Shown piece after piece: positions 1 to 64,000 of a stretch of 64,000 bases of DNA. The position numbers were made by a program, and so were the translations under genes. Numbering within the stretch: position 1 is the first letter of the stretch; each line of letters starts with the position of its first letter. The stretch spans positions 1 through 64,000 of the forward strand of contig CAHJWM010000006.1 of NCBI GenBank assembly GCA_903642325.1, written 5' to 3'. This DNA comes from Myxococcales bacterium. GTDB taxonomy: Bacteria > Myxococcota_A > Polyangia > Polyangiales > Polyangiaceae. The notes below the pieces were generated by a model, which worked only from the letters and a program-made list of their open reading frames with translations, was not told the origin of the DNA and searched no databases.

Positions 1-132
1 CCGAGCGCGGCAACACGCCGCCCGAGCGCGAGGCTCGAACCGGGCCGGGCGCTGAGCGGCCGGGAACCAATGACCGGCGCGCTGCTCCGGGACCGCGCCC
101 GGCGCAGAATGCCGCTCCCGGCGCGCAGGCGG

Positions 133-594
133 CTAGTTCGCGCGGTGGGCGAGTGTCCTCGCGCCGTCGCGGAACATGATGCTAATTTTCGCGCCTTCCA
201 AGACTTTGTCTACGTATCCTTCGCCAAACTTGGAGTGCAACACGAGCTCACCTTCGCGGAAGGACTTATCCATCGCGTAGCGCGTGAAGGCGTCCACGGC
301 TTGGCCAAGCGTCTTCGATGACCAGCTGTCGGCGCGCTCTTTTTCTGCGCGCGCCTTTTGCGTGACACGGGCGGCGGCCGGGGACGGCTTGGGCCCCGTG
401 TTGCGCGCGCGGACGTGTACACCGCTCGCGGTCGTTTCCGTGCGCGGCGCACGATAATTATGCTCCGAGTTACACGTCAGACAGATCACACGCTTGGGCG
501 CGCTCTGCACCATCGCGACGATGCGGTGCATCAGATCCATTCGGCATTTGGTGCACCAGGCGTCGATTTCGGCGCCCGCGGTTAGCGACTTCAA
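133..594 (-). CDS. Zinc-ribbon / Tudor-like small protein
   Basis: A 153-residue protein with two recognisable ends. Near the N-terminus, CTKC (residues 14-17) and CLTC (about 38-41) form a four-cysteine zinc ribbon. The middle is basic and low in complexity. The last 45 residues (FREGELVLHSKFGEGYVDKV and on) resemble the small SH3/Tudor-like fold found at the C-terminus of PcrA/UvrD helicases and in CarD-type RNA-polymerase binders. The TTG start overlaps the stop of the upstream gene in a TTGA, so the two are probably translated together. A nucleic-acid or RNA-polymerase-associated role is inferred from the domains only. Confidence 0.72.
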   Translation of the reverse strand: MKSLTAGAEIDAWCTKCRMDLMHRIVAMVQSAPKRVICLTCNSEHNYRAPRTETTASGVHVRARNTGPKPSPAAARVTQKARAEKERADSWSSKTLGQAVDAFTRYAMDKSFREGELVLHSKFGEGYVDKVLEGAKISIMFRDGARTLAHRAN

Positions 595-1094
595 GATGAG
601 GACTCCTCGTTCGGCTTGCCATTTGCCAGAGGATCGGGCGCAGGGGAAGCCTTGTCGTTTAAATCTGACGGCGTTTCCGGCGGGGGAGGCGTGCGGTCCC
701 GCTTGACGCTGACTCTTGCTTTGACGTCCGGGGTCGGCCGACCCCCCTTCGCGGCGTCGTTCGGAATGAAGCGGACTTCGGTTTTGACCTCGAACGAAAG
801 CTTGGTCAAAACGTTCGCTAGCTCATCGGCGAAGCTCGTGTGGTCGAGAAAATCTCTGACCTCTTTGGCGACGGCTCGGTAGAGGCCGTTTTTCGTTTCG
901 TCGAGCTGCGACAGCACGTCCTTGGGCAACCGGAGCTCGCTCATGAACTGGCGGACGTTTTCGGGCCCCTCGCTGAGGCGCTCGTAGCCGGCTTCGAAGA
1001 CGCGCTTGACCAGCTCGGGCAAGATGCCTTCCAGCCGGCGCACGCGCTCGCGTTCGTCGCGCTCCGAACCGTCCGGGCGTTCACTACTCACCAT
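591..1094 (-). CDS. Uncharacterised acidic/proline-tailed protein
   Basis: A 167-residue protein if the ATG at 1094 is used; a GTG at 1130 would add 12 residues, and neither has a clear ribosome site. Residues about 15-105 are predicted helical and charged (an LPELVKRVFEAGYERL-type helix, then a conserved-looking FMSELRLPKDVLSQLDETK stretch). The C-terminal 45 residues are proline-, serine- and acid-rich and probably disordered. There is no membrane segment and no motif I recognise. It is the first gene of a two-gene operon with the zinc-ribbon protein (TTGA overlap). Confidence 0.65.
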   Translation of the reverse strand: MVSSERPDGSERDERERVRRLEGILPELVKRVFEAGYERLSEGPENVRQFMSELRLPKDVLSQLDETKNGLYRAVAKEVRDFLDHTSFADELANVLTKLSFEVKTEVRFIPNDAAKGGRPTPDVKARVSVKRDRTPPPPETPSDLNDKASPAPDPLANGKPNEESSS

Positions 1095-1321
1095 GAAGGG
1101 GTACCGTGCCACTAACCGGCCGTCAAACACCCAGCGTGATCGCGGCTCGAGAGGCGTATCGGGTCTCGTAGATTCGTTGTCTTTGACGTAGTTCTGCCCG
1201 GCAGACCATGGCGGCCGGCCGGGCGTGCTCGCGCAAGTTATATGGCATCAGGCGAGCAAAGGTGGATTAGCCGCGGCTCCCCATCGGTGCACGCGGGCGG
1301 GGGAGTGATAAAGTCGAGCCT

Positions 1322-2623
1322 ATGCACAACGAGTTCAAGGAGCGGCGGGAGCGCGTGCTCGCCGCCATCCGGCCTGGGGTGCTGGTGGTGAGCTCTGCTC
1401 CGCTTGCGATACGCAACAATGACGTCGAGCACGAGTATCGCCAAGACTCGGATTTCTTTTATCTTACCGGCTTCGACGAGCCGGAGAGTGTGCTCGTTTT
1501 GAACAGCAGCAGCGATCAGCCCTTTACGCTCTTCGTTCGCGCTCGCGATCCCGAGCGTGAGGTGTGGGACGGCGCCCGCGCCGGCGTCGAAGGCGCGTTG
1601 ACCGACTTTGGTGCCGACGCCGCGTTTCCAATTGCCGATCTTTCGCTCAAGCTTCCGGACGTGATTCAGAACAGCGAGCGCCTTTTTTACCGGCTCGGGA
1701 AAAATCGGGCGTTCGATGACGCTCTGCTTGCCGCTTTGGATCGTGTGCGCAGTCGTGCACGCATGGGCGTCACCTGCCCCACGTCGATCGTCGATTCCGC
1801 AACGGTCGTACACGAGTCCCGCTTGAAGAAATCCGAGCTCGAGCTACGCGCCATGCAGCGCGCCATCGACATCACCCGGGACGCGCACGTGGCGGCAATG
1901 GCCGAAGCCAGCCCGGGCATGTTCGAGTACGAGGTCGAGGCGATTCTGCGCGGTATCTTTCGGCGCTTTGGCTCTGAGCGGCCCGCATACTCCCCAATCG
2001 TCGGCTCCGGACCAAATGCCACCGTGCTTCACTACCACCGTAATGATCGCCGGATGCAAGCCGGGGATCTACTGCTGATCGATGCAGGGTGTGAGTTCGA
2101 TTATTACGCCGCGGACGTTACGCGCACCTTCCCCGTCAGCGGCACATTTACGCCGGAGCAACGGTTGATTTATCAGTTGGTTCTCGACGCGCAGCTGGCC
2201 AGCATCGAAGTCACCCGCGCCGGTCGCACCTTCGATGAGGTCCACGCGGCAAGCGTAGAGGTCATCACGCGTGGCCTCGTCGAGCTCGGCATCATCGAGG
2301 GCCCGGTCGATACGGCGGTCGCGGATCTTCGCTATAAGCCGTACTTCATGCACAAGACTAGTCACTACTTGGGTATGGACGTGCATGACGTCGGCGCTTA
2401 TTTCGTGGCCGGCAAACCGAGGCCACTCGAAGCGGGCATGGTGATCACGGTCGAGCCTGGGATTTACATCGCGCATTCTGCGCAGGTCGACGAGAAGTTT
2501 CGCGGCATCGGCGTGCGCATCGAGGACGACGTGCTGGTGACGAACGCTGCGGCGATCGTGCTCAGCGAAGCGATTCCGAAGCGGGTCGACGAGGTCGAGC
2601 GGGTTTGCTCGCGCGCCGCTTAG
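1322..2623 (+). CDS. pepP: Xaa-Pro aminopeptidase (M24B)
   Basis: Metallo-aminopeptidase that removes an N-terminal residue preceding proline; a cytosolic peptide-turnover enzyme. Residues 1-140 are the AMP_N domain (YRQDSDFFYLTGFDEPE). The M24 pita-bread domain follows with its metal ligands in order: Asp in LLIDAG (about 254), Asp in ADVTRTFP (about 265), His in HYLGMDVHDVG (about 350), Glu in TVEPGIYI (about 380) and Glu in GVRIEDDVLVT (about 400). The length of 433 residues is normal for PepP. The ATG at 1322 is the first plausible start. The 3' end overlaps the next reading frame by 19 bp if that gene uses its earliest TTG. Confidence 0.95.
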   Translation: MHNEFKERRERVLAAIRPGVLVVSSAPLAIRNNDVEHEYRQDSDFFYLTGFDEPESVLVLNSSSDQPFTLFVRARDPEREVWDGARAGVEGALTDFGADAAFPIADLSLKLPDVIQNSERLFYRLGKNRAFDDALLAALDRVRSRARMGVTCPTSIVDSATVVHESRLKKSELELRAMQRAIDITRDAHVAAMAEASPGMFEYEVEAILRGIFRRFGSERPAYSPIVGSGPNATVLHYHRNDRRMQAGDLLLIDAGCEFDYYAADVTRTFPVSGTFTPEQRLIYQLVLDAQLASIEVTRAGRTFDEVHAASVEVITRGLVELGIIEGPVDTAVADLRYKPYFMHKTSHYLGMDVHDVGAYFVAGKPRPLEAGMVITVEPGIYIAHSAQVDEKFRGIGVRIEDDVLVTNAAAIVLSEAIPKRVDEVERVCSRAA

Positions 2624-2643
2624 CGGACGAGGCGCGGCGAAAC

Positions 2644-3291
2644 GTGCGCTCTTTCAGGCAGCCCCAAGCTCGGTTCGTGGTCCTGCTCGCCAGCGCGTGC
2701 GTGTGTCTGCTCTCGCCTAGGTTCGCGCGCGGTGAGCCTATGGCGGAACCGCTCGGCCAGGAGCGCTACCGAACCCCCATCGCGGGCAGCTCCGCCTACT
2801 TTCACGCTTTCGGCTCGCTTTCCCTGGGCGATGGCATCCGCTTCAACAACCCGTATCGCTTGTCGACCCCGCTCGGCAACACCTCGGAGTCACTGTCGCG
2901 CACCGCAGCCTACTACGACATCGGGCTCGGTTTGGTGCGCGGCCCACTCGACGGTCTGGCGCATGGTGCGGTGCTTCACTTATCGATCGCCGCCCAGGGC
3001 ATCCCGCAAGAGGTGCTGAGCCTGTCGTACATTGCGCTCGACCGGATTGGCAGCGGCCGCACCCTGCTCTATGGCCGAGCTGGCATCCCGGTCATCCTGC
3101 AACCAGACCTCGGAGGCGGGGTGGAAGCCGCGTTCGGGGGCGCCTTCATGCTGACCGCCGGCCTCGGCCTGCAGACCGAGATCGCGGGGAGCCTCTACTA
3201 CGGAGCGGGCACTCAAGATCGCTCGGTCACGACTATTCCGGTGCTTTCGGCGCAGCTCGGCTTATTCGTCGACTACGAGGTACTGCCGTGA
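2644..3291 (+). CDS. Secreted, predicted outer-membrane protein
   Basis: The GTG at 2644 gives a 215-residue protein with a good signal peptide: a basic start, a hydrophobic core (FVVLLASACVCLL) and a cut after FARG. A TTG at 2605 inside pepP is the alternative. The mature part has alternating Gly/aromatic strands (YYDIGLGLVRG, VLHLSIAAQG, AFMLTAGLGLQTEIAGSLYYG, AQLGLFVDYEVLP) typical of a small beta-barrel, ending in a short strand. I do not recognise a named family. It leads a tightly packed envelope cassette; its stop overlaps the next start as GTGA. Confidence 0.7.
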   Translation: MRSFRQPQARFVVLLASACVCLLSPRFARGEPMAEPLGQERYRTPIAGSSAYFHAFGSLSLGDGIRFNNPYRLSTPLGNTSESLSRTAAYYDIGLGLVRGPLDGLAHGAVLHLSIAAQGIPQEVLSLSYIALDRIGSGRTLLYGRAGIPVILQPDLGGGVEAAFGGAFMLTAGLGLQTEIAGSLYYGAGTQDRSVTTIPVLSAQLGLFVDYEVLP

Positions 3292-3698
3292 AGCCCTCCC
3301 AGTCTGTTCGAGCGCTGCTCAGTCAGCAGCGAGCCCCGCTTCTGCTCGCATTCTTCGCGCTCTTGTTCTGCACCGCGCCAACCCCGGGTGACGTCGGCGG
3401 CTGCGGCCAACAGGCGGCGTCGCTCGACCCGGGCGTATTTTTCGCCAGCAAAGAGGCGATCGATTGTCGTCGCTGTGGTGAGTGCGGCACCGCTGGCAAG
3501 GCTTGCAAAAACGCCTGCCAAAACCCCGACAGCTACCCGACGATGTTCCCCGATCGCTGTGTGCCGCTCGTGCACGACGGAGAGGTCTGTTTACGCAAGC
3601 TCCAATACGCAAGCTGCGACGACTACGCCTCCTACATGAGCGATGCCTCGCCCAAAGTTCCCACTGAATGCAATTTTTGCCCGGAGCCAGCACCGTGA
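3288..3698 (+). CDS. Secreted cysteine-rich protein
   Basis: A 136-residue protein starting at a GTG that overlaps the preceding TGA. The N-terminus is a signal peptide (hydrophobic LLLAFFALLFC, residues 18-28), followed by 12 further cysteines in about 100 residues, including CRRCGECG, CKNAC and CNFC. The pairs look suited to disulfides outside the cytoplasm or to metal binding. The first cysteines (LFCTAP, GGCGQ) are not a convincing lipobox. It ends in a second GTGA overlap with the lipoprotein gene, so the three genes are almost certainly co-translated. No known family is recognised. Confidence 0.7.
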   Translation: MKPSQSVRALLSQQRAPLLLAFFALLFCTAPTPGDVGGCGQQAASLDPGVFFASKEAIDCRRCGECGTAGKACKNACQNPDSYPTMFPDRCVPLVHDGEVCLRKLQYASCDDYASYMSDASPKVPTECNFCPEPAP

Positions 3699-4651
3699 TC
3701 AGCGCCCGGTGCTGTTGCCTGATGGCTCTGCTGCTCTCGGCGTGCGCGAGCACGGCTCGGATCACCGGCGGCTTCGCTGACTACCGCAGCTACCGCGAGG
3801 CGCGCCTCGCTCCCACGCTGGAAGGCCGGTTGTCAGCCAGCGAACGCTACCTGCAAGATTTTCCGCGCGGCGACTATCGTGAACAAGTGCGAGCCTGGTT
3901 TTCGCCCGCCGAAGCGCGCTACTTCAAGCTTGCGTGGGACAACCTGCCTCGGCTTCGCGCTTACTTGGATGCCATGCCACGTGGGCCGCACGCAGCGGCC
4001 GTTTCCGATCGCATCACGCAGCTCGAATCGCGGCGCGTGTTCGCGGAGCGACGCCTTCAGCGCTCGCTCGAAGCCGCGCGGGTGCTGGAGGCACGCTTCG
4101 CCCTCGCCGCCGGCCAGCGGCGCGAGCTGCTGCGTGAGTTTGCGAGGCTCGTCGGCCTGCTCGCGGCCACGCGTAGCTTCGGCAAACGCGACACCGAGCT
4201 CGAGCCCGCGCTTCTTCAAATCGTACAGGGGCCCGCGCCCGCCTGCGCAGACGAGCAATGCAGTGCCGCGTTCAAGTTCCCCTATGCAGTTCCGAATGAT
4301 AAAATATTGACCGAGCGCGTGGCGGAAGCGCGGCTGCAAGTCACGTTCAAGAATGGTCGCATGCGTGAGCTTTCGTTGTCCGGCCCCGAGCTACTCACCC
4401 GAGTTGCGGAAGCCGTCGAAGTTCGCGCCGTGCGCACAGACAATCCGCAAGCGCACGCCGAAGCCTTGGGCCATGCGCTTGACGTGGTCGCCGACGCGCT
4501 CGACGCATCCTTGCCCAAAGCACGCTGCGCCGCCGAAGCCGTCAGCCCCGTCGTGCTCTCCCGGCGCTGCGGCCAGGTGCGCCTGGACGTCGTGGCAGGC
4601 ACCGAGGCCGGCGTGGCCGATCGCATTTCGGTCGTCGCCGATCGGCACTGA
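3695..4651 (+). CDS. Lipoprotein with TPR-like helical domain
   Basis: The GTG at 3695 overlaps the upstream stop (GTGA) and gives 318 residues; an ATG at 3668 would bury the signal. The signal peptide ends in the lipobox LLSAC, so the mature protein should be lipid-anchored after modification by Lgt, whose gene follows 39 bp downstream. The body is helical, with repeats resembling TPR/Sel1 helices (YLQDFPRGDYREQVRAW, YLDAMPRGPHAAAV). Two further cysteines (PACADEQC) lie in mid-protein. A structural role in the envelope with the two upstream products is inferred from gene order. Confidence 0.75.
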   Translation: MISARCCCLMALLLSACASTARITGGFADYRSYREARLAPTLEGRLSASERYLQDFPRGDYREQVRAWFSPAEARYFKLAWDNLPRLRAYLDAMPRGPHAAAVSDRITQLESRRVFAERRLQRSLEAARVLEARFALAAGQRRELLREFARLVGLLAATRSFGKRDTELEPALLQIVQGPAPACADEQCSAAFKFPYAVPNDKILTERVAEARLQVTFKNGRMRELSLSGPELLTRVAEAVEVRAVRTDNPQAHAEALGHALDVVADALDASLPKARCAAEAVSPVVLSRRCGQVRLDVVAGTEAGVADRISVVADRH

Positions 4652-4690
4652 AGCCGCCGATCCGAGTGGCTTGTGTGGTAGAGCCGTGCC

Positions 4691-5599
4691 GTGCTCAGCA
4701 CGCCTGCCATACCGTACGTTCATATCCCAGAGCTCGTGATCTTACCCAAGGGCTTCCTGGGCGGATTTCCGTCGAGCCCTTTTTCGATCAAGCCCTTTGG
4801 CACCCTGGTCGCGATCGGCGTGTACGTGGGCTCGACGTTGGCGATGCGCCAGAGCAAACGCCTCGGTCTGGACGAACGGGTGTTGACCAGCCTCATCGCC
4901 TGGGTGGTTGGTATCGGCTTCCTTGGCGGCCACATGCTGGATGTTATTTTCTATTATCCGGGGCAAGTGTTGCGCGATCCTTTTTCGCTTTTCCGAATTT
5001 GGGAGGGTCTCTCCAGCTTCGGCGGCTTCACGGGCGGGGTGATGGGCGCCCTGCTCTGGAAGTGGCGCTACAAGGTGACCATGTTGCCCTATGGAGACGT
5101 GATCGCGAGCGCGTTCCCGGCGGCGTGGGTGTTCGGCCGCAGCGGCTGCAGCGTCGCCCACGATCACCCCGGGATGGCGAGTAACGCTTGGTTCGCCGTC
5201 CAGTACCCGGGCGGCGGTCGATTCGACCTCGGTCTTTACGAGATGATACTCACGGTCCCGCTTGCCATCGCATTCCTGTACCTGCGCCGGAAGCCGCGAC
5301 CGTGGGGTTTTTACCTCGGTGCGATGGCGATCGCTTATGCGCCGGTTCGTTTTGCGCTCGACTTCCTCCGCGTCGACCAGCCTATAGCCGAAGCGAATGG
5401 TCTGACCGCCGCCGTAGACCCGCGCTACGCGGGTCTTACGCCCGCGCAGTGGGCGTGCTTTGGGCTCTTGGCCATCGGTGGGTCCCTGTTTATTCGCGCC
5501 TTGCGTATGGCGGGTAGCCCTGCTGCTTATGCGGCCCCGACCCCGCCTGCGGGGCTCATGGCACGCTCCGCCCCGCGAGCGGCTACGCCCGAATCTTGA
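4691..5599 (+). CDS. lgt: Prolipoprotein diacylglyceryl transferase
   Basis: Inner-membrane enzyme that moves diacylglyceryl from phosphatidylglycerol to the lipobox cysteine of prolipoproteins. It has 302 residues, about seven hydrophobic segments and the Lgt landmarks: the N-terminal FSIKPFGTLVAIGVY segment, GGFTGGVMGALL, and the signature region FGRSGCSVAHDHPG with its conserved Arg. The usual Asn of the GRxGNF core is Cys here and the acidic/Gly part is HDHPG, a variant form. GTG start at 4691. The 3' end overlaps the convergent lipid-kinase gene by 17 bp. Co-location with a lipoprotein gene fits the function. Confidence 0.88.
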   Translation: MLSTPAIPYVHIPELVILPKGFLGGFPSSPFSIKPFGTLVAIGVYVGSTLAMRQSKRLGLDERVLTSLIAWVVGIGFLGGHMLDVIFYYPGQVLRDPFSLFRIWEGLSSFGGFTGGVMGALLWKWRYKVTMLPYGDVIASAFPAAWVFGRSGCSVAHDHPGMASNAWFAVQYPGGGRFDLGLYEMILTVPLAIAFLYLRRKPRPWGFYLGAMAIAYAPVRFALDFLRVDQPIAEANGLTAAVDPRYAGLTPAQWACFGLLAIGGSLFIRALRMAGSPAAYAAPTPPAGLMARSAPRAATPES

Positions 5600-6509
5600 G
5601 GGCACCGTGCGCGACGCGCGCGACGAGTGGCAAGCGACCGGGCGTCTCGCCGTCCATGTCGATCAGTACCTCTCCGCCCGGGACCAGGCTTTGGGCTTCG
5701 ATCACGGCTCCTCGGGCTACGCTCACACCGGGCTGACCCACGTGCGAGCCTTGATACACGCGACGCGACAAGGCCGTGACCTGAACGCGTGTGAGATCGT
5801 GCAGCATGACCAAATCGAGGGCTCCGTCGCTCGCATCGGCGGCCGGGGCAATCTGCATTCCGCCGCCGAAATATCGTCCGTTGGCGATGGCCACGTTGAC
5901 GATCGGGGCCTCCAAGCAAACTCGACCGTCGACCTTGATGCGCACGGCCGCGTTCCTGTAGCTGACCAGTGCCCGTACCGTACCGAGAAAGAACGCCGCG
6001 CGTCCGCCAATCCACTTGGGCCCCGAGTTCACCAATCGATCCGTGAGGCCACCGAGCCCGAAGCTCGTTATGTTCAAGAAGGCGCGTTTGATCGTGGCAC
6101 CTGAGTGCGCTGTTAGCTCGAGCACGCCCAGATCGAGTGGCCGTGGCGTGGCCGTCACCAACCGCTCCACTGCTTCTTCGAGCGTGGCCCCCAGCGCAAA
6201 GGACTTGCGAAAATCACCGCCGGTGCCGGCGGGGGCAAGCGCGATGTCGGGCCCCGGAAGAGGATTTCCCTCGGCGTCGATGTACCCCTGGCTGACCTCG
6301 TTTAGCGTGCCATCACCGCCCATGACGAGCAGGCACTCGACCCCATCGGCGCGTGCTTCGTGGACCAAACGAGTCGCGTCCCCCGGTCCCCGTGTTTCGG
6401 CGATCTCTGCTTGAATTCCACGAGCCTCGAGCAGTCGCCGTAGCGTCGGGAGCCGTCGCAGCGCGCGCCCGCTCCCGGCGCTCGGATTCAGGATCACGCG
6501 TAGCTTCAT
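5583..6509 (-). CDS. Diacylglycerol kinase-family lipid kinase
   Basis: A soluble YegS/BmrU/DgkB-type lipid kinase of 308 residues. The N-terminal nucleotide site is clear: VILNPSAGSG (residues 5-14), VMGGDGTLNEV (about 62-72) and PAGTGGDF (about 93-100). The C-terminal half is the beta-sandwich lipid-binding domain (GRYFGGGMQIAP; a late DGALDLVMLHDL). It should phosphorylate diacylglycerol or a related lipid; the exact substrate is unknown. ATG start at 6509. It stands alone and converges on lgt, whose reaction uses phosphatidylglycerol and leaves glycerol phosphate, so a link to lipid recycling is possible but inferred. Confidence 0.88.
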   Translation of the reverse strand: MKLRVILNPSAGSGRALRRLPTLRRLLEARGIQAEIAETRGPGDATRLVHEARADGVECLLVMGGDGTLNEVSQGYIDAEGNPLPGPDIALAPAGTGGDFRKSFALGATLEEAVERLVTATPRPLDLGVLELTAHSGATIKRAFLNITSFGLGGLTDRLVNSGPKWIGGRAAFFLGTVRALVSYRNAAVRIKVDGRVCLEAPIVNVAIANGRYFGGGMQIAPAADASDGALDLVMLHDLTRVQVTALSRRVYQGSHVGQPGVSVARGAVIEAQSLVPGGEVLIDMDGETPGRLPLVARVAHGALKIRA

Positions 6510-6690
6510 GGGTCGCGAAGCTTACACGAGCGCCTCATCGAGGGCCGCGGCGGGGGGCGTCGGCCAGAAGGCCGGTAGCCGTTCAGAAACTGCTAGCTTG
6601 AACCGAGAATCACACGCAGATATCGTAAAACCTGGCTCTGCGGCCCGGCCATCGCCGGGGGGCAGCGAACTATTTAGGAACGACGAGAAA

Positions 6691-7659
6691 ATGGCGACCG
6701 AGGATGCACGAAAACTCTTCGTGGCGGGCTTGCCCGAGTCCATCAGCGAAGACGTGCTGAGGCAATTGTTCGAAGCAACGGGAGGCAAAGTGGTGGACGT
6801 AAGTCTGCCGCGCGATCGCGCGACGGGTCGGCCTCGCGGCTTCGGCTTCGTGACGTTCGCAACGTCGGAGGAAGCAATCACTGCGCGCGACAAGCTCGAC
6901 GGCTCGTTGCAAGCGGGCCGCGCGATCTCGGTGCGGCCGTTTTCGTCCGAGCCTCCGCGCCGCGGTGATGGCGCGCCAGGGCCGAGTGGCGCGAGCATGA
7001 GCAGCAGCGGCGGCGCTGGGAGCAGCAGTGGTGGCAGCCCGCACTTGACCGAGGATCGGACGCTCTACGTTGGCAATCTGCCGTATGACACGAGCCAACA
7101 GGAGATGACCCAGATCTTTACCGATAACAACGTCGGACCCGTCGCGCGCATTCACTTGCCCGTCGGTCCCGACGGTCGGCTGCGTGGCTTTGGCTTCATC
7201 ACCATGGGCACAGCAGAGGCTGCAAACGAAGCAATCACTGCGCTACGCAATTTCGATTTGCGCGGGCGGCGCCTCATGGTGAACATCGCGCATCCGCGTG
7301 GCGCACCGGGCGCTCCCGGCGGCGCAAACGATCGTCCGCGCCCGGCACCCGGCTACGCTGGTGGTGGTGGTGGTGGTGGCGGCGGTTACGCAGGGGGTGG
7401 CGGCTACGCAGGCGCCGGAGGCTATGCCGGTGGTGGCGGCGGGTTCCCTCCCATGCCGCCCCCAGGCATGGATGCCACTCGTCCCTCTGAGGGCCGTCGG
7501 GCGCGTCCAGCGCCCGGCGCGGGCGCGGGCGCGGATTGGGACGACAAGAAGAAAAAGAAGAAGGCCCGCGGCGGAACCGAGGAGCCGAAGAAGGGCGAGC
7601 GCGGTGGGGGCGGCGCCGCGTGGAAGAACCTAGGCAAGGATTGGGACGACGACGATTGA
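6691..7659 (+). CDS. Two-RRM glycine-rich RNA-binding protein
   Basis: The ATG at 6691 follows a purine-rich ribosome site and gives 322 residues. RRM1 has RNP2 LFVAGL (about 9-14) and RNP1 RGFGFVTF (about 49-56). RRM2 has RNP2 LYVGNL and RNP1 RGFGFITM. A Ser/Gly linker joins them. The C-terminus is a low-complexity GYAGG repeat region, then a lysine run (KKKKKK) and an acidic end. Bacterial RRM proteins usually have one RRM and about 80-130 residues, so this layout is closer to eukaryotic hnRNP-like proteins. Likely a cytosolic single-stranded RNA binder; cold-shock or post-transcriptional roles are known for single-RRM relatives. Confidence 0.9.
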   Translation: MATEDARKLFVAGLPESISEDVLRQLFEATGGKVVDVSLPRDRATGRPRGFGFVTFATSEEAITARDKLDGSLQAGRAISVRPFSSEPPRRGDGAPGPSGASMSSSGGAGSSSGGSPHLTEDRTLYVGNLPYDTSQQEMTQIFTDNNVGPVARIHLPVGPDGRLRGFGFITMGTAEAANEAITALRNFDLRGRRLMVNIAHPRGAPGAPGGANDRPRPAPGYAGGGGGGGGGYAGGGGYAGAGGYAGGGGGFPPMPPPGMDATRPSEGRRARPAPGAGAGADWDDKKKKKKARGGTEEPKKGERGGGGAAWKNLGKDWDDDD

Positions 7660-7910
7660 GCGGGGTAGCCGAGCGCTAGTTCGAACGCTTCAGCTCTTCG
7701 AGCGCTCGAAAAACGGTTTATAAGCGCCCGACATCAGCCAGGTTTTATGCTCGTGTCGGCTCGGGGCATGAAGATCGCGGTTTCGGCTGGCATCGGATTG
7801 CGCCTGTTCGACGGCTCGTGCTAGGACGTGGCTCCGATTGGCCCGGTTTCGGCCGGAAATGCAACGACCTCGCGGGCCGGTCACGGCTCGCTGACCAAGA
7901 CGAGCAATAA

Positions 7911-8951
<1,041 letters not shown>

Positions 8952-8964
8952 TGGCCGAGGCGGC

Positions 8965-9849
8965 GTGGGCTCGTTCAAGCACTATCGCGATATCGTCATA
9001 GTAGTGCTGCTTTTAGCGCTGCCCTTCTTCTTCCTGCGTTCCAGCATTCGCCGGCCAGAGGATACGAACGGTGTCGATCGCGCGTTACTGCACGTGGCGG
9101 CTCCATTCCAATATTTCGCGGCTCTCCTGGCCCGCGGCGTCTCCGGCTTGGTAGGGGACTACGTGTACTTGGTCGACGTGAAAGCCGACAACAATCGCTT
9201 GGCTTACGAGAACGCGAGCCTGCGCGGCAAGATTGGCGACTTGCAACGAACGGAGTCCGATAATCGTCGCTTGCAGCGGTTGCTCGGCCTGCGCAACACC
9301 ATCTCGCAGGAGTTAGTCAGCGCGGTGGTCGTGGGCAAAGACACGACCGAGTACTTTCGCGTAGCGCACCTCACCGTCGACACGAAAAACGCCGTGATCC
9401 GCCCGGACATGCCGGTGATTTCCGTCGACGGGACGGTTGGCACCGTGCTGCGCGTGGCCGGCGAAAAGGTCGACGTGCAGTTGACCGTGGACAGCGGATT
9501 CGGCGTCGACGTGATGGTGGAGCGCACGGGCGCTCGCGGTTTCGTGCGCGGCATCGGCGACCGTCAAAAATATTCGGCGCGCGTCGAGTACGTGCAGCGC
9601 ACGGATAACGTCGATGTCGGCGACGTGTTCGTGACCAGCGGGGTCGGCTGCCGTTTCCCGCGCGGGATTCCGGTAGCCCGCGTGAAAAAGGTCGAGCGCA
9701 GGAACTTCGGCATCTATCAAGCCGTGGAAGCCGAGCCCACGGTCGACTTCTCACGCTTGGAAGAAGTCCTGATCATTCTGACGGATTCCAAAGAGTGCGA
9801 GTCGGGCGCCGCCACCTCGGCCGCTAAAAAAGCGCGTTCTCAGCGCTGA
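8965..9849 (+). CDS. mreC: Rod-shape protein MreC
   Basis: Periplasmic scaffold that links MreB to PBP2 and activates wall elongation. The 294 residues contain one N-terminal membrane helix (IVIVVLLLALPFFFL, residues 11-25), a coiled coil (about 75-112, DNNRLAYENASLRGKIGDLQ) and the MreC beta-domains with VVGKDTTEYFR and the late VFVTSGVGCRFPRGIPVARV segment. The tail after residue 270 is Ala/Lys-rich and probably disordered. GTG start at 8965, 13 bp after mreB. Confidence 0.96.
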   Translation: MGSFKHYRDIVIVVLLLALPFFFLRSSIRRPEDTNGVDRALLHVAAPFQYFAALLARGVSGLVGDYVYLVDVKADNNRLAYENASLRGKIGDLQRTESDNRRLQRLLGLRNTISQELVSAVVVGKDTTEYFRVAHLTVDTKNAVIRPDMPVISVDGTVGTVLRVAGEKVDVQLTVDSGFGVDVMVERTGARGFVRGIGDRQKYSARVEYVQRTDNVDVGDVFVTSGVGCRFPRGIPVARVKKVERRNFGIYQAVEAEPTVDFSRLEEVLIILTDSKECESGAATSAAKKARSQR

Positions 9850-9860
9850 CTTCGTAAAGC

Positions 9861-10403
9861 ATGAGAAATCTCGGCTTCTTCGCGGTGGCAGCACTTCTGA
9901 TCTTGGTTCAGTCGAACCTGTTCCGGTTGATTGGTCCGCTGTCGAGCCTGCTCGGATATTCGCTGCATGGTGTGACGCCGAGCTTGGCCCTGCCGCTCGT
10001 GATCTTCTTGGGCGTGCACGAGCCGTCCATGCCGCGTGGTGCCGCCCTGTCCTTTGCCATCGGCTACGCGCAAGATTTGCTGGGCGGAGCGCCGATCGGC
10101 TTATTCACCTTCGTCTACGTGATGATTTGGTGGCTTGCGCGCGTTGCGGGGGTCAGACTCACGGCGCAAACCGTGCTGACTCGCATGTCGCTGGCGTTTG
10201 TCTTCGCGCTCGTGCAAAGCGCCGTGATTCTGGTCTTGCTCGCGGTGTTCGGCAGCGACAACAAGCGGCCCTTGGAGCTCACGAGCATCGTGCTGCCACA
10301 CGCGATTTCGACCGCGCTGTGCGCGCCTCTGCTCTTTCGGATTGCGCAGCGGCTGCGACAAGGGGGGACACCGGCGCGCGCTCAGCCCGAGGCGCTGACA
10401 TGA
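9861..10403 (+). CDS. mreD: Rod-shape protein MreD
   Basis: Small integral membrane subunit of the elongation complex. The 180 residues contain about five hydrophobic segments (FFAVAALLILVQSNLF; LALPLVIFLGVH; FVYVMIWWLARVAG; SLAFVFALVQSAVILVLLAVFG; a C-terminal helix) and the MreD-typical FAIGYAQDLLGGAPIGLFTF. Identity rests on topology, this motif and its fixed place between mreC and mrdA. ATG start 11 bp after mreC. Confidence 0.92.
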   Translation: MRNLGFFAVAALLILVQSNLFRLIGPLSSLLGYSLHGVTPSLALPLVIFLGVHEPSMPRGAALSFAIGYAQDLLGGAPIGLFTFVYVMIWWLARVAGVRLTAQTVLTRMSLAFVFALVQSAVILVLLAVFGSDNKRPLELTSIVLPHAISTALCAPLLFRIAQRLRQGGTPARAQPEALT

Positions 10404-10404
10404 G

Positions 10405-12336
10405 GTGCCCGTGCTAGTCCAACGCTCCGACGTCGGCGAATTTCGGCAGCGCTATCGCTGGCTGGTCTTGGTGGCAATCGCCGCCTTTGGCACACTGATC
10501 GGCCGGCTCGCGCAACTGCAATTGGTCGAGGGGGATGTGCACCGCGCGCAGGCGCGGCGCAACATCGTCCGTGAACGTTCACTTGCCACCACGCGCGGCG
10601 TGATCCGGGACGCGAACGGCCGCGTACTTGCGGCGAACCGCCCTTCCTACAGCGTGCACATCACGCCCGCCGCAATCGATCTCGAAGCGACTTGGCCGCG
10701 CGTTCTGAAGGTCGTCGCGTTGGACGAGCTGGAACGCATCGCGATCGAGAAAAGGATTGCGGAAATCAAGGCGTTACCCAAGGACGACAAGCGACGTGGT
10801 CAGCAGATCCTACTCAAGGTAGACGTCGATCGGGACGTGGTCGCGTTTCTCGAAACCCACGAGAAGGACCTCCCCGGTGTGGAAGTCACGCCCTCCCCCG
10901 TTCGATATTATCCGTACGGCGAGCTCGGCGCCCACGCCGTGGGCTACGTCCAGGAGGTCGACGCCGAAGCGCTAGAGCGTTTGGACGAGCGTGGCTACCG
11001 CGCGGGCGATCACATTGGCGCCATTGGCATCGAACGGCGTTGGGAGAGCTATCTGCGTGGTCAGCGCGGCTGGCGCAAGCTCGTCCGCGGCATCGCACGG
11101 CGCGAAAGCAGCGCGGAAATCGACGCGAAATACCTCGAAGAACCGCGACGCCTCGAGCCCATACCGGGCCGCGACATCTCACTCACCATGGATATCGATC
11201 TGGTGGCGTCGATCGAAAAGGGCATGCGCGGCCAGCTCGCTGGCGCAGTGGTTGTGGTCGATGTGCGCACGGGCCGGCTTTTGGCGGCGCTGTCCAAGCC
11301 GAGCTTCGATCCCAACGTGGTCTCGGGGGGCAACGGCACCAAAGCGGTGCGCGACGCTTTCCGCCGGCTGAACTCCGACCCGCTCAAGCCGACGATGGAC
11401 AAAACCATTTCGGCCGCCTACCCGCCGGGCTCCACGTACAAGCCTTTCACGGCGCTGGCCGCGTTGGCGGATCGCGTCACCGATCCCGATCGCGAGGTCG
11501 ATTGTCACGGCGGTTTCGAATACGGCAAACGCTTCTTCCGGTGTACGGGCGTGCACCGCAAAGTAAACCTGCACTCCGCCATCGTGCAGTCGTGCAACAC
11601 TTACTTCTATGAGCTCGGCTCGCGCCTGAGTATCGACCGCCTCGCGGCGATCGGCCTGGATTTCGGCTTCGGCGTAAAAACGGGTATCGGCGTCAATCCG
11701 GAGGCGCGCGGCCGCATGCCGACGCGCAGCTGGTATACGCGTCGCTACAAGGAGGCATTTCGCGGAGGCTTCACTCTACTGTCGGCCATCGGCCAAGGCG
11801 CGACCACGGTCAGCGTCCTGCAGTTGGCGTTGTCCTATGCCGCGCTCGCCAATGGCGGCACGTTGTATCAGCCGCAAGTGGTGCGCAGTATCGAGACCAG
11901 CGACGGCACGGTCGTGCAAGATTTTCCGCCGCGCGTCCGGCGCATGGTCGAGGTCGATCAAGATCACCTGGCATTGGTCAAGAACGCGCTCACCGGCGTC
12001 GTCGCCGAGAAGACCGGCACGGCGTACAAGGAGCGCATCCCGGGGCTCGACATGGCGGGCAAGACCGGCACCGCGCAGGTCAGCCACGTCACGCCGCGCG
12101 GCGTGGACCCCGACAAGGTCTGGTACTTCAATCGCGACCACGCATGGTTTGCGGGCTATTCGCCCTCGAAATCGCCGGAAATTGCCATCGTGGTGATCAT
12201 CGAGCACGGCGGCGGCGGCGGTAAGAACGCGGCGCCCGTGGCGATGCGGGTCGTGCGCGACTGGGAGAAGCTGAAGGAAAAGCGTGGGTCGAGCCAGCTA
12301 CCGTCGCATCAACCAAGTAAGCGGGGCAGCCTTTAG
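10405..12336 (+). CDS. mrdA: Penicillin-binding protein 2 (elongasome transpeptidase)
   Basis: Class B PBP that cross-links peptidoglycan during side-wall growth, working with RodA. The 643 residues hold one N-terminal membrane helix (about 17-36), the dimerisation/pedestal domain, and a transpeptidase domain with all three active-site motifs: SxxK as STYK (about 343-346), SxN as SCN (about 396-398) and KTG as KTGTAQV (about 553). The start is GTG at 10405 or GTG at 10411, two codons later. The stop shares one base with the rodA start, indicating translational coupling. Confidence 0.97.
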   Translation: MPVLVQRSDVGEFRQRYRWLVLVAIAAFGTLIGRLAQLQLVEGDVHRAQARRNIVRERSLATTRGVIRDANGRVLAANRPSYSVHITPAAIDLEATWPRVLKVVALDELERIAIEKRIAEIKALPKDDKRRGQQILLKVDVDRDVVAFLETHEKDLPGVEVTPSPVRYYPYGELGAHAVGYVQEVDAEALERLDERGYRAGDHIGAIGIERRWESYLRGQRGWRKLVRGIARRESSAEIDAKYLEEPRRLEPIPGRDISLTMDIDLVASIEKGMRGQLAGAVVVVDVRTGRLLAALSKPSFDPNVVSGGNGTKAVRDAFRRLNSDPLKPTMDKTISAAYPPGSTYKPFTALAALADRVTDPDREVDCHGGFEYGKRFFRCTGVHRKVNLHSAIVQSCNTYFYELGSRLSIDRLAAIGLDFGFGVKTGIGVNPEARGRMPTRSWYTRRYKEAFRGGFTLLSAIGQGATTVSVLQLALSYAALANGGTLYQPQVVRSIETSDGTVVQDFPPRVRRMVEVDQDHLALVKNALTGVVAEKTGTAYKERIPGLDMAGKTGTAQVSHVTPRGVDPDKVWYFNRDHAWFAGYSPSKSPEIAIVVIIEHGGGGGKNAAPVAMRVVRDWEKLKEKRGSSQLPSHQPSKRGSL

Positions 12337-13451
12337 TGGCCAGCGGGCTCTCTTTCCGGCGCGGCCCCATGGTCGATATGCCGCTGCTTTTGGCGGTGGT
12401 GGCGATCCTGACTTTGGGTCTCGTCAATTTGTACAGCGCGACTAGCGTTTACATCGACGACGAGAGTCGCGCGCGTCTAGCTGACATTTACGTCACTCAG
12501 ATTTATTGGATCGTGGTCGGCGCCATGCTGGCCATCCTGGTGGCGGCGGTCGACTATCGACATTACGAACGCGTCGCTCCGGTGCTGTATGCGGGCGGAA
12601 TGGTGTCGCTCGGCCTCGTCTTCATCTTGGGCCGCGATATCCGAGGCTCCTCGCGTTGGATCCAGCTCGGTAGCTTCGCCTTTCAACCCAGCGAATTCAT
12701 GAAGATCTTCTTGATCTTGATGGTCGCGAAATTCGTCCACAACGACGCGCGCACCGAGCCGAGATCGCTCGTAGATCTTGCTCCTGTCGCGCTCATGATT
12801 TTAGCACCGGTCACGGCCGTGATGGCCCAACCGGATCTCGGTACGTCTCTGATCTACCTACTGACCGCTTTATCGATGGTAGCCATGATGCGGATTCGTG
12901 TCTTCAGCGTGCTCTCGCTGATCGGCACGGGCGCCGTGTCCCTGCCGCTCGCCTGGACGTTCGTGATGCGCGACTATCAAAAGCATCGCATCACGAGCTT
13001 CCTGAATCCGGAAGCCGACAAGACGGGCACTGGCTGGCACGCGCTGCAATCTCAGACGGCGATCGGCAACGGCCAGTTCAGCGGGGAAGGGTTCATGCAA
13101 GGCACGCAGAACCAGTTCGGCTTCCTGCCGGAGCAATATTCAGACTTCCCGTTCGCGGTTTTTTCGGAGGATTGGGGCTTCCTCGGGGCGGTCTTGCTGA
13201 TTGGCCTGTATGCATTCGTATGCGTCTGGGCGATCCACGTCGCCTCGCAGGCTAAAGACCGGTTCGGGGCGGCGCTCGCCGTTGGTGTCGGGGCCATGCT
13301 CTTTTGGCACGCCGTGTTCAATATCGGCATGGCCACCGGTGTCCTGCCCGTCGTCGGCATCACCTTGCCTCTGTTCTCGTACGGCGGCTCCAGCGTGCTG
13401 ACGATGCTGATGGGACTAGGCTTGCTCATGAACGTCTCGATGCGACGTTAG
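12336..13451 (+). CDS. rodA: Rod-shape peptidoglycan glycosyltransferase RodA
   Basis: SEDS-family polymerase that builds glycan strands from lipid II in the elongasome. The 371 residues have about ten membrane segments and SEDS landmarks: GRDIRGSSRWIQLGSFAFQPSEFMKI near residue 95-120, the loop carrying VMAQPDLGTSLIYL, the large periplasmic loop with GEGFMQGTQNQFGFLPEQYSDFPFAVFSEDWGF, and the final LFSYGGSSVLTMLMGLG. GTG start overlapping the mrdA stop by one base. Last gene of the rod operon; it converges on the SNF2 gene with an 11-bp gap and no terminator visible between them. Confidence 0.97.
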   Translation: MASGLSFRRGPMVDMPLLLAVVAILTLGLVNLYSATSVYIDDESRARLADIYVTQIYWIVVGAMLAILVAAVDYRHYERVAPVLYAGGMVSLGLVFILGRDIRGSSRWIQLGSFAFQPSEFMKIFLILMVAKFVHNDARTEPRSLVDLAPVALMILAPVTAVMAQPDLGTSLIYLLTALSMVAMMRIRVFSVLSLIGTGAVSLPLAWTFVMRDYQKHRITSFLNPEADKTGTGWHALQSQTAIGNGQFSGEGFMQGTQNQFGFLPEQYSDFPFAVFSEDWGFLGAVLLIGLYAFVCVWAIHVASQAKDRFGAALAVGVGAMLFWHAVFNIGMATGVLPVVGITLPLFSYGGSSVLTMLMGLGLLMNVSMRR

Positions 13452-13462
13452 CGAGGGAAAGA

Positions 13463-16400
13463 TCACTCCATCTTGAACAGGTCGTCCAAGTCGTCGCGGG
13501 TGAGGGTCTTGGCTCCGCCCGCATCCTCGCTCAAAACGGATGCCACCAAGTCCTTCTTCTTTTGCTTCAGCTGCAGGATCTTTTCCTCGATCGTGCCGGC
13601 GGCGACCAAGCGATACACCGTAACCACCTTCTTCTGGCCGATGCGATGCGCGCGATCAGAGGCCTGATCTTCGACCGCCGGGTTCCACCAGGGGTCGAAG
13701 TGAATCACCGTGTCGGCCGCGGTCAGGTTTAGCCCGGAGCCGCCCGCTTTCAGGCTGATCAGAAACACGGGAATCGTCGGGTCACTCTGGAAGCGATCGA
13801 TGCGCTCCGGCCGATCCATCGTGCTTCCGTCCAAGTATTCGTAGCGGATTTTGTCCTCGTCCAACGCTTCGCGCACGAGCTTGAGCATCGAGACGAACTG
13901 GCTGAAAACCAGCACTTTATGGCCGCCGGACTCGGCCTCATCGACGAGCTCGCGCAAAGCCGAGAGCTTGCCACTGTCGTCATGACTGAACTCGCGGGGC
14001 AGACCAAGCAGGCGCGGGTCGCAGGCGGCTTGGCGGAGCTTGGTCAGCCCGGCCAAAATGTGAAGCTGGCTCTTCGCCACCCCCTGACGCTCGACTTCAC
14101 CCATGACTTGCGCTCGCACCTCACGCAGGACCTGCGTGTAGATGGCTTTCTGATCGGGCGCCATGTCGATGATCTTGTCGACCTCGATCTTGGGCGGCAG
14201 ATCTTTGGCGACCTCGTTTTTAGTCCGGCGCAAAATGAACGGATGAATTACCGCGCGCAAGCGCGCCGCTTGTTTGGAGTCGCCGTTGTCGATCGGGCGA
14301 GCGAATTTTTCCTCGAACTTTTGCAATGGGCCAAGCAGCCCCGGGCTCACGAACTCGAAGATCGACCAGATCTCGCTCAGGCGATTCTCGATCGGAGTTC
14401 CCGTGAGCGCGAGCCGGTGTTCGGCGTCCAGGTCCTTGGCCGCAGCGGCGGTGGCGCTGAGGGGGTTCTTGATGTTTTGCGCTTCATCCAAGATCGCGTA
14501 ATCGAGCGGCAGCTTTTTCAGAAGATCGATGTCACGGCGCAGCAGCGCGTAGCTCGTGATGATGACGTTGGCGCTTTCCAGATCGGCGATCTGCTCGCGT
14601 CGGCCCGCGCCATGCCACAAGGCGGTGGTGAGCGTCGGTCCAAAGCGTTCGATCTCACGAATCCAATTGCTGACCACGCTGGTAGGCGCGACTATCAGCA
14701 CCTTCAATGCCTTGGCCTTCTTCTCCGCCTTGAGGTGCAAGAGCAGCGCGATCGTCTGCACCGTCTTGCCCAGGCCCATGTCGTCGGCCAAAACGCCGCC
14801 AGAGCCGATTTCGTGCAGGAATTCTAACCAAGACAGGCCCTGCTCCTGGTACGGGCGGAGCGTCGCTTTGAGGCCCTTTGGTTTCTTCGCGGCTTTGATT
14901 TCGTCGATCGACGACAGCTTCGCAAACAGTGACTTGGTCGCGGCCGCAACCGTCGAGCTTGTGACCTGATTCAATAGCTCCTGCACCCGGCCCGCTTGCG
15001 AAAGCGGTATTTTACCCGTCTTACCCGCGGCCGTGATGAGCTCGATCTCCCGGTCGATCATGGCTTGCACCTTTTCGCCATCGAAAGGCGCGAACGAGTT
15101 GTCGGACAAGCGCACGAATTTTCGGCCTTCGCGGAGGCAGCGCTCGAGCTCTTCGCGCTCGACGCCCACGCCCTCGCTCTCGTAGTTGATCTTGACGTTC
15201 AGCCAATCCACGCCGCTCGACACGCGCGCGTGCATGAGAATCGGCTTACTTCGTACGTGCGTGCCCACGAGGTGCTCGGGGACGTACAGATCCCAATCTT
15301 CGGGCAGAGAACCGACGCCCTCGGACCAAAATTGAATGGCCCTTTCGGCCCGCGCGACGAAGCGCTCACCGCTCTCGTCCGGTGTGAGCCCGAGATCAAG
15401 CAGGAGCTGCACGGCGCGCTGCTGCGCGGCGATGTCACAACGGATACACTTCGCCCGCTTTTGGCCCTCTTGCGGCGGAAGAATCATGACCGGTGGGGAA
15501 ATACCGTCGGCGCGAACCTCGACCTCCAAATCCGCATAGGCGGCGCGCAACGAGACCTCGGCCTCGGTCAACGACCCCGTCGCGCTCATCCTAAAAGTCG
15601 GCTCCAAGTCGATCACATCGGCGACTTGTGAGAGCTCCGGCAGCTCCGCACCGATTTCGAGGGCGACCTTCGGAAGGCCATACGTGATCATGCCGATGAG
15701 CTCGGAGGCCGGCTCCGCGATCGTGGGACTGCGCAGCAAACGGCGTAGGGCCGCGGGGGACACGCGGTGATCGAGCGGTCGCGCGATGCCTTCGCTCGTG
15801 TCGATGTGATAGCCGGGCGCGCCTTCGAACCAGCCGCCGGTCGTCAGCTGAAAGCGCCGCCCGTCATTGTGGCGTTCGAAGGTGACCTTGGACACGATCG
15901 TGTCCGCCCCAACCATCTCCAGATCGAAGCGAGGGCGGAGCGATTCTTCGGCGAAGCGCAGTTGCATCAGCGCGGGCTCGAGCAATACCCGGCGGTCGCG
16001 CAAGAGCGGCAAGAGCTCGGACGCATCTTCGCCGCGAATGTCGACCGCTGGATGTCGTGGGTTGCCACTCTCGAACCGCGCTAACACGCGTAGGGCGTTT
16101 CGATCCTGGGTGGGTGTGATGCCTTGCCAATTGAGGGCCACGCTGGGCAGAAGCGGGGTCCGGTTGTCGGTATCGAGCACCGTGACGGTTAGGCCGCCCT
16201 GACGCACGTGAACGCGGAACTCCAGGTGGAGCGTGCGCTGGGTGCCATCGGGCGAAAGCCAGGCGCCGATGCCGGTTGGGCGTGCGCTCAGGTCGGAAGG
16301 CGACGGGCTGGCGTGAGGGGTGTAGTGACTGATCGGGGCCGGCAGCGGGGGCGCTTGCTGCTGACGCCGCCGCCGGTCTCGACGGCGCCCACCCTTGCCG

Positions 16401-16804
16401 TCGTTGTTGGGGTTATTGGAATTATTTTGCGGTTGGGCGGAGGGACTGTGCGGCGGCGCCTGCAGCGGCTGTACCGGCGCTTCCCGGCGCGGCAGCTGCG
16501 CCCGGGCCTTGTTGCGTACGGTGATCAGCAGCGCGGCCACGTGCTTACAGTGTTGGTTGGTCTTCTGAAACGCCGGACAAGTGCAGCTCGAGGTGATGCC
16601 CTCGCCCCCCAAACGAATCGCGACCTCGTATGGGTCTGGGTCGGAGCCTTTGACGCGGCCTTGGGCGCTCGACTCGTTTACGCTGACCTCTTCGACGACT
16701 TTCCGCTTCTCGTAATCCAGACCGCGGAGGAAGGTGCGCGCGCCAAGCAAGCGTCTGAGGCCGCGGTCGGAGAGGGTCGAGAGGGCATCAGACAGCGACG
16801 ACAA
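13463..16804 (-). CDS. SWIM zinc-finger SNF2/Rad54-type ATPase
   Basis: A 1113-residue bacterial Swi2/Snf2 DNA translocase. The N-terminus carries a SWIM zinc finger (CTCPAFQKTNQHCKH, about residues 93-107), then a Pro/Gln/Asn-rich linker and a long SNF2-associated beta region. The ATPase follows: motif I DDMGLGKT (about 676), motif II DEAQ (about 772), TGTPIENR, and the second RecA lobe with VFSQFV, GGSGLNLT, DPWWNPAVEDQASDRAHRIGQ. TTG start at 16804. Likely remodels protein-DNA complexes; HepA/RapA-like and Rad54-like relatives act on stalled RNA polymerase or in recombination. It lies 77 bp downstream of the pyrophosphatase-like gene on the same strand. Confidence 0.93.
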   Translation of the reverse strand: MSSLSDALSTLSDRGLRRLLGARTFLRGLDYEKRKVVEEVSVNESSAQGRVKGSDPDPYEVAIRLGGEGITSSCTCPAFQKTNQHCKHVAALLITVRNKARAQLPRREAPVQPLQAPPHSPSAQPQNNSNNPNNDGKGGRRRDRRRRQQQAPPLPAPISHYTPHASPSPSDLSARPTGIGAWLSPDGTQRTLHLEFRVHVRQGGLTVTVLDTDNRTPLLPSVALNWQGITPTQDRNALRVLARFESGNPRHPAVDIRGEDASELLPLLRDRRVLLEPALMQLRFAEESLRPRFDLEMVGADTIVSKVTFERHNDGRRFQLTTGGWFEGAPGYHIDTSEGIARPLDHRVSPAALRRLLRSPTIAEPASELIGMITYGLPKVALEIGAELPELSQVADVIDLEPTFRMSATGSLTEAEVSLRAAYADLEVEVRADGISPPVMILPPQEGQKRAKCIRCDIAAQQRAVQLLLDLGLTPDESGERFVARAERAIQFWSEGVGSLPEDWDLYVPEHLVGTHVRSKPILMHARVSSGVDWLNVKINYESEGVGVEREELERCLREGRKFVRLSDNSFAPFDGEKVQAMIDREIELITAAGKTGKIPLSQAGRVQELLNQVTSSTVAAATKSLFAKLSSIDEIKAAKKPKGLKATLRPYQEQGLSWLEFLHEIGSGGVLADDMGLGKTVQTIALLLHLKAEKKAKALKVLIVAPTSVVSNWIREIERFGPTLTTALWHGAGRREQIADLESANVIITSYALLRRDIDLLKKLPLDYAILDEAQNIKNPLSATAAAAKDLDAEHRLALTGTPIENRLSEIWSIFEFVSPGLLGPLQKFEEKFARPIDNGDSKQAARLRAVIHPFILRRTKNEVAKDLPPKIEVDKIIDMAPDQKAIYTQVLREVRAQVMGEVERQGVAKSQLHILAGLTKLRQAACDPRLLGLPREFSHDDSGKLSALRELVDEAESGGHKVLVFSQFVSMLKLVREALDEDKIRYEYLDGSTMDRPERIDRFQSDPTIPVFLISLKAGGSGLNLTAADTVIHFDPWWNPAVEDQASDRAHRIGQKKVVTVYRLVAAGTIEEKILQLKQKKKDLVASVLSEDAGGAKTLTRDDLDDLFKME

Positions 16805-16881
16805 GGCTGCCTCGTTTCGAATCGATGGATGTTATTTCGTTCATGACAGGTGGGTTGATGTGGAGCTCGCGCGGCGAGCCA

Positions 16882-19086
16882 TCAGATTGAAAATGGCGCG
16901 ATGATCAACGCGGCCGCCGCCGTGGCTTTCACGAGCAGCTGCAGGGCCGGCGCGGCCGCATTGCCGAAGACGTCCGACCATGCGTCTGCCGTTATGGAGG
17001 CGCTCCAAGCACCGCTGAGCTCGCGACCGCGATTGACACGCCGAACGTGACCCAGGGTCGCGCGCGCGGCGTCTGCGGCAAGAACCGTGGTGAGGCCGGT
17101 TAAAGACGCGACGACCACGAACCAGGTCAAACCCCCCCGCAAAAGCTCGCTTGCGCTCGCGCGAAAGAGCAGCCGCAGCAAAATCGCCAAGAGCACAGGG
17201 GTGGAAAGATACCCGAGGGCATCGGGCAGGGCCCGTCGCCTGGCCACCACCGAGCTTAGCTCTACGCAGCTCTTGTAGCTGGGGGTGTAGTCGACCGGTA
17301 TTTGCGCCGTGCCGTGCGCGCGCGGAAAGCCGCGGAGTTGGCGTTCCACCTCCGCCGACACCTCGCGCGCGCCGCGCAGGGCCGCACGCGCGACCGAGCC
17401 CGCGTAGCCCAGCACGACTGCGCCACCGATGGCCCCGCACCAAGCCAGAGCCGGGACCGCGCGAGCGCCTAATTGGGATGCGCTGTGGTCATGCGCCGTG
17501 ATGGCCCACGCCATGAGTAGCGACGATAGCGCGCCCGAGCAGACCGCATATCGGCGCGCGACCGCTCCGCCGATGAACCCGGCATCATCTAGGCGGGCGG
17601 AGCGGCGCTTGAGATCGCCGTCGGCGTTGCTCATCGCTGCGATGCCGCGCGCGCCGTCCGCGATGGAGCTCAGGGTCGCAATGGACAGCACGAAAGGCGC
17701 AACGGAGAGGGCCGCGCCGCTGAAGACCAAAAAACAAACCTCGACGCCGCTCGTCATGCCGCTATGCGCCCCGATGCTGACGCAGGCGGCCGCCGCGCCG
17801 GCCAAGATCGAGACCGGCAAGAGAATGGTTTCGAAGCCCGCGCTCAGCCCGGCTGCGAGCAGGGCGCCCGCGCCCAGCCGCAGGCTATCGCTCGTATCGC
17901 GCACCGTCTGAGCCCGGCGCCCGAGACGCAGCGCAAGCGTGTGCGGCGCGATCAACGCCGAAAGCAGGCCGAGCGCTCCGGCGGCACACGCCGCGACGAA
18001 GTGTTCGGCGAGCAGCCAGTAGCTAATGCCGGCGATGCCCGCGAGGGCGATCAGTGCCGTCGCTGCGTAGCCACGAAGGAATGCGCCGGACAGGCTGCTT
18101 ACCTCGTCACCACGCACTACCAGCACGCCGAACGCCGATGCGATTGCTCCAAACGCACGCACGACGAGCGGCAACACGAGTAAGGCGAGGGGATCGCTGC
18201 TCGGGGCCGAGGCGGCCAACGCGGCGCCGACGGTCAAGGCCGCGACATTGGCCACGCCGGCAGAGGCGAAGGCGTCCAGGTTGCGCGTTGCCGAGGCGCC
18301 CACGTGGTCCCCAACGAGCTCTGAAATCACCGCCGGATTGCGCGGGTCGTCGTGCTCTAAGCCAGCGTCCCGTTCGCCCGCTTGATCAGAGCCCACGCTA
18401 CTCGCGGCGTGAAACGTGCCCCCCGCGCGTTGCAGGAGCAGCGCGCTGAACGCCGCGCCGAGCGCAAAGCTCGGCAGCAAGCTCACGACTTCGGCCGCCA
18501 AGGGCAAGGCCTGCTCGCTCGGGCGCGAAAAGCCGCCCTTGATGGCGTAAATGAAGGCGAATAACCCGACCACAGAGAGGCTGCTCAGGGCTTCGCCCAG
18601 AAGTGCGGCGGAGCCCGCCGCGCGCATGCCCACGCTCAGCGCAGCGTCCACGCTGCTGCCGGAAGCCACCGCCGTGCGCGCGCTGCCGCGCGCGGCCACC
18701 AGGCTGCTCACGTAGTTACAAATCGCCCCGCCCAATGCGCCTAAACACAGCCCCGCTCCGGTCCAGAAAGCTGCTTCAGGCCGCGTGACGGCGGTCGAAG
18801 CGGCGCGGGGCGAGGTGCTGAGAGCCACCGCGATCGCCAACAAAAGAGCGCTCGAAGCGGCGAGCGATCGCAGGCCTTGGTTGAGGAATGCTCGCGCGGC
18901 GCGCTCGAGCGCCCCGCTTAGACGCCTAATCGTCGCGGGCCCTGGGTCGCGCGCCGAGACGCCGCGCCACATGAGTAGCGCGAGCATCAGCCCTACAACG
19001 TCGATTCCGACGATCAGCCCGAGTTCTGTCAAGATCGGTTTCCGCGGCGCGCGCGGGCGCCCTACGCTCCGGCGTGCACGGGACAC
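16882..19086 (-). CDS. Degenerate membrane pyrophosphatase homologue
   Basis: A polytopic membrane protein of 734 residues, the size of H+/Na+-pumping pyrophosphatases, with about 15-16 hydrophobic segments. Homology shows at DDPRNPAVISELVGDHVG (from residue 246), which matches the family's DDPRNPAVIADNVGDNVGD, and at IADGARGIAAM and SGAWSASI. The catalytic chemistry is damaged. The DVGADLVGKVE motif reads SVGSDQAGERD, losing the first Asp and the Lys. NVGDNVGD becomes LVGDHVGA. The C-terminal GDTVGDPFKDTSGP region becomes AWSDVFGNAAAPAL, losing Asp and Lys. It is therefore unlikely to hydrolyse pyrophosphate. GTG start. The reading frame is intact over its full length, which argues against simple decay. 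Confidence 0.85.
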   Translation of the reverse strand: MSRARRSVGRPRAPRKPILTELGLIVGIDVVGLMLALLMWRGVSARDPGPATIRRLSGALERAARAFLNQGLRSLAASSALLLAIAVALSTSPRAASTAVTRPEAAFWTGAGLCLGALGGAICNYVSSLVAARGSARTAVASGSSVDAALSVGMRAAGSAALLGEALSSLSVVGLFAFIYAIKGGFSRPSEQALPLAAEVVSLLPSFALGAAFSALLLQRAGGTFHAASSVGSDQAGERDAGLEHDDPRNPAVISELVGDHVGASATRNLDAFASAGVANVAALTVGAALAASAPSSDPLALLVLPLVVRAFGAIASAFGVLVVRGDEVSSLSGAFLRGYAATALIALAGIAGISYWLLAEHFVAACAAGALGLLSALIAPHTLALRLGRRAQTVRDTSDSLRLGAGALLAAGLSAGFETILLPVSILAGAAAACVSIGAHSGMTSGVEVCFLVFSGAALSVAPFVLSIATLSSIADGARGIAAMSNADGDLKRRSARLDDAGFIGGAVARRYAVCSGALSSLLMAWAITAHDHSASQLGARAVPALAWCGAIGGAVVLGYAGSVARAALRGAREVSAEVERQLRGFPRAHGTAQIPVDYTPSYKSCVELSSVVARRRALPDALGYLSTPVLLAILLRLLFRASASELLRGGLTWFVVVASLTGLTTVLAADAARATLGHVRRVNRGRELSGAWSASITADAWSDVFGNAAAPALQLLVKATAAAALIIAPFSI

Positions 19087-19442
19087 GAACTCGCTTCGAT
19101 GCGGGCAACGCAGAAACGGCCGCTGATTGGACCAGCGATTAAAAAAAGCAGGTCCGGGTCATGAGGCAGAGCTTGGAGGGCGTAGAAACCCGGGGCCCGC
19201 GTCATAAACCCGTGGCAGCACCCGTGCGCCAGAGATGAGATGTCGTAGCATGTGACTCACGCGCCGCGCAAGGCCCGGCTTTTAGGAAGCGATACCGCGC
19301 CCCATGTTCTTCTCTTCCGCCGCCGGCAAGCCAAAATCCCACCTGGCTAAGCTCACACCCGAAGCGCCGGGCCCTCTCAGGTCTCGCTAGGGACTCTCTC
19401 GACCTTAGGCTCGGAAGCTCGTGCTGTCTCCGCCGGCGGGGG
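19087..19442. other. Intergenic gap, 356 bp
   Basis: Lies between the 3' end of the ExbD gene set and the start of the pyrophosphatase-like gene, both on the minus strand. I find no coding frame, tRNA or strong hairpin. It probably holds the promoter of the pyrophosphatase-like gene, but no clear -35/-10 pair is visible. Confidence 0.5.
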
Positions 19443-20060
19443 TTACTTCTTTTTTCCCTGCATCACCATCAGGTGATACTTGCCGAACTCGCTCTGGCCC
19501 AAGGTGAATAGAACCTCGATTAGCAGGCGATAAGGCGTGGTCTGATCAGCGATGATGATAGCTTCTGAAGACGCAGGATCGAGACCCTTGGCGACGCGAA
19601 TCGCTTTATCGGTGCGGCGCGCGGACTGCAGAGCGCTGCCCAAGGGCACGATGTACATGTCATTCGGCCCGCCGCGCTTGAAGCGCGCGCCGACGCCGGT
19701 TTGCGCCGTCGACTCGCGGCCCGGCAAGGTGAGGACCTTGGCGTCCCCGACGATGATTTGACTCTTGGAGATGGTGACGAGCACACCTTCCTGACCGGGC
19801 GGAGTCTTGACGATGGAGACCGGCAGTTTCAAGTCATCGCTCTGAGGAACGGCGGCGCTCGACTCACCCAATGTCTTCAACAAGAAGACCAAGATGATCG
19901 TCATGATGTCGAGCATCGCAGTGATATTCAGGAAATTGATCTCGGGCTCGCTCGCATTGCGGCGGGTCGCGCGCCGGAGGGCCGCCTTATAGGTGACGAT
20001 CGACGCGCCCTTCTTGGGGGACGGCGCTGCGGGTCCGCCCGGCGGCGCGGCTGCGGTCAT
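19443..20060 (-). CDS. ExbD/TolR-family biopolymer transport protein
   Basis: Stator subunit of a proton-driven ExbB/ExbD-type motor. The 205 residues start with a cytoplasmic Ala/Pro/Lys segment, then EPEINFLNITAMLDIMTIILVFLLKT, the single membrane helix with the conserved proton-carrying Asp (in MLDI), and a periplasmic domain ending in ...YHLMVMQGKKK. The ATG start overlaps the stop of the preceding exbD (ATGA). Third gene of an exbB-exbD-exbD set; substrate or partner unknown, as no TonB, TolB or Pal gene lies here. Confidence 0.9.
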   Translation of the reverse strand: MTAAAPPGGPAAPSPKKGASIVTYKAALRRATRRNASEPEINFLNITAMLDIMTIILVFLLKTLGESSAAVPQSDDLKLPVSIVKTPPGQEGVLVTISKSQIIVGDAKVLTLPGRESTAQTGVGARFKRGGPNDMYIVPLGSALQSARRTDKAIRVAKGLDPASSEAIIIADQTTPYRLLIEVLFTLGQSEFGKYHLMVMQGKKK

Positions 20061-20608
20061 TTGGGCACCTTGAAGTTCACGTTGTCGAACAGCACATCAC
20101 CCTGCGGAGTCTGCCGAAGCGCATCGATCACGTCGATGATGGTCTGGTAATCCGTGCCCGGATTGCCCGAGATGTAGACCTGATTTTCCTCTGCGAATTC
20201 CGGCGACAAGCTCTTCAAATGGGCCGCGCAGGCGGTCAGCGCATCCAAATCGTATTTGCCGTTTTTCATCGGGATGGCGATGCCGGGGCCCGGATTCTGG
20301 CAGCCAGGGGCGATGTTGCCACCCGCCGCTTTCAGCCCAAACCCGTCATTGACGATGAGCACCGTCAGGTTCAGCGCCTCCGAGGGAACTTCCGAGCGGA
20401 CGCCCGAGCTCTTGCTGGCGGGAGGAGTGGTGTCGATCGTCGCCGTGAACGTCACTGCCACCGTCGCCAGAACGAAGATCAGGATGTTCATGATGATGTC
20501 GAGGAATGGAACGATGTTGAGCTCGCCACCCTCCTCGTCCGGAGCCAGCTCCCTCGGCTGACTCAACCGGCGAATCTTACTGCGCTGCGCCGTCGTTAGC
20601 TCTGACAT
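20057..20608 (-). CDS. ExbD/TolR-family biopolymer transport protein
   Basis: A 183-residue ExbD paralogue: a basic cytoplasmic start, then GGELNIVPFLDIIMNILIFVLATVAV with the conserved Asp (FLDI) in the membrane helix, and a periplasmic domain with two cysteines (GCQNPG; LTACAAH) that could pair. The C-terminal IDALRQTPQGDVLFDNVNF is typical of the family. Middle gene of the minus-strand set, 15 bp after the ExbB gene. Confidence 0.92.
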   Translation of the reverse strand: MSELTTAQRSKIRRLSQPRELAPDEEGGELNIVPFLDIIMNILIFVLATVAVTFTATIDTTPPASKSSGVRSEVPSEALNLTVLIVNDGFGLKAAGGNIAPGCQNPGPGIAIPMKNGKYDLDALTACAAHLKSLSPEFAEENQVYISGNPGTDYQTIIDVIDALRQTPQGDVLFDNVNFKVPK

Positions 20609-20623
20609 GAGGCGCGGAGCTCG

Positions 20624-21304
20624 TCAGTACTGACCGGGGCGCTGCGCGATGGTGAGCATGTTGAACGTGCGCTCCACCGTGGACTCGAGGTCGTGCTGGA
20701 TAGCCTTGGCTCGCGTGTGCAAAATGATGTGTGTAATCATGCAGAACACCGCGATGCCCAAACCGAGTGCCGTGTTGTACATGGCTTCGGCGATGCCGTT
20801 CGACAGCATGCGTTGCTTATCGGACTGACTGAGGCCTGGCGCGGCAATCGACCCGAAGGTGAGGATCAGACCGCTGACGGTTCCCAGCAGGCCGATCAAC
20901 GTGGAGATATTGGCCATCGACCAAAGAGCACCGATGCGCTTCTCGGCCTGAGGCTTGAGCTCCGAGAGCTTCTCGCTCAAGGCCGCGTCGATCTCGTCGC
21001 CGCCCTTGTTGGCATGCGTCAAACCCGCTTTGACGAGCTGCAGGATGGGGTAATCGCTGGCTTCGCACAGCTTGATGGCGCGGTCGATATTGCCGGCCGC
21101 CACCAATTTTTTAATCTGAGCGAAGAATTCTTTCGAGTTCACGCGGTATTTCGTGAGCTGGAACGCGAGGCGTTCGATCACGATCGTCAGCACGATGGCC
21201 GATGCGAACAAGTTCAGAACCATGAAAGTCGGGTTCTGTTTGAACGCTTCAGCTAGTTGGCTGGATCCGCTGGAACCTTCGGCTGCAAGAAGCAGGAGCT
21301 GCAT
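20624..21304 (-). CDS. ExbB/TolQ/MotA-family proton channel protein
   Basis: A 226-residue integral membrane protein with three membrane helices: FMVLNLFASAIVLTIVIERL (about 28-47), SMANISTLIGLLGTVSGLILTF (about 128-149) and a third including YNTALGLGIAVFCMITHIILH. The GLLGTVSGLI core is the family signature; with two ExbD partners it should form a proton-driven motor in the inner membrane. A good ribosome site (GAAGGGAATAGGGGA) precedes the ATG at 21304. First gene of the minus-strand set. Confidence 0.94.
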   Translation of the reverse strand: MQLLLLAAEGSSGSSQLAEAFKQNPTFMVLNLFASAIVLTIVIERLAFQLTKYRVNSKEFFAQIKKLVAAGNIDRAIKLCEASDYPILQLVKAGLTHANKGGDEIDAALSEKLSELKPQAEKRIGALWSMANISTLIGLLGTVSGLILTFGSIAAPGLSQSDKQRMLSNGIAEAMYNTALGLGIAVFCMITHIILHTRAKAIQHDLESTVERTFNMLTIAQRPGQY

Positions 21305-22160
21305 TCCCCTATTCCCTTCTCAATACTCTGCGGTGTGTTGTTGGCTTTCCACGCCGTACGGCAGGACGCCCAATCTCAGTCGAATTGCGACTATAGCCAC
21401 CCCGCAAGACGCAGCGCAAGCCTGCGCTTCTAAAGCTGATTTTGCGGCCTTCCGGCCGAGACGCGGTGTAAGTCGCGCACCTTCATCGTGCAATTGCGCA
21501 ATCGCGCGGCCGGGCCTACGCGCGGCGGGGCTTGCGATCCGCATCTAGAGAGAAGCGCGGCTTTGCTATGTCGCTTCCTCTCGCGCTCGTCGGCTTGAGA
21601 TTTTTTTAGCTCCAAGGTTTGCTCGACTTCGACTTCCTTATCTCCCTCGATAAGCGCGGCACGTCGCCGGAGCCGGTGACGAAGCCGGTGAACGCTGGGC
21701 CGTCAGAGTGACAGCACGACGGTTGCTTCGGCAGCTCGCTCATGAGCGAGCGCGTCACCCGTGCTTCCAAGTACGGGAGGCGCCGCTCTTGGTTCGACCA
21801 CTGAGGACGGCTCACGTAAGGCGCGGTTACTGATCTGTCGTAAAGTCGCGCTGCGTTTTGGTCAGAGCGCTTCGTCATTTGCCCACACGGCGAAACCGGC
21901 CGAACCAGCTACGCAAACAAGGGTCGGATCCAGACCGGGCTTAACTTTCGGGTTGAGCCCGAACAGCAAAATCAGACCCAATCTCTCTTGACTGTAAGGG
22001 GTCCACTTCAGCAAGATGTCGCCGTTCCAAGAAGCTCGGATTCCACGGCGGTGGTTTTGAGTCGGCGGGCACGGCCCGGGCATGATTGGGCGCGGTAGGC
22101 TCTGCGGCGCGCGCATTGGCGCGGCAAACGTTAAGAAGCAACAGCAGGAAGGTAATCAGA
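21305..22160. other. Divergent gap between the two Exb sets, 856 bp
   Basis: Separates two divergent ExbB genes and must hold both promoters. No intact gene is convincing. Several short frames exist, but only the minus-strand stretch at 21.83-22.06 kb has protein-like composition (listed separately). No tRNA, long repeat or clear terminator is visible. Confidence 0.5.
21827..22065 (-). pseudogene. Possible decayed gene fragment
   Basis: On the minus strand a stretch reads GDILLKWTPYSQERLGLIL and on through GLNPKVKPGLDPTLV to NDEAL, then stops. A shift of frame at that point continues as TKTQRDFTTDQ before a TAA at 21827-21829. The composition looks like real protein while its flanks do not, suggesting the 3' end of a gene broken by a frameshift. 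I cannot name the family. The call is weak. Confidence 0.22.
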
Positions 22161-22817
22161 ATGTCTGGTATGTGGCACCACTTTACGGCGGGTGGTTGGG
22201 CGATGTGGATCATCCTGTTCTGGTTGATCTGCGCGATCGCGACGATCGCCGAGCGCTCCGTGTATTTGTTCGGTTCCTCAATCAACAAGGATGTCTTCCT
22301 GGCGACCATGCAGAAGTGCATCCTTGCGGGGGACGTGGCTAAAGCCGTCAAGATGTGCTCGGCCGCCAACGCGCCGCTAGCGCGCATCGTGCAGGCCGGC
22401 CTCGTCAAGGTGAACCGCCCGGACGAAGAAGTGCAGGCCGCGATGGACGAAGCGGCGCTGCGCGAGATGCCGAAGATCAGTAAGCGCACTGGGTTCCTCG
22501 CCATGTTCTCCAACCTGGCCATGCTCTCTGGCTTGTTTGGGACCATCGTGGGTCTGATCAAGGCATTCGGTGCGGTCGGCGGCGAGTCGGTCGACCCGAG
22601 CCAAAAGGCACGCATCCTTGCAGAAGGCATCTCGGAAGCCATGAACTGCACGGCCTTCGGTTTGCTCTCGGCCATCGTCGCGCTGATCGGCTTCTCTGTA
22701 TTGAACGGCAAGACGCAAGCTCTGGAAGACGACATCAACGAAGCCTCTGTGCAGGTTCTCAACCTGGTGGTTGCGAACCGGCAAAAGGTGAATCTTCAGG
22801 GCGTCGAAGGCGTCTAG
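22161..22817 (+). CDS. ExbB/TolQ/MotA-family proton channel protein
   Basis: A 218-residue protein from the ATG at 22161, which has a GGAAGG ribosome site; an earlier in-frame ATG at 22086 lacks one. Three membrane helices: AGGWAMWIILFWLICAIATIAERS, FLAMFSNLAMLSGLFGTIVGLIKAF and AFGLLSAIVALIGFSVLN. The central GLFGTIVGLI is the family signature. First gene of the plus-strand exbB-exbD-exbD set, mirroring the minus-strand set about 0.9 kb away. Confidence 0.93.
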   Translation: MSGMWHHFTAGGWAMWIILFWLICAIATIAERSVYLFGSSINKDVFLATMQKCILAGDVAKAVKMCSAANAPLARIVQAGLVKVNRPDEEVQAAMDEAALREMPKISKRTGFLAMFSNLAMLSGLFGTIVGLIKAFGAVGGESVDPSQKARILAEGISEAMNCTAFGLLSAIVALIGFSVLNGKTQALEDDINEASVQVLNLVVANRQKVNLQGVEGV

Positions 22818-22970
22818 TCGGCCGCGTTGTCTCCGCGCTCGCGGGCGCGGGGACGTACCCGGGTCTCTGCCGCGCATGCGGTGAACTGATGTGGCAGCGG
22901 GCTGACCCAAGGAATGGCGAGGCCCGCTCGTCGTATTCAGAACTGGTTTTGCAGTAAGGGAGCAGCAGCT

Positions 22971-23534
22971 ATGGCTGGCATTGACACTGGCGGTGGTCAC
23001 GGCGGTAAACGCGCAACCAACCACGAGATCCCGCTGATTCCGTTCATCGACTTCTTGCTGTGTTTGGTCGCGTTTCTTCTGGTGACCGCGGTCTGGTCGC
23101 AGATGGCGCGCATCAATGCCGACGCCCGCGTCCCGGGTCCCCCGAAGGACGAGCCGCCGGAGGAGCAGAAGAAGGAGAAGCAACTCAACGTGGAGATGAA
23201 GGGCGACACCAAGTTCCAACTCGTTTGGAAGGAGGGCAACACCGTCGTCAACACCATCGATGTCGACCGCAAGCCAGTGCCCACGGGCACGAACGGCGAT
23301 ATCCGTTTCCCCGATCTGGCCAAGAAGATCGAAGACGAATGGACGGCAAACGGTGCGCACCGCGCCGGCTCGGACAAGAAGTTCGACCTCGCTATTTTGC
23401 ACACCGACAACACCACGCCGTTCTCCGACGTCATCGCGGTCATCGACGCCATCTACTCGCCGAAGCGCGACTTCGACTTCGCCGGTAAGAGCGAAAAAGT
23501 TCCGTCCTTCAACGTGACCTTCGCGGTGAACTGA
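22971..23534 (+). CDS. ExbD/TolR-family biopolymer transport protein
   Basis: A 187-residue protein from the ATG at 22971 (ribosome site AAGGGAG). The N-terminus is Gly/His-rich. The membrane helix reads HEIPLIPFIDFLLCLVAFLLV with the proton-carrying Asp in FIDF. The periplasmic part has a charged DEPPEEQKKEKQ linker and a typical ExbD fold ending in VPSFNVTFAVN. It abuts the next exbD directly. Confidence 0.92.
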   Translation: MAGIDTGGGHGGKRATNHEIPLIPFIDFLLCLVAFLLVTAVWSQMARINADARVPGPPKDEPPEEQKKEKQLNVEMKGDTKFQLVWKEGNTVVNTIDVDRKPVPTGTNGDIRFPDLAKKIEDEWTANGAHRAGSDKKFDLAILHTDNTTPFSDVIAVIDAIYSPKRDFDFAGKSEKVPSFNVTFAVN

Positions 23535-24101
23535 ATGTCCTCCGAGAAACCGCTCAGCCGCTTTCATCAGCCGATTTCGGTCCCTGGCCGGCGACTGATG
23601 CACTCCATTCCACTCTCGTTCGTGCGCAGGAAGGTCGCCGGCGGCGGCCAGCGATCCACCAACCACGATGTGCCGCTGATCCCGTTCATCGACTTCTTGC
23701 TGTGCATCGTCTGCTTTCTACTGGCAAGCTTCTCTGCTTCGGGCGAGCTGCCCGTGGACAAGAACGTCAAGTTGCCCAACGCAGAAAACGTGATGGACAT
23801 GACGGAGGCGCCCATGGTTGCCATCACCGGAACGCAAATCCTGGTGGACGGGGCGCCGGCTGGTAACACGCGCGCGATTGAAGAAGCCAATCGTCTCCAG
23901 CGCGTGGACGAGCTGTTCAACGTGCTGAAGAACAAGCGTGAGCTCTGGAAGCAAATCAACCCGAGCAAGGAATTTCCCGGCGTGGTCGTGCTGCAGGTCG
24001 ACCGCAAAGTCCAGGCTTTGGTCGTGAAGAGCGTGTTCCAAACCGCAGCCTTCGCGGGCTATCCGAATGTGAGCTTCATGGTCGGCCGCATGGGTAAGTG
24101 A
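23535..24101 (+). CDS. ExbD/TolR-family biopolymer transport protein
   Basis: A 188-residue protein whose ATG follows the preceding TGA with no gap. After a 40-residue cytoplasmic segment comes HDVPLIPFIDFLLCIVCFLLASF, nearly the same helix as its neighbour, with the conserved Asp in FIDF. The periplasmic domain ends in FAGYPNVSFMVGRMGK. The similarity of the helices suggests tandem duplication. A strong hairpin 33 bp downstream closes the operon. Confidence 0.92.
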   Translation: MSSEKPLSRFHQPISVPGRRLMHSIPLSFVRRKVAGGGQRSTNHDVPLIPFIDFLLCIVCFLLASFSASGELPVDKNVKLPNAENVMDMTEAPMVAITGTQILVDGAPAGNTRAIEEANRLQRVDELFNVLKNKRELWKQINPSKEFPGVVVLQVDRKVQALVVKSVFQTAAFAGYPNVSFMVGRMGK

Positions 24102-24133
24102 ACGCGAGCGGTCGGCGCTCAGTCGATCGATTG

Positions 24134-24170
24134 GAAAGGGAGCCGCTCCAAGCTGGAGAAGCTCCCTTTC
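24134..24170 (+). terminator. Hairpin after the plus-strand exb operon
   Basis: A perfect 10-bp outer stem, GAAAGGGAGC (24134-24143) with GCTCCCTTTC (24161-24170), encloses an inner stem CTCCA/TGGAG with loop AGC. Only a short pyrimidine stretch follows, so it may stop transcription weakly or protect the mRNA 3' end. Confidence 0.6.
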
Positions 24171-24195
24171 TCGCCTGCAGACGCCCGCAGCATTC

Positions 24196-25260
24196 TTGGC
24201 CCTCTCGAAACGCAAAGCAGTCACCGACTCCGGCCTCCCGTCGCTGAATCAAGCGCGGGCCGAGCGTCGTCGCGCGATCACGCTCGGGCGGGTGCGCATG
24301 GCCGCGATTCCCCCGCAGTTTTGGCTGTGGACGGCGGTCGCGCTCGGCGCGTTCAGCGTCGTTTACTGGCGCATCTCGCAGGGGCAAATCGAAGCGCGGC
24401 GCAGCCAAGTGATGGCCAAGCAGCGCGCGATCGCCATTACACTGGGACCCAAGATCGTGCCCTTCCGCGAGCAGGTCGAGGGCTGGGTACGCGAGCTTGC
24501 CGCAGACTACCCGGGGGACTTCGTCGATCCCGCCGCCGCAGCGGATAAAATCAGCACGAGCGCGGGGGTCTACTTCCGGCTCCGCATGTCGAGCACCACT
24601 TCGTTGAAGGCGATTCGCAGTGCCGCTCAGGCGTCGCTTCACGACGGCTTCACCTCGTGTTTGTTCGTGCATGTGGGGGCACCCGACCCGACACGGGGAC
24701 CCGTGTGCCGCGTGACTGCGGACTGCCGGTCGGGCCTGCTTTGTAACGAGTGGAACGTGTGCTCCGAGCCGCCGCGGCCGTACAACATGCGTCTCGCCTA
24801 TCGAGCGTTGCGTGTGCTGTCGAGTGATTGGACCGATGAAGTGCACGAAGCCGACACCGAGCTTGGCCTAAATGCCTACGATCGAGATCTCGACAGCGTG
24901 GCCAAGCGCGACGTGCCGGTGGCGATCGAGCTGCTCTCGCGCTCGCGCTACTTCACGCTGGTGCTCGATGAGGATCCGGCCGGAGGGGTACCGCCGGACG
25001 CCCCGGACGCGGGCGAGACCAGCGACGAGCGCGTGCAGCGCGAGCCACACGCGGCGCGCATCGGGATATGGGACTTGAAGACCCGGAGCCCACTGCTTCG
25101 GCTCAAAGCGGCCGCGGATGGGCACTTCGTGCCCGTGGGGGACCGGGCCGTCGCAACCCCCGCGACCTTGGCGGCCGAGCAGCGGCAAACCAACAGCTGC
25201 GCGTTAGCGCTCGCAGCGCGCGATGCGTTGTCGAAAAACGCTTCCGCTCAGGCACCGTAG
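24196..25260 (+). CDS. Membrane-anchored protein with Cys-rich segment
   Basis: 354 residues from the TTG at 24196; an ATG at 24298 (residue 35) is a possible later start. One membrane helix (PPQFWLWTAVALGAFSVVYW, about 39-58) leaves a short cytoplasmic tail and a large exported domain. This contains a dickkopf-like cysteine cluster, CRVTADCRSGLLCNEWNVC (about 174-192), of a type common in myxobacterial surface proteins, and an acidic DAPDAGETSDE loop. No enzyme motif is seen. It follows the Exb set but is separated by the hairpin, so a shared role is only possible. Confidence 0.75.
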   Translation: MALSKRKAVTDSGLPSLNQARAERRRAITLGRVRMAAIPPQFWLWTAVALGAFSVVYWRISQGQIEARRSQVMAKQRAIAITLGPKIVPFREQVEGWVRELAADYPGDFVDPAAAADKISTSAGVYFRLRMSSTTSLKAIRSAAQASLHDGFTSCLFVHVGAPDPTRGPVCRVTADCRSGLLCNEWNVCSEPPRPYNMRLAYRALRVLSSDWTDEVHEADTELGLNAYDRDLDSVAKRDVPVAIELLSRSRYFTLVLDEDPAGGVPPDAPDAGETSDERVQREPHAARIGIWDLKTRSPLLRLKAAADGHFVPVGDRAVATPATLAAEQRQTNSCALALAARDALSKNASAQAP

Positions 25261-25270
25261 CCGGTACTTC

Positions 25271-25294
25271 CGCGGGCGCGTCCGCGAGCTTTTT
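25271..25294 (+). terminator. Possible weak terminator
   Basis: A short stem, CGCGG (25271-25275) with CCGCG (25282-25286), is followed by AGC and five T residues (25290-25294). It lies just after the membrane-protein gene and before the convergent clpA end. The stem is short, so the call is tentative. Confidence 0.3.
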
Positions 25295-25389
25295 GGATGG
25301 TCACGCGGCAGGCGCGCCGGGGCTTAGCCTTCGGCGTCATAGTTCATTGGTGCGAGCCCGAAGCGGCTCGACTCAGCTTCGGTGGGGGC

Positions 25390-27690
25390 TTAGTTCAAAA
25401 GCCTGGGATGGGGCACCCCTTCGGCGTCGACTCCGCGCAGATCGAAGGTGATTGCTCCGTTTTCGGCGCGCACGATCACGTGCCCGCCATGCTCCAGCTG
25501 GCCGAATAGCAGCTCGTCCCCGAGCGGTTTTTTGACCTCGTCCTGGATCAACCGCGCCAGAGGCCGGGCGCCATTGGACTTGTCGTAGCCCTTTTCGGCC
25601 AAGTAGCTGCGCGCGGACTCGGCCAGCTCGATGGTTACGTCGCGGTCGGCCAATTGATCTCCGAGCTCGCGGATGAACTTGTCGACCACCCGATTCATGA
25701 CCAGAGGCGAGAGTGGATCGAAAGCGATCCGCGCATCCAACCGGTTGCGGAACTCGGGACTGAAGGTGTTGCGGAGGGCGAGCGAGTCATTGCCTTGCGC
25801 GTCGCGGTTGCCAAACCCGACCATGCCTCGCGAGAGATCCTGGGCACCCACGTTGCTGGTCATGATTAGAACGACATGCCGGAAGTCGCCCTGCTTGCCG
25901 TTGTTGTCCGTAAGAGTGCCGTGATCCATCACCTGCAGCAGGACGTTGAACACGTCCGGGTGAGCTTTTTCGATTTCGTCCAAAAGCAGCACCGCGTGCG
26001 GTGTCTTGGCAACGGCTTCCGTCAAGAGGCCGCCGCGGTCATAGCCGACGTAGCCGGGTGGCGCGCCGATCAAACGCGAGACGGTGTGCCGCTCCATGTA
26101 CTCGCTCATGTCGAAACGGATGAGCTCGATGCCGAGCGTCTTCGCGAGCTGACGGGCGGCTTCCGTTTTACCCACCCCGGTCGGACCGGTGAACAGATAG
26201 GAGCCGATCGGCTTTTCCTTCGGCCGCAGGCCGGCGCGCGATAGCTTGATCGCCGAGGCTAGCTCGGACAGCGCGCGGTCTTGCCCGAAGACGGCCTTCT
26301 GTAGGTCCGACTCCAGGCTCTTCAACGCTGATTTGGCGTCTGCTGTGACCTGGCGGGGGGGGATTTGCGCCATGCGCGCGAGTACGGACTCGATACGCTC
26401 GACGTCCACGATCGTGGTATCGGCGTCTGGCGGAGCCTCTAGCTTGGCGTCGGCGCCGCCTTCATCCATCAGGTCGATGGCCTTGTCGGGCATCTTCTTG
26501 TCGCGCAGGTGGCGGTCGGCGAGCGTGGCCGCCGCCTCGATCGCCGCGTCCGTGTAGGCAACGCCGTGAAACTCTTCGTAGCGCGGCTTGAGGCCTTGCA
26601 AGATTAGGATCGTTTCGCTCAGGCTCGGCTCGAGCACGTCGATTTTTTGAAAGCGGCGCGCGAGCGCGCGGTCTTTCTCGAAGTGAGAGCGGTATTCCTC
26701 GAACGTGGTCGCGCCGATGCAGCGCAGCTTACCGTTGGCGAGGGCGGGTTTCAGCAAGTTTGCGGCGTCCAGCGTGCCGCCGCTCGCGGCGCCCGCGCCG
26801 ACCATGGTGTGTATCTCGTCCACGAATAGTACCGCGTGGGGCTGGCTTTCGATCTGCTTCAGCACCGCCTTGACGCGGTTTTCGAAGTCACCGCGAAAGC
26901 GCGTACCGGCCACGAGCGCCCCCATGTCCAGCGCATAAATAACGACTTTCGCGAGCGGCGCGGGGATGTCCTTGGCTACGATCTTGGCGGCCAGACCCTC
27001 GACTATGGCAGTCTTGCCGACGCCAGCGTCACCCACGAACATCGGGTTGTTCTTGCGCCGGCGGCACAACACCTGAATGGCACGACGCAGCTCCTTTTCA
27101 CGGCCGACGAGCGGCTCGATGTTGCCTGCTTTGGCCTGCTCGTTCAGATTGATCGCAAACTTCGCGAGCGCGTCCGCGGGTGGGCTTGCATCACCGTCCT
27201 CGTCACCGTCGCTGCCGGTGCGTTCGCCGGACGTGAGCGCGTCTTCGTCGTCCCCGTCTTTGGCCACGCCGTGCGAAACGAAGTTCACCAGATCATAGCG
27301 GGTGAGCCCCGCTTCCGTCAGGGCGGCAACGGCGGGCGAATCGAGCTCGCTAAAGATTGCGATGAGGACGTTGTGACCTTTGAGCTCCTCCTTACCGCTG
27401 TTTTGCACATTGATGGCGGCCCGACTGAGCACGCGCTGAAACCCGCGCGAGGCGCTCAGATCGAGCTCCTCCGGCTCGGGCACGCGGCTCACTTCTTCGT
27501 CTAAAAAGCGATCCAGAGCCCGCTTCAGCTTATCGACGTCTCCGCCGGCCATTTTTGCGACACGAGCGGTGGCGGCATCTTGAAGCAAGCCGAAGAGCAA
27601 GTGCTCCACGGTCATGACGTCGTGACGACGGCGGATTGCTTCGCTTTGCGCGAATGCGCACGCGGTTTCGACTTCAGCGCTGACTTTCAC
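25390..27690 (-). CDS. clpA: ATP-dependent Clp protease ATP-binding subunit ClpA
   Basis: Hexameric AAA+ unfoldase that feeds proteins to ClpP. The 766 residues hold an N-domain ([14 protein letters not shown]), two ATPase modules with Walker [14 protein letters not shown] (about 220) and [13 protein letters not shown] (about 500), Walker [10 protein letters not shown] and VLLLDEIEK, and arginine-finger regions. There is no ClpB-type coiled-coil M-domain, and the neighbouring clpS confirms ClpA rather than ClpC. GTG start overlapping the clpS stop (GTGA). The acidic loop around residue 150-170 ([20 protein letters not shown]) is longer than usual. Confidence 0.96.
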
Positions 27691-28031
27691 TCGTCCGACC
27701 CTCCGAAGCCTTCAGGCTCTGCAGTGCATTTGAGCGGATGACCGTGCTCTTTGGCGTAGTCCATCACCAGTGACGCCTTGGTTTCGGCGATGTCGCGGGT
27801 ATACACACCCGCTACGCCGTAACCCTTGCGATGGATATTCAGCATCACGCTGGTCGCGCCGGTCTCATCCAAATGAAAGAACTTCATTAGGACATGCACG
27901 ACGAATTCCATCGTGGTGTAGTCGTCATTGTGGAACACAACCACGTACTTGCGCGGCTTCTTGGTCTTCGGCCGCTCGGCGATGGCGAGACCGTCATCGC
28001 GCTCCGGGTTCACTCGCTCGTTAGGCGGCAT
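27687..28031 (-). CDS. clpS: ClpA adaptor ClpS
   Basis: N-end-rule adaptor that delivers substrates with destabilising N-terminal residues to ClpA-ClpP. The 114 residues include the substrate-pocket segment VVFHNDDYTTMEFVV (about 31-45), KGYGVAGVYTRDIAETK and the C-terminal HGHPLKCTAEPE. ATG start at 28031. First gene of clpS-clpA, joined by a GTGA overlap; the ClpP partner is not in this window. Confidence 0.96.
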   Translation of the reverse strand: MPPNERVNPERDDGLAIAERPKTKKPRKYVVVFHNDDYTTMEFVVHVLMKFFHLDETGATSVMLNIHRKGYGVAGVYTRDIAETKASLVMDYAKEHGHPLKCTAEPEGFGGSDE

Positions 28032-28291
28032 GAATCATCACGGAGAATCTGAGCACGCTCGCCGCAAATGTCGAGGGGCACCAAAAATTTCGGCCCAAAG
28101 GGCGCCTCTACTTCGCGTTCGCGGGAATCGGCTTCGCGAGAAATCGGTGACCGCGCGCCGGTTCAGCTCACCAGACCTCTCGACCGCCGATCGCGCCTAC
28201 CGCTCTCCCCGCAGCGGAACGCCATTCGCGCCCAACGCGTGTCCATCGCGTCCCATCACGGCGCTGCCGCAACAGAAAGCGCTGCGGTCGA

Positions 28292-28432
28292 TCAGGTCGC
28301 CGTCTTGGCCGGCGTCTTGGGCTTGGCGTCGGCAGCGTTTTCCTGAGCACGCTTGAGCTCCCATTCGGCGTTCTTTTTGGCGCGGCGTTCGCGCTTGCGG
28401 CGGGCGGTGCGGGGGTCTTGCGGGCTTCCCAT
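28292..28432 (-). CDS. Small basic charged protein (46 aa)
   Basis: A short frame from the ATG at 28430-28432 encodes 46 residues, beginning MGSPQDPRTARRKRERRAKK and continuing as a charged helix with NAEWELKRAQE, then an Ala/Lys/Pro tail. The composition is consistent with a nucleic-acid-binding or ribosome-associated small protein. No ribosome site is obvious. It lies alone between clpS and the DUF6918-like gene. Function unknown. Confidence 0.42.
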   Translation of the reverse strand: MGSPQDPRTARRKRERRAKKNAEWELKRAQENAADAKPKTPAKTAT

Positions 28433-28506
28433 GATGGTGGCGCTGTCTAGCAGAGGTTTTCCGACCTGTCCCGCTCAAACCGAGCACGACTTTACGGGAG
28501 ACGGGC

Positions 28507-28956
28507 TTAGGCGGTCGGAGTGGCGTGCTTTTCTAGCAGGGTCGCGAGCCGCGGAGCGGCGCCTTCCACCTGCTTTTGAGCCATTGGCCGTAGTTTCTCG
28601 TAGGTTTTTTTGATTGCTTGACCTTCGGCGCGTGCAGCGCGCTTGTCCGTTACGGCTAGCAGCGCCTGGGCCACCCGAGCCGTATTGTCCCGAAGGTAAG
28701 CCCCGGCCGGTGTGTGCTTTTGTGCCGCCTCTTGATAGATGGGATCGACCGCTTCCAAGAAGTCGTCCAGTAGGTGGTTGACCGTGTCCCGCACGAAGCC
28801 GGGCCGAACGCCCTGGACGATCTTGTACGCGGCTTTGATGGCAATACCGCTCAGGCCGCTCTTGTCGGCCACTTCTTGGTCGAGCACGTGGCACGCATCG
28901 ACGATTACGGCCTCTCGCTTGTCTCCAGTTCCCATCTGTTCCCGCAAGCTCGGCAT
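28507..28956 (-). CDS. DUF6918-like conserved protein
   Basis: The ATG at 28956, with ribosome site AGGGAAAC just before it, gives 149 residues; longer in-frame starts would read into the divergent promoter region. The sequence is helical and soluble, with LDQEVADKSGLSGIAIKAAYKIVQ and RDTVNHLLDDFLEAVDPIY. This matches my memory of the family now called DUF6918, found in actinobacteria and myxobacteria, but I could not search. No catalytic motif is visible. It is transcribed divergently from the kinase gene at 29155. Confidence 0.78.
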   Translation of the reverse strand: MPSLREQMGTGDKREAVIVDACHVLDQEVADKSGLSGIAIKAAYKIVQGVRPGFVRDTVNHLLDDFLEAVDPIYQEAAQKHTPAGAYLRDNTARVAQALLAVTDKRAARAEGQAIKKTYEKLRPMAQKQVEGAAPRLATLLEKHATPTA

Positions 28957-29015
28957 GTTTCCCTGACTTTCTAAGGTGCACCCCGACGGTCGAATCGGGG
29001 CCGTAGTTATATAGC

Positions 29016-29031
29016 GCGGAGCGCGCTCCGC
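29016..29031. promoter_or_regulatory. 16-bp palindrome in a divergent promoter region
   Basis: A perfect palindrome GCGGAGCGCGCTCCGC sits between the divergent DUF6918-like and kinase genes. On the minus strand it is followed at once by TATATAAC, a possible -10 element for the DUF6918-like gene, and then by an inverted repeat CCCCGA/TCGGGG (28981-29000). The layout suits a repressor or activator operator, but no regulator is known. Confidence 0.35.
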
Positions 29032-29154
29032 ACAGCCCTGGAATCGTCCCGACGACTTGACGGATCCCCGCCCGGTTGGGCCTAATGGGCGGCCGAAGGG
29101 CTTGCCGTGCCGGCCAAAAACCGGACAACCGCGTAGATCGCTCGCGTTTTCAGG

Positions 29155-30444
29155 ATGACCGAAGAGCTCAAGCAAGGATCCAGGCTCGGAAATTACGAGC
29201 TCTTACTGAGGATCGGGCGAGGCGGCATGGCTTCGGTCTGGGTGGCGCGGGAACGAACCGCCACGAGCACGGACGACCGGCTGGTGGCGGTGAAGGTGAT
29301 GCTCACCGAGCTCGCCGACGAGAGCGAGTTCATCAAGATGTTCATGGATGAGGTTCGGCTCGTCCGCAGCATCAGCCACCCGAACGTGGTCGATGTTTAC
29401 GACGTGGGCGAGCACGACGGCATGATGTGGATGGCCATGGAATGGGTCGAGGGCGAATCGCTCCACAGCGTGATCGCGGAGGCCGGCAAGCGGCGGGCAA
29501 TTCCGCCGGAGCTCGCGGTGCGGATCATCGCTGATGCGGCCGCGGGCCTGCACGCTGCACACGAGCTACGGGATGCGGACGGCAGGCTGCGCGGCGTCGT
29601 ACATCGCGATATTTCACCGCACAATATCTTGATTGGCAGCAACGGCATCGTGAAGTTGGTCGACTTCGGAGTCGCGAAGGCCGTCGGTCGGATCAGTGAA
29701 GCGACGCGCGCCGGTCAGCTCAAGGGCAAGTTCGGCTACATGTCCCCCGAGCAAGCGCTTGGTCGCGGCGTCGACCGTAGGAGCGATATCTTCTCGCTCG
29801 GTATCGTGCTCTTCGAGCTCACCACCAGCCGGCGTCTGTTCCGCGGCGAACATGACGTCGAGACACTACGGCTGGTCATTTCGGGCGCCATCCCGAAGCC
29901 CACCGCGATCGACGCGAAATATCCGCTCGAGCTCGAGCGCATCGTGCAAAAAGCGCTGCAACGCACCGTCTCGGCTCGCTACCAGACGGCGGCCGAGCTC
30001 GAGCACGACCTCCGAGCCTACCTCAAATCGGAGCGCTTGATTGTGCCGCAGAGCGGAGTGGCGGCCATCCTCAAGCGCGTGCTCGGTGAACGCATCGAGC
30101 AACGCCGCAAGGCCGTTCGCGCCTCGCTCAAAGCCCTGACTAGTGGCGCGCTTCCGAGCGCGCAACTCCTGCCCAACGATCCGGCGTTTACGCCCACGGG
30201 AAAGGACCGGATCACGGTTAGCGGCATCAGCACCGTAACCGGCACGGGGCTAAGCGGCATAAGTGGCCTCGGCACGAGCGGCACGTCGCCAAGCGCAATC
30301 CTTGGCTCCCCGCTCGTGGACGGCGAGGGCGGCATCCGCCCGAGCGCGCCGCGGCCGCGTTTGAGCACGGCCAGCGTGCTCGGCTACGCAATCGGATTAA
30401 CGGGCCTCGCAATCGCGTTGTTCGTATTGTTATTCATGCGCTGA
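29155..30444 (+). CDS. Membrane-anchored Ser/Thr protein kinase
   Basis: Hanks-type kinase of 429 residues. The catalytic domain (about 14-285) has the Gly-rich loop GRGGMASVWVA, the VAIK-type Lys in AVKVM, the catalytic loop HRDISPHN (about 149-156) and DFG in VDFGVAK, then GYMSPEQALG. HRDISPHN in place of HRDLKPEN is typical of myxobacterial kinases and keeps the essential Asp and Asn. A Ser/Thr/Gly-rich linker (about 330-400) leads to one C-terminal membrane helix (ASVLGYAIGLTGLAIALFVLLF), with almost nothing outside, so it has no sensor domain of its own. ATG start at 29155. Confidence 0.94.
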   Translation: MTEELKQGSRLGNYELLLRIGRGGMASVWVARERTATSTDDRLVAVKVMLTELADESEFIKMFMDEVRLVRSISHPNVVDVYDVGEHDGMMWMAMEWVEGESLHSVIAEAGKRRAIPPELAVRIIADAAAGLHAAHELRDADGRLRGVVHRDISPHNILIGSNGIVKLVDFGVAKAVGRISEATRAGQLKGKFGYMSPEQALGRGVDRRSDIFSLGIVLFELTTSRRLFRGEHDVETLRLVISGAIPKPTAIDAKYPLELERIVQKALQRTVSARYQTAAELEHDLRAYLKSERLIVPQSGVAAILKRVLGERIEQRRKAVRASLKALTSGALPSAQLLPNDPAFTPTGKDRITVSGISTVTGTGLSGISGLGTSGTSPSAILGSPLVDGEGGIRPSAPRPRLSTASVLGYAIGLTGLAIALFVLLFMR

Positions 30445-30510
30445 ACGGGCCGAGAAGGAGTGTGCTTTGCCGGAAGGCGTGCGCTAGGGTGCTTTCCGTC
30501 TCGGGTCATC

Positions 30511-31860
30511 ATGGGCAAGCTCCTCGTCGTCGACGATCAACGCAACATGCGCACGACGCTGGCGATGATGCTCCGTGGCAGCGGCCACGAGGTGGACGAG
30601 GCCGCTGACGGCGCGCAGGGCCGCGAGCTCGGCGCGACTGGCGCGTACGACGTGGTGATCACCGATCTTCGCATGGGAGAGTTCGACGGCATCGACGTGT
30701 TGCGCGCCACGAAAGAAGCGCAGCCCATGACCGAGGTGATCGTGATGACCGCCTACGGCACGATCGAGAGCGCGGTCGAGGCCATGCGGGTGGGCGCGTT
30801 CGACTACATCCAAAAGCCGTTCAGCGAGCAAGAGCTGATCGTCAAAGTTTCGAAAGCCTTCGAGAGCAGGCGGCTACACGGGCAAGTGCAGCTCTTCGCC
30901 CAAGAGTTCAAAGAGCGCTATCACCTGGAGAAGATCATCGGGCGTTCGCAATCCATACGCGACGTGCTGACCCGCGTCGTGAAGATCGCGCCGACCGACG
31001 CCATCGTACTCATCACGGGCGAGAGCGGTACGGGTAAGGAGCTCGTAGCGCGGGCGGTGCACGCCAACAGCAAGCGCGCGCAGCGCCCCTTCGTAACCGT
31101 CAACTGTGCGGCCATCAGCGAAACGCTGCTCGAGAGCGAGCTCTTCGGTCACGCCCGTGGCGCGTTCACCGGCGCCGTCTCGGCGCGCAAGGGCCTTTTC
31201 GAGGAGGCCGACGGCGGCACATTTTTCTTCGACGAGATCGCGGAAACCACGCCGAGCTTCCAGGCGAAGTTGTTGCGCGCCATTCAAGAAGGCGAGGTGC
31301 GGCGTGTAGGCGAAAACAAGCCCATCACCATCGACATCCGCGTAGTCGCGGCCACCAACGTGGACTTGAGCTTGGCGGTCGAAGAGCGCCGCTTTCGCCA
31401 AGACCTGTATTACCGACTGAACGTTGCCCGCTTTCACTTGCCGCCGCTTCGAGAACGCCGCGAGGACATCCCGCTCTTGGCCGAGTTCTTCTTGGACAAA
31501 TACAACCGCAAGATGAATGCCCGCGCCCGACCCGCGGAAGGGGTGATGGATAAGCTCATCGCCTACGACTTTCCTGGCAACGTGCGCGAGCTCGAAAATT
31601 TGATCGAACAGTCGGTTGCGCTGTGTACGGGCGGCGTGATCACGGTCGGGGACGTGCTTCCCGAGGTGCCCCGCAAAGCCGGTCCTACCGCGGGTAAGAC
31701 GCTCGCGGACATCGTGGACGAGTCCGAACGACAGGCCTTGGAAGCGGCTCTCCGTGCCTCGGACGGCAGCCGCGAGCGCGCCGCCGAGGCGCTGGACATC
31801 AGCCCAACCACGCTTTGGCGGAAGATGACCCGGCTCGGGATCACGTTCGAGAATCGCTGA
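30511..31860 (+). CDS. NtrC-family sigma-54-dependent response regulator
   Basis: 449 residues from the ATG at 30511. The receiver domain (1-120) has the DD pair in VVDDQRN, phospho-acceptor Asp in VITDLRMGEFDG (about 53) and Lys in IQKPF. The AAA+ domain carries Walker A GESGTGKE (about 170-177), GAFTGA (about 215-220, contacting sigma-54) and Walker B GGTFFFDEI. The C-terminal Fis-type helix-turn-helix reads RERAAEALDISPTTLWRKM. All activating motifs are intact, unlike the regulator at 61.9-63.3 kb. It lies 66 bp after the kinase gene; its own histidine kinase is not adjacent. Confidence 0.95.
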   Translation: MGKLLVVDDQRNMRTTLAMMLRGSGHEVDEAADGAQGRELGATGAYDVVITDLRMGEFDGIDVLRATKEAQPMTEVIVMTAYGTIESAVEAMRVGAFDYIQKPFSEQELIVKVSKAFESRRLHGQVQLFAQEFKERYHLEKIIGRSQSIRDVLTRVVKIAPTDAIVLITGESGTGKELVARAVHANSKRAQRPFVTVNCAAISETLLESELFGHARGAFTGAVSARKGLFEEADGGTFFFDEIAETTPSFQAKLLRAIQEGEVRRVGENKPITIDIRVVAATNVDLSLAVEERRFRQDLYYRLNVARFHLPPLRERREDIPLLAEFFLDKYNRKMNARARPAEGVMDKLIAYDFPGNVRELENLIEQSVALCTGGVITVGDVLPEVPRKAGPTAGKTLADIVDESERQALEAALRASDGSRERAAEALDISPTTLWRKMTRLGITFENR

Positions 31861-31911
31861 GCCACCGTCCCACCTGGCATAGCGAACACAAACCTGGGAC
31901 CGTGCGCGCCC

Positions 31912-32967
31912 GTGAAGACCGCTGCCTTCGACTACGAGCTGCCCGAGGCGCTGATCGCAAGCCATCCAGCGGAGCGCCGCGACGGCGCGCGATTGTTGAT
32001 CGTGGACGGCCAGCGCCGCGAAGATTCGAGCGTGGACCGCTTGGCCGAGCTGGTTCCAGAGGGAGCTCTACTGGTGCTGAATGACACGCGCGTCCGGCGC
32101 GCACGCGTATTCGGGTCGAAGCAGGGAAGCGGCGGGCGCGTCGAGTTACTCTTCATGCGTCAAATCGAGACCGACGGGCCGGGAAGCGAACGCTGGGAAG
32201 CCATCGGGCGCTCGAGCAAACCACTGCGCGTCGGCTCGCTGATCGCCTGGGACGAGATTCGCTTCGAGATCACCGAGCGAACCGAGGATGGCACGCTGGT
32301 CGTGTCGGTCAGCACGGGCGGGCCAGACTTCGAGGAGATCTTGGCTTCGCGTGGACGGCTGCCGTTGCCGCCTTATATGCGGCGCGCGGATGAGGCAGAC
32401 GATCTGGAGCGTTACCAAACGGTGTACGCGCGCCGGACGGCGTCCGCCGCAGCGCCGACTGCCGGTCTACATTTGACCGCGGCGCTGTTCGAGCGCCTAA
32501 GGGCCCGTGGTGTGCACGTTGCGCGGCTGCAGTTGGAGATCGGCTTGGGCACGTTCCGACCGGTCTCGGCCCAAGCATTGGAGCAGCACCCGATGCATGC
32601 CGAAACCATCGACCTCAGCCCGGAGCTGGTGGCCGCGGTAAGCGCGGCACGGGCTCGTGAAGCCCCGGTCGTCGCCATCGGCACCACGGTGGTCAGGGCC
32701 CTCGAGAGCGCTGCCGATGGGGAGCGCCCTGGCAACGTACGAGCGATGCGCGGCGAAACCAGGCTCTTGATTCAACCGGGTTACCGGTTTCGAGTCGTAG
32801 ACGCTTTGCTGACCAACTTCCACGTGCCGAAGAGCACCTTGATTGCTTTGGTTGCGGCCTTTGCCGGCTACGAGAACACCATGTCCGCTTACCGCCATGC
32901 GGTGCAGGCTGGCTACCGCTTCCTTTCGTATGGCGATGCCATGTGGATCCCGAGGCGGAGCACATGA
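31912..32967 (+). CDS. queA: S-adenosylmethionine:tRNA ribosyltransferase-isomerase
   Basis: Transfers and rearranges the ribosyl group of SAM onto preQ1 in tRNA, making epoxyqueuosine. The 351 residues match the family, with FDYELPEALIASHPAERRDGARLL at the start, LLVLNDTRVRRARVFG, PLPPYMRR, RYQTVYARRTASAAAPTAGLHLT and NFHVPKSTLIALVAAFAG. GTG start at 31912. It overlaps tgt through an ATGA, so the two queuosine enzymes are made together. Confidence 0.97.
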   Translation: MKTAAFDYELPEALIASHPAERRDGARLLIVDGQRREDSSVDRLAELVPEGALLVLNDTRVRRARVFGSKQGSGGRVELLFMRQIETDGPGSERWEAIGRSSKPLRVGSLIAWDEIRFEITERTEDGTLVVSVSTGGPDFEEILASRGRLPLPPYMRRADEADDLERYQTVYARRTASAAAPTAGLHLTAALFERLRARGVHVARLQLEIGLGTFRPVSAQALEQHPMHAETIDLSPELVAAVSAARAREAPVVAIGTTVVRALESAADGERPGNVRAMRGETRLLIQPGYRFRVVDALLTNFHVPKSTLIALVAAFAGYENTMSAYRHAVQAGYRFLSYGDAMWIPRRST

Positions 32968-34073
32968 TTTCTTTTCGAGTCGAGGCCACGTGCGACAACG
33001 CCCGCCTCGGGCTGCTCACTACTTTGCACGGGGAAGTGCGCACTCCGGCCTTCATGCCGGTTGGGACGCAGGCCGTCGTCAAGGGGGTATCGTCTGAAGA
33101 GGTCGGGCAGACGGGCGCCCGAATGCAGATCATGAACACGTATCACCTGTGGCTCCGGCCGGGCCCCGAGCTTATTGCGGAGCTCGGGGGGCTACATGCC
33201 TTTGCCCGTTGGCCGCATGCCATCGTCACCGATTCCGGCGGATTTCAGGCTTTCTCGCTGGCCAAGAACATGCGTGCGAGCGAACAGGGGTTCGAGTTCG
33301 CGTCCCACCTGGACGGCAGGAAGATGATGCTGTCGCCGGAGGAGGCGATGCGCGTGCAGGGGCTACTCGGGTCGGATATCGCCATGCAGCTCGATGTCTG
33401 CCCCCCGGGCGGCTCACCGCGCGCGGAGCTCGTGAAAGCCGTCGAACGCACCACGCGCTGGGCGGAGCGCTGCCTCGCCGCCCGCGCCCCCAAACAAGGC
33501 GTATTCGGGATCGTGCAAGGTGGAACCGATGTCGAGCTGCGACTGTCGCACGTGGACGAGCTGGCCAGGCTGCCCTTCGACGGGCTGGCCTTGGGCGGGT
33601 TCAGCGTGGGCGAACCAATCCCAGACATGTATCGAGCTCTCTCCGTCGTAGGGCCCGCGCTTCCTTCCGGGCGGCCGCGCTACTTGATGGGCGTCGGCAT
33701 GCCGGCCGACATTCTGATCGCGGTCGGCCACGGCATCGACCTGTTCGACTGTGTGATTCCAACGCGCAACGCCCGGAACGGTCAGCTCTTCACCTGGGGC
33801 GGCAAGATCGTGATCAAGAACGCGCGTTATCGCGCTGACCCGCGGCCGCTGGAAGAGGGCTGCGAGTGCGCGGCGTGCCGGGGCGGTTACTCGCGGGCGT
33901 ACCTCAGGCATCTCTACCTTCAGGGCGAAATCTTGGTCTTGCGCCTGCTGAGCGAGCACAACCTACACTTCTACGGCCGACTGATGGCGGCTGCGCGCGA
34001 CAGCGTGGCGCGGGGAGATTTCTCGCCCTGGGCGCATGCAAAACTGGCGTTGTGGGCCGATTCCCCGGGCTGA
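32964..34073 (+). CDS. tgt: Queuine/preQ1 tRNA-guanine transglycosylase
   Basis: Exchanges guanine-34 for preQ1 in tRNAs with GUN anticodons. The ATG at 32964 overlaps the queA stop (ATGA) and is preferred to the GTG at 32943; 369 residues. Landmarks: TDSGGFQAFSLAKN with the catalytic Asp region, QLDVCPPG, GGFSVGEP, the nucleophile segment LFDCVIPTRNARNG, and zinc ligands in CECAACRGGYSRAYLRHLY. Completes the last steps of queuosine insertion together with QueA. Confidence 0.97.
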   Translation: MISFRVEATCDNARLGLLTTLHGEVRTPAFMPVGTQAVVKGVSSEEVGQTGARMQIMNTYHLWLRPGPELIAELGGLHAFARWPHAIVTDSGGFQAFSLAKNMRASEQGFEFASHLDGRKMMLSPEEAMRVQGLLGSDIAMQLDVCPPGGSPRAELVKAVERTTRWAERCLAARAPKQGVFGIVQGGTDVELRLSHVDELARLPFDGLALGGFSVGEPIPDMYRALSVVGPALPSGRPRYLMGVGMPADILIAVGHGIDLFDCVIPTRNARNGQLFTWGGKIVIKNARYRADPRPLEEGCECAACRGGYSRAYLRHLYLQGEILVLRLLSEHNLHFYGRLMAAARDSVARGDFSPWAHAKLALWADSPG

Positions 34074-34190
34074 GCCCCGCCGCTCGAACCCGGCGGCCGC
34101 GAGGCGACGTCCGATACGTGGCTGCGGCGCCGGCGCGAGTGGCGTTTTTCGTGAAGATCGACGCGATCTCGTGGATAATCAAAGTTTCGG

Positions 34191-35687
34191 ATGGGCGACA
34201 AAAAGCAGATCGGCAAAATCCTGCTCCGGCAGCGCGCGCTGAGCCCGGAGCAACTCGACCGCGCGCTCGCAGAGCAGCGCGGCGGTCGGCTGGCGTCGCG
34301 ACTCGCCGCCGAAGGCACGATCAGCGACGTGGCCGCGCTCAAAGCTTTGAGTGAGCAGCATGGCATTCCCGGCATCGACTTGAGTCAAATTTGCCTGAAG
34401 CTCGATGATCTGGAGCTCCTGCCCCGCGACATCGCGGAAAAGCACCTGATCTTGCCCGTGCTGGTGCGCGACGATCGGCTGTTCATTGCGATGGCCAACC
34501 CGCGTGAAACGAAAGTGATCGACGAGCTCGAATTCGTCACCGGCAAAAAGGTCTATCCGTACATAGCGCTCGACGCTGCGCTTGCGCACGTGATCGAGGA
34601 GGCCTACGGGCGCAAGGCTCGCGGTGATAGCTACTACGTCGGCCCGCATTGCCCGCCGGAGGTATTGGCCAAGCTAAATCTGGATTCGGACGGCTCACCG
34701 CTCCAGGTTGGTGAGCCGTCCGGACCACTAGACTTTGGCGGCCTAGAGCAAGCGAACCGCCCGCAGGACGCGCCGGGCCTGGTGGTCGACGACGCCGCAT
34801 CCGAAATCTCGCGCGCCGAAGACATCGAGGAAAGCGACTTCGGAGACACGTCCCGCGAGCTCAGCGTGGTCACGGAGCTTCACGGCGACGGCGCCGCGAC
34901 TGCGCCCACGCCGCGCGAAGATGGGAATGCGAAGACGATCTTGATCGTCGACGACGAGGCAGAGATTCGTAGGATGCTCAACCTCCTCTTGACGCGAAAC
35001 GGCCATCGCGTGCTGGAAGCCGAGCGCGGTCACCAAGCCCTTCGTATGGTGAAAGAGCATGCCCCAGATCTGATCGTGCTCGATGCCATGTTGCCAGAGG
35101 TTCACGGTTTCGAGATCGCGCGCCGCATCAAGGGCAGCCGGCGCTACGGTCACATACCCATCATCATGGTCAGCGCGGTGTATCGCGGCTGGCGCTACGC
35201 AGAAGACCTCAAACAATCGTGCGGCGTAGACCACTTCATCGAGAAGCCGTTTCGCATCGCCGACGTAGTGCAGATCGTCGAAGAGTGCCTGAGCCCAGGG
35301 ACGGAAAAGGTGGAGCGCCCGGACGTTTCTGGGGAAGCCGAGGGGGCCCTAAATGAGGGCGTGGCCGCGTACAAAGCCGGTCGGCTGGACGAAGCAATCC
35401 AGCACTTGAGGCGCGGGGTGAATATCGACCCGCTGGCCTACCGCCTACACTTTCATCTCGGACTACTGTACGGAAAGAAGGGTCAGGTGTACGACGCGAT
35501 CAGCGAGCTGGAAACGGCTGTTAAAATCAACTCGCAGCAGTTCGTGGCCGTAAAAAATCTGGCAATTTTGTACCAAAAGGCCGGATTTCGAAATAAGGCC
35601 GTAGAAACGTGGGAGCGGGCCCTAACTCTAGCTACCGATGACCCAACTCGGCTGTCGATTAAAGAGCACTTGTTGAATCTCCTGTGA
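34191..35687 (+). CDS. MshEN-receiver-TPR signalling protein
   Basis: A 498-residue fusion. Residues 1-150 are the GspE N-terminal/MshEN domain, which in relatives binds cyclic di-GMP through two 24-residue motifs; here QIGKILLRQRALSPEQLDRA and RLASRLAAEGTISDVAALKA correspond, with the motif-I Gly10 replaced by Arg and a shorter spacer. Residues about 245-370 are a receiver domain (IVDDEAEIRRML, phospho-acceptor in VLDAMLPE, Lys in IEKPF). Residues about 385-490 form TPR repeats (KAGRLDEAIQHLRRGV, HLGLLYGKKGQVYDAISELE). There is no ATPase or DNA-binding domain, so it should act by protein contacts. Confidence 0.9.
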   Translation: MGDKKQIGKILLRQRALSPEQLDRALAEQRGGRLASRLAAEGTISDVAALKALSEQHGIPGIDLSQICLKLDDLELLPRDIAEKHLILPVLVRDDRLFIAMANPRETKVIDELEFVTGKKVYPYIALDAALAHVIEEAYGRKARGDSYYVGPHCPPEVLAKLNLDSDGSPLQVGEPSGPLDFGGLEQANRPQDAPGLVVDDAASEISRAEDIEESDFGDTSRELSVVTELHGDGAATAPTPREDGNAKTILIVDDEAEIRRMLNLLLTRNGHRVLEAERGHQALRMVKEHAPDLIVLDAMLPEVHGFEIARRIKGSRRYGHIPIIMVSAVYRGWRYAEDLKQSCGVDHFIEKPFRIADVVQIVEECLSPGTEKVERPDVSGEAEGALNEGVAAYKAGRLDEAIQHLRRGVNIDPLAYRLHFHLGLLYGKKGQVYDAISELETAVKINSQQFVAVKNLAILYQKAGFRNKAVETWERALTLATDDPTRLSIKEHLLNLL

Positions 35688-35767
35688 AAGAGCTTTCGCG
35701 CTCGGGCATTGCTCGGGTTACTCTCCGCAAACTCCAGACCGTTCGTTTTGACGCGGCGCTCAGCTGA

Positions 35768-37654
35768 ATGAAGTTCCTCTGTCCCAGCTGTAAAGCGAAG
35801 TACCAGATCGCCGACGAGAAGGTCGCGGGTCGTTCTGTTCGCATGAAATGCCGCAAGTGCGGCTATGTGATCCAGGTCTCCAGCGTCGCTGGCATGGGGG
35901 ATGCGCTGGCTGGAAGTGAGCCCCCGCCGCCCTCGGCGTTCGACGCGGCGAACGAGGGAGCCCCGGCGCCGCTTGTGCCCGCGTCGTCGCCGGTTGCGGT
36001 GCCCGCGTCGTCGCCGGTTGCGGTGCCCGCGTCGTCGCTGAGCGCCGATTCGGCCGTCGGGGAGATCCCGCCCGCCGCCGAGTTGCCGGAGCCGCCCGCG
36101 ATCCCAGCGCCCCCGCCGAGACCGACCGTCCCACGCGCATCACTGAGCGGCGTTGCCAACCCTGGCGAGATCAAGAAGCCGGTCGCGCCCGTTCGTCCGC
36201 CGCCTTCCGTCGTTAGGCCGAGCACATCGCTTGCGGCCAAGGCACCCGGCGTCGCGCTCAAAGCGGGGCTGCCGGCGAAGCCGCCGGCTCCGCCGTCGAA
36301 AGTTCCGCAGGTCAAGGCGTTTTCGGTGCAGGTCGCGCCGCCCGCACCGTTGCTCGCCGTGGACGCGAAAGCGACGCAAAGCGGTCAGACGGCGCCGCTC
36401 CCGCAGGTTGCACCGAAGCCGAACGTTGCGCCCAGCAACCAAGCGCAGCCGGCCCCCGCTCGTGCGCTTGCCGACGTGAGCGATGTAGATGGGCCCACCC
36501 GCATCGGGGATGTGGGTGCGTTGGCGGGGGCCTTTTCCCTGGCCGTGGGCTCGCCATCCGACGCGCCGCCCGGCGATCCGGCCAGCATGCCGGGCGACGA
36601 GTGGTTCGTCGGCATCAATGGCGTTCCGGTTGGGCCAATTCGTCTGAGTGAGCTGCGGTCGAAAGCGGGCTTGGGCTCGATCAGCCCAGAGTCGCTGGTC
36701 TGGCGTGACGGCTTCGAGGATTGGCGGCCGCTACGAACATTTCCCGAGCTCTTGGCGATCGTCGACGAGAGCTTGTCCAGCATGCGTGCGTCGTTCACGC
36801 CGTTCACACCGCCAGCGGGCGGGACGTTTGGGCCCGCGGGCGCGGTCGAAGGCGCCACGGTTCCACTGCCCGCGGTGGTTCCGGTCACGGCCGATCCGTT
36901 CGCGGGGACGGGCGCGTCGGGCGGCACCGGCGCAGCCGTCATCACCGATGAAGCAGCCGATGCGGGCTACCAGAAGGCAGCCACGTCCTCGTCCGCCGCG
37001 TGGATCGCGGTGGTGATGGCCCTTTTGTTCGGACTCACGATTGGCTTCGTCCTCTTCAAAAACCAGCCCAGTAAAACGATTGAGGTCGTCAAGTATGTGG
37101 ACCGGCCGGTGCCAGGTGCCGCCAGTAACGCGATTGCCGAGACCAACGCCAAGATCACCGCACTGGGCGAAACGACTGTCACCGACAAGGATGTAATCAA
37201 ACACGTTTCAGGCACGACTGCGAAGAGCGCGGGAGCTCCCGCGGCGAGCAGTGAGCCAGATAAAGGTCTGAGCGGCTTGAAGGGCCTGTCGGGCCTCGCC
37301 TCGGGACCGAAGGGGCCGGACGTGTCCGGCCCGTCGAGCGCCGTGCAGGGTACGGGGCAGCTCGACAACGGGCAGCTGCAAGGCACCGTTGCGCGCTACA
37401 CGGGCAGCGTGAAGCGCGCCTGCTGGCAACCTGCGCTCGATACGCGGGACAGAGACGCGCCCACGACGGCTCGCGTGAACGTTGCCATCACCGTGCTGCC
37501 GAGCGGCAGCGTGCAAAGCGCGGCGGTGGGTGCGGATCCAAAAGGGTACCGCGGCCTCGCGCAATGCATTTCGAGCCGCGTGCGCGGCTGGCAATTTCCT
37601 CCTTCTGGGGACAGCACGACGGTCAACGTGCCGTTCGTCTTTGCGGCTCAATAG
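35768..37654 (+). CDS. AgmX/GltJ-like zinc-ribbon, GYF and TonB-C-like protein
   Basis: 628 residues in the order known for Myxococcus AgmX/GltJ gliding proteins. An N-terminal zinc ribbon (C5, C8, C28, C31; MJ0042 type) is followed by a long Pro/Ala linker, a GYF_2 domain (about 278-330, WFVGINGVPVGPIRL...LVWRDGFEDWRPL), one membrane helix (about 411-432, SAAWIAVVMALLFGLTIGFVLF), a Gly/Ser linker and an AgmX/TonB-C-like periplasmic domain (VARYTGSVKRACWQPAL...GWQFPPSG). In GltJ the cytosolic ribbon and GYF parts bind MglA/MglB-type regulators. Paralogues exist in most myxobacteria, so GltJ identity is not proven. Confidence 0.85.
   Translation: MKFLCPSCKAKYQIADEKVAGRSVRMKCRKCGYVIQVSSVAGMGDALAGSEPPPPSAFDAANEGAPAPLVPASSPVAVPASSPVAVPASSLSADSAVGEIPPAAELPEPPAIPAPPPRPTVPRASLSGVANPGEIKKPVAPVRPPPSVVRPSTSLAAKAPGVALKAGLPAKPPAPPSKVPQVKAFSVQVAPPAPLLAVDAKATQSGQTAPLPQVAPKPNVAPSNQAQPAPARALADVSDVDGPTRIGDVGALAGAFSLAVGSPSDAPPGDPASMPGDEWFVGINGVPVGPIRLSELRSKAGLGSISPESLVWRDGFEDWRPLRTFPELLAIVDESLSSMRASFTPFTPPAGGTFGPAGAVEGATVPLPAVVPVTADPFAGTGASGGTGAAVITDEAADAGYQKAATSSSAAWIAVVMALLFGLTIGFVLFKNQPSKTIEVVKYVDRPVPGAASNAIAETNAKITALGETTVTDKDVIKHVSGTTAKSAGAPAASSEPDKGLSGLKGLSGLASGPKGPDVSGPSSAVQGTGQLDNGQLQGTVARYTGSVKRACWQPALDTRDRDAPTTARVNVAITVLPSGSVQSAAVGADPKGYRGLAQCISSRVRGWQFPPSGDSTTVNVPFVFAAQ
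35975..36037 (+). repeat. 24-bp tandem repeat in the AgmX/GltJ-like gene
   Basis: Two perfect 24-bp copies starting GTGCCCGCGTCGTCG, plus a 15-bp partial copy, encode VPASSPVA repeats in the Pro-rich linker. They are in frame and should only change linker length. Confidence 0.9.
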
Positions 37655-37696
37655 CAGGCGCGCGCAACGACACGCTTTCGCTAGCCAAGCTGGGTG

Positions 37697-38098
37697 ACAC
37701 GAGGCTACCCTGCGCTGGCCGCAGCATCTCAGGCGATCGCGCGTTTCTGCGCTGCAGGGCGCGAGGAAAGTCCGGGCTCCGTAAGGCAGGATGCCGGGTA
37801 ACGCCCGGTGAGGGAGACCTCGAGGAAAGTGCCACAGAAATTTAAACCGCCCAGGCCGCTTTGGCGCCCCGGGTAAGGGTGAAAAGGTGGGGTAAAAGCC
37901 CACCGCGCGGCCGGTAACGGTCGTGGCATGGCAAACCCCATCCGGAGCAAGGCCATGTAGAGGAGCGTTCGAGGGCTGCCCGCCCGAGCTCCTGGGTAGG
38001 CCGCATGAGGCGCTCGGTAACGATCGCCCTAGAGGAATGACCGCCAGCACGCATCGGGCAACCGATGCGTGCAACAGAACCCGGCTTACGAGAAGCTA
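37697..38098 (+). ncRNA. rnpB: RNase P RNA, bacterial class A
   Basis: Catalytic RNA that trims tRNA 5' leaders. Conserved blocks appear in order: GAGGAAAGTCCGGGCTCC near 37761, GGGTAAGGGTGAAAAGGTG, AGAGGAATGACCGCC near 38030 and ACAGAACCCGGCTTACG near 38073. A perfect 11-bp hairpin with a GCAA tetraloop (38047-38072) sits just before the last block, as a P19-type helix. I could not pair helix P1, so both ends are approximate. Confidence 0.95.
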
Positions 38099-38102
38099 CG
38101 AC

Positions 38103-38137
38103 CACACCCGACTGGTTCGCCGGTCGGGTGTGTTTTT
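38103..38137 (+). terminator. Intrinsic terminator of rnpB
   Basis: A 13-bp stem, CACACCCGACTGG (38103-38115) with CCGGTCGGGTGTG (38120-38132), closed by a TTCG tetraloop and containing one G-U pair, is followed by five T residues. It is the strongest terminator in the window. Confidence 0.92.
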
Positions 38138-38209
38138 GACGCTTGCCGCCAAGGATGCGGTTCTCATGTGGCCCGGCCCGGGGCGACTGCTCAGGCCGAG
38201 CTGCGCGCG

Positions 38210-39088
38210 TCATGCCGCGTCGTGGATGTCCAACCATCCGTTGCCACGCGACAGCTCGGTGATCTTGGTCTTCAGCTTCTTTTTGGCGCGAGCTTCGAGC
38301 TGGCGGGCGCGCTCGCGCGAAACGCCCAGGCGACGCCCGATTTCCGCCAGGGACATCTCGTCCTCGTTGTCGGCCATTAGGCGATTTTCGACGATGTACC
38401 GTTCGCGCTTGTCCAAACCGATCAGCGCGCTTTGAACCGCTTCCCGAACGTAGCCCCCCACTTCAGAGCCTACCAATCCCTCTTCTTGATTGAGACCGCT
38501 GGCCGTCAGTGTATCACCCAGGGTGGTCCCGGAGTCGTCGTACACTTTTGCATCGAGCGAAACGTCGCGCGCCTCTAAGCGTCGCACCATTGCCGTGACC
38601 TTGGCCTTCGGCACGTCCAACGCCTGGGCCAATAGCTCATCAGCATGGTCACCTTCACCGACCAAGTTGGTGATGCGGACGCGTTCGCGGCGTAGCTTGA
38701 AAAACATCTTAGAGCGCAGCGCGCCCGAGCCGACGCCGACCAGGCTCCAAGAACGGATGATGTGATTGAGGATATAGGCGCGGATCCAATACGCGGCGTA
38801 GGTGACGAAGCGCGTTCCGCGGCTGGTGTCGAACTTCTGCAAAGCATGCACGACGCCGAAATTGCCCTCCGCCACGAGCTCGCCTAGCGGCAGACCGTAG
38901 CGACGGTATTTGAGAGCGATGGCCACGACGTAGCGCAAGTGCGCGCGCACGAGCTCTTCGCGAGCTACTTCGTCCTTGTTCTCGAGCCAGCGTGTCGTGA
39001 GCACGAGCTCCGCTTCGCGCGTCAGTTGGGGGTAAGAGTGGACCGCTGTGATGTAGAACGTCAGAGAGGGGTCGGTTTGACGGGCCAT
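38210..39088 (-). CDS. RNA polymerase sigma factor, RpoH/sigma-32 family
   Basis: A group-3/heat-shock-type sigma-70 factor of 292 residues. Region 2 is clear (LVRAHLRYVVAIALKYRRYG, LVAEGNFGVVHALQKFD, FVTYAAYWIRAYILNHIIRS). The RpoH box is present as RSKMFFKLRRER, close to the canonical QRKLFFNLR. Region 4 has the helix-turn-helix MSLAEIGRRLGVSRERARQLE. Myxobacteria carry several RpoH-like factors (for example SigB and SigC, active in development), so I do not assign the symbol. ATG start at 39088. Single-gene unit, with its end 70 bp from the convergent rnpB terminator. Confidence 0.93.
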   Translation of the reverse strand: MARQTDPSLTFYITAVHSYPQLTREAELVLTTRWLENKDEVAREELVRAHLRYVVAIALKYRRYGLPLGELVAEGNFGVVHALQKFDTSRGTRFVTYAAYWIRAYILNHIIRSWSLVGVGSGALRSKMFFKLRRERVRITNLVGEGDHADELLAQALDVPKAKVTAMVRRLEARDVSLDAKVYDDSGTTLGDTLTASGLNQEEGLVGSEVGGYVREAVQSALIGLDKRERYIVENRLMADNEDEMSLAEIGRRLGVSRERARQLEARAKKKLKTKITELSRGNGWLDIHDAA

Positions 39089-39490
39089 TTACTTCTCAGT
39101 TTCCATTCGCCGAATTCCAGTCCTGCAAAAAAACTCAGCGCGCCCGGCCGCGATCACACGAACAGATCGAAGGCTTGGCTCGCACTTTGACCTACGCTGC
39201 AGATTCCGTCGCGGTTGCGCGAAGATTCTGCGAGCCAATAGTTCGTACGCTGGGCAAGCCCGGCTGGACGTGCGCGCTGATCGCGTTAGGCTTTTGGCGC
39301 GATTGTCCAAGGCGCCAGACACTGTGTCCGCGAATGGCACTACAAAAACGCAACGACTCGATCAGGCGGTGCAGTGGCGGCGAGCGCGCCCTCGACTCAA
39401 GGCGTGGGGCCACGCCGACGGCTGGCCGTGAACCACGGGCGAAGCGCGCTTCGCTCGGCACGGCCGCCGCTTAGTGCCGCGGTGCGACGA
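39089..39490. other. Intergenic gap, 402 bp
   Basis: Lies upstream of the sigma-factor gene and downstream of erpA, both on the minus strand. Short frames here lack protein-like composition or a ribosome site. It should hold the sigma-factor promoter. A run of seven T residues (minus strand, around 39127-39133) lies about 40 bp before the sigma-factor start; no matching stem is clear. Confidence 0.5.
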
Positions 39491-39814
39491 TCAAGCTTGG
39501 AAGGAAGAGCCGCAGCCGCAGGTCCCGGACACGTTGGGATTGCCGAATTTGAAGCCGGAGCCGTGCGCGCCTTCTACGTAATCGATTTCCGTGCCGTCCA
39601 GGTACTGGTAGCTCAGTGGGTCGACGAACAGCTTCACGCCATGTGATTCGAATTGTTCGTCGAGATCCGTCGGCTTGTCCTCGAAGTACAGGTCGTACTG
39701 GAAGCCGGCGCACCCACCGCCCACGACCCGCAAGCGCAGGCCCTGGCCGTCCAAGCCCTCCGACTTCGAAATTTCTTTGACCTTGTCCGCGGCCAGCGTT
39801 GTGATTGAAATCAT
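39491..39814 (-). CDS. erpA: A-type iron-sulfur carrier (ErpA/IscA family)
   Basis: Delivers iron-sulfur clusters to target enzymes. The ATG at 39814, with a GAAGG ribosome site, gives 107 residues, the normal length; an earlier in-frame start adds an implausible Arg-rich leader. The three cluster-binding cysteines are present: C35 in GGGCAGF and C99/C101 in CGCGSSF. VDPLSYQYLDGTEIDYVE is a family hallmark, closer to ErpA than to SufA. Stands apart from other isc/suf genes. Confidence 0.94.
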   Translation of the reverse strand: MISITTLAADKVKEISKSEGLDGQGLRLRVVGGGCAGFQYDLYFEDKPTDLDEQFESHGVKLFVDPLSYQYLDGTEIDYVEGAHGSGFKFGNPNVSGTCGCGSSFQA

Positions 39815-39982
39815 TTGCCTTCGGTTGCCTCCGCGCCGACGCCGACGCGAAGCGCCGTTGGGGCGCTTCGTCATCGAACGACGCGGAAGTATTATAGGCA
39901 CGCGGGCCCGGTCTAGCCAGCGCAAGTCTGCCGCGCAGCCGGTTTTTGCCGTTTCTGCGAGCCTGGGCTCGCGGCGCCCGCG

Positions 39983-41203
39983 CTAATGGTCGTGCAGGCC
40001 GACGGCGCCGATGAAGAACAGCTGACCCGAGCGGCAGGACAGGGCGATGCCCGCGGGCAGCGGCGTGGGGCGAAAAGGGTCGAGGCAGACGGTTCCATCC
40101 AGCCGGTCTAGAGCGCCATCACTCCCAATCAGCAGGGCATCGCTCGCGCCGCGCACGGCGCAGATCGTACCGGCGTGGTCCGCAATCAACGAAGCCGCGC
40201 GCAACCCGCGCGCGGCGGGGTCGAACGCTTGCGCCGCGCCGGCGACGGAGACGCGGGTGCTTTCTGTCCCGTCGCGCGCGCGGACCGATACGAACCCGTC
40301 ATCGGCAACGAGTACTGCCCCCTGATTTTCGAGTAACGCGAGTGGCCCCGTGAGAGTCGAGGCAGAGTCGGTCGCAACCGTCATAGCTTGACCTGAAGCG
40401 AGATCGAGAGCCATGAGCCGATGACCGTCGACAATGGCCCACACCTTGCCGTCCTGCACTGCGCCGCCCTCCGCGGCAGTGCCGCCGAAGCTGCCGATGA
40501 GCTCGAGCTCGCCGCTAGCGCGCGCCTGTTCGACACTTCCATTCTCGGTGATGACGACCAGCACCGCCCCCGCCTCGGCGATCGTCGTAATACTTCCGCG
40601 CGCGCGCAGGCGGCGCACGATTTCTGCTTGAGCATCGAGCTGCAGTAGGTCGTTACCGCTCGCCACGACCGCGCCGCCGCTGGCGGTCGGGATGACCAGG
40701 ACGCGGTGGTGGGTGTCGGTCAGTGGTAGGGTGCGTTCGAAGACTCGCTTCCCGCCGGGTCGGAAGATCAAAGCGTTAGCATCGCGCGTCACGATTAAGA
40801 TGGAGCCGTTCGCGAGCAGTACCGGGCTCGAGCTCGCCTCGCTCGATAAGCGCTCGGACCACACGCTCTGGCCGCGTGCGTCGAGCTTCGACAACCTCGG
40901 CTCGCCATGCGCTACGAACAAATTTCCGTCTTGATCACTGGCGGGTGCTTGCCCAATGCCGCCGGCAAGGCGCGTTTGAAAGCGGACTCGGGCAGGTCGT
41001 GGGAAGACCACGCGTGCGCGGCCGGCATTGCTCGCTTCGAGCCTCTCGCAGACCGCGAGGCCGGCGCTCGTGCCGACCGTCAGTGAGACGACGTGCTTGG
41101 TGTCGTGGGCCAGGAGGCCGCGACTGATCGTCCCAATGAGCGCGCAGCCCAACGCGAGCGCCCAGCTGGGAGCGCTGCGAAGTAAAGGCACGGCAAGATT
41201 CAC
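39983..41203 (-). CDS. Secreted beta-propeller (PQQ-like repeat) protein
   Basis: The GTG at 41203 overlaps the upstream stop (GTGA) and gives 406 residues. A hydrophobic N-terminal segment (APSWALALGCALIGTISRGLL) is a signal anchor or signal peptide. The rest is made of repeated WD/PQQ-like blades such as GNLFVAHGEPRLSKLDARGQ, GSILIVTRDANALIFRPGGK, GAVVASGNDLLQLDAQAE and DGKVWAIVDGHRLMALDLAS, about seven in all. No catalytic site is seen, so a scaffold or binding role outside the inner membrane is inferred. Translationally coupled to the zinc-ribbon membrane protein. Confidence 0.82.
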   Translation of the reverse strand: MNLAVPLLRSAPSWALALGCALIGTISRGLLAHDTKHVVSLTVGTSAGLAVCERLEASNAGRARVVFPRPARVRFQTRLAGGIGQAPASDQDGNLFVAHGEPRLSKLDARGQSVWSERLSSEASSSPVLLANGSILIVTRDANALIFRPGGKRVFERTLPLTDTHHRVLVIPTASGGAVVASGNDLLQLDAQAEIVRRLRARGSITTIAEAGAVLVVITENGSVEQARASGELELIGSFGGTAAEGGAVQDGKVWAIVDGHRLMALDLASGQAMTVATDSASTLTGPLALLENQGAVLVADDGFVSVRARDGTESTRVSVAGAAQAFDPAARGLRAASLIADHAGTICAVRGASDALLIGSDGALDRLDGTVCLDPFRPTPLPAGIALSCRSGQLFFIGAVGLHDH

Positions 41204-42951
41204 TTGCTGGCCTTGATCAAAAAATCCACCTGAATTTCGGGGATTCGCGAGCCCGTCCGCGGTCCGTCTACCACCCCGGCGATCTCTCCAAAGGCACTGA
41301 GCTTGTCGCCGGGCGCAAGCAGGAATGGAGCGCCGTACACGAGTCGCGCTAGGCAAGGCGCCCGCGCGCAGCCGCCCCGCACGTCCATCAGCGCGACGGT
41401 GGTGTAGGTTTCGGATCGGGAGTCCACGACGTTACCGTCGAGCGCGACGGCCCAACCCCGTTTGCTTTGCGGCTGATCGGCGATGACCGCGTAACTGCTC
41501 GTGGCGCGTTGCCGCACACGTTCGGCCTCGCGCGAAAAGCTGTCGACGCGCGTCACCCGCAGCGCGAATAAGCGCGGGGCCGTGTCTTTACTGGTCGCCC
41601 GAATCACCATTGTGGTTTCGCCAGGCGCCGAAACGGTCATCATTTGGGCGAAGTGGCCCGCGGCGTCGACGGTGACCGGCCGATCGCCCACTGTGAGCAC
41701 ACCGGCCTTCGCCGTGCGGCCCGCAAGGACGAAGTTGGGTGCTTCGAGTACCACCGCCGAGCCCGGCGCGTCGATCACGAGTGGGGTGATGCCGGCTTGC
41801 ACGTTCACACTCCCTGTTTGGGCGGCTCCGTTCGGCGGAGTCACCACGTACGGTATGCGACGCTCGAGTGTTTTCACTGCTGCCTCTAGGCCCGTAAGCT
41901 CCGCGCTCACATCCAGCGCGTAGCTGCCTGCACCTTCCGCATCGAGAGCCACCAGGCTGCCATTGACGCTTGCGCTCGAGCCAGGCAGGGCGTTGATCAG
42001 GACGCGGAGCTCCGGCTTTGGTGCATCGAGGCCGCTCGTATCACCTCGAACGCGGAAAGCGATGGGTACCGAGACCTCCACGAAGCTTTGCTTGCCCTTC
42101 GCCGAGACGAGCGTGAGAGTGAGCGGGTTTTCGCCCACGTTGAGCGGGCGGGACAGCGGCATCGTCGCGTGATGAGCCAAGAACGTGGCATTGGCAGCGT
42201 CGAGTCGCAGAACTGATCCATCCGCGCAAGCAGCGCAGGTCAGCTCGAGCTGATCGCTGCCATCGGCTCCTGCACTGGCGTGCGCCTCAATCGCGCCATG
42301 GCCGCGATAAAACAACCAGACTACGCCGGCTGCGGCAAACAGAGAGGCCGCACCGATCATGGCTACCGCCGCCAGCGGTGGGATGCCCCGCCTCAGCGCC
42401 GGTGCACCGCGCGCGATGCCTTGCGCCGCCCGGGGCTCGACGGCCGAGCGCCGGGCGCGTGCCGGAGCGGATGTCGAGGGCGGCCTTTGATCGGGGTCCG
42501 CCGGCGCGAGACCGGGACGAGCCACCCCCGACTCGAATTTCAGCTCGGAAGGAATTACATGCTGAGCTCCGCCCGGACCAGTCGGCGCTCGCGGATCTGG
42601 GCTGGGTGGGGCCCCTGGTAGTGGATAGCCGGGCGCGGCTGTCGACGGAACGGGGAGTGGAACGCCCGTGCCAGGCGGCGCTTGTCCGTTTGGCACGAGC
42701 GGCCCGAACCCAAGGATGGTTTTGCGGAGGTCGGCGGCGGGGGTTGGCGACCGCGGTTCGGGCGGACGCGCAGCTTGAGGGGGTGGGGCCAGGCCCATGA
42801 TGGTGCGCTGCTGACGGGGCTCGCCTACGGGGGGAGGGGACCCGACGACGGTCTGCCCCAAGCCAGGTAGCGGCCTTGCACAGCGCGCGCACCGGATGGA
42901 GACCGGATCATTTTGTGTTCCGCAATGCGGGCACCGCCTCATTGTGCGCAT
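41200..42951 (-). CDS. Zinc-ribbon membrane protein with large exported domain
   Basis: 583 residues from the ATG at 42951 (a second ATG at 42942 is possible). A zinc ribbon at the start (C7, C10, C21, C24) is followed by a Pro-rich cytosolic linker, one membrane helix (about 195-217, [22 protein letters not shown]) and about 360 residues of beta-rich exported sequence with repeats resembling bacterial Ig-like or Glucodextranase-type strands ([38 protein letters not shown]). A Cys pair, GGCARAPC, lies near the end. The ribbon-linker-helix layout resembles the AgmX/GltJ-like protein at 35.8 kb. Function unknown; operon with the beta-propeller gene. Confidence 0.8.
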
Positions 42952-42957
42952 TATACC
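42952..42957 (-). promoter_or_regulatory. TATAAT element touching the start codon
   Basis: On the minus strand the sequence reads GGGGGTATAATGCGCACAATG, placing a perfect -10 hexamer at the first ATG of the zinc-ribbon membrane gene (approximate position). If used, transcription would begin near the second ATG (42942), giving a leaderless mRNA. No good -35 lies 16-18 bp upstream; TTGGTA at a 19-bp spacing is the closest. Confidence 0.3.
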
Positions 42958-43058
42958 CCCGGAGCCACCCCAGCTACCAAGCCCTCAGTCGGTCGACGAC
43001 TGCAAGGTCTTTGTCCGATTCGAAGACGATCCCGTATGGAGAGAAGAATTCGAATCTC

Positions 43059-43820
43059 ATGTTGGCCAAACGCATCATTCCCTGCCTCGACGTGCGAGAC
43101 GGCCGCGTCGTCAAGGGCGTCAATTTCGTTGGTCTTCGGGATGCCGGAGACCCTGTCGAATGCGCCCGGCGCTACGATGCCGAGGGGGCCGACGAGATCA
43201 CGTTTCTCGATATTACGGCCTCGATTGAGGCTCGCAGCGCACTCTTACACGTAGTCGAGCGCACGGCCGACGTGGTCTTCGCACCGGTCACGGTAGGCGG
43301 CGGGGTCCGCGCTCCCGCCGACGTGAGGTCGCTTCTGAACGCCGGCGCCGACAAAGTCAGCGTTAACTCCGCCGCGGTCGCCGACCCGAGCCTGATTTCG
43401 GCTATCTCCCGCGCCTGGGGCCGGCAAGTCTTGGTGCTCGCGATCGACGCCAAGCGGCGCCCGGAGGGCGGGTTCGAGGTGTTCACCCACGGGGGCCGGC
43501 GGGCCACCGGTCTCGACCCAGTCGCCTGGGCGCGTCGTGGCGCCGAGCTCGGTGCGGGGGAGATTTTGCTCACCAGTATGGATCGCGACGGCACGAAGGC
43601 CGGCTATGACCTGGAGCTATTGCGCGCCATCGTTGACGCCGTAGAAATTCCGGTGATTGCCTCGGGAGGGGTCGGCAATCTCGAGCATATGCGGGAAGGG
43701 CTTGCCGAAGGCGGGGCGGACGCAGCGCTCGCGGCTTCGATTTTTCACGATGGTTTGTTTTCGGTTGGGCAGGCCAAGCGCTACCTCGCCGAGCGCGGAG
43801 TTCCCGTTCGAGGAGGCTGA
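43059..43820 (+). CDS. hisF: Imidazole glycerol phosphate synthase cyclase subunit
   Basis: Closes the imidazole ring in histidine synthesis, using ammonia from HisH, and releases AICAR to purine synthesis. The ATG at 43059 with ribosome site GGAGAGAAG gives 253 residues, the standard length. Landmarks: [19 protein letters not shown] with the catalytic Asp11, [33 protein letters not shown] with the second catalytic Asp, [17 protein letters not shown] and [13 protein letters not shown]. Other his genes are not in the window. It is followed after 2 bp by an unrelated gene. Confidence 0.97.
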
Positions 43821-43822
43821 AG

Positions 43823-45181
43823 ATGAGCGTCACACTTTCGGAGGTAAAACGGGCGGCTCGAGCCCACCGGGCGCCCCTGGCAGGAGAAAGCGCAGGATAT
43901 TTGATCTTGGCTATTGCCGATCAAGTGGTGAGCGCGCCTCGCGTTGTGGAATGCATGGACATTTTAGTCATGGAAGATGGCGGGCTACGCGTGCTTTCGG
44001 GCAGTGCGAGCTCCGAGTCAGAGGCGGAATTGGCACTTCGCCAAGCGCTCGAATCACTGCTACTCGTGGCCAGCTCCGGTAGCGCGGCGCTCACTCGCGC
44101 GAGCCGTCGCTCGTCCCCCGTCGGGCTGTTGGGCTTGGTCCGTGAGCTCGAGGCTGCACTGATTCCGGTGAATCGCGCGGCGGCGCGACGTGCCCTGGCG
44201 CGGCTGAATCGCGAAACGTCGCGTGCGCTCGCAAGCGGTACTTTGCCAGAGGAAGATGTGCAAGCGGCCTCGCCGCCGGTCGCCGTGTGGCCCGTCATGG
44301 AAGCGCCGATCAGCGCATGGGTTCCGCCCGCCTCGTCGGTACCTTTGGTGGCCGCAGCGTCCCTTCTCGACGCGGAGCTCGCGCCGGATGTTCCGGAGGA
44401 GAGCGACGCTGTTACAGTGGCCATCGCTCCGAAGTTGGCGGGTGAAGACGACCCGCCCCTCGAGTTCGATGTGGACATGGAGATCGAGATAGAAATGCTC
44501 GAACCGGCCGCTCCGGCCGAAGAGCTACATTATCGGGTCGCCACGATCCCTGATCTGATCGTCAAGCCTACGGACGTTCGTGAGCCCACGGTCGAGGACG
44601 TGCCGGACGAAGCGTACACCCGGCCTGAGCCGGTGATGCTGCGGAGAGCGTTGCAAGCGGAGTTGACGCTGCTTGCTCCGCCCATTAGTGAAATGATGCC
44701 GGCGGTGAGCGAGGCCCTGCCGCGGACCCCCACGCTCGGCAGTCTGGCCGACGAGCTGCCAGTGCTCGCTCCGGAGCTGATCGCCGAGCTGAGCGCCGCC
44801 GAAGTGGTGCCCGTCGAGGCGAGCTCATTGGTCGAGGCGAGCTCATTGGTCGAGGCGAGCTCATTGGTCGAGGCGAGCTCATTGGTCGAGACGAGCTCAC
44901 CGCCGCCAGCCCAGAAGGCGTCACCTGAGCATTACGAGGCGCCGTGTGCTCGCTGCTCCGCGCCGAACGAGGACAGCCCCGAGTGCACCGAGCCCATGCC
45001 CGAAGTGGCGCCGCTGCTGGCCGGCGCTGCGATCATTCCATTCAAAAAGAGCGAGCTGAGCGAGCTTTTGGGCACCTTTGAGGTCGCCGCCGACGACTCG
45101 AACAAAGGCTTGTGCCGGGCAATCAAGGAGATGGCCGGCTTGGATCTGACGCCCGCCCCCTTTGCCGCGCTGATTCGTTGA
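43823..45181 (+). CDS. Uncharacterised protein with VEASSL repeats
   Basis: 452 residues from the ATG at 43823, two bases after hisF. Residues 1-125 form a compact, conserved-looking domain (AGYLILAIADQVVSAPRVVE, VMEDGGLRVLSGSASSESEA, ALRQALESLLLVASSG). The middle is acidic and low in complexity, with a hexapeptide repeat VEASSL (about 331-360). Near the end lies CARCSAPNEDSPEC, then a short domain ending at NKGLCRAIKEMAGLDLTPAPFAALIR. No membrane segment or enzyme motif. The N-terminal domain resembles helical myxobacterial proteins of unknown role. It probably shares a transcript with hisF and the TerB-like gene. Confidence 0.75.
   Translation: MSVTLSEVKRAARAHRAPLAGESAGYLILAIADQVVSAPRVVECMDILVMEDGGLRVLSGSASSESEAELALRQALESLLLVASSGSAALTRASRRSSPVGLLGLVRELEAALIPVNRAAARRALARLNRETSRALASGTLPEEDVQAASPPVAVWPVMEAPISAWVPPASSVPLVAAASLLDAELAPDVPEESDAVTVAIAPKLAGEDDPPLEFDVDMEIEIEMLEPAAPAEELHYRVATIPDLIVKPTDVREPTVEDVPDEAYTRPEPVMLRRALQAELTLLAPPISEMMPAVSEALPRTPTLGSLADELPVLAPELIAELSAAEVVPVEASSLVEASSLVEASSLVEASSLVETSSPPPAQKASPEHYEAPCARCSAPNEDSPECTEPMPEVAPLLAGAAIIPFKKSELSELLGTFEVAADDSNKGLCRAIKEMAGLDLTPAPFAALIR
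44813..44902 (+). repeat. 18-bp tandem repeat, five copies
   Basis: Four identical copies of GTCGAGGCGAGCTCATTG and a fifth altered copy (GTCGAGACGAGCTCACCG) in direct array encode VEASSL x4 then VETSSP. The identical copies suggest recent slippage or expansion. There are no spacers, so it is not a CRISPR array. Confidence 0.95.
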
Positions 45182-45213
45182 AAGGGCGGTCCAGATCTGA
45201 CACTCTCGAGCCG

Positions 45214-45597
45214 ATGCACATTCAGAACTTGGCTATTCTGAAAGGGCTGGTGAGCGTGGCCTGGGCCGACGGTCGCCTCGCAGAAGAGGAAACAGAAGTG
45301 CTCGAAGCTCTGCTGCAAGCCTTCGAAGCCACCCCCAGTGAGGCTCACGAAATTCGGCTATTCGCGCGTGAGCCGAAGAAGCTTAGCGACGTTCCGCTGC
45401 ATGACCTCAGCGCCGATGGGAGGCGTTTACTTTTGCAGCACGCCGTCCTGCTAAGCTTCGTCGACGGTGAGCAACAAGAGGAAGAACGCAAGCTAATCGA
45501 CGACTTGTGCGCGGTCTTGCGCATTCCCGGGGTCGAGTCGAAGGGGCTGGTTGCCGCCGCGGAGCAGCGGGCCAAGTCCTTACTTCAGCTGCTTTGA
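45214..45597 (+). CDS. TerB-like helical protein
   Basis: 127 residues from the ATG at 45214, placed 32 bp after the repeat-protein gene. The sequence is all helical with the TerB/DjlA-type pattern: LKGLVSVAWADGRLAEEETEVLEALL, then LLSFVDGEQQEEERKLIDDLC. Acidic ADG and VDG turns match the metal-binding DG motifs of TerB-fold proteins. TerB relatives bind divalent metals and sit in stress or membrane-signalling complexes; no other ter genes are near, so a tellurite role is not supported. Confidence 0.8.
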   Translation: MHIQNLAILKGLVSVAWADGRLAEEETEVLEALLQAFEATPSEAHEIRLFAREPKKLSDVPLHDLSADGRRLLLQHAVLLSFVDGEQQEEERKLIDDLCAVLRIPGVESKGLVAAAEQRAKSLLQLL

Positions 45598-45641
45598 CCC
45601 GCGCCGCGTGCTCGACGAGTGCGAGATGGGCCTGCGTGTCA

Positions 45642-46019
45642 TCAGGTGGCCTGGGTCAAGACCCGGAGTCGCTCGATCTCTTTCAGCAGGGCGATCGGAC
45701 TGAACGGCTTCGTGTAGTACGCGGTTGCGCCCGCTTCGGTCGCGCGGTTGCGCGACTCTTGGTCATCCAGTGCGCTGATGATGACGACCGGCACGTTACT
45801 AGTCCCGGGGTCACTCCGTAGGCGCCGACAGACCTCGAAGCCATCATATTGGCCTGGCAAGTTCAGGTCGAGAAGCACCAGATTCGGCGGGTCGGTCATG
45901 GCGACGTCGATGGCTTTGGTGCCCGACGAGACCGCGGTCACTTGATGGCCGCGCGCCTGCACCAGCGCTTCGATCATGCGACGGATCGAGTCTTGGTCCT
46001 CCACGACTAGAATTCGCAT
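45642..46019 (-). CDS. Single-domain response regulator
   Basis: A stand-alone receiver of 125 residues from the ATG at 46019. It has the acidic pair in VVEDQDS, phospho-acceptor Asp in VLLDLNLPG (about 52), the switch Thr/Ser in VVIISALD and Lys in YTKPFSP. With no output domain it probably signals by protein contact, as CheY or SpoVV-type receivers do. It follows the degenerate sensor-kinase gene by 26 bp, suggesting that protein as a partner. Confidence 0.92.
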   Translation of the reverse strand: MRILVVEDQDSIRRMIEALVQARGHQVTAVSSGTKAIDVAMTDPPNLVLLDLNLPGQYDGFEVCRRLRSDPGTSNVPVVIISALDDQESRNRATEAGATAYYTKPFSPIALLKEIERLRVLTQAT

Positions 46020-46045
46020 TCTTTCCACCCTAGCCCAAGCCTGAC

Positions 46046-47449
46046 TCAATCGGGACGATTTCGCAGCACGACCCAGATCTCGGCTCGCCCGGCGCTGCCT
46101 TCGCGCATGCCGGCCCCGCTCCCGAGCACCCCGCCGATTACATCGGCGACGAGCAGCGAAACACCGGCAGGGCGGCCAAAGCTCGCGGGGTCCATGCGGT
46201 GCTGGATGACGGCCGTTCGCGACGCTTCGGGCACGACTGGCCCTCCGTCTTCGACGCTGATCAACATGCCCATTTCCGTCGGTACGATGGCCAGCGACAC
46301 GGCGCCGCCACGCGGAGTCGCCGCGATCGCATGATGCAGTAGCGCGCGCAGCAATACGCGCAGCTCCGAGCTTCGAGTCTCGAATGGCGCGCCCTCGGGG
46401 ACGCGCGCCGAAAGCGTCACCCCGTGGCGCGCGGCACGCGACGCGACCGACTGCAGCGCATCCCGTGACAGCGTACTTACGTCCACTCTGCGAACGGGCT
46501 CCGACAGATCGCACTCCGTGAGCAGACCCAGATCGCCCAGCAGCTCCGCGCCCACGCTCATGCGCCGCGAGAAACTCTGCGCCAGGGCCGCCTGCTCCCC
46601 CAGCTGCTGCACCAAATCGGCCGTGTCGGCGCGCAACCCGTCCAACCAATGACGCAGCACGCGCTGCAATGCGGACGCGGTATTTTGTAGAAGCTCCAAG
46701 CGATCGACGCCCGATTCCGGCGGCGCAGTCGGAGGTATTTCACTTCGAAGATCACCGGCCGTGACCACCGCGGCTAGCTCGCGCGCGTACGCTTCCCCCA
46801 GTTGCTGGGCCTGCTCGAGCTCTTTACGAAGCTCGACCACTTCCCGTTGATCGCTCGCGCCATCGGCGGGCAGAAAGATCGATTGGGTACCGCCTTCGAG
46901 CTCGACCCAGCCCCCGTAACGAGTCGCCATGCGACTCATCCAGCGGCGCTCGACGTCCGCCGCGGCGACGGTGTCTGGGCCGAGCTGGACGGCGATTTTC
47001 ACCCATTCGCCCTGGCGCCGAATCTCGACTTCGGACGGGCCGCCCTGGGCGTTGCCGTCTTGATTGACCAGCATGTGAAACATGCGGCGCATGTCCGACT
47101 CCTCGCCGAACACCTCTGTTCCGGCGCCCGGCTCGATGGCGATGCGTGCGTTGGGCGCCACCTCGTAGAGCAACGCGGCGAGGTCGATACGCCCGCGACG
47201 CGTTTTGCCACGCGGGCCGGAGTTCAGCGCGCTCAGCATGTTGATGGCGTCCTCCAGCGCGTCCAGATTGGTCTCGACCGGCGGCAGCGATGCCGAACTT
47301 TCACTGATGATCAGCACATCCGGACCGAGCTGGGGCAGGACTGGTTGCTTCAGCTGGGTTACCCCCTCGCGCAGGGATTGCGCGGCGCCGCGCGCCTCTT
47401 GGGCCAACAGCCAGCTCAGCTCATGTCGCGTCAGTCGATCTTTCGACAC
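46046..47449 (-). CDS. Degenerate tandem histidine-kinase-like protein
   Basis: 467 residues (GTG start) that look like two histidine-kinase cores in a row. The first (about 1-200) has a possible phospho-acceptor in LTRHELSWLLAQEA and a poor N-box (DMRRMFHMLVNQDG) with no clear G-boxes. A coiled coil (VVELRKELEQAQQLGEAYAR) and helices follow. The second (about 320-465) is an HATPase-like domain whose N-box reads LRVLLRALLHHAIAATPRGG, with His where Asn is expected, and whose D-box reads VEDGGPVVPE; the G2 box (FGRPAGVSLLVADVIGG) is partly kept. No membrane segment is seen. Kinase activity is doubtful. Upstream of a single-domain receiver. Confidence 0.75.
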   Translation of the reverse strand: MSKDRLTRHELSWLLAQEARGAAQSLREGVTQLKQPVLPQLGPDVLIISESSASLPPVETNLDALEDAINMLSALNSGPRGKTRRGRIDLAALLYEVAPNARIAIEPGAGTEVFGEESDMRRMFHMLVNQDGNAQGGPSEVEIRRQGEWVKIAVQLGPDTVAAADVERRWMSRMATRYGGWVELEGGTQSIFLPADGASDQREVVELRKELEQAQQLGEAYARELAAVVTAGDLRSEIPPTAPPESGVDRLELLQNTASALQRVLRHWLDGLRADTADLVQQLGEQAALAQSFSRRMSVGAELLGDLGLLTECDLSEPVRRVDVSTLSRDALQSVASRAARHGVTLSARVPEGAPFETRSSELRVLLRALLHHAIAATPRGGAVSLAIVPTEMGMLISVEDGGPVVPEASRTAVIQHRMDPASFGRPAGVSLLVADVIGGVLGSGAGMREGSAGRAEIWVVLRNRPD

Positions 47450-47587
47450 CGTAATAGATCATAGAACGAAGCGGGAGGGCGCCGCTACCGCTGACTCCGA
47501 GGCGGTGTATGGTTCAGTGTGCGGCAATTGCGACAGAATCTGCTCGAGGTCTCACCGGGCGGTGCTCGCGCCGCCATCCCAAGCCGA

Positions 47588-49744
47588 GTGCGGCTGATTT
47601 CGTTCTTTTGCTCGGGTGCGCTCGCCTGGCTATCGAGTGTGGCTGGGTGTGGGAGCAACACCGTAAACAGTCCGTTCGCAGTGGACGGTAGTGGTGAAGC
47701 GGGCGCGGCGGGTGCAACGAACATGGAGGGCGGCTTGAACGTCGGTGACGACTCGACGGATCCGACTCTGGGCGGCCCGTGCGCCGACGACGGTCAATGC
47801 GGGGACGACTTCGACTGCACTTCGGACCGCTGCGACCTGAAGCTCGGCCAGTGTCGGCACTCGCCGAGCGACGCGAAGTGCGATGACGCGGTGTATTGCA
47901 ATGGCGCCGAGGTGTGCGACCCCAAGCTCGGCTGTTTGGCGGGGCCGCCCGTGTCCTGCGCGGATTCGGATCCATGCACCATCGACACCTGCGTCGAGGC
48001 AACTCATTCTTGTAGCCGCGTACCACGTGACGCGGACGGTGACGGCGACCCCGTTTGGAACTGCCCGGGGGGTGGCGATTGCGACGACACCGATCCCAAC
48101 GTATCGAGCAAGTCGAAGGAGGTCTGCAATAACCACAAGGATGACGACTGCGACGGCGTCATCGACGAAGCCGATTGCACGGCGCCGGCCTATGACACCT
48201 GCGTCGACCCACTCGTGATCGGCGTAAGCGGATTTACATCGTTGTCGTTGGCCGCGACGCATCTCGACTATCCGACCGCCTGCGCGGCCACCGGTCAGGA
48301 TTTGCGGGATGCGGTCGTGGCCATTGCGGTTCCGCCGGGGCTGCCACAGGACGTGGATGTAGTGGCGATGAGCGATGCGCCATTGCTCTCGCTCGGGACG
48401 GCCGCTGCCTGCGGCGACGGAGCAAGCACGCGTTGTGCAGGGAGCGTGACAGACAACAGCACGACCGTCTCGCGCCTGCATTTTTACGGCCTGGTACCCG
48501 GCAACTATCCGCTTTACGTGTCGGGCAGCGGCGAGGCTGATGTGTCACTGTCGGTGCGCTTCTCAGAGGCTTCCTCGCCGCCCAGTAACGAGACTTGCGG
48601 CACCGCGGCAGTGTTGACGCCCGGGCTGTCTCGGACCGCGTCACTCGTGGGCACCGCGCCGGATTTGAGTAGCGCTTGCCAGCCGCAATCGGGCGACCTC
48701 GTTTACACGTTCACGCTCGATCAAGCGCAGGATGTGCGAATTTTCGCGAACCCGCTCGACAGTTATGGCGTACCGACGATCTCGCTCCGTTCGGCCGGCT
48801 GTAACAAAGCCACGGATGAGCTCACCTGTCGCGTGGGCGCGCCCGCCGCATTGTTTGCGCGCGCGCTGCCTGCCGGCACGTACTTCGTTTCGGTGAGCGC
48901 CTCCGGGCCGAGCGATGTCGACGTGCGCTTGGAGCTTGCGCCCGTGACCAGCGCACCGGTCGACCAAGGCTGCGCGAACGCGGAGGCGCTGGCCCCCGGC
49001 CAGTCCGTTGATCTTTCGCTAGCGGACCACGCGGACGCCGTAAATACTGGTTGCTTGAGCGGTGCCGCCGATTCGAGCCACAGCTTGAGCGTTACGGAGT
49101 CTTCCGACATTCTGCTGGTCGAGCGAATCTCGAGTCACGACACGGGCGCCGTGAGCCTGGCCACTCCCGCTTGCACTCAGGAAGCGCGGCTCGCGTGCGG
49201 AACAGCCGCCACGAGCCCGGTTCGCGCTCGCGCTTTTGCAGTCCCAGCCGGCAACTACCGAGTGATCGCTGAGAGCAGCTTGGGTACGCCCGTGTCGCTC
49301 ACCGCGTTTACGCGCCGGGCCGCGCCCGCAAGCTTGGTCGCGCTGGCTGATGATTGCTCGGAGCCTTTCGAGATCCCGACTTCGGGTGGGCGTTTCCAGG
49401 GTAACACTGCCAATGCGCACGCCGATTTCTCGGCCGGCTGCGACGTCGGCAACCAAATCCAAGGCGGCGCGCCTGACCAGATTTTGCATCTCGCGCTCAA
49501 AGTGAAAAGCCGCGTCGTTCTGGATATGGGCGGCAGTAAGTATGCGACCTTGCTCAGCGTGCGTGCGGGCGCTTCCTGCCCTGGAACCGAGCTGCCCTTA
49601 GCCTGCGCGGCCGGCTACCGGTCAGACAGAAGCTTTTTGGATCTCGACTTGGCCCCGGGCGACTATTACGTGCAGGTGGATGGTTACGCCGGCGATGATG
49701 GGGCGTGGTCGCTAGACATATACGTCACACCGGACGCTACGTGA
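47588..49744 (+). CDS. Cys-rich lipoprotein with MopE-type metal motif
   Basis: The GTG at 47588 gives 718 residues and a lipoprotein signal (LISFFCSGALAWLSSVAGC, lipobox VAGC); a GTG at 47519 would add 23 residues before it. Cys-rich repeats follow (CADDGQCGDDFDC, CDLKLGQC, CNGAEVCDPKLGC). Then comes a MopE-type putative metal-binding motif with GGGDCDDTDPNV and DDDCDGVIDEADC, rich in Asp and Cys. The remainder is four beta-sandwich repeats of about 120 residues resembling pre-peptidase C-terminal domains, each starting near a DTC/ETC/QGC/DDC cysteine. Likely a surface adhesin or calcium/copper-binding protein; the ligand is unknown. Confidence 0.82.
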   Translation: MRLISFFCSGALAWLSSVAGCGSNTVNSPFAVDGSGEAGAAGATNMEGGLNVGDDSTDPTLGGPCADDGQCGDDFDCTSDRCDLKLGQCRHSPSDAKCDDAVYCNGAEVCDPKLGCLAGPPVSCADSDPCTIDTCVEATHSCSRVPRDADGDGDPVWNCPGGGDCDDTDPNVSSKSKEVCNNHKDDDCDGVIDEADCTAPAYDTCVDPLVIGVSGFTSLSLAATHLDYPTACAATGQDLRDAVVAIAVPPGLPQDVDVVAMSDAPLLSLGTAAACGDGASTRCAGSVTDNSTTVSRLHFYGLVPGNYPLYVSGSGEADVSLSVRFSEASSPPSNETCGTAAVLTPGLSRTASLVGTAPDLSSACQPQSGDLVYTFTLDQAQDVRIFANPLDSYGVPTISLRSAGCNKATDELTCRVGAPAALFARALPAGTYFVSVSASGPSDVDVRLELAPVTSAPVDQGCANAEALAPGQSVDLSLADHADAVNTGCLSGAADSSHSLSVTESSDILLVERISSHDTGAVSLATPACTQEARLACGTAATSPVRARAFAVPAGNYRVIAESSLGTPVSLTAFTRRAAPASLVALADDCSEPFEIPTSGGRFQGNTANAHADFSAGCDVGNQIQGGAPDQILHLALKVKSRVVLDMGGSKYATLLSVRAGASCPGTELPLACAAGYRSDRSFLDLDLAPGDYYVQVDGYAGDDGAWSLDIYVTPDAT

Positions 49745-49915
49745 CGGCCGAGGTGGGGCTCTCCGGCCGCCATTTCTTGGGACAATCACCAACAAAATTG
49801 CACACTCGGTCGATTCGAAGAGCAGCCTCTCCCGTTTAGCCCGACTCTTGCTTTTCAGTCAGCTGGCGGCGCTTGGAGATGGGCCTGCCGCTGCTCAGTT
49901 CGATGGGAGAGAGCC

Positions 49916-50551
49916 GTGCGAATTTTCAATTTGCCACACGGGGCTTGTTGCGTGGCGCTCGTCAGCGCGACCAGTTTTGCCTTCGCGGCCCCGCCGACCC
50001 TCAGCAGAGGCGAGTGCGGAGCGCTGCTAGCGGGAGAGGTCGTGTCACGCCCGCTCCGCATAGAGACCGGCTCGGGCAGCTACCGGGGCGGGGTGTCCTA
50101 CTCCTTGGTGCACGCCCCGGCGGCGGCGGTGCTTGCTGCTTTGAGCAGCATCGACACCTTGCCGCAGGCCTTGCCACGTACGGTGAGCGCTCGCTTGATC
50201 GACGTGCGGCAGGGGCTCGCCGCGGTCGAGCTCGTGCACAACGGTGGCGCAAGCTATACGGTGCGCATCGAACGCATGCGCGGGCGCCCGGAGCTGCGTT
50301 TTTGGCTCGACCCGCGCCGGCCCCACGACATCGACGACGTATTCGGCTACTTCCGCGTCGAGCCCTTTGGTGAAGGCCGGAGCCTCGTCACGGTGGCCGC
50401 TGCCGTAGATTTGGGCTCCGGTTTGACGAGCTTGTTATTCGGCAATGCCGTAGAGCGCGCCGTACTCGGCACCCCGCGGCAAATCCGTGAGTACGTCGAG
50501 CCGCGTGCCGTGGCGCTGCTCGAAGCCCCTGGCTCGGCCGGGTTTTTCTAA
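49916..50551 (+). CDS. Secreted START/SRPBCC-like protein
   Basis: 211 residues from the GTG at 49916, with a signal peptide (CCVALVSATSFAFAAP). The mature part has the SRPBCC/START-like pattern of a hydrophobic-ligand pocket: YSLVHAPAAAVLAALSSIDTLPQALP, VELVHNGGASYTVRIER, ELRFWLDPRR and a C-terminal helix near VERAVLGTPRQIREYV. Residue-level function cannot be given. It may bind a lipid or polyketide in the periplasm. A 171-bp gap separates it from the lipoprotein gene upstream. Confidence 0.72.
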   Translation: MRIFNLPHGACCVALVSATSFAFAAPPTLSRGECGALLAGEVVSRPLRIETGSGSYRGGVSYSLVHAPAAAVLAALSSIDTLPQALPRTVSARLIDVRQGLAAVELVHNGGASYTVRIERMRGRPELRFWLDPRRPHDIDDVFGYFRVEPFGEGRSLVTVAAAVDLGSGLTSLLFGNAVERAVLGTPRQIREYVEPRAVALLEAPGSAGFF

Positions 50552-50602
50552 CACTAGGGCTGGCAACGAGCGCTCGTTTCGGCCCAATATGTCCCGCAAC
50601 CT

Positions 50603-51535
50603 ATGTTCGCCCGAGTCAGCGTGGTCGCACTCAATACCTACCGCGAGGCAGTGCGCGCACGCGTGCTCCACGGCTTGTTTGCGCTGGCCATCGCCACGGC
50701 GGGCTACGCGCTCGTCGTCGGCGCGTTCGCACTGCACTCCAGCTTGCGCGTCGTGAGCGACTTGGGCTCCGCCTCGATCTCCGTTTACGGCATCATCGTG
50801 GCCGTCGTGTTGGGGGCCACGTCGCTGTATCGAGAGCTGGAGCTCAAGACAATCTTTCCAATTTTAGCTCGTCCCATTCGGCGCTCGGAGTACTTGGTCG
50901 GAAAGTACTTGGGCACACTGCTTACTTTGGCCGTCTTCATCGCCGCCAATTCCGGCTTACTCCTGCTGGCGCTCGGGGTCGATGCGGGTCGACCGGTGTC
51001 AGGCTCGGTGGCGGCGGCAGGCTCGATCACGCTGCTTGCAGCCGGGGTGGCTTGGCGCTCAGCGCGCTGGCGGACATTCATCCCCATTCCTTGGGCGCTT
51101 GGCATCTTGCTCGCGGGCGCGCTGTTCGCCAGCGCCGCGCCGGACGACCGACGTGTGGTGCTGGGCTCTGCTCTCTTGACGTTCTCCGAGGTCGCGCTCG
51201 TAACGGCGACGGCAACCGTCTTCGCGGCTTTCTCTTCGCCCTTTTTGACGGCGATTTTCAGCTTCGGGGTGTTCGCCGTCGGCCGCAGCGCGGATACGCT
51301 CGGGCGCTTGCCGCGGCGGCTATTTGGTCCCGCGGTTGCCGAAGGAGGGCGGTACTTGTCGAAGATAGTGCCGAACCTCATGCTCTACGTACCCCCGCGC
51401 CCACTGCTCACCGGCGAGGCGGCGGGCGTGTCGCTCGGGAACTACCTGGCGATGGCTGCCTTACATTCCTGCGCTTGGTCCGTGCTGCTGCTCACGGCGG
51501 CGAGCGTGCTATTTCGGCGTCGCGATTTTCTATGA
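50603..51535 (+). CDS. ABC-2-type permease without adjacent ATPase
   Basis: 310 residues with about six membrane helices. It begins RVSVVALNTYREAVRARVLHG, the amphipathic start shared by ABC-2 permeases, followed by ATSLYRELELKTIFPILARPIRRSEYLVGKYLG, a signature of that family. It ends with SVLFRRRDFL. No ATP-binding partner gene lies nearby, so the ATPase is either elsewhere or absent. ATG start. The stop overlaps the next gene as ATGA, suggesting a two-gene unit with the small membrane protein. Confidence 0.82.
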   Translation: MFARVSVVALNTYREAVRARVLHGLFALAIATAGYALVVGAFALHSSLRVVSDLGSASISVYGIIVAVVLGATSLYRELELKTIFPILARPIRRSEYLVGKYLGTLLTLAVFIAANSGLLLLALGVDAGRPVSGSVAAAGSITLLAAGVAWRSARWRTFIPIPWALGILLAGALFASAAPDDRRVVLGSALLTFSEVALVTATATVFAAFSSPFLTAIFSFGVFAVGRSADTLGRLPRRLFGPAVAEGGRYLSKIVPNLMLYVPPRPLLTGEAAGVSLGNYLAMAALHSCAWSVLLLTAASVLFRRRDFL

Positions 51536-52206
51536 CCCCGGCGCGGGCGACGGCCGAGGAAGTGCCACGGAGCCACCTCCAGCGACTGTCTCTCGCGGGG
51601 TTTTCAGCCGTCCTGATCGCCGCGGCGTTGACCGGGCGCGTTGTCCTCGAGGGTCAGGCGGAGCTCGCGGAGAGCGACGCCGCCTTCGACCAAGGGCAGC
51701 TTCTATCTTCACTCGAGCACGCGCGGCGGAGCGCGACGCTGTATGCTCCGGGCGCTCCGCACGTGTCTAGCGCATATCAACGCCTGACCGCGATCGCGCT
51801 CGGGGCGGAGTCAGCAGGCCAGCCCAAGCTTGCATTTTTGGCGTGGCAAGCCGAGCGCAGCGCCGCACTCGAGTCCCGTCACGTGTTCGTGCCGCGCAGA
51901 AGTGAGCTGGAGCGCGCCAATCGAAATTTGGCGCGCCTGGAGGCATTGGCGCGGGAAGCAAAGGACGGTGAGCGCGGCCAAACGCAAGCGCGAGCGCTGA
52001 GCCGGCTCGACGCCGACGAGGCGCCTGCGCCGGGCTGGATTGCAGTGATGGGCGTCGGCTTTCTGATGGCTTTGACCGGCTTGGCTTTGGCGGCATTTCG
52101 CGGCGTGCGGCCAAACGGACAGCGGTCTCTGCTGGGCGCCCGGATGGGGCTCGTGCTGTTTGCAATCGGCGCTGCTTGTTGGACGCTGGCGGCGTACAAG
52201 GCGTAA
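51532..52206 (+). CDS. Small two-helix membrane protein, permease partner
   Basis: 224 residues from an ATG that overlaps the permease stop (ATGA). One membrane helix lies near the N-terminus (LSLAGFSAVLIAAALTGRVVL) and two near the C-terminus (WIAVMGVGFLMALTGLALAAF, MGLVLFAIGAACWTLAAY). Between them is a helical, TPR-like region outside the membrane (AAFDQGQLLSSLEHARRSAT, APHVSSAYQRLTAIAL). No motif is recognised. Coupling to the permease suggests one complex. Confidence 0.7.
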   Translation: MTPARATAEEVPRSHLQRLSLAGFSAVLIAAALTGRVVLEGQAELAESDAAFDQGQLLSSLEHARRSATLYAPGAPHVSSAYQRLTAIALGAESAGQPKLAFLAWQAERSAALESRHVFVPRRSELERANRNLARLEALAREAKDGERGQTQARALSRLDADEAPAPGWIAVMGVGFLMALTGLALAAFRGVRPNGQRSLLGARMGLVLFAIGAACWTLAAYKA

Positions 52207-52220
52207 GCTGAGCCGAAGTA

Positions 52221-53243
52221 ATGGCGCAGAGTGCCGTCGACCCGGCCGATTTTCCTGCTGGAGCCTCCCAGGCAGATGGTGTGGACGAGCTCGGGCGCGC
52301 GATCACGCGCTTCAGCGAGCACCTAGCCAGTGAGCGACGAGCATCGCCGCACACCGTTTCGGCTTACCGGAGGGATCTGCAATCGCTCGCGCACTTCATG
52401 CGCACACGCCAGGCCGGCGACGCGCGCTTGGCCGCGCTCGATAAGTTCCTCCTTCGCGCCTGGCTGGGCGATTTGGCAAAACACGTGGCGCCGCCCACGA
52501 TTTCGCGAAAAATCTCCAGCGTGCGGTCGTTGTGCGATTACCTGCTGCGCGATGGCGAGCTGCGTCAGAATCCGACGGCGACGTTGGCCAGCCCCAAGCT
52601 GCGCCGCAAGCTGCCTCGATTCTTGCCGCCGGAGGCCGCGGGTGACGTGATGGGTGCACCCCTGACGCAGGCGGGCAGGGATGTCGCCCAACTGCGCGAT
52701 GCGCTTGCGCTCGAGCTCTTGTACGGCTCTGGATTGCGCGTGAGTGAACTGGCTTCACTCGACCTCGGACAGATCTCGTTGTCCCAGGCCGAGCTTCGCG
52801 TGTTGGGCAAAGGCCGCAAAGAACGCATGGTGCCGGTCGGCTCGAAAGCCCTGTCGGCGCTCGAGGCGTACCTGCCGCGCCGAGCCGAGCTTCGCCATCC
52901 CGCGAGCGGATTTTTCGACGCTCACGCGCTGCTACTCGGGCAGCTCGGCCGACGGCTATCCGTGCGGTGGCTGCAAGCGCTCGTCAAGCGCTATGGCGCG
53001 CTCGGCGCCGGGCGCTCGGACTTGCACCCCCATGCTCTGCGGCACTCGTGTGCCACTCACATGCTAGAGGGCGGCGCCGACCTGCGTGCGATTCAGGAAA
53101 TGCTTGGCCATTCCAGCCTTTCCACCACGCAGCGCTACACCCACGTGTCGCTCGACCAGCTGCTCGCGGTATACGACCGGGCTCACCCCATGGCGCAAGC
53201 CTCGGGAACTGCAGCCAAGCGTCGAAATGGGCATTCCCGCTAA
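52221..53243 (+). CDS. xerC: Tyrosine recombinase XerC/XerD
   Basis: Site-specific recombinase that resolves chromosome dimers at dif. The 340 residues hold the SAM-like N-domain (DELGRAITRFSEHLASERRA) and the catalytic domain with all active-site residues: Arg in SGLRVSELA (about 173), Lys in GKGRKERMVP, HxLR in HALRHSCATH, His in LGHSSLSTTQ and the nucleophile Tyr in RYTHVS (about 306). XerC and XerD cannot be told apart safely here. ATG at 52221. It overlaps the downstream sulfatase-fold gene by 17 bp. No integron, phage or transposon features surround it. Confidence 0.95.
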   Translation: MAQSAVDPADFPAGASQADGVDELGRAITRFSEHLASERRASPHTVSAYRRDLQSLAHFMRTRQAGDARLAALDKFLLRAWLGDLAKHVAPPTISRKISSVRSLCDYLLRDGELRQNPTATLASPKLRRKLPRFLPPEAAGDVMGAPLTQAGRDVAQLRDALALELLYGSGLRVSELASLDLGQISLSQAELRVLGKGRKERMVPVGSKALSALEAYLPRRAELRHPASGFFDAHALLLGQLGRRLSVRWLQALVKRYGALGAGRSDLHPHALRHSCATHMLEGGADLRAIQEMLGHSSLSTTQRYTHVSLDQLLAVYDRAHPMAQASGTAAKRRNGHSR

Positions 53244-55455
53244 AAACCGCAGCGTTTTCGATTTCATCCTCGAAGCCAGCTCGGGCGCTGCCTTGGGCTC
53301 CGCGCTGGGCCTGTTGCTGGTCGTCACCATCGACTGCGCGTACGCCGGAAGCAGCCAAGAGCTCCAGGCGCGCTGGCTAGCAGACCTGGGCCTGCTCGCG
53401 CCTCTAGCGCTTGGGGTGAGCGCACTGTTCACGGGGGTGCGGCTGTTCTTCCATCGCGGCCACCGGCCCTCGCTAGGTAGCTTTTTTGACGAGCAGCGGC
53501 ACAAAACACGAGCCGATCGCGCCCGGCTCAGCGCGTTGTTTTTGCTTTCCCCACTCGGCTTCGTGCTCTGGTTGATCACCGTCGCAAATTTGTCGGCGCG
53601 GCTGCTGAGCTCGGAGAGCCCGGCGCGTGTTGCGGGGGCCGCCATCGCGTTGAGCGCGCTGGCCCTGTTTTGGGTGGGCACTCAGCTCTTGGCCAGCGTG
53701 TGCGACGAGCTCGGGGAGGTGCACGGGATGGCGCGCCTGAATATGGCGCACTCGCTGGCTTTAGGGGTCGGCTTGGCCGCGCTAGTTTTGGCATATGCGA
53801 TCGCATCCGGAACGCCGAGCGGGTCCGGAGGAGCGCTTTCGATTTTCGGCGTCTTCAAGCGCCCTGAGCTCGATCTGCGCGCTCCGTTCATGCTGCTCAT
53901 ACTGGCGCTCGCCGCCTACCTGGCGCCGTATCCGCGGCGGCGCGGGGCCGCGTTCGCGGCTTTGGGGTTGGTGGTTCTGCCGCTTGCCTTCACCCTCTGG
54001 GACGCCAGTCGCGCGCTCGAGCGACGGAGCGTGGCGTTGAGCATCGAGCGCGCGCATCCGCTCGGCAAGATCGTGCTGGCAGCGTTGCGCAAACGAAGTG
54101 ATCGTGATCGTGACGGCTTTGCGCGCGCCTTTGGGGGCGGCGATTGCGATGACCGCGATCCGAGTCGCAATCCCGGCGCGGTCGACGTGCCCGGCAATGG
54201 CATCGACGAAGATTGCTCCGGCAGCGACGAGCCGCCGTCCACGACCCCTCCCGGGACGTCGCCGCTCGATCCGGCGCGCGGAGCGGGCAAGGCGCTGCCG
54301 GAGCGCCTGAATGTGGTTCTGATCAGCATCGATACGCTGCGTCACGACTTGGCTTCTTCGGGCGGCGCCCGGCCCGTCACGCCGAACCTCGACCGGCTGA
54401 GTCAGGACAGCGTGGTCTTCGACCGAGCCTACTCATTGGCGTCCTACACGGCGAAGAGCGTCGGTCCATTCTTGCTCGGTAAATACAGCTCAGAAACGCA
54501 CCGCGATTGGAGTCACTTCAACCGCTTCACGAAACAAGACGTATTCGTCGCGGAACGTCTGCAGCAGGCCGGCGTTCACACCGTGAGCGTGCAAGGCTAC
54601 TGGTATTTCTTCCAGAACACCGGGCTCGAGCGCGGCTTCGACGTGATCAACAAGAGCGCTGCCCCCGGGCTCGTGACCGTCGACGGAGACAGCAACACGA
54701 ACGGCGACAAAGTGAGCGATGCGGCCCTGCAGGAGCTCGCAAAGCCCGAGCTCTTGCAGCAGCCATTCTTCATGTGGATTCACTACGTCGACCCCCACGC
54801 CGAGTACGTAGCGCACGAGGGCTTCGACTTTGGTCCGAGCAGCCGCCAACGTTACGATGGCGAGGTGGCGTTCGTCGATCACCACGTGGGGCGCGTCCTC
54901 GACGCGCTCGAAGCGTCGCTCTTTTACGATCATACGGCGGTGATCATCACGAGCGACCATGGCGAAGCTTTCGCCGAGCACGGCATGATCCGTCACGGCT
55001 TCGAGCTGTGGGAAGAGCTAGTTCGAGTTCCGCTCATCGTGCGCGTCCCGGGCGTGCCGGCACGCCGTATCGAAACGCGGCGGAGTGCGATCGATCTGGC
55101 GCCGACTATTCTGGATTTGTGCGGGGTTTCAGGACCACCCGTAAACCGCTCGGACTTTTTATCGGGCCGCTCTCTGGTGCCGGATTTACTCACGCCCGTG
55201 GGCGAGGAGCCCACCGCGCGAGCCGTATTCATCGATATGGCCGCGGGCCCGAACAACGCCGACCGGCAAGCGCTGATCCAAGACGACAAAAAGCTAGTCG
55301 CCAGCGGCGGCAGGCCGCTTGGTCTTTATGACCTCGGCACGGACCCCGACGAGAACAATGATTTGCTCGACGACCCGGCGCAGGCCGAACCGATGATCGC
55401 AAAATTCAAGGCTTTCCGCCGCGGCTTGCGAACGGTGTTCATCAAGCCCGAATGA
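53227..55455 (+). CDS. Membrane sulfatase-fold enzyme with MopE-type insert
   Basis: 742 residues from the ATG at 53227. About six membrane helices (to residue 270) precede a MopE-type metal motif (about 290-335: GGGDCDDRDPSRNPGAVDVP, DEDCSG), then an alkaline-phosphatase/sulfatase domain (361 to end). That domain has VVLISIDTLRHD with a metal Asp, MWIHYVDPHAEY, and ITSDHGEAFAEHGMIRHG with metal Asp/His. The usual C/S-x-P-x-R formylglycine site is absent; the matching segment is SLASYTAKSVGPFL with Thr at about 405, as in LtaS/EptA-type phosphotransferases. It more likely moves a phosphoryl-linked group onto an envelope polymer than removes sulfate. Confidence 0.87.
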   Translation: MGIPAKNRSVFDFILEASSGAALGSALGLLLVVTIDCAYAGSSQELQARWLADLGLLAPLALGVSALFTGVRLFFHRGHRPSLGSFFDEQRHKTRADRARLSALFLLSPLGFVLWLITVANLSARLLSSESPARVAGAAIALSALALFWVGTQLLASVCDELGEVHGMARLNMAHSLALGVGLAALVLAYAIASGTPSGSGGALSIFGVFKRPELDLRAPFMLLILALAAYLAPYPRRRGAAFAALGLVVLPLAFTLWDASRALERRSVALSIERAHPLGKIVLAALRKRSDRDRDGFARAFGGGDCDDRDPSRNPGAVDVPGNGIDEDCSGSDEPPSTTPPGTSPLDPARGAGKALPERLNVVLISIDTLRHDLASSGGARPVTPNLDRLSQDSVVFDRAYSLASYTAKSVGPFLLGKYSSETHRDWSHFNRFTKQDVFVAERLQQAGVHTVSVQGYWYFFQNTGLERGFDVINKSAAPGLVTVDGDSNTNGDKVSDAALQELAKPELLQQPFFMWIHYVDPHAEYVAHEGFDFGPSSRQRYDGEVAFVDHHVGRVLDALEASLFYDHTAVIITSDHGEAFAEHGMIRHGFELWEELVRVPLIVRVPGVPARRIETRRSAIDLAPTILDLCGVSGPPVNRSDFLSGRSLVPDLLTPVGEEPTARAVFIDMAAGPNNADRQALIQDDKKLVASGGRPLGLYDLGTDPDENNDLLDDPAQAEPMIAKFKAFRRGLRTVFIKPE

Positions 55456-55588
55456 CACTGGCTCGCTCTTGCTTAGCGGTCACTTCCGGCAATTTGCCGC
55501 CGTCCCGAGTGTTCACCGGCATGCACGGCCGCAATGGCGACCGCGCTTTCACTGAACTGGAGTGTTCGGAGCAGCGTCGATTTCGGGG

Positions 55589-55660
55589 TGGGCGCAGTAG
55601 GGATTGAACCTACGACTTCGTCCGTGTGAAGGACGCACTCTACCGCTGAGTTATGCGCCC
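55589..55660 (-). tRNA. tRNA-Val (CAC anticodon)
   Basis: A full 72-nt cloverleaf: acceptor GGGCGCA/TGCGCCC, D-stem ACTC/GAGT, anticodon stem CGTCC/GGACG with loop TTCACAC (anticodon CAC, reading GUG), T-stem GTAGG/CCTAC with TTCAATC loop, discriminator A. CCA is not encoded. Single tRNA with no neighbours. Confidence 0.96.
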
Positions 55661-55820
55661 GAAATTCGGCGTCTTCTTAGCGCGCTCCCTTGCGCCCTGC
55701 AATCCCCCCGGGCCCAGCCCTCGGAAAGGGGCGACAGCACGGCCCGAGCGCGCCGGCAGAAAGCCGGGGAAACCGCCCAAACGGTGATATAGGACACGCC
55801 TTTCCGAAGCAGACCCTGCC

Positions 55821-56537
55821 GTGAGCGCCCTTCAACACCCCGTAGCCCCCGACGATGGCAGCCCGATACGGATCCGCCGGACCGACCGGCTGCGTGGGCT
55901 CGTGATCGTGGGGCTGACCTTCGTGCTTTGCTTATTGGTCTCGGTTTGGGCCCGGCGTAAATCGACGCCCGTGATTAGCGGTCCTCTGGCTCCCGCATCC
56001 ACGGTCGGCGTCGTCGGATTTCCAAAGGCGATCGACATCGTTAGGACGCTGGCCCGCGCACGCCAGATGACGCCGAGGAATTTATTGCGGAATATCGTTG
56101 CGGACAACGTGAAGAGTGACGGGTCCGTCGACATCACCGCTCACTCCCACGTTCGGTACGCCTTTCAGAGCGCGCAGGGTGAAGGACCACAGCCGGAGCG
56201 CGCCCCAGGCACGCTTGCCCGCCGGCCCTGGTGTGGTCGGCAAAGTGTGGTCATTCGGAAAGAGGGCATCGTCGCCGAGACGGATGCGGCAGAAGTCGCA
56301 TGCGCCTCGCGCCCGCCCGAACCATTGCCCGAACCGCACTGCAGCTTGGCCGACATTTGGACGGTTGCGATCGCGCGCGGCGTGCCTGGAGATCGTGCGG
56401 CTCGCATCGAGTATTATCGAGCCAATGCCGGCCCCGCGTGGCGTTTCGAGGCGCCGAACCCGCGCGGTCATTTCACGTTGTATGGCGATTGCAAGCGGGT
56501 GCTCGAAGGCAACGATGCCCTCAGCGTCGGCCAGTGA
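55821..56537 (+). CDS. Single-pass membrane protein, unknown
   Basis: 238 residues from the GTG at 55821. A basic N-terminus (IRIRRTDRLR) precedes one membrane helix (about 26-44, GLVIVGLTFVLCLLVSVWA), then about 190 exported residues. The ordered part includes STVGVVGFPKAIDIVRTLARARQMT and a C-terminal CSLADIWTVAIARGVPGDRAARIEYY...GHFTLYGDC, with four cysteines that could pair. No family recognised. It converges on engB with an 8-bp gap. Confidence 0.68.
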   Translation: MSALQHPVAPDDGSPIRIRRTDRLRGLVIVGLTFVLCLLVSVWARRKSTPVISGPLAPASTVGVVGFPKAIDIVRTLARARQMTPRNLLRNIVADNVKSDGSVDITAHSHVRYAFQSAQGEGPQPERAPGTLARRPWCGRQSVVIRKEGIVAETDAAEVACASRPPEPLPEPHCSLADIWTVAIARGVPGDRAARIEYYRANAGPAWRFEAPNPRGHFTLYGDCKRVLEGNDALSVGQ

Positions 56538-56545
56538 AGGTGAGG

Positions 56546-57202
56546 CTAGGCCGGCGCTCGAAACCCGGCGCGGTGCTCCAGCGCCGACCAGAGCGCGGCC
56601 GCGGTCTCCGTCAGCTCGGTGGAGAACCCATAGACCGTGGAACCGGGGGCTTTGATTTTCGCGATCGCCGCGGCCCGCTCACCGGCGCGCAGCTTGTCGA
56701 GCTTGGTTGCCACGATCACGGTCTTGACCGAAGGGCGTGTGCGCGAGCCACCGCTCTGCAACATCTCGATCAGCCCAAGGTCGTCTGCCTCTAGGCCGCG
56801 CCGCACGTCCACCAACAGCGCCACTGCGCGCAGCGTTGGACGCTCCAGCAAATAACCGTCGATCAACTCTGCCCAAAGCTTGCGCTCGTCCTTGGACCGC
56901 TTGGCATAGCCATAGCCAGGAAGGTCCACCAAACTTAGGTTCATACCCGCTGCAGTGCGTACGCTGAAGAAATTAATCTGGCGGGTGCAGCCGGGTGTCG
57001 AGCTCGTGCGCGCGAGATTGCGCCGGTTCATCAGGCGATTTAGCACGCTGCTTTTGCCTACGTTGGACCGCCCCGCAAAAGCGATTTCAATCTGCGTGGG
57101 CGGCGGCAGCTCGACCTGTGCCCGCGCGGCGGCGAGGAACTCTGCGCTCACCACGCGGGAGGCGTCCGGACGGACGTGTGCTGCAACTTTTTCTTGAGCC
57201 AT
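56546..57202 (-). CDS. engB: Ribosome-biogenesis GTPase EngB/YsxC
   Basis: GTPase needed for late 50S ribosome assembly. The ATG at 57202 gives 218 residues, the family length; longer in-frame starts run into murJ and are implausible. G-motifs: G1 AGRSNVGKSS (about 43-52), G2 in TSSTPGCTRQINFF, G3 VDLPGYGYA, G4 ATKLDK. Located just after murJ on the same strand (32-bp gap), in the recO-murJ-engB run. Confidence 0.95.
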   Translation of the reverse strand: MAQEKVAAHVRPDASRVVSAEFLAAARAQVELPPPTQIEIAFAGRSNVGKSSVLNRLMNRRNLARTSSTPGCTRQINFFSVRTAAGMNLSLVDLPGYGYAKRSKDERKLWAELIDGYLLERPTLRAVALLVDVRRGLEADDLGLIEMLQSGGSRTRPSVKTVIVATKLDKLRAGERAAAIAKIKAPGSTVYGFSTELTETAAALWSALEHRAGFRAPA

Positions 57203-57234
57203 GGCGCTCTCGCGGGCAAGCACTAGCCGATAAT

Positions 57235-58908
57235 TCAGTCGCGCGCACGGCGGCGGCGCAGCGCGTTCACGAGCGAGATCAGCTCTGGGCTCCGCGCAAT
57301 GTAGGCCACGATCGCAAATACCCCAAGAAACACCGCACATCCGGCCAGACCGGGCACGGCCCGCGCCAGGGCCCCCGGGTGCGACGTCGGCTGCGGGGTG
57401 AATGCGTGCGCGACGAACGCCCCACTGACCGCACCGCTCAGCGCGGCCAGCAAGGTGCGGAGCGCTGAGTTTGCGATCTCGCGGGTGTGTAGCCGCGGCA
57501 GCTTGAAGCGAAGAAGCCGCCAGAGCAGCAACATTTGAACGGCGGAGGAGCCAGTGACCGCTAACCCTACTCCGACGTGCCCAAGGTGCCCGCGCAATAC
57601 GAGCGCGAGCACCACGAACACGCACAGGTCCATTGCCGCGACGACGACCGGCGTCCGCGTATCGCCCAGGGCGTAGTACACGCTGACCAATTGTCGTACT
57701 GCTGCAACCAGCCAGATGCCGAGGCCCTGGGCCATCAATGCATGAGAAGTGCCGCGCACCGACTCAGCATCGAACTCGCCGCGTTGAAAGAGCAGAACGA
57801 CGATGGGCTCGGCCAAGCCGACGAGCAGCGCGGTCGCCGTGACGGCCACGAACAACGTCAGCCGCATGCCAAAGGCAAAGGTTCGCCCGAGCTCGTCGCG
57901 ATCCCCACGCGCAGCCAGGCGAGACAGACTGGGCAATGCCGCGCTTTGTAAGGCCATGATGAAAATGCCTTGCGGAAAGTCACACAAGCGGAGGGCCCAA
58001 CCGAAATAGCTCTGCGAGCCTGGCGCAAGCTGCGCCAGGAAACGCCGCGCGAGTACCACGTCGACGTAGTAGACGCCCATGCCGATCAGTACCGGGCCCA
58101 TCCGACGCAGCGCCTCGCGTACGCCGGGGTGCCCGAGCTCCAACGTCGGCATACTGAAGAAACCGATGGCTTTTAGACTGGGCCACTGCGCGACCATTTG
58201 CAGCACGCCCCCGCCCAAGACCGCGATTGCCAACGCCAGTGCTGGATCGTAGCCGTGTGCACCAAGGTATCCGGGCAGCCCCAAGCCGAGCGCGATGAAC
58301 GAAACGTTGAGCAACGCCGGCGCGAATGAGGTCGCGACGAACCGTTGGTACGTATTGAGCGCCGCCACGCCCAGCGCGGCCGTGCCCATGCAGAAAATGT
58401 ATGGAAATAGCCAACGCGTGAGCCGAACGGTGCGCTCGAATTGACCGGGATAGCCTTTGTAGCCCTCGGCGAACAAGGACACCAAAAATGGGGCGAAGGC
58501 CACGCCCAGCACGCTGACCAAGAACAACACCGACAGCGATAAACCGCGCGCGGCACGAAAAAAGCGCCGCGCCGCGTCGTCCCCCTCCGTCTCCCTGATC
58601 TTCGCCAAAACTGGCAGCACCGCGTTTTGCACCGCGCCTTCGGCCAGCAATTGCCGCAGGACATTCGGGATCAGGAACGCGACGAAGAACGCGTCCGTGA
58701 CGGCGCGCGGAAAGAGCGCGGCAATGGCTTGGTCTCGTCCTAGGCCTAAGCTTCGGCTGAGCAGCGTGCCGAGCGCGACGATCCCGGCGCGGCCAGTGAT
58801 CTTCCTCTGCTCGCTCACTAAACGCACGGACGCGTCCTCTACTCCGCTTGCGCCGATTTGACGAGTTTCTGGGCCGACCTCTTCGACTCCGCCTCCGAGC
58901 GAGGTCAC
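57235..58908 (-). CDS. murJ: Lipid II flippase MurJ
   Basis: Moves lipid II across the inner membrane for peptidoglycan synthesis. The 557 residues have 14 or so membrane segments and MVF-family landmarks: GTLLSRSLGLGRDQAIAALF, AFFVAFLIPNVLRQLLAEGAV, NAVLPVLA, MGPVLIGMGVYYVDVVLARRF, LFQRGEFDAESV, VRQLVSVYYALGDTRTPV. Its leader of about 35 residues is longer than usual, but the GTG start at 58908 overlaps the recO stop (GTGA), supporting it. Serves the same wall-growth pathway as the mre/rod operon at 7.9-13.5 kb. Confidence 0.96.
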   Translation of the reverse strand: MTSLGGGVEEVGPETRQIGASGVEDASVRLVSEQRKITGRAGIVALGTLLSRSLGLGRDQAIAALFPRAVTDAFFVAFLIPNVLRQLLAEGAVQNAVLPVLAKIRETEGDDAARRFFRAARGLSLSVLFLVSVLGVAFAPFLVSLFAEGYKGYPGQFERTVRLTRWLFPYIFCMGTAALGVAALNTYQRFVATSFAPALLNVSFIALGLGLPGYLGAHGYDPALALAIAVLGGGVLQMVAQWPSLKAIGFFSMPTLELGHPGVREALRRMGPVLIGMGVYYVDVVLARRFLAQLAPGSQSYFGWALRLCDFPQGIFIMALQSAALPSLSRLAARGDRDELGRTFAFGMRLTLFVAVTATALLVGLAEPIVVLLFQRGEFDAESVRGTSHALMAQGLGIWLVAAVRQLVSVYYALGDTRTPVVVAAMDLCVFVVLALVLRGHLGHVGVGLAVTGSSAVQMLLLWRLLRFKLPRLHTREIANSALRTLLAALSGAVSGAFVAHAFTPQPTSHPGALARAVPGLAGCAVFLGVFAIVAYIARSPELISLVNALRRRRARD

Positions 58909-59624
58909 TCGATGCCGCCGTGGGCCTTGAGCGCCTGCTCGACCAGCTCTAGCGCCAGGGGCGCGATTTGGTCGTTCAGCGCGCCGCCCGCGGCTGCGTC
59001 GCGGAAGAGCGATCGCTCGCTACCGGATAGCTGCCTCCGCGCCCCTCCGCAGGCACGACAAACGAGCCCGCCGCGCGTAGCGTCTATGCGGGCCGATTGC
59101 CCAGCGGTCGCCTCTTTACCGCAGGCTACACAGCGCTCGAAATCTACCCCCCAACCGAACGCCGACAACAAGCGTAGCCCGCTCGCGGCCAAGCGCGCGC
59201 GCGGTGAAACGGTATCGTCGGGGTCTTCCAGCTGATCAAGCAACGCTTCGAGCGCCGCCCATACCTCGGGCTCGGGTGTGCGAGGTGGTGCAGCTTTTCG
59301 CACCCAACTCAAGGCTTGCCCGGCCGCCTGCATGCGTTCCAGGCTCGTTGTCAGAAAGGGTCGCGCGCGCTCGAGCTTGGCCTCGCGCAACGTGACGAGC
59401 TCGGCGCCGCTGCGGTCATCGTAGCTGATGCGCAGCGTGTGCATCGGCTCGATCACTCCGCCGAAGCGCTTGACACTCTTGCGTGCGGCACGCGCCAACG
59501 CCGACACGCGACCGATACTGTCGGTCAACAATGTCACCACGAGATCGCTCTCCCCGTACTCGACGCGTCGCAGGAGCAACGCGAGCGCTACCCGAGCGGG
59601 ACTCGCCGAACGGCGCGGGAACAA
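58905..59624 (-). CDS. recO: DNA repair protein RecO
   Basis: Helps RecR load RecA onto single-stranded DNA. 239 residues with an N-terminal OB-fold (LLLRRVEYGESDLVVTLLTDSIGRVSALARAARKS) and a C-terminal zinc-binding helical part with four cysteines, CVACG (about 168-172) and CRACG (about 193-197). TTG start at 59624. It overlaps murJ by GTGA and follows the RodZ-like gene by 5 bp. Confidence 0.93.
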   Translation of the reverse strand: MFPRRSASPARVALALLLRRVEYGESDLVVTLLTDSIGRVSALARAARKSVKRFGGVIEPMHTLRISYDDRSGAELVTLREAKLERARPFLTTSLERMQAAGQALSWVRKAAPPRTPEPEVWAALEALLDQLEDPDDTVSPRARLAASGLRLLSAFGWGVDFERCVACGKEATAGQSARIDATRGGLVCRACGGARRQLSGSERSLFRDAAAGGALNDQIAPLALELVEQALKAHGGIE

Positions 59625-59629
59625 GATGG

Positions 59630-60064
59630 CTAGCTGACGCGCCCCGAAGCGAGGTCCGAGTGATCGCGCGCCGACAGTTCTTGCGGCATGTCATCGCCGC
59701 GCGGTTTCAGTACGATGCTGAGCGCGAGGGTGAACAAGATCAGCAGCAACACGAACGCGATAGCCACCCCAAAGCGGCGGGTACGCGCGGGCTTTGCTGC
59801 GCTCGATATGGGCAGCGGGGTGACCCACGCCACGCGCCGACTGGCCGTGTAACGAGCCAACACTTCTTCCGCAGGCACTCCCAGCGCACGCGCGTAAGCC
59901 TTCAAAAAGCCACGCACGAACACCTCACCCGGTAGCTCGTCGAAGCGGTCGGCTTCGATGCGCTCGACGCTGGTTGCGGGCACGCGCGTCGCCCTCGACA
60001 CCTCCTCCACGCTCAACGACTTCGATTCGCGAAGTTGGCGTAGAAAAGTTCCGACCGTGGGCAT
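59630..60064 (-). CDS. RodZ-like helix-turn-helix membrane protein
   Basis: The ATG at 60064 gives 144 residues; the 28-residue upstream extension overlaps the lipoprotein gene. The HTH_25/RodZ N-domain is clear (GTFLRQLRESKSLSVEEVSRAT, IEADRFDELPGEVFVRGFLKAYA), followed by one membrane helix (about 105-125, VAIAFVLLLILFTLALSIVLK). The periplasmic C-terminal domain of full-length RodZ is missing, leaving only about 20 residues. In other proteobacteria RodZ anchors MreB to the membrane. Its place after a PilF-like lipoprotein matches the known pilF-rodZ order. Confidence 0.84.
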   Translation of the reverse strand: MPTVGTFLRQLRESKSLSVEEVSRATRVPATSVERIEADRFDELPGEVFVRGFLKAYARALGVPAEEVLARYTASRRVAWVTPLPISSAAKPARTRRFGVAIAFVLLLILFTLALSIVLKPRGDDMPQELSARDHSDLASGRVS

Positions 60065-60078
60065 TGGGGCCCTGGAGA

Positions 60079-60873
60079 TTACTTGAACTTTTGCAGCATG
60101 GCGCTGCATTCTTTTCCCGCTTCGGTCTTTGTGGAGAGGGCCGCGCACTGGTCTAGGTCCGCTCGAGCTGAATCCGAGTTGCCTAGTCTCAGCTGGACAC
60201 GCGCGCGCCCGGCGAACGCCTCTTGCATCGAGTTACACCCTGGCGCTTCTGTTTCCAGTGCACGCGTAAAGGCATCGACGGCGCTCGTCAGCTCTCGCTT
60301 GTGCTCGAACGCTAGGCCGAGTCGATAGCTGCCGACGCAAAATACGGGCTGCGCCGCCACGCTACGTTTCAGCGCGTCGATCGCCAGATCGAACGCGCCT
60401 TGTTCCAGATATGCCCAGCCCAAGTTGCCCCAGGCGTTTTCGGGGGTTTGATACAAGATGTCTTCCGTGAGCGGCTTCAACAAGGCGATCGCATCGGCGT
60501 AACGCTGCTCGTGGATCAACACGACCGCGAGCGTATTTTTCGCCTCGCGGAAGTCGGACCGGTCGGCGATCGCTAGGCGAGCGTGTTTCTCGGCGTCGCG
60601 CAGATGACACTCAGCCGGGCCCCTCGCACAAAAATCGAGGTAAAGCAGGGCGACGAGATGCGCTGCCTCGGCGTTGCCGTCGTCGAGCTCGACTGCTTTC
60701 AGCGCGTGCGCCAGCGCTTCGCGCGCTTGGTTCCGGCGCAACCATAAGTCTCGCGCGATATCGTATTCGCTCTCGCTCATGCTCGCCGGGTTGTGGGCCC
60801 CGGGGCCGGTGGGCGTTGAAGACGAGCAAGCTGTGAGGGCGAACGCCAGCAGCGTCAACCAAGCAACGCGCAT
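60079..60873 (-). CDS. TPR lipoprotein, Tgl/PilF-like pilotin
   Basis: The ATG at 60873 with ribosome site CCAAGGG gives 264 residues and a lipoprotein signal (WLTLLAFALTACSSS, lipobox LTAC). Several TPR repeats follow, including ALAHALKAVELDDGNAEAAH, AIADRSDFREAKNTLAVVLI, NAWGNLGWAYLEQGAFDLAI and SYRLGLAFEHKRELTSAVDA. Lipoprotein signal, TPR content and the rodZ neighbour match PilF/PilW, called Tgl in Myxococcus, which helps assemble the outer-membrane secretin of type IV pili. A 91-codon in-frame extension runs upstream to an ATG at 61146. Two extra cysteine pairs (CARGPAEC, CGNS-type CNS) are visible. Confidence 0.82.
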   Translation of the reverse strand: MRVAWLTLLAFALTACSSSTPTGPGAHNPASMSESEYDIARDLWLRRNQAREALAHALKAVELDDGNAEAAHLVALLYLDFCARGPAECHLRDAEKHARLAIADRSDFREAKNTLAVVLIHEQRYADAIALLKPLTEDILYQTPENAWGNLGWAYLEQGAFDLAIDALKRSVAAQPVFCVGSYRLGLAFEHKRELTSAVDAFTRALETEAPGCNSMQEAFAGRARVQLRLGNSDSARADLDQCAALSTKTEAGKECSAMLQKFK

Positions 60874-61196
60874 CAACCCTTGGCTCCATCGCGGGCCCGG
60901 TCCCCGCTGCTGCCATTGCGCGCCGTCGACCAACGCGCCCTCTAGAAGATCAGCGGGTCGGACGACGCCCAGGCGCTCGCAGACGTCGGCGCGCTTGATG
61001 GGTGGCACGGGCCCTTTCTGAAGCAGGAACGCCTCGCTAGCCGGCTTGTCGTCAAGGAACAGCCCACGGCCCGCGAAGAACCTCCGACCACGGCGCGAAA
61101 GCAGACGCTGCTCAGCTTCGAGGCCTGCGTCGTTCGAATCCGGCATCCGCCTCGACCTTAGTACTACTCGACTAGTTTTGGGCAGGCTCAGGGCGA

Positions 61197-61865
61197 CTAT
61201 CGAGCCTCGAGCCCTGAGCGGGGTAGGATCGGCAATTCCGCCCCGATGCCGCGCACATATTCGGGCAAAGCGGGAAATTCGGCTTCATCGAGCACGGCCG
61301 TGAGGGCGGCAACCCAGCGTGCATGCGGTAAATCCAGGGTACCGCCGGTCAGCTGAATGCGGCCGTGTGGCAAGTGCTGGGCGACCTCGCCGACCACCGT
61401 CGCGACACCGTAGGTCTCCAGCAGCGCGGGCAAATCGGTGACCGGAATGGCCGCGGGGGCGGTTAGCTCGAGATGGTCCGCGTCATAAATCGCGGCGAAC
61501 AGCTCGCCCCTGCGAGCGTCGAGCAGCGCGCAACAAGGTCCGGGACGTTCGCTAAGCGCGCCGAAGGCCATCGAGCGTAGTGAGCCGACGCCGGTGAGTG
61601 GCCGGTCCAGGCCGATACTCAAGCCATCCGCGAGCGCGATGCCGACGCGTAAGCCGGTGAACGAGCCGGGTCCGATGCCCACGCCTAGGCGATCGAGGCT
61701 CGATTTAGACCAGCCGGCTTCCGCGAGCAAACGCTCGATGAATGGCAATAAGCGCTCGGCGTGGGAGTTGAGATGCTCATGCTCCAAGCTGCCGACCACG
61801 CGGTCCCCTTCGAGGAGCGCGACCGAGCCGCGCCGACTCGAGCTCTCGATAGCCAGAATTCGCAC
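61197..61865 (-). CDS. tsaB: tRNA threonylcarbamoyladenosine protein TsaB
   Basis: Partner of TsaD in making t6A37 in ANN-decoding tRNAs. The 222 residues show the ASKHA fold: MRILAIESSSRRGSVALLEG, HLNSHAERLLPFIERLLAEAG, GVGIGPGSFTGLRVGIALADGL and LLDARRGELFAAIYD. GTG start at 61865. It lies upstream of the Tgl/PilF-like gene on the same strand. Confidence 0.95.
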   Translation of the reverse strand: MRILAIESSSRRGSVALLEGDRVVGSLEHEHLNSHAERLLPFIERLLAEAGWSKSSLDRLGVGIGPGSFTGLRVGIALADGLSIGLDRPLTGVGSLRSMAFGALSERPGPCCALLDARRGELFAAIYDADHLELTAPAAIPVTDLPALLETYGVATVVGEVAQHLPHGRIQLTGGTLDLPHARWVAALTAVLDEAEFPALPEYVRGIGAELPILPRSGLEAR

Positions 61866-61956
61866 TCGTCGCCATGTAGCACGAAAGTACGAAACTTTGC
61901 CGGCAGCTCGTTCGATCCGACCGCGCGTAAGGCTTGGACGGAGCTTGAGCCGCGAG

Positions 61957-63318
61957 CTAGCGGAGGCCGTATTTCTTCAGGCGATCGCGCAGAGTCGTCC
62001 GGGGCAAACCGAGGCTCCGCGCGGCCGCGCTCATGTTTTGGCCCGAGGTCTGCCAAGCATCGGTGATCATTCGCCGCTCGAGCATGCGCAATGGCTCCGA
62101 AGCGGGCGGCGCAGTAGGGAAGGTGCCGCTCGTGGTGTCGGCGTTGAATTCAACGTCCCCCGGCACGCCAAACTCGGCGATGGCAGCTCGGACTTCGTCC
62201 CTGCTCAGGCTTGGGCCCTGCGCTGTGCCCGCCGCCTCCGTGAGTACGATTTCAAGCTCTCGCACGTTCCCCGGCCAGTGATGCTCCAACAGCACCGCTA
62301 GCGCGGGCTCGCTCAGCTTGAGTGGCGGGCGTTTGCTGCTCGCCGCGAGCTCGGCCAGCACTTGCCCGGCGATGAGCTCGATGTCGGCGGAGCGCTCGTG
62401 CAGCGGGGGCAGCAAGATCGTGAAGCGCGACAGGCGGTCGTACAGCTCGGCATGCGCATCGCTGCTCGACGGCCGGCGGCGCGTCGCTGCGATCAGGCGA
62501 GCATCGAGCTGCAAATCGATATCACCGGCCACGCGCCGAAAGGTTCGCGTCTCCAGCACGCGCAGCATCTTCGCGTGCAGTGACTTGGGCAAGTCGGCAA
62601 TCTCGCTAAAAAACAGCGTACCCGCGCCGGCCAACTCGAATAGGCCGGTGCGCCCTTTCGCCCCGTCCGCGCCTGCGCTGCCAAACAACTCCACCTCGAT
62701 GAGTTGTTCGGGGATCGCCGCAAGGCTTACCGGCACGTATCTCCCGCGCGGCGCCGACAATGCATGAATGGCTTCTGCAACCCGCTCCTTGCCCGTGCCA
62801 CTCTCCCCCACGATGCTCAGAAAAAGCTCCGGGTAGCGAGCGGCGGTCTGCATTTGTTCGCGCACCGCGCACATGCCTGCGGTCTCGCCCCGAATTTTGC
62901 TTAGCTCGCTCCGTGCTGAACGGGCGGGGGAATCCGGATGTTGCGGCGCGGTGCGGTCGTTTAGCAGGGCGCGCAAGCGCGCGTCGAGCTCATGACCCGT
63001 CACCGGTTTCTCCAAGACGTCGTTGGCGCCGTCGCGGATAGCGCGGACCGTCGTGGCCACGTTCAGGTAGCCGGACATCAGCACGGCAATGGGCCGGCAC
63101 AGCAGCCGGTCGAGCTCGTGAAGCACCTGCTCGCCGCCCGCTCCGGACAGCTGAAGGTCGAGCACGAGGGCGTCGAAGGGCTGTTGCTGAAGCGCGCGCA
63201 CCGCGCTTTCCGCGTTGCCAGCCGTACGCACCTGCCAACCCAAATGCTCGAGCTCCCGTCCGAGCCCCCGAACCACGTCGTCTCCGCCAGCGACGAGTAA
63301 GACGTAGGGCGCGCTCAT
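61957..63318 (-). CDS. Degenerate NtrC-type response regulator (no GAFTGA)
   Basis: 453 residues from the ATG at 63318. The receiver domain keeps the phospho-acceptor Asp (VLDLQLSGAG, about 54) and Lys (LEKPV). The AAA+ domain keeps Walker A (GESGTGKE, about 168) but has lost GAFTGA: the segment reads LFGSAGADGAKGRTGLFE. Walker B reads GTLFFSEIADL, with Ser for the catalytic Asp. The Fis-type helix-turn-helix is intact (MSAAARSLGLPRTTLRDRLKKYG). It can bind DNA but is unlikely to open sigma-54 promoters, like other regulators that lost this loop and work with sigma-70. The kinase gene upstream on the same strand is a likely partner. Confidence 0.88.
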   Translation of the reverse strand: MSAPYVLLVAGGDDVVRGLGRELEHLGWQVRTAGNAESAVRALQQQPFDALVLDLQLSGAGGEQVLHELDRLLCRPIAVLMSGYLNVATTVRAIRDGANDVLEKPVTGHELDARLRALLNDRTAPQHPDSPARSARSELSKIRGETAGMCAVREQMQTAARYPELFLSIVGESGTGKERVAEAIHALSAPRGRYVPVSLAAIPEQLIEVELFGSAGADGAKGRTGLFELAGAGTLFFSEIADLPKSLHAKMLRVLETRTFRRVAGDIDLQLDARLIAATRRRPSSSDAHAELYDRLSRFTILLPPLHERSADIELIAGQVLAELAASSKRPPLKLSEPALAVLLEHHWPGNVRELEIVLTEAAGTAQGPSLSRDEVRAAIAEFGVPGDVEFNADTTSGTFPTAPPASEPLRMLERRMITDAWQTSGQNMSAAARSLGLPRTTLRDRLKKYGLR

Positions 63319-63540
63319 GCGTGGCCACCGAGGTCGGCAGGCAAAGACTTCGAGGCGCGGTGCATGGCTGGAGCTTTTGGCATTGCTTGAACGCCGCGCG
63401 AAGCCGCCGGACGTCGAGTCAGGGTACCGCAGTGTCCGGATACTGCGGCGGATAAAGTGCCCTGCCAGCGGGTTGAGTCGCTCGTTTCGGTAGTTTGCAA
63501 TCCTATCGGCAAACCAAGGCACTCCATAGCATTGCCTTCG

Positions 63541-64000
63541 TCATGCACGGGCGGCGTCCGCATTCCCAGCGCCGAGCGATGTTTCGAGCATTGTCGGGCT
63601 CAGCGGCCGCTGGCTGGAAGCGGCACTAGGCACGAAAACGACGAACTGGCTCCCCACTCCAATTTCAGACTCCAGCTCGACGCTGCCTCCGAGCGCCAAT
63701 GACATCTCTCTCACCAGTGACAGGCCGAGACCAGCGCCTTGTGAGGACTGCGCAGGCTCACCTTGAAAGAATGGCTCGAATACCGTTGTGCGCAGGCTCG
63801 CTTCGATACCGGGCCCGGTGTCGCGAACCCGTACCGCACAGCGCTCCGCTGTGGTCGTAACCGCGACCGTGACCTCACCGCGCTCGGTGAACTTGAGCGC
63901 GTTCGAAACCAGGTTCACGAGCACCAGCCGTAGCAGGCGGCAATCGGTTTGGAACGGGGCTGCATCTTCGGCGCCGAGCAAGCGGAGACCCACACCCTTG
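63541..64000 (-). CDS. Histidine kinase C-terminal part, cut by window end
   Basis: The visible 153 codons are the HATPase domain of a sensor kinase; its 5' part lies beyond base 64000. N-box LRLVLVNLVSNALKFT, G1 VRVRDTGPGI, F-box FEPFFQG, G2 GAGLGLSLVREMSLALGG and the last strand GVGSQFVVFVPS are all intact, so this is an active-looking kinase. It ends 222 bp before the degenerate NtrC-type regulator and is probably its partner. The sensor part cannot be described from here. Confidence 0.92.
   Translation of the reverse strand, partial: KGVGLRLLGAEDAAPFQTDCRLLRLVLVNLVSNALKFTERGEVTVAVTTTAERCAVRVRDTGPGIEASLRTTVFEPFFQGEPAQSSQGAGLGLSLVREMSLALGGSVELESEIGVGSQFVVFVPSAASSQRPLSPTMLETSLGAGNADAARA

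Follow-up and report, generated by a model that had tools for sequence, protein, structure and literature searches.

A probable response regulator with MshEN and TPR domains is paired with the gene of a GltJ-like envelope protein in Polyangiaceae and other Myxococcota

The gene at positions 34191 to 35687 of the window, by which we mean the whole 64,000-nucleotide stretch of a Polyangiaceae genome analysed here, encodes what is probably an orphan response regulator that does not bind DNA and serves as a cytosolic adaptor of the GltJ-like envelope protein encoded next to it. This gene pair is kept in nearly all close relatives: in 62 of 65, a gene on the same strand, starting no more than 300 nt downstream, encodes an AgmX/GltJ-like protein with a zinc ribbon, a GYF domain, a transmembrane (TM) helix and a TonB-like tail. 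We refer to the two proteins as the adaptor and the partner, and their features are as follows.

34191 to 35687, + strand: gene of the MshEN-REC-TPR adaptor (open reading frame, Pfam, structure model, relatives)
34191 to 34358, + strand: degenerate MshEN_N subdomain, residues 1-56, four predicted helices (residue counts, secondary structure of the model)
34359 to 34619, + strand: MshEN_C subdomain, residues 57-143, the match to Pfam PF05157 (Pfam)
34938 to 35279, + strand: receiver domain, residues 250-363 (Pfam, residue conservation)
35337 to 35684, + strand: TPR domain, residues 383-498, seven helices in the model (Pfam, structure model)
35768 to 37654, + strand: AgmX/GltJ-like partner, with zinc ribbon (residues 1-38), GYF domain (279-342), TM helix (409-430) and TonB/TolA-like C-terminal domain (534-626) (domain searches, structure model, adjacency in relatives)
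36515 to 36535, + strand: short motif GALAGAF, of the L[AGEST]xxF type, residues 250-256 in the probably cytosolic linker of the partner

The adaptor reading frame runs from an ATG at 34191 to a stop codon ending at 35687 on the + strand and encodes 498 amino acids. Pfam places an MshEN domain at residues 57-143 (E 5e-20), a Response_reg domain at 250-363 (E 3e-23) and TPR repeats from 383 to about 490 (TPR_2, E 2e-13), which bears out the earlier note in its statement that MshEN, receiver and TPR domains lie in one chain. All three domains were present in each of the 36 members of alignment A1, so the three-domain order is not a product of chance. The structure model of the adaptor has a mean pLDDT of 84, with two poorly predicted segments (176-209 and 223-243), both in the linker that connects MshEN to the receiver; a structure search with the whole model returned receivers only, among the matches listed, at Z of about 20-22. 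Despite its poor prediction, this linker holds at residues 185-248 (positions 34743-34934) a consensus stretch, VVDD...DFG..S..LSVV, that is conserved in the family.

The receiver carries all the residues of a response regulator, namely the acidic pocket D254 and D255, the phospho-acceptor D298, S328 and K352. Their retention was counted over 91 distinct relatives, kept from 115 loci at which a single frame encodes both REC and TPR: D254 is found in 85, D255 in 79, D298 in 88, serine or threonine at 328 in 87, and K352 in 87. Two relatives (L136 and L138) retain the gene pair despite a broken receiver, which indicates that phosphorylation is not essential everywhere.

The partner gene (35768-37654) starts 80 nt after the adaptor stop codon. 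Upstream of the adaptor gene lie queA and tgt, with a Ser/Thr kinase and an NtrC-type regulator further upstream; the genes beyond the partner gene are rpoH-like and erpA-like and lie on the opposite strand. No histidine kinase is among the eight genes that were scanned in the interval 29155-39925. In the partner, a long Pro-rich linker containing the GALAGAF motif follows the zinc ribbon and precedes the GYF domain, and the TM helix is our reading of the predicted helix at 409-430. The succession of zinc ribbon, GYF domain, one TM helix and TonB-like tail matches that of Myxococcus xanthus GltJ (AgmX). The best structural match of the partner model was the GYF domain of M. xanthus GltJ in its solved structure (7z3c), followed by TonB C-terminal domains, with a weak match to the GltJ zinc ribbon (7zok) further down. 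The partner is not the gliding equivalog, however: against the NCBIfam GltJ model (NF033761) it scored 86.9 bits, below the cut-off of 450, and no locus of the source genome passed that cut-off, the best being the adaptor-partner locus itself at 49.6 bits. We therefore rejected an identification of the partner as gliding GltJ, so that of the earlier description of an adjoining AgmX/GltJ-like gliding protein the adjacency stands and the gliding identity does not. A link to motility is unproven, and gliding is not indicated by the source genome.

GltJ-like tails are numerous in the source genome: the model of the AgmX/PglI C-terminal domain has 22 matches there, of which 12 exceed its cut-off. 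Three other zinc-ribbon/GYF-like proteins are encoded there as well (L167, C11:64720-64887, − strand; L168, C70:8786-8917, + strand; L169, C6:98962-99120, − strand), and their linkers share the motifs GARNE[SN]SVLFSL and DLFG[AG], unlike the partner of the adaptor.

The adaptor is widespread. Matches were found at E ≤ 1e-40 in 43 of 59 genomes (the source genome and its relatives), at 1e-45 in 55 of 144 genomes of the class, and at 1e-35 in 21 of 131 genomes drawn from the phylum, mostly from the class; the named genomes with full-length relatives are Polyangiaceae, other Myxococcota metagenome-assembled genomes and Sorangium cellulosum strains. A search for the same domain order in other myxobacteria, which the earlier note had suggested, thus succeeded, and the notion that this order is restricted to the source genome was rejected. 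Close relatives were defined by a REC model score of at least 160 bits. Among the three without a recognised pair, the contig of one (L022) ends 227 nt after the adaptor gene, another (L025, the same gene as L185, from a genome of the same family) has a partner adjoining the adaptor in which the zinc ribbon is divergent and short and the GYF domain unrecognisable, and the third (L140) has an adaptor without a partner. The pair is also intact at loci that do not have tgt immediately upstream, such as L011, L016 and L031-L033. Among the matches listed in searches of open-licence PMC papers, none deals with the pair.

The dependence between the two genes appears to run in one direction. A search with the partner profile gave matches in all 59 genomes; because paralogues exist, only strong matches count. 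Sixteen of the 59 genomes lacked the adaptor at 1e-40. Three of these (G011, G016 and G035) match the partner profile only weakly and were set aside; the other 13 were examined. The partner is encoded in every one of them; ten lack an adaptor and three carry a diverged one, in which the receiver is lost (L176) or degenerate (L180 and L182). Since the partner is present without the adaptor in ten of these 13 genomes, the adaptor seems to serve the partner membrane protein as an accessory regulator, and not the reverse. In two genomes of the same genus (G001 and G004, loci L171 and L172) the adaptor is absent and tgt is the next gene upstream of the partner, at distances of 170 and 361 nt. These two loci, with the adaptor absent and the partner kept, constitute a natural experiment for the role of the adaptor.

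Adjacency of the two genes could reflect co-transcription only. A different explanation, which we consider unlikely, is that the protein serves several clients as a scaffold gated by its receiver, and that its pairing with an AgmX-like protein is the use that one lineage has made of an older MshEN-REC-TPR family. It draws on the 26 distant relatives with the same domain order, of which five have the partner and 21 do not, so that a protein of this kind can do other work; several of them adjoin genes that, judged by eye from translations, resemble CarD or nuo. What this explanation leaves unaccounted for is the near-fixed pair in the close relatives.

The MshEN part has suggested other functions. 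Both halves of the fold, MshEN_N and MshEN_C, are recognisable from the PF05157 match and from the predicted helices and strands: the Pfam match itself spans the MshEN_C half only, and sequence matches to 5htl, PilB and PilF begin at adaptor residues 2-7. The closest solved relatives are the N domains of PilB/PilF and MshE. As the adaptor MshEN is closest to PilF and the PilB of pilus systems, and as cyanobacterial receiver proteins interact with PilB (PATAN-REC; PMC9090330), the adaptor might be thought to regulate an ATPase of type IV pili or of type II secretion (PilB/GspE) through its MshEN domain, with the AgmX-like neighbour incidental. We regard this as quite improbable, given that the neighbour is conserved in the close relatives and that the genes scanned around the adaptor in the window include no pil or gsp gene.

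In Vibrio cholerae MshE, c-di-GMP is bound via two 24-residue motifs in MshEN_N (PMC5013675). The adaptor departs from motif I (RLGxx(L/V/I)(L/V/I)xxG...LxxxLxxQ) with Gln for Arg9, Ile for Leu10 and Arg for Gly18, and from motif II with Ala for Gly40 and Ala for Leu54, and the spacer has three residues against five. The earlier note had correctly remarked on the Arg for Gly in motif I and the short spacer; further defects, which it did not list, are the Gln in place of the first Arg of motif I and the two Ala substitutions in motif II. Among the 64 relatives that retain the subdomain, the Arg9 position holds Arg in one, Gln in 32 and Pro in 19 (a Pro that the relaxed pattern of Wang et al. 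2016, PMC5013675, would permit), the Gly18 position holds Gly in 17, and the Gly40 position holds Gly in three and Ala in 59. Other positions are well kept: the Gly11 equivalent and Leu58 in all 64, Leu29 in 62, Leu25 in 60 and Gln61 in 59. Of 87 relatives, 22 have no MshEN_N, a pattern that takes nine changes on the tree; the count leaves out three tree rows starting at a contig edge and may still include rows shortened by frameshift or assembly; for the tree itself, 90 of 94 rows had enough columns. The relaxed motif is missing from the adaptor and present in three of the six other MshEN proteins of the same genome.

Because nearly all relatives have a degenerate MshEN_N or, in 22 of 87, none at all, c-di-GMP sensing by the adaptor is, judged from its sequence, unlikely, and the residue counts and subdomain losses led us to reject a c-di-GMP receptor as the leading reading. 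The proposal that the MshEN domain is a working receptor, and that the protein combines c-di-GMP with phosphorylation signals, is the one to which we give the least chance: its fold is certain, the five well-kept positions belong to the pocket, and Wang et al. (PMC5013675) state both that perfect motif conservation may not be needed and that the MshEN response regulator Bd2402 binds c-di-GMP, but the near-complete loss of Arg9 and Gly40, the relaxed motif unmet here yet found in three MshEN proteins of the same genome, and the repeated absence of the binding subdomain all speak against it. The joining of c-di-GMP and two-component signals imagined in the earlier note is accordingly unsupported, with the binding subdomain degenerate here and deleted in many relatives. 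The MshEN fold of the adaptor is probably the descendant of a c-di-GMP receptor.

Returning to the adaptor as a regulator of its partner, two sequence features were considered as candidate contact sites. The alpha4 segment YRGWR of the receiver (331-335) is unusually conserved, and W334 is present in 71 of 72 partner-linked sequences, the lone exception being L176, which has lost its receiver. It is retained in L126, L136, L138, L180 and L182 despite their broken receiver active sites, on three separate branches of the tree, and it is rarer without a partner (6 of 22 relatives). The tree requires just two changes in the partner link and one in W334. As a single change explains its pattern, W334 is not independent evidence for an interface with the partner, and its association with the partner link is indistinguishable from an effect of common descent. 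We rejected this correlation as independent evidence after an independent-pairs test, which gave one to two usable pairs.

The second feature is the linker motif. L[AGEST]xxF occurs in 53 of 65 linkers of partners with an adaptor, against 5.0 expected by shuffling, and is missing from the other 12. It occurs in three of nine linkers of partners without an adaptor (ten less L173, which has no recognised GYF domain), and is absent from those of both congeners that lack the adaptor; the difference between partners with and without an adaptor gives a Fisher p of 0.005 with relatedness ignored. Since three of the nine linkers without an adaptor carry the motif, it is only suggestive as an adaptor-specific docking site.

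We propose that the partner would have its zinc ribbon, Pro-rich linker and GYF domain in the cytosol, a single helix in the membrane and its TonB/TolA-like domain in the periplasm. The TPR and MshEN folds of the adaptor may be docking modules, and the adaptor would dock on the cytosolic part of the partner, roughly residues 1-405, through its TPR domain, MshEN_C or the alpha4 face of the receiver. Phosphorylation of the receiver by some kinase would alter the alpha4 face around W334 and, as the usual switch, this altered face would control docking on the cytosolic part, with the partner presumably passing the signal state on to the envelope and periplasm. More tentatively, the locus may represent a two-gene module of Polyangiales and their kin, in which a phospho-switchable adaptor, carrying the fold of a former c-di-GMP receptor as a docking module, acts on a GltJ-like protein that in other genomes functions on its own, the contact being made between the Trp patch of alpha4 and the LxxxF motif of the linker; this fuller version is possible rather than probable.

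The adaptor and its partner combine two known kinds of protein in a variant form: a receiver adaptor of the orphan type and a GltJ-like envelope protein. In M. xanthus, AglZ and FrzS are cytosolic proteins with a receiver and a coiled coil that act on the motility machinery and not on DNA, and AglZ contacts GltJ; they differ from the adaptor in having a coiled coil instead of TPR repeats, and they are not known to carry MshEN. The FrzS receiver (2nt3) is among the structural matches of the adaptor model. The MshEN domain of Xanthomonas XpsE (GspE) docks on the inner-membrane protein XpsL. XpsE is a secretion ATPase, whereas the adaptor has no ATPase domain, and the XpsE MshEN (PDB 2d27/2d28) is a weak sequence match to that of the adaptor (E 2e-4); it has lost c-di-GMP binding (PMC5013675). 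The same source describes Bdellovibrio bacteriovorus Bd2402 and further MshEN-REC proteins, in which, as in the adaptor, MshEN is joined to a receiver; compared by description, Bd2402 is reported there as a tight c-di-GMP binder, whereas the adaptor has degenerate motifs and added TPR repeats.

The interest of the locus is in the gene pair rather than in c-di-GMP, and a Pfam MshEN match alone, which here covers the MshEN_C half only, is not evidence of a c-di-GMP receptor. GltJ-type proteins with a zinc ribbon, a GYF domain and a TonB tail are numerous in the phylum, and we know of no inputs to them outside gliding; a conserved pairing of a receiver protein with a GltJ-type gene is a direct handle on such inputs, and cultured hosts (Sorangium cellulosum strains) make the pair testable. 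In M. xanthus, the MglA switch acts on GltJ. If the two-gene module is real, these bacteria would have a GltJ-type machine that takes a two-component input, either in place of the MglA switch or in addition to it.

Follow-up and report, generated by a model that had tools for sequence, protein, structure and literature searches.

A degenerate NtrC-type regulator lacking GAFTGA, the Walker B aspartate and the receiver metal site is probably a sigma-54-independent transcription factor

The gene at positions 61957-63318 raises the question of what an NtrC-type regulator does when its sigma-54 contact loop and a catalytic aspartate are missing, and it offers a natural test of which NtrC-type parts stay needed once sigma-54 activation has been dropped. 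An earlier note on this DNA had read the product as a phosphorylation-controlled DNA binder, not a sigma-54 activator, with intact receiver and DNA-binding domains. The analysed stretch, hereafter the window, was positions 1-64000 of contig C6 in a genome of 5.8 Mb in 140 contigs. The open reading frame lies on the minus strand, starts with the ATG at 63318 and encodes 453 amino acids uninterrupted by stops. The Pfam matches above the gathering cut-offs were Response_reg, Sigma54_activat, AAA_lid_14 and HTH_8, which, together with the predicted fold, give the REC-AAA+-Fis architecture of the bEBP group. The features of the window were as follows.

61957..63318 (-), degenerate NtrC-type regulator, REC - AAA+ - lid - Fis-type HTH, 453 aa (ORF and Pfam)
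62974..63300 (-), receiver domain, aa 7-115, pseudo-receiver by sequence (Pfam PF00072, 54.8 bits)
63286..63291 (-), position of the acidic pair, Ala10-Gly11, canonically Asp-Asp (alignment)
63157..63159 (-), Asp54, phospho-acceptor position, kept (invariant column D54)
62416..62892 (-), AAA+ core, aa 143-301, Sigma54_activat (Pfam)
62785..62808 (-), Walker A GESGTGKE, intact
62725..62727 (-), switch asparagine position, Asn to Ser198 (role by alignment to PspF)
62647..62679 (-), L1 loop SAGADGAKGRT replacing HEQGAFTGAKGTRV, GAFTGA lost
62599..62613 (-), Walker B FFSEI, Asp to Ser238, Glu239 kept
62479..62481 (-), sensor I position, Asn to Arg280 (ATN to ATR)
62452..62454 (-), first arginine finger position, Arg to His289 (role taken from PspF R162)
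61969..62091 (-), Fis-type helix-turn-helix HTH_8, aa 410-450, intact (Pfam)
30514..31860 (+), canonical NtrC-type regulator, for comparison only
63541..64000 (-), hybrid histidine kinase, 3' part in the window, extending past it to C6:66165
63427..63448 (-), palindrome CCGCAGTATCCGGACACTGCGG, weak candidate operator, about 110 bp upstream of the ATG

The L1 region of the regulator reads ELFGSAGADGAKGRTG, against ELFGHEQGAFTGAKGTRVG in its closest intact relative (G064a), which is three codons longer at this point. GAFTGA is absent (SAGADGAKG), the motif being aligned by MAFFT as GA-DGA with a gap placement that is ambiguous by a residue. The Walker A motif is intact, but Walker B has Ser in place of Asp (LFFSE) and keeps only the Glu of the Asp-Glu pair. 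Both losses had been claimed in the earlier note and were confirmed, as was the canonical regulator that it had placed at about 30.5-31.9 kb, which carries ELFGHARGAFTGA and FFFDEI. Residue roles were assigned by alignment to PspF and NtrC1, from established knowledge and PMC7175178. On this assignment the switch Asn (N198S), the sensor I Asn (ATN to ATR) and the first arginine finger (R289) were lost as well; the second arginine finger (LYDRL) and the sensor II segment WPGNVREL were still present. As Walker A and the Walker B Glu are kept, the protein may still bind ATP and possibly hydrolyse it weakly.

Near-invariant columns, defined as at least 90% conserved among 40 canonical relatives, were retained in the AAA+ core at 36 of 51 positions in the regulator versus 44-51 in the canonical relatives, and outside the core at 10 of 12 positions in the lid and both positions in the HTH. 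The Sigma54_activat score of the regulator was 115.9 bits versus 235.3 bits for the canonical regulator at 30514-31860. Identity to relatives was 48-61% in the HTH, above that of the other domains, and the claim of an intact DNA-binding domain was confirmed. The erosion of the AAA+ domain is selective, falling on motor residues with the lid and HTH columns largely kept. The AlphaFold model kept the AAA+ fold, with a mean pLDDT of 89.4 and low values only in linkers; its input alignment consisted mostly of canonical relatives, and the model therefore shows compatibility of sequence and fold only. A Foldseek search of this model against the PDB ranked Brucella abortus NtrX (5m7n/5m7o/5m7p) first, as the closest solved full-length fold, followed by NtrC1 and NtrC4. 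By sequence and model, the scaffold is kept and the motor residues have eroded. A frameshift or assembly error was considered for the odd loop and rejected as unlikely because its codons are ordinary and preserve the reading frame, the flanking motifs align and a comparable loss occurs in a relative.

The receiver domain gave a different result from that previously claimed. The segment that is canonically LLVDDD reads LLVAGG, with Ala10 and Gly11 in place of the acidic pair, although Asp54, Ser82 and Lys104 are present. The receiver catalytic set consists of five residues (DD, D, T, K), and receivers missing key residues are termed pseudo-receivers (PMC12632262, a review). With both Mg2+-binding acidic residues gone, the domain is a pseudo-receiver by that definition, and control by phosphorylation was not supported, as the acidic residues that hold Mg2+ for phosphotransfer are both missing. 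Since Asp54, Ser82 and Lys104 remain, some acetyl-phosphate chemistry or a weak phospho-switch may persist.

Taken together, these results suggest that the regulator probably descends from sigma-54 enhancer-binding response regulators and is now a sigma-54-independent, hydrolysis-dead, HTH-dependent transcription factor that is not conventionally phosphorylated. Such a protein would neither hydrolyse ATP nor remodel the sigma-54 polymerase, and would not be phosphorylated in the ordinary manner. It would bind DNA through the HTH, either dimeric or in an oligomer stabilised by nucleotide, and could repress or activate sigma-70-type promoters. Its activity might be set by protein level, by the binding of a nucleotide (at the kept Walker A) or a ligand, or by contacts with a partner such as the adjoining hybrid kinase or a second degenerate regulator, P0002. 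The part of the earlier note that described a DNA binder and not a sigma-54 activator is well supported by the sequence, in which L1, the Walker B Asp, the switch Asn, the sensor I Asn and one arginine finger are lost and the HTH is conserved. The loss of GAFTGA alone is no absolute proof of sigma-54 independence, since sigma-54-dependent flagellar genes were affected in Caulobacter NtrC mutants without GAFTGA (PMC12421884).

The hybrid histidine kinase (C6:63541-66165, minus strand) lies directly upstream of the regulator on the same strand, at a distance of 222 bp, and its domain order is ETR1_N, HisKA, HATPase, REC, HisKA, HATPase (Pfam). The N terminus is ETR1_N-like (35.2 bits) and, by eye, has no Cys matching that of the copper site in the plant ethylene receptor. 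This kinase, with its recognisable HisKA, HATPase and REC domains, could phosphorylate the kept Asp54, supported by Ser82 and Lys104, and thereby change DNA binding at sigma-70 promoters; we consider such control by phosphorylation unlikely. The metal-binding acidic pair is Ala-Gly here and Glu-Gly in a related protein (G119a), and a two-domain REC-HTH_8 protein nearby (C6:67730-68494) has an intact-looking receiver and appears from its sequence to be the better phosphorylation target. Moreover, a conserved kinase-regulator pair was looked for and rejected: the kinase had only three close homologues in 108 family genomes, none of which had such a regulator in the fetched flanks, and no such kinase was found beside G119a or G069. 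Some signalling link between the regulator and the adjoining kinase is nevertheless plausible.

The genome encodes rpoN and 28 activator-type Sigma54_activat proteins, of which 25 are canonical or nearly so, one of them with GAFAGV. The remaining three lack GAFTGA, namely the regulator at 61957-63318, P0002 and the protein at C2:162310-163659, and the Walker B Asp is replaced in all of them (Ser, Arg and His, respectively). P0002 is encoded at C6:66347-67675 (+) (L050:8348-9676, +), just past the window and about 3 kb upstream of the regulator gene, so that two GAFTGA-less regulators flank one hybrid histidine kinase. With three degenerate proteins picked among 28, the probability that two fall within 5 kb was about 0.016, a post hoc figure. 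P0002 is even more degenerate, with no GAFTGA, a Walker B of LCLRE and an intact HTH_8, and gave no receiver match in Pfam; its best family relatives are 36-40% identical, and none was flagged as degenerate in the survey. The third protein (L297:2310-3659, -) is encoded directly downstream of a same-strand catalase-like gene.

Relatives were drawn from the large family and the order, whose genomes are rich in sigma-54-type activators. The closest homologue, G064a (same family, L160), is 44-45% identical overall and 61% identical in the HTH, and differs from the regulator in being fully canonical, with GAFTGA, the Walker B Asp and a VDDD receiver. G119a is 41% identical and carries SGAQGQ, LFLSE and the Glu-Gly receiver, and G069b has no GAFTGA and reads LFLEE. 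The AAA+ domain is canonical in G163 and G164, and GAFTNA replaces GAFTGA in G005 and G006. A scan of genome contigs returned only regulators 28-39% identical, mostly canonical. Among about 260 homologues, a set biased towards relatives of the regulator, 252 had both L1 and the Walker B Asp, five lacked or missed both, and three had only an odd L1. The pattern appears to be more than chance; the two were mostly lost together, as would be expected if the motor were no longer selected. A tandem pair in G069 (L161:2328-3701 and L161:3764-5065) has eroded Walker A and GAFTGA motifs and intact receiver acidic residues. In the relatives on L162, L163, L164 and L165 the AAA+ domain is intact and carries GAYTGA or GSYTGA, but the receiver core is unrecognisable, and this opposite pattern indicates that the phospho-switch and the motor were lost independently in this group.

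In the phylogeny, the regulator, G119a and G069b formed a clade (UFBoot 96-98, SH-aLRT 81-91), also with the motif columns masked. A single ancestral loss was not accepted as proven: in the AU test, a tree pairing the regulator with intact G064a was not rejected (p = 0.29), and the clade may reflect long-branch attraction. The sequences favour one ancestral loss, but these three proteins may have lost the motifs in parallel. A broader proposal is that a small regulator lineage in the order lost the sigma-54 contact and the ATP motor ancestrally, with some members also losing the phospho-switch, and that at this locus the regulator forms a module with the independently degenerate P0002 and the intervening hybrid kinase, signalling without phosphotransfer or ATP hydrolysis. 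In this full form, the proposal would be rather improbable.

That the gene is a non-functional duplicate or a pseudogene in decay, without any selected role, would also explain why many catalytic residues are lost at several places and why none of seven other same-genus genomes holds a close orthologue. The frame, however, is open over its full length with normal codon-position GC (0.71/0.49/0.79), the HTH and the predicted fold are intact, and the erosion is concentrated in motor residues instead of being evenly spread. Two other genera also hold full-length relatives that lack GAFTGA (G119a and G069b), and this speaks against a recent pseudogene; the explanation has a low probability.

Similarly improbable is a dominant-negative role, in which the regulator would enter mixed rings with intact sigma-54 activators, or compete with them at enhancer sites, and silence their promoters. 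The kept AAA+ fold, Walker A and one arginine finger, the HTH 61% identical to that of the intact G064a, and the roughly 25 intact or nearly intact activators encoded with rpoN would suit such a role, but the genome has no intact close paralogue, the best full-length one being 35% identical. That the protein is still an active sigma-54 activator with a variant loop and catalytic site is very improbable, for although divergent motifs such as GVATGV have been predicted to be functional (PMC4641369) and Walker A and the Walker B Glu are present, the aromatic/Thr core of L1 is gone along with the Walker B Asp, switch Asn, sensor I Asn and one arginine finger, and the Walker B Asp is missing in all three GAFTGA-less proteins of the genome.

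The favoured reading, a sigma-54-independent DNA-binding regulator, has precedents. GAFTGA-less regulators acting at sigma-70 promoters include NtrC of R. capsulatus, for which ATP binding and phosphorylation are needed but hydrolysis is not, NtrC of Caulobacter, which requires both Walker motifs, and VpsR, which requires neither ATP nor phosphorylation; NtrX in Caulobacter was grouped with the GAFTGA-less bEBPs (PMC10274813). VpsR of Vibrio cholerae binds c-di-GMP (title of PDB 7v2b) and is about 26% identical to the regulator in structural alignment. Brucella NtrX, despite its similar fold, differs in being about 30% identical and in having been solved with ATP and ADP. The R. capsulatus and Caulobacter NtrC proteins are, like the regulator, REC-AAA+-HTH response regulators whose L1 loop is altered or deleted; for activation they depend on the phosphorylatable Asp, and Walker A (in Caulobacter NtrC also Walker B) is required for function, whereas in the regulator neither the Walker B Asp nor the receiver metal site is left. 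Among other bEBP relatives, HupR is a response regulator with a receiver, whereas TyrR and DhaR are not. All three are listed as having lost sigma-54 interaction (PMC3162934), and in this they resemble the regulator.

With bEBP homology, a lost GAFTGA and a kept HTH, the regulator falls within the already established class of GAFTGA-less NtrC-type regulators. What sets it apart among the systems compared is that the loop, the Walker B Asp and the receiver metal site are lost together, a combination that we did not find described for one regulator in the open-access literature. The fold, Walker A and HTH were retained while the motor and phospho-switch residues went together. Annotation by domain matches alone would label the protein a phosphorylated response regulator as well as a sigma-54 activator; both labels are probably wrong.

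Upstream of the gene, the 22-bp near-perfect palindrome at 63427-63448 is the only exact copy in the genome. It was not enriched genome-wide, since up to 3 mismatches gave 452 sites versus 444 for the control, and comparable palindromes are present at further promoters; its role as the operator of a regulon was accordingly rejected. The palindrome may be an auto-operator. On L190, a perfect dyad, TTGCACCATTGGTGCAA, that resembles the E. coli NtrC site lies about 43 bp upstream of the gene for the G164 regulator.
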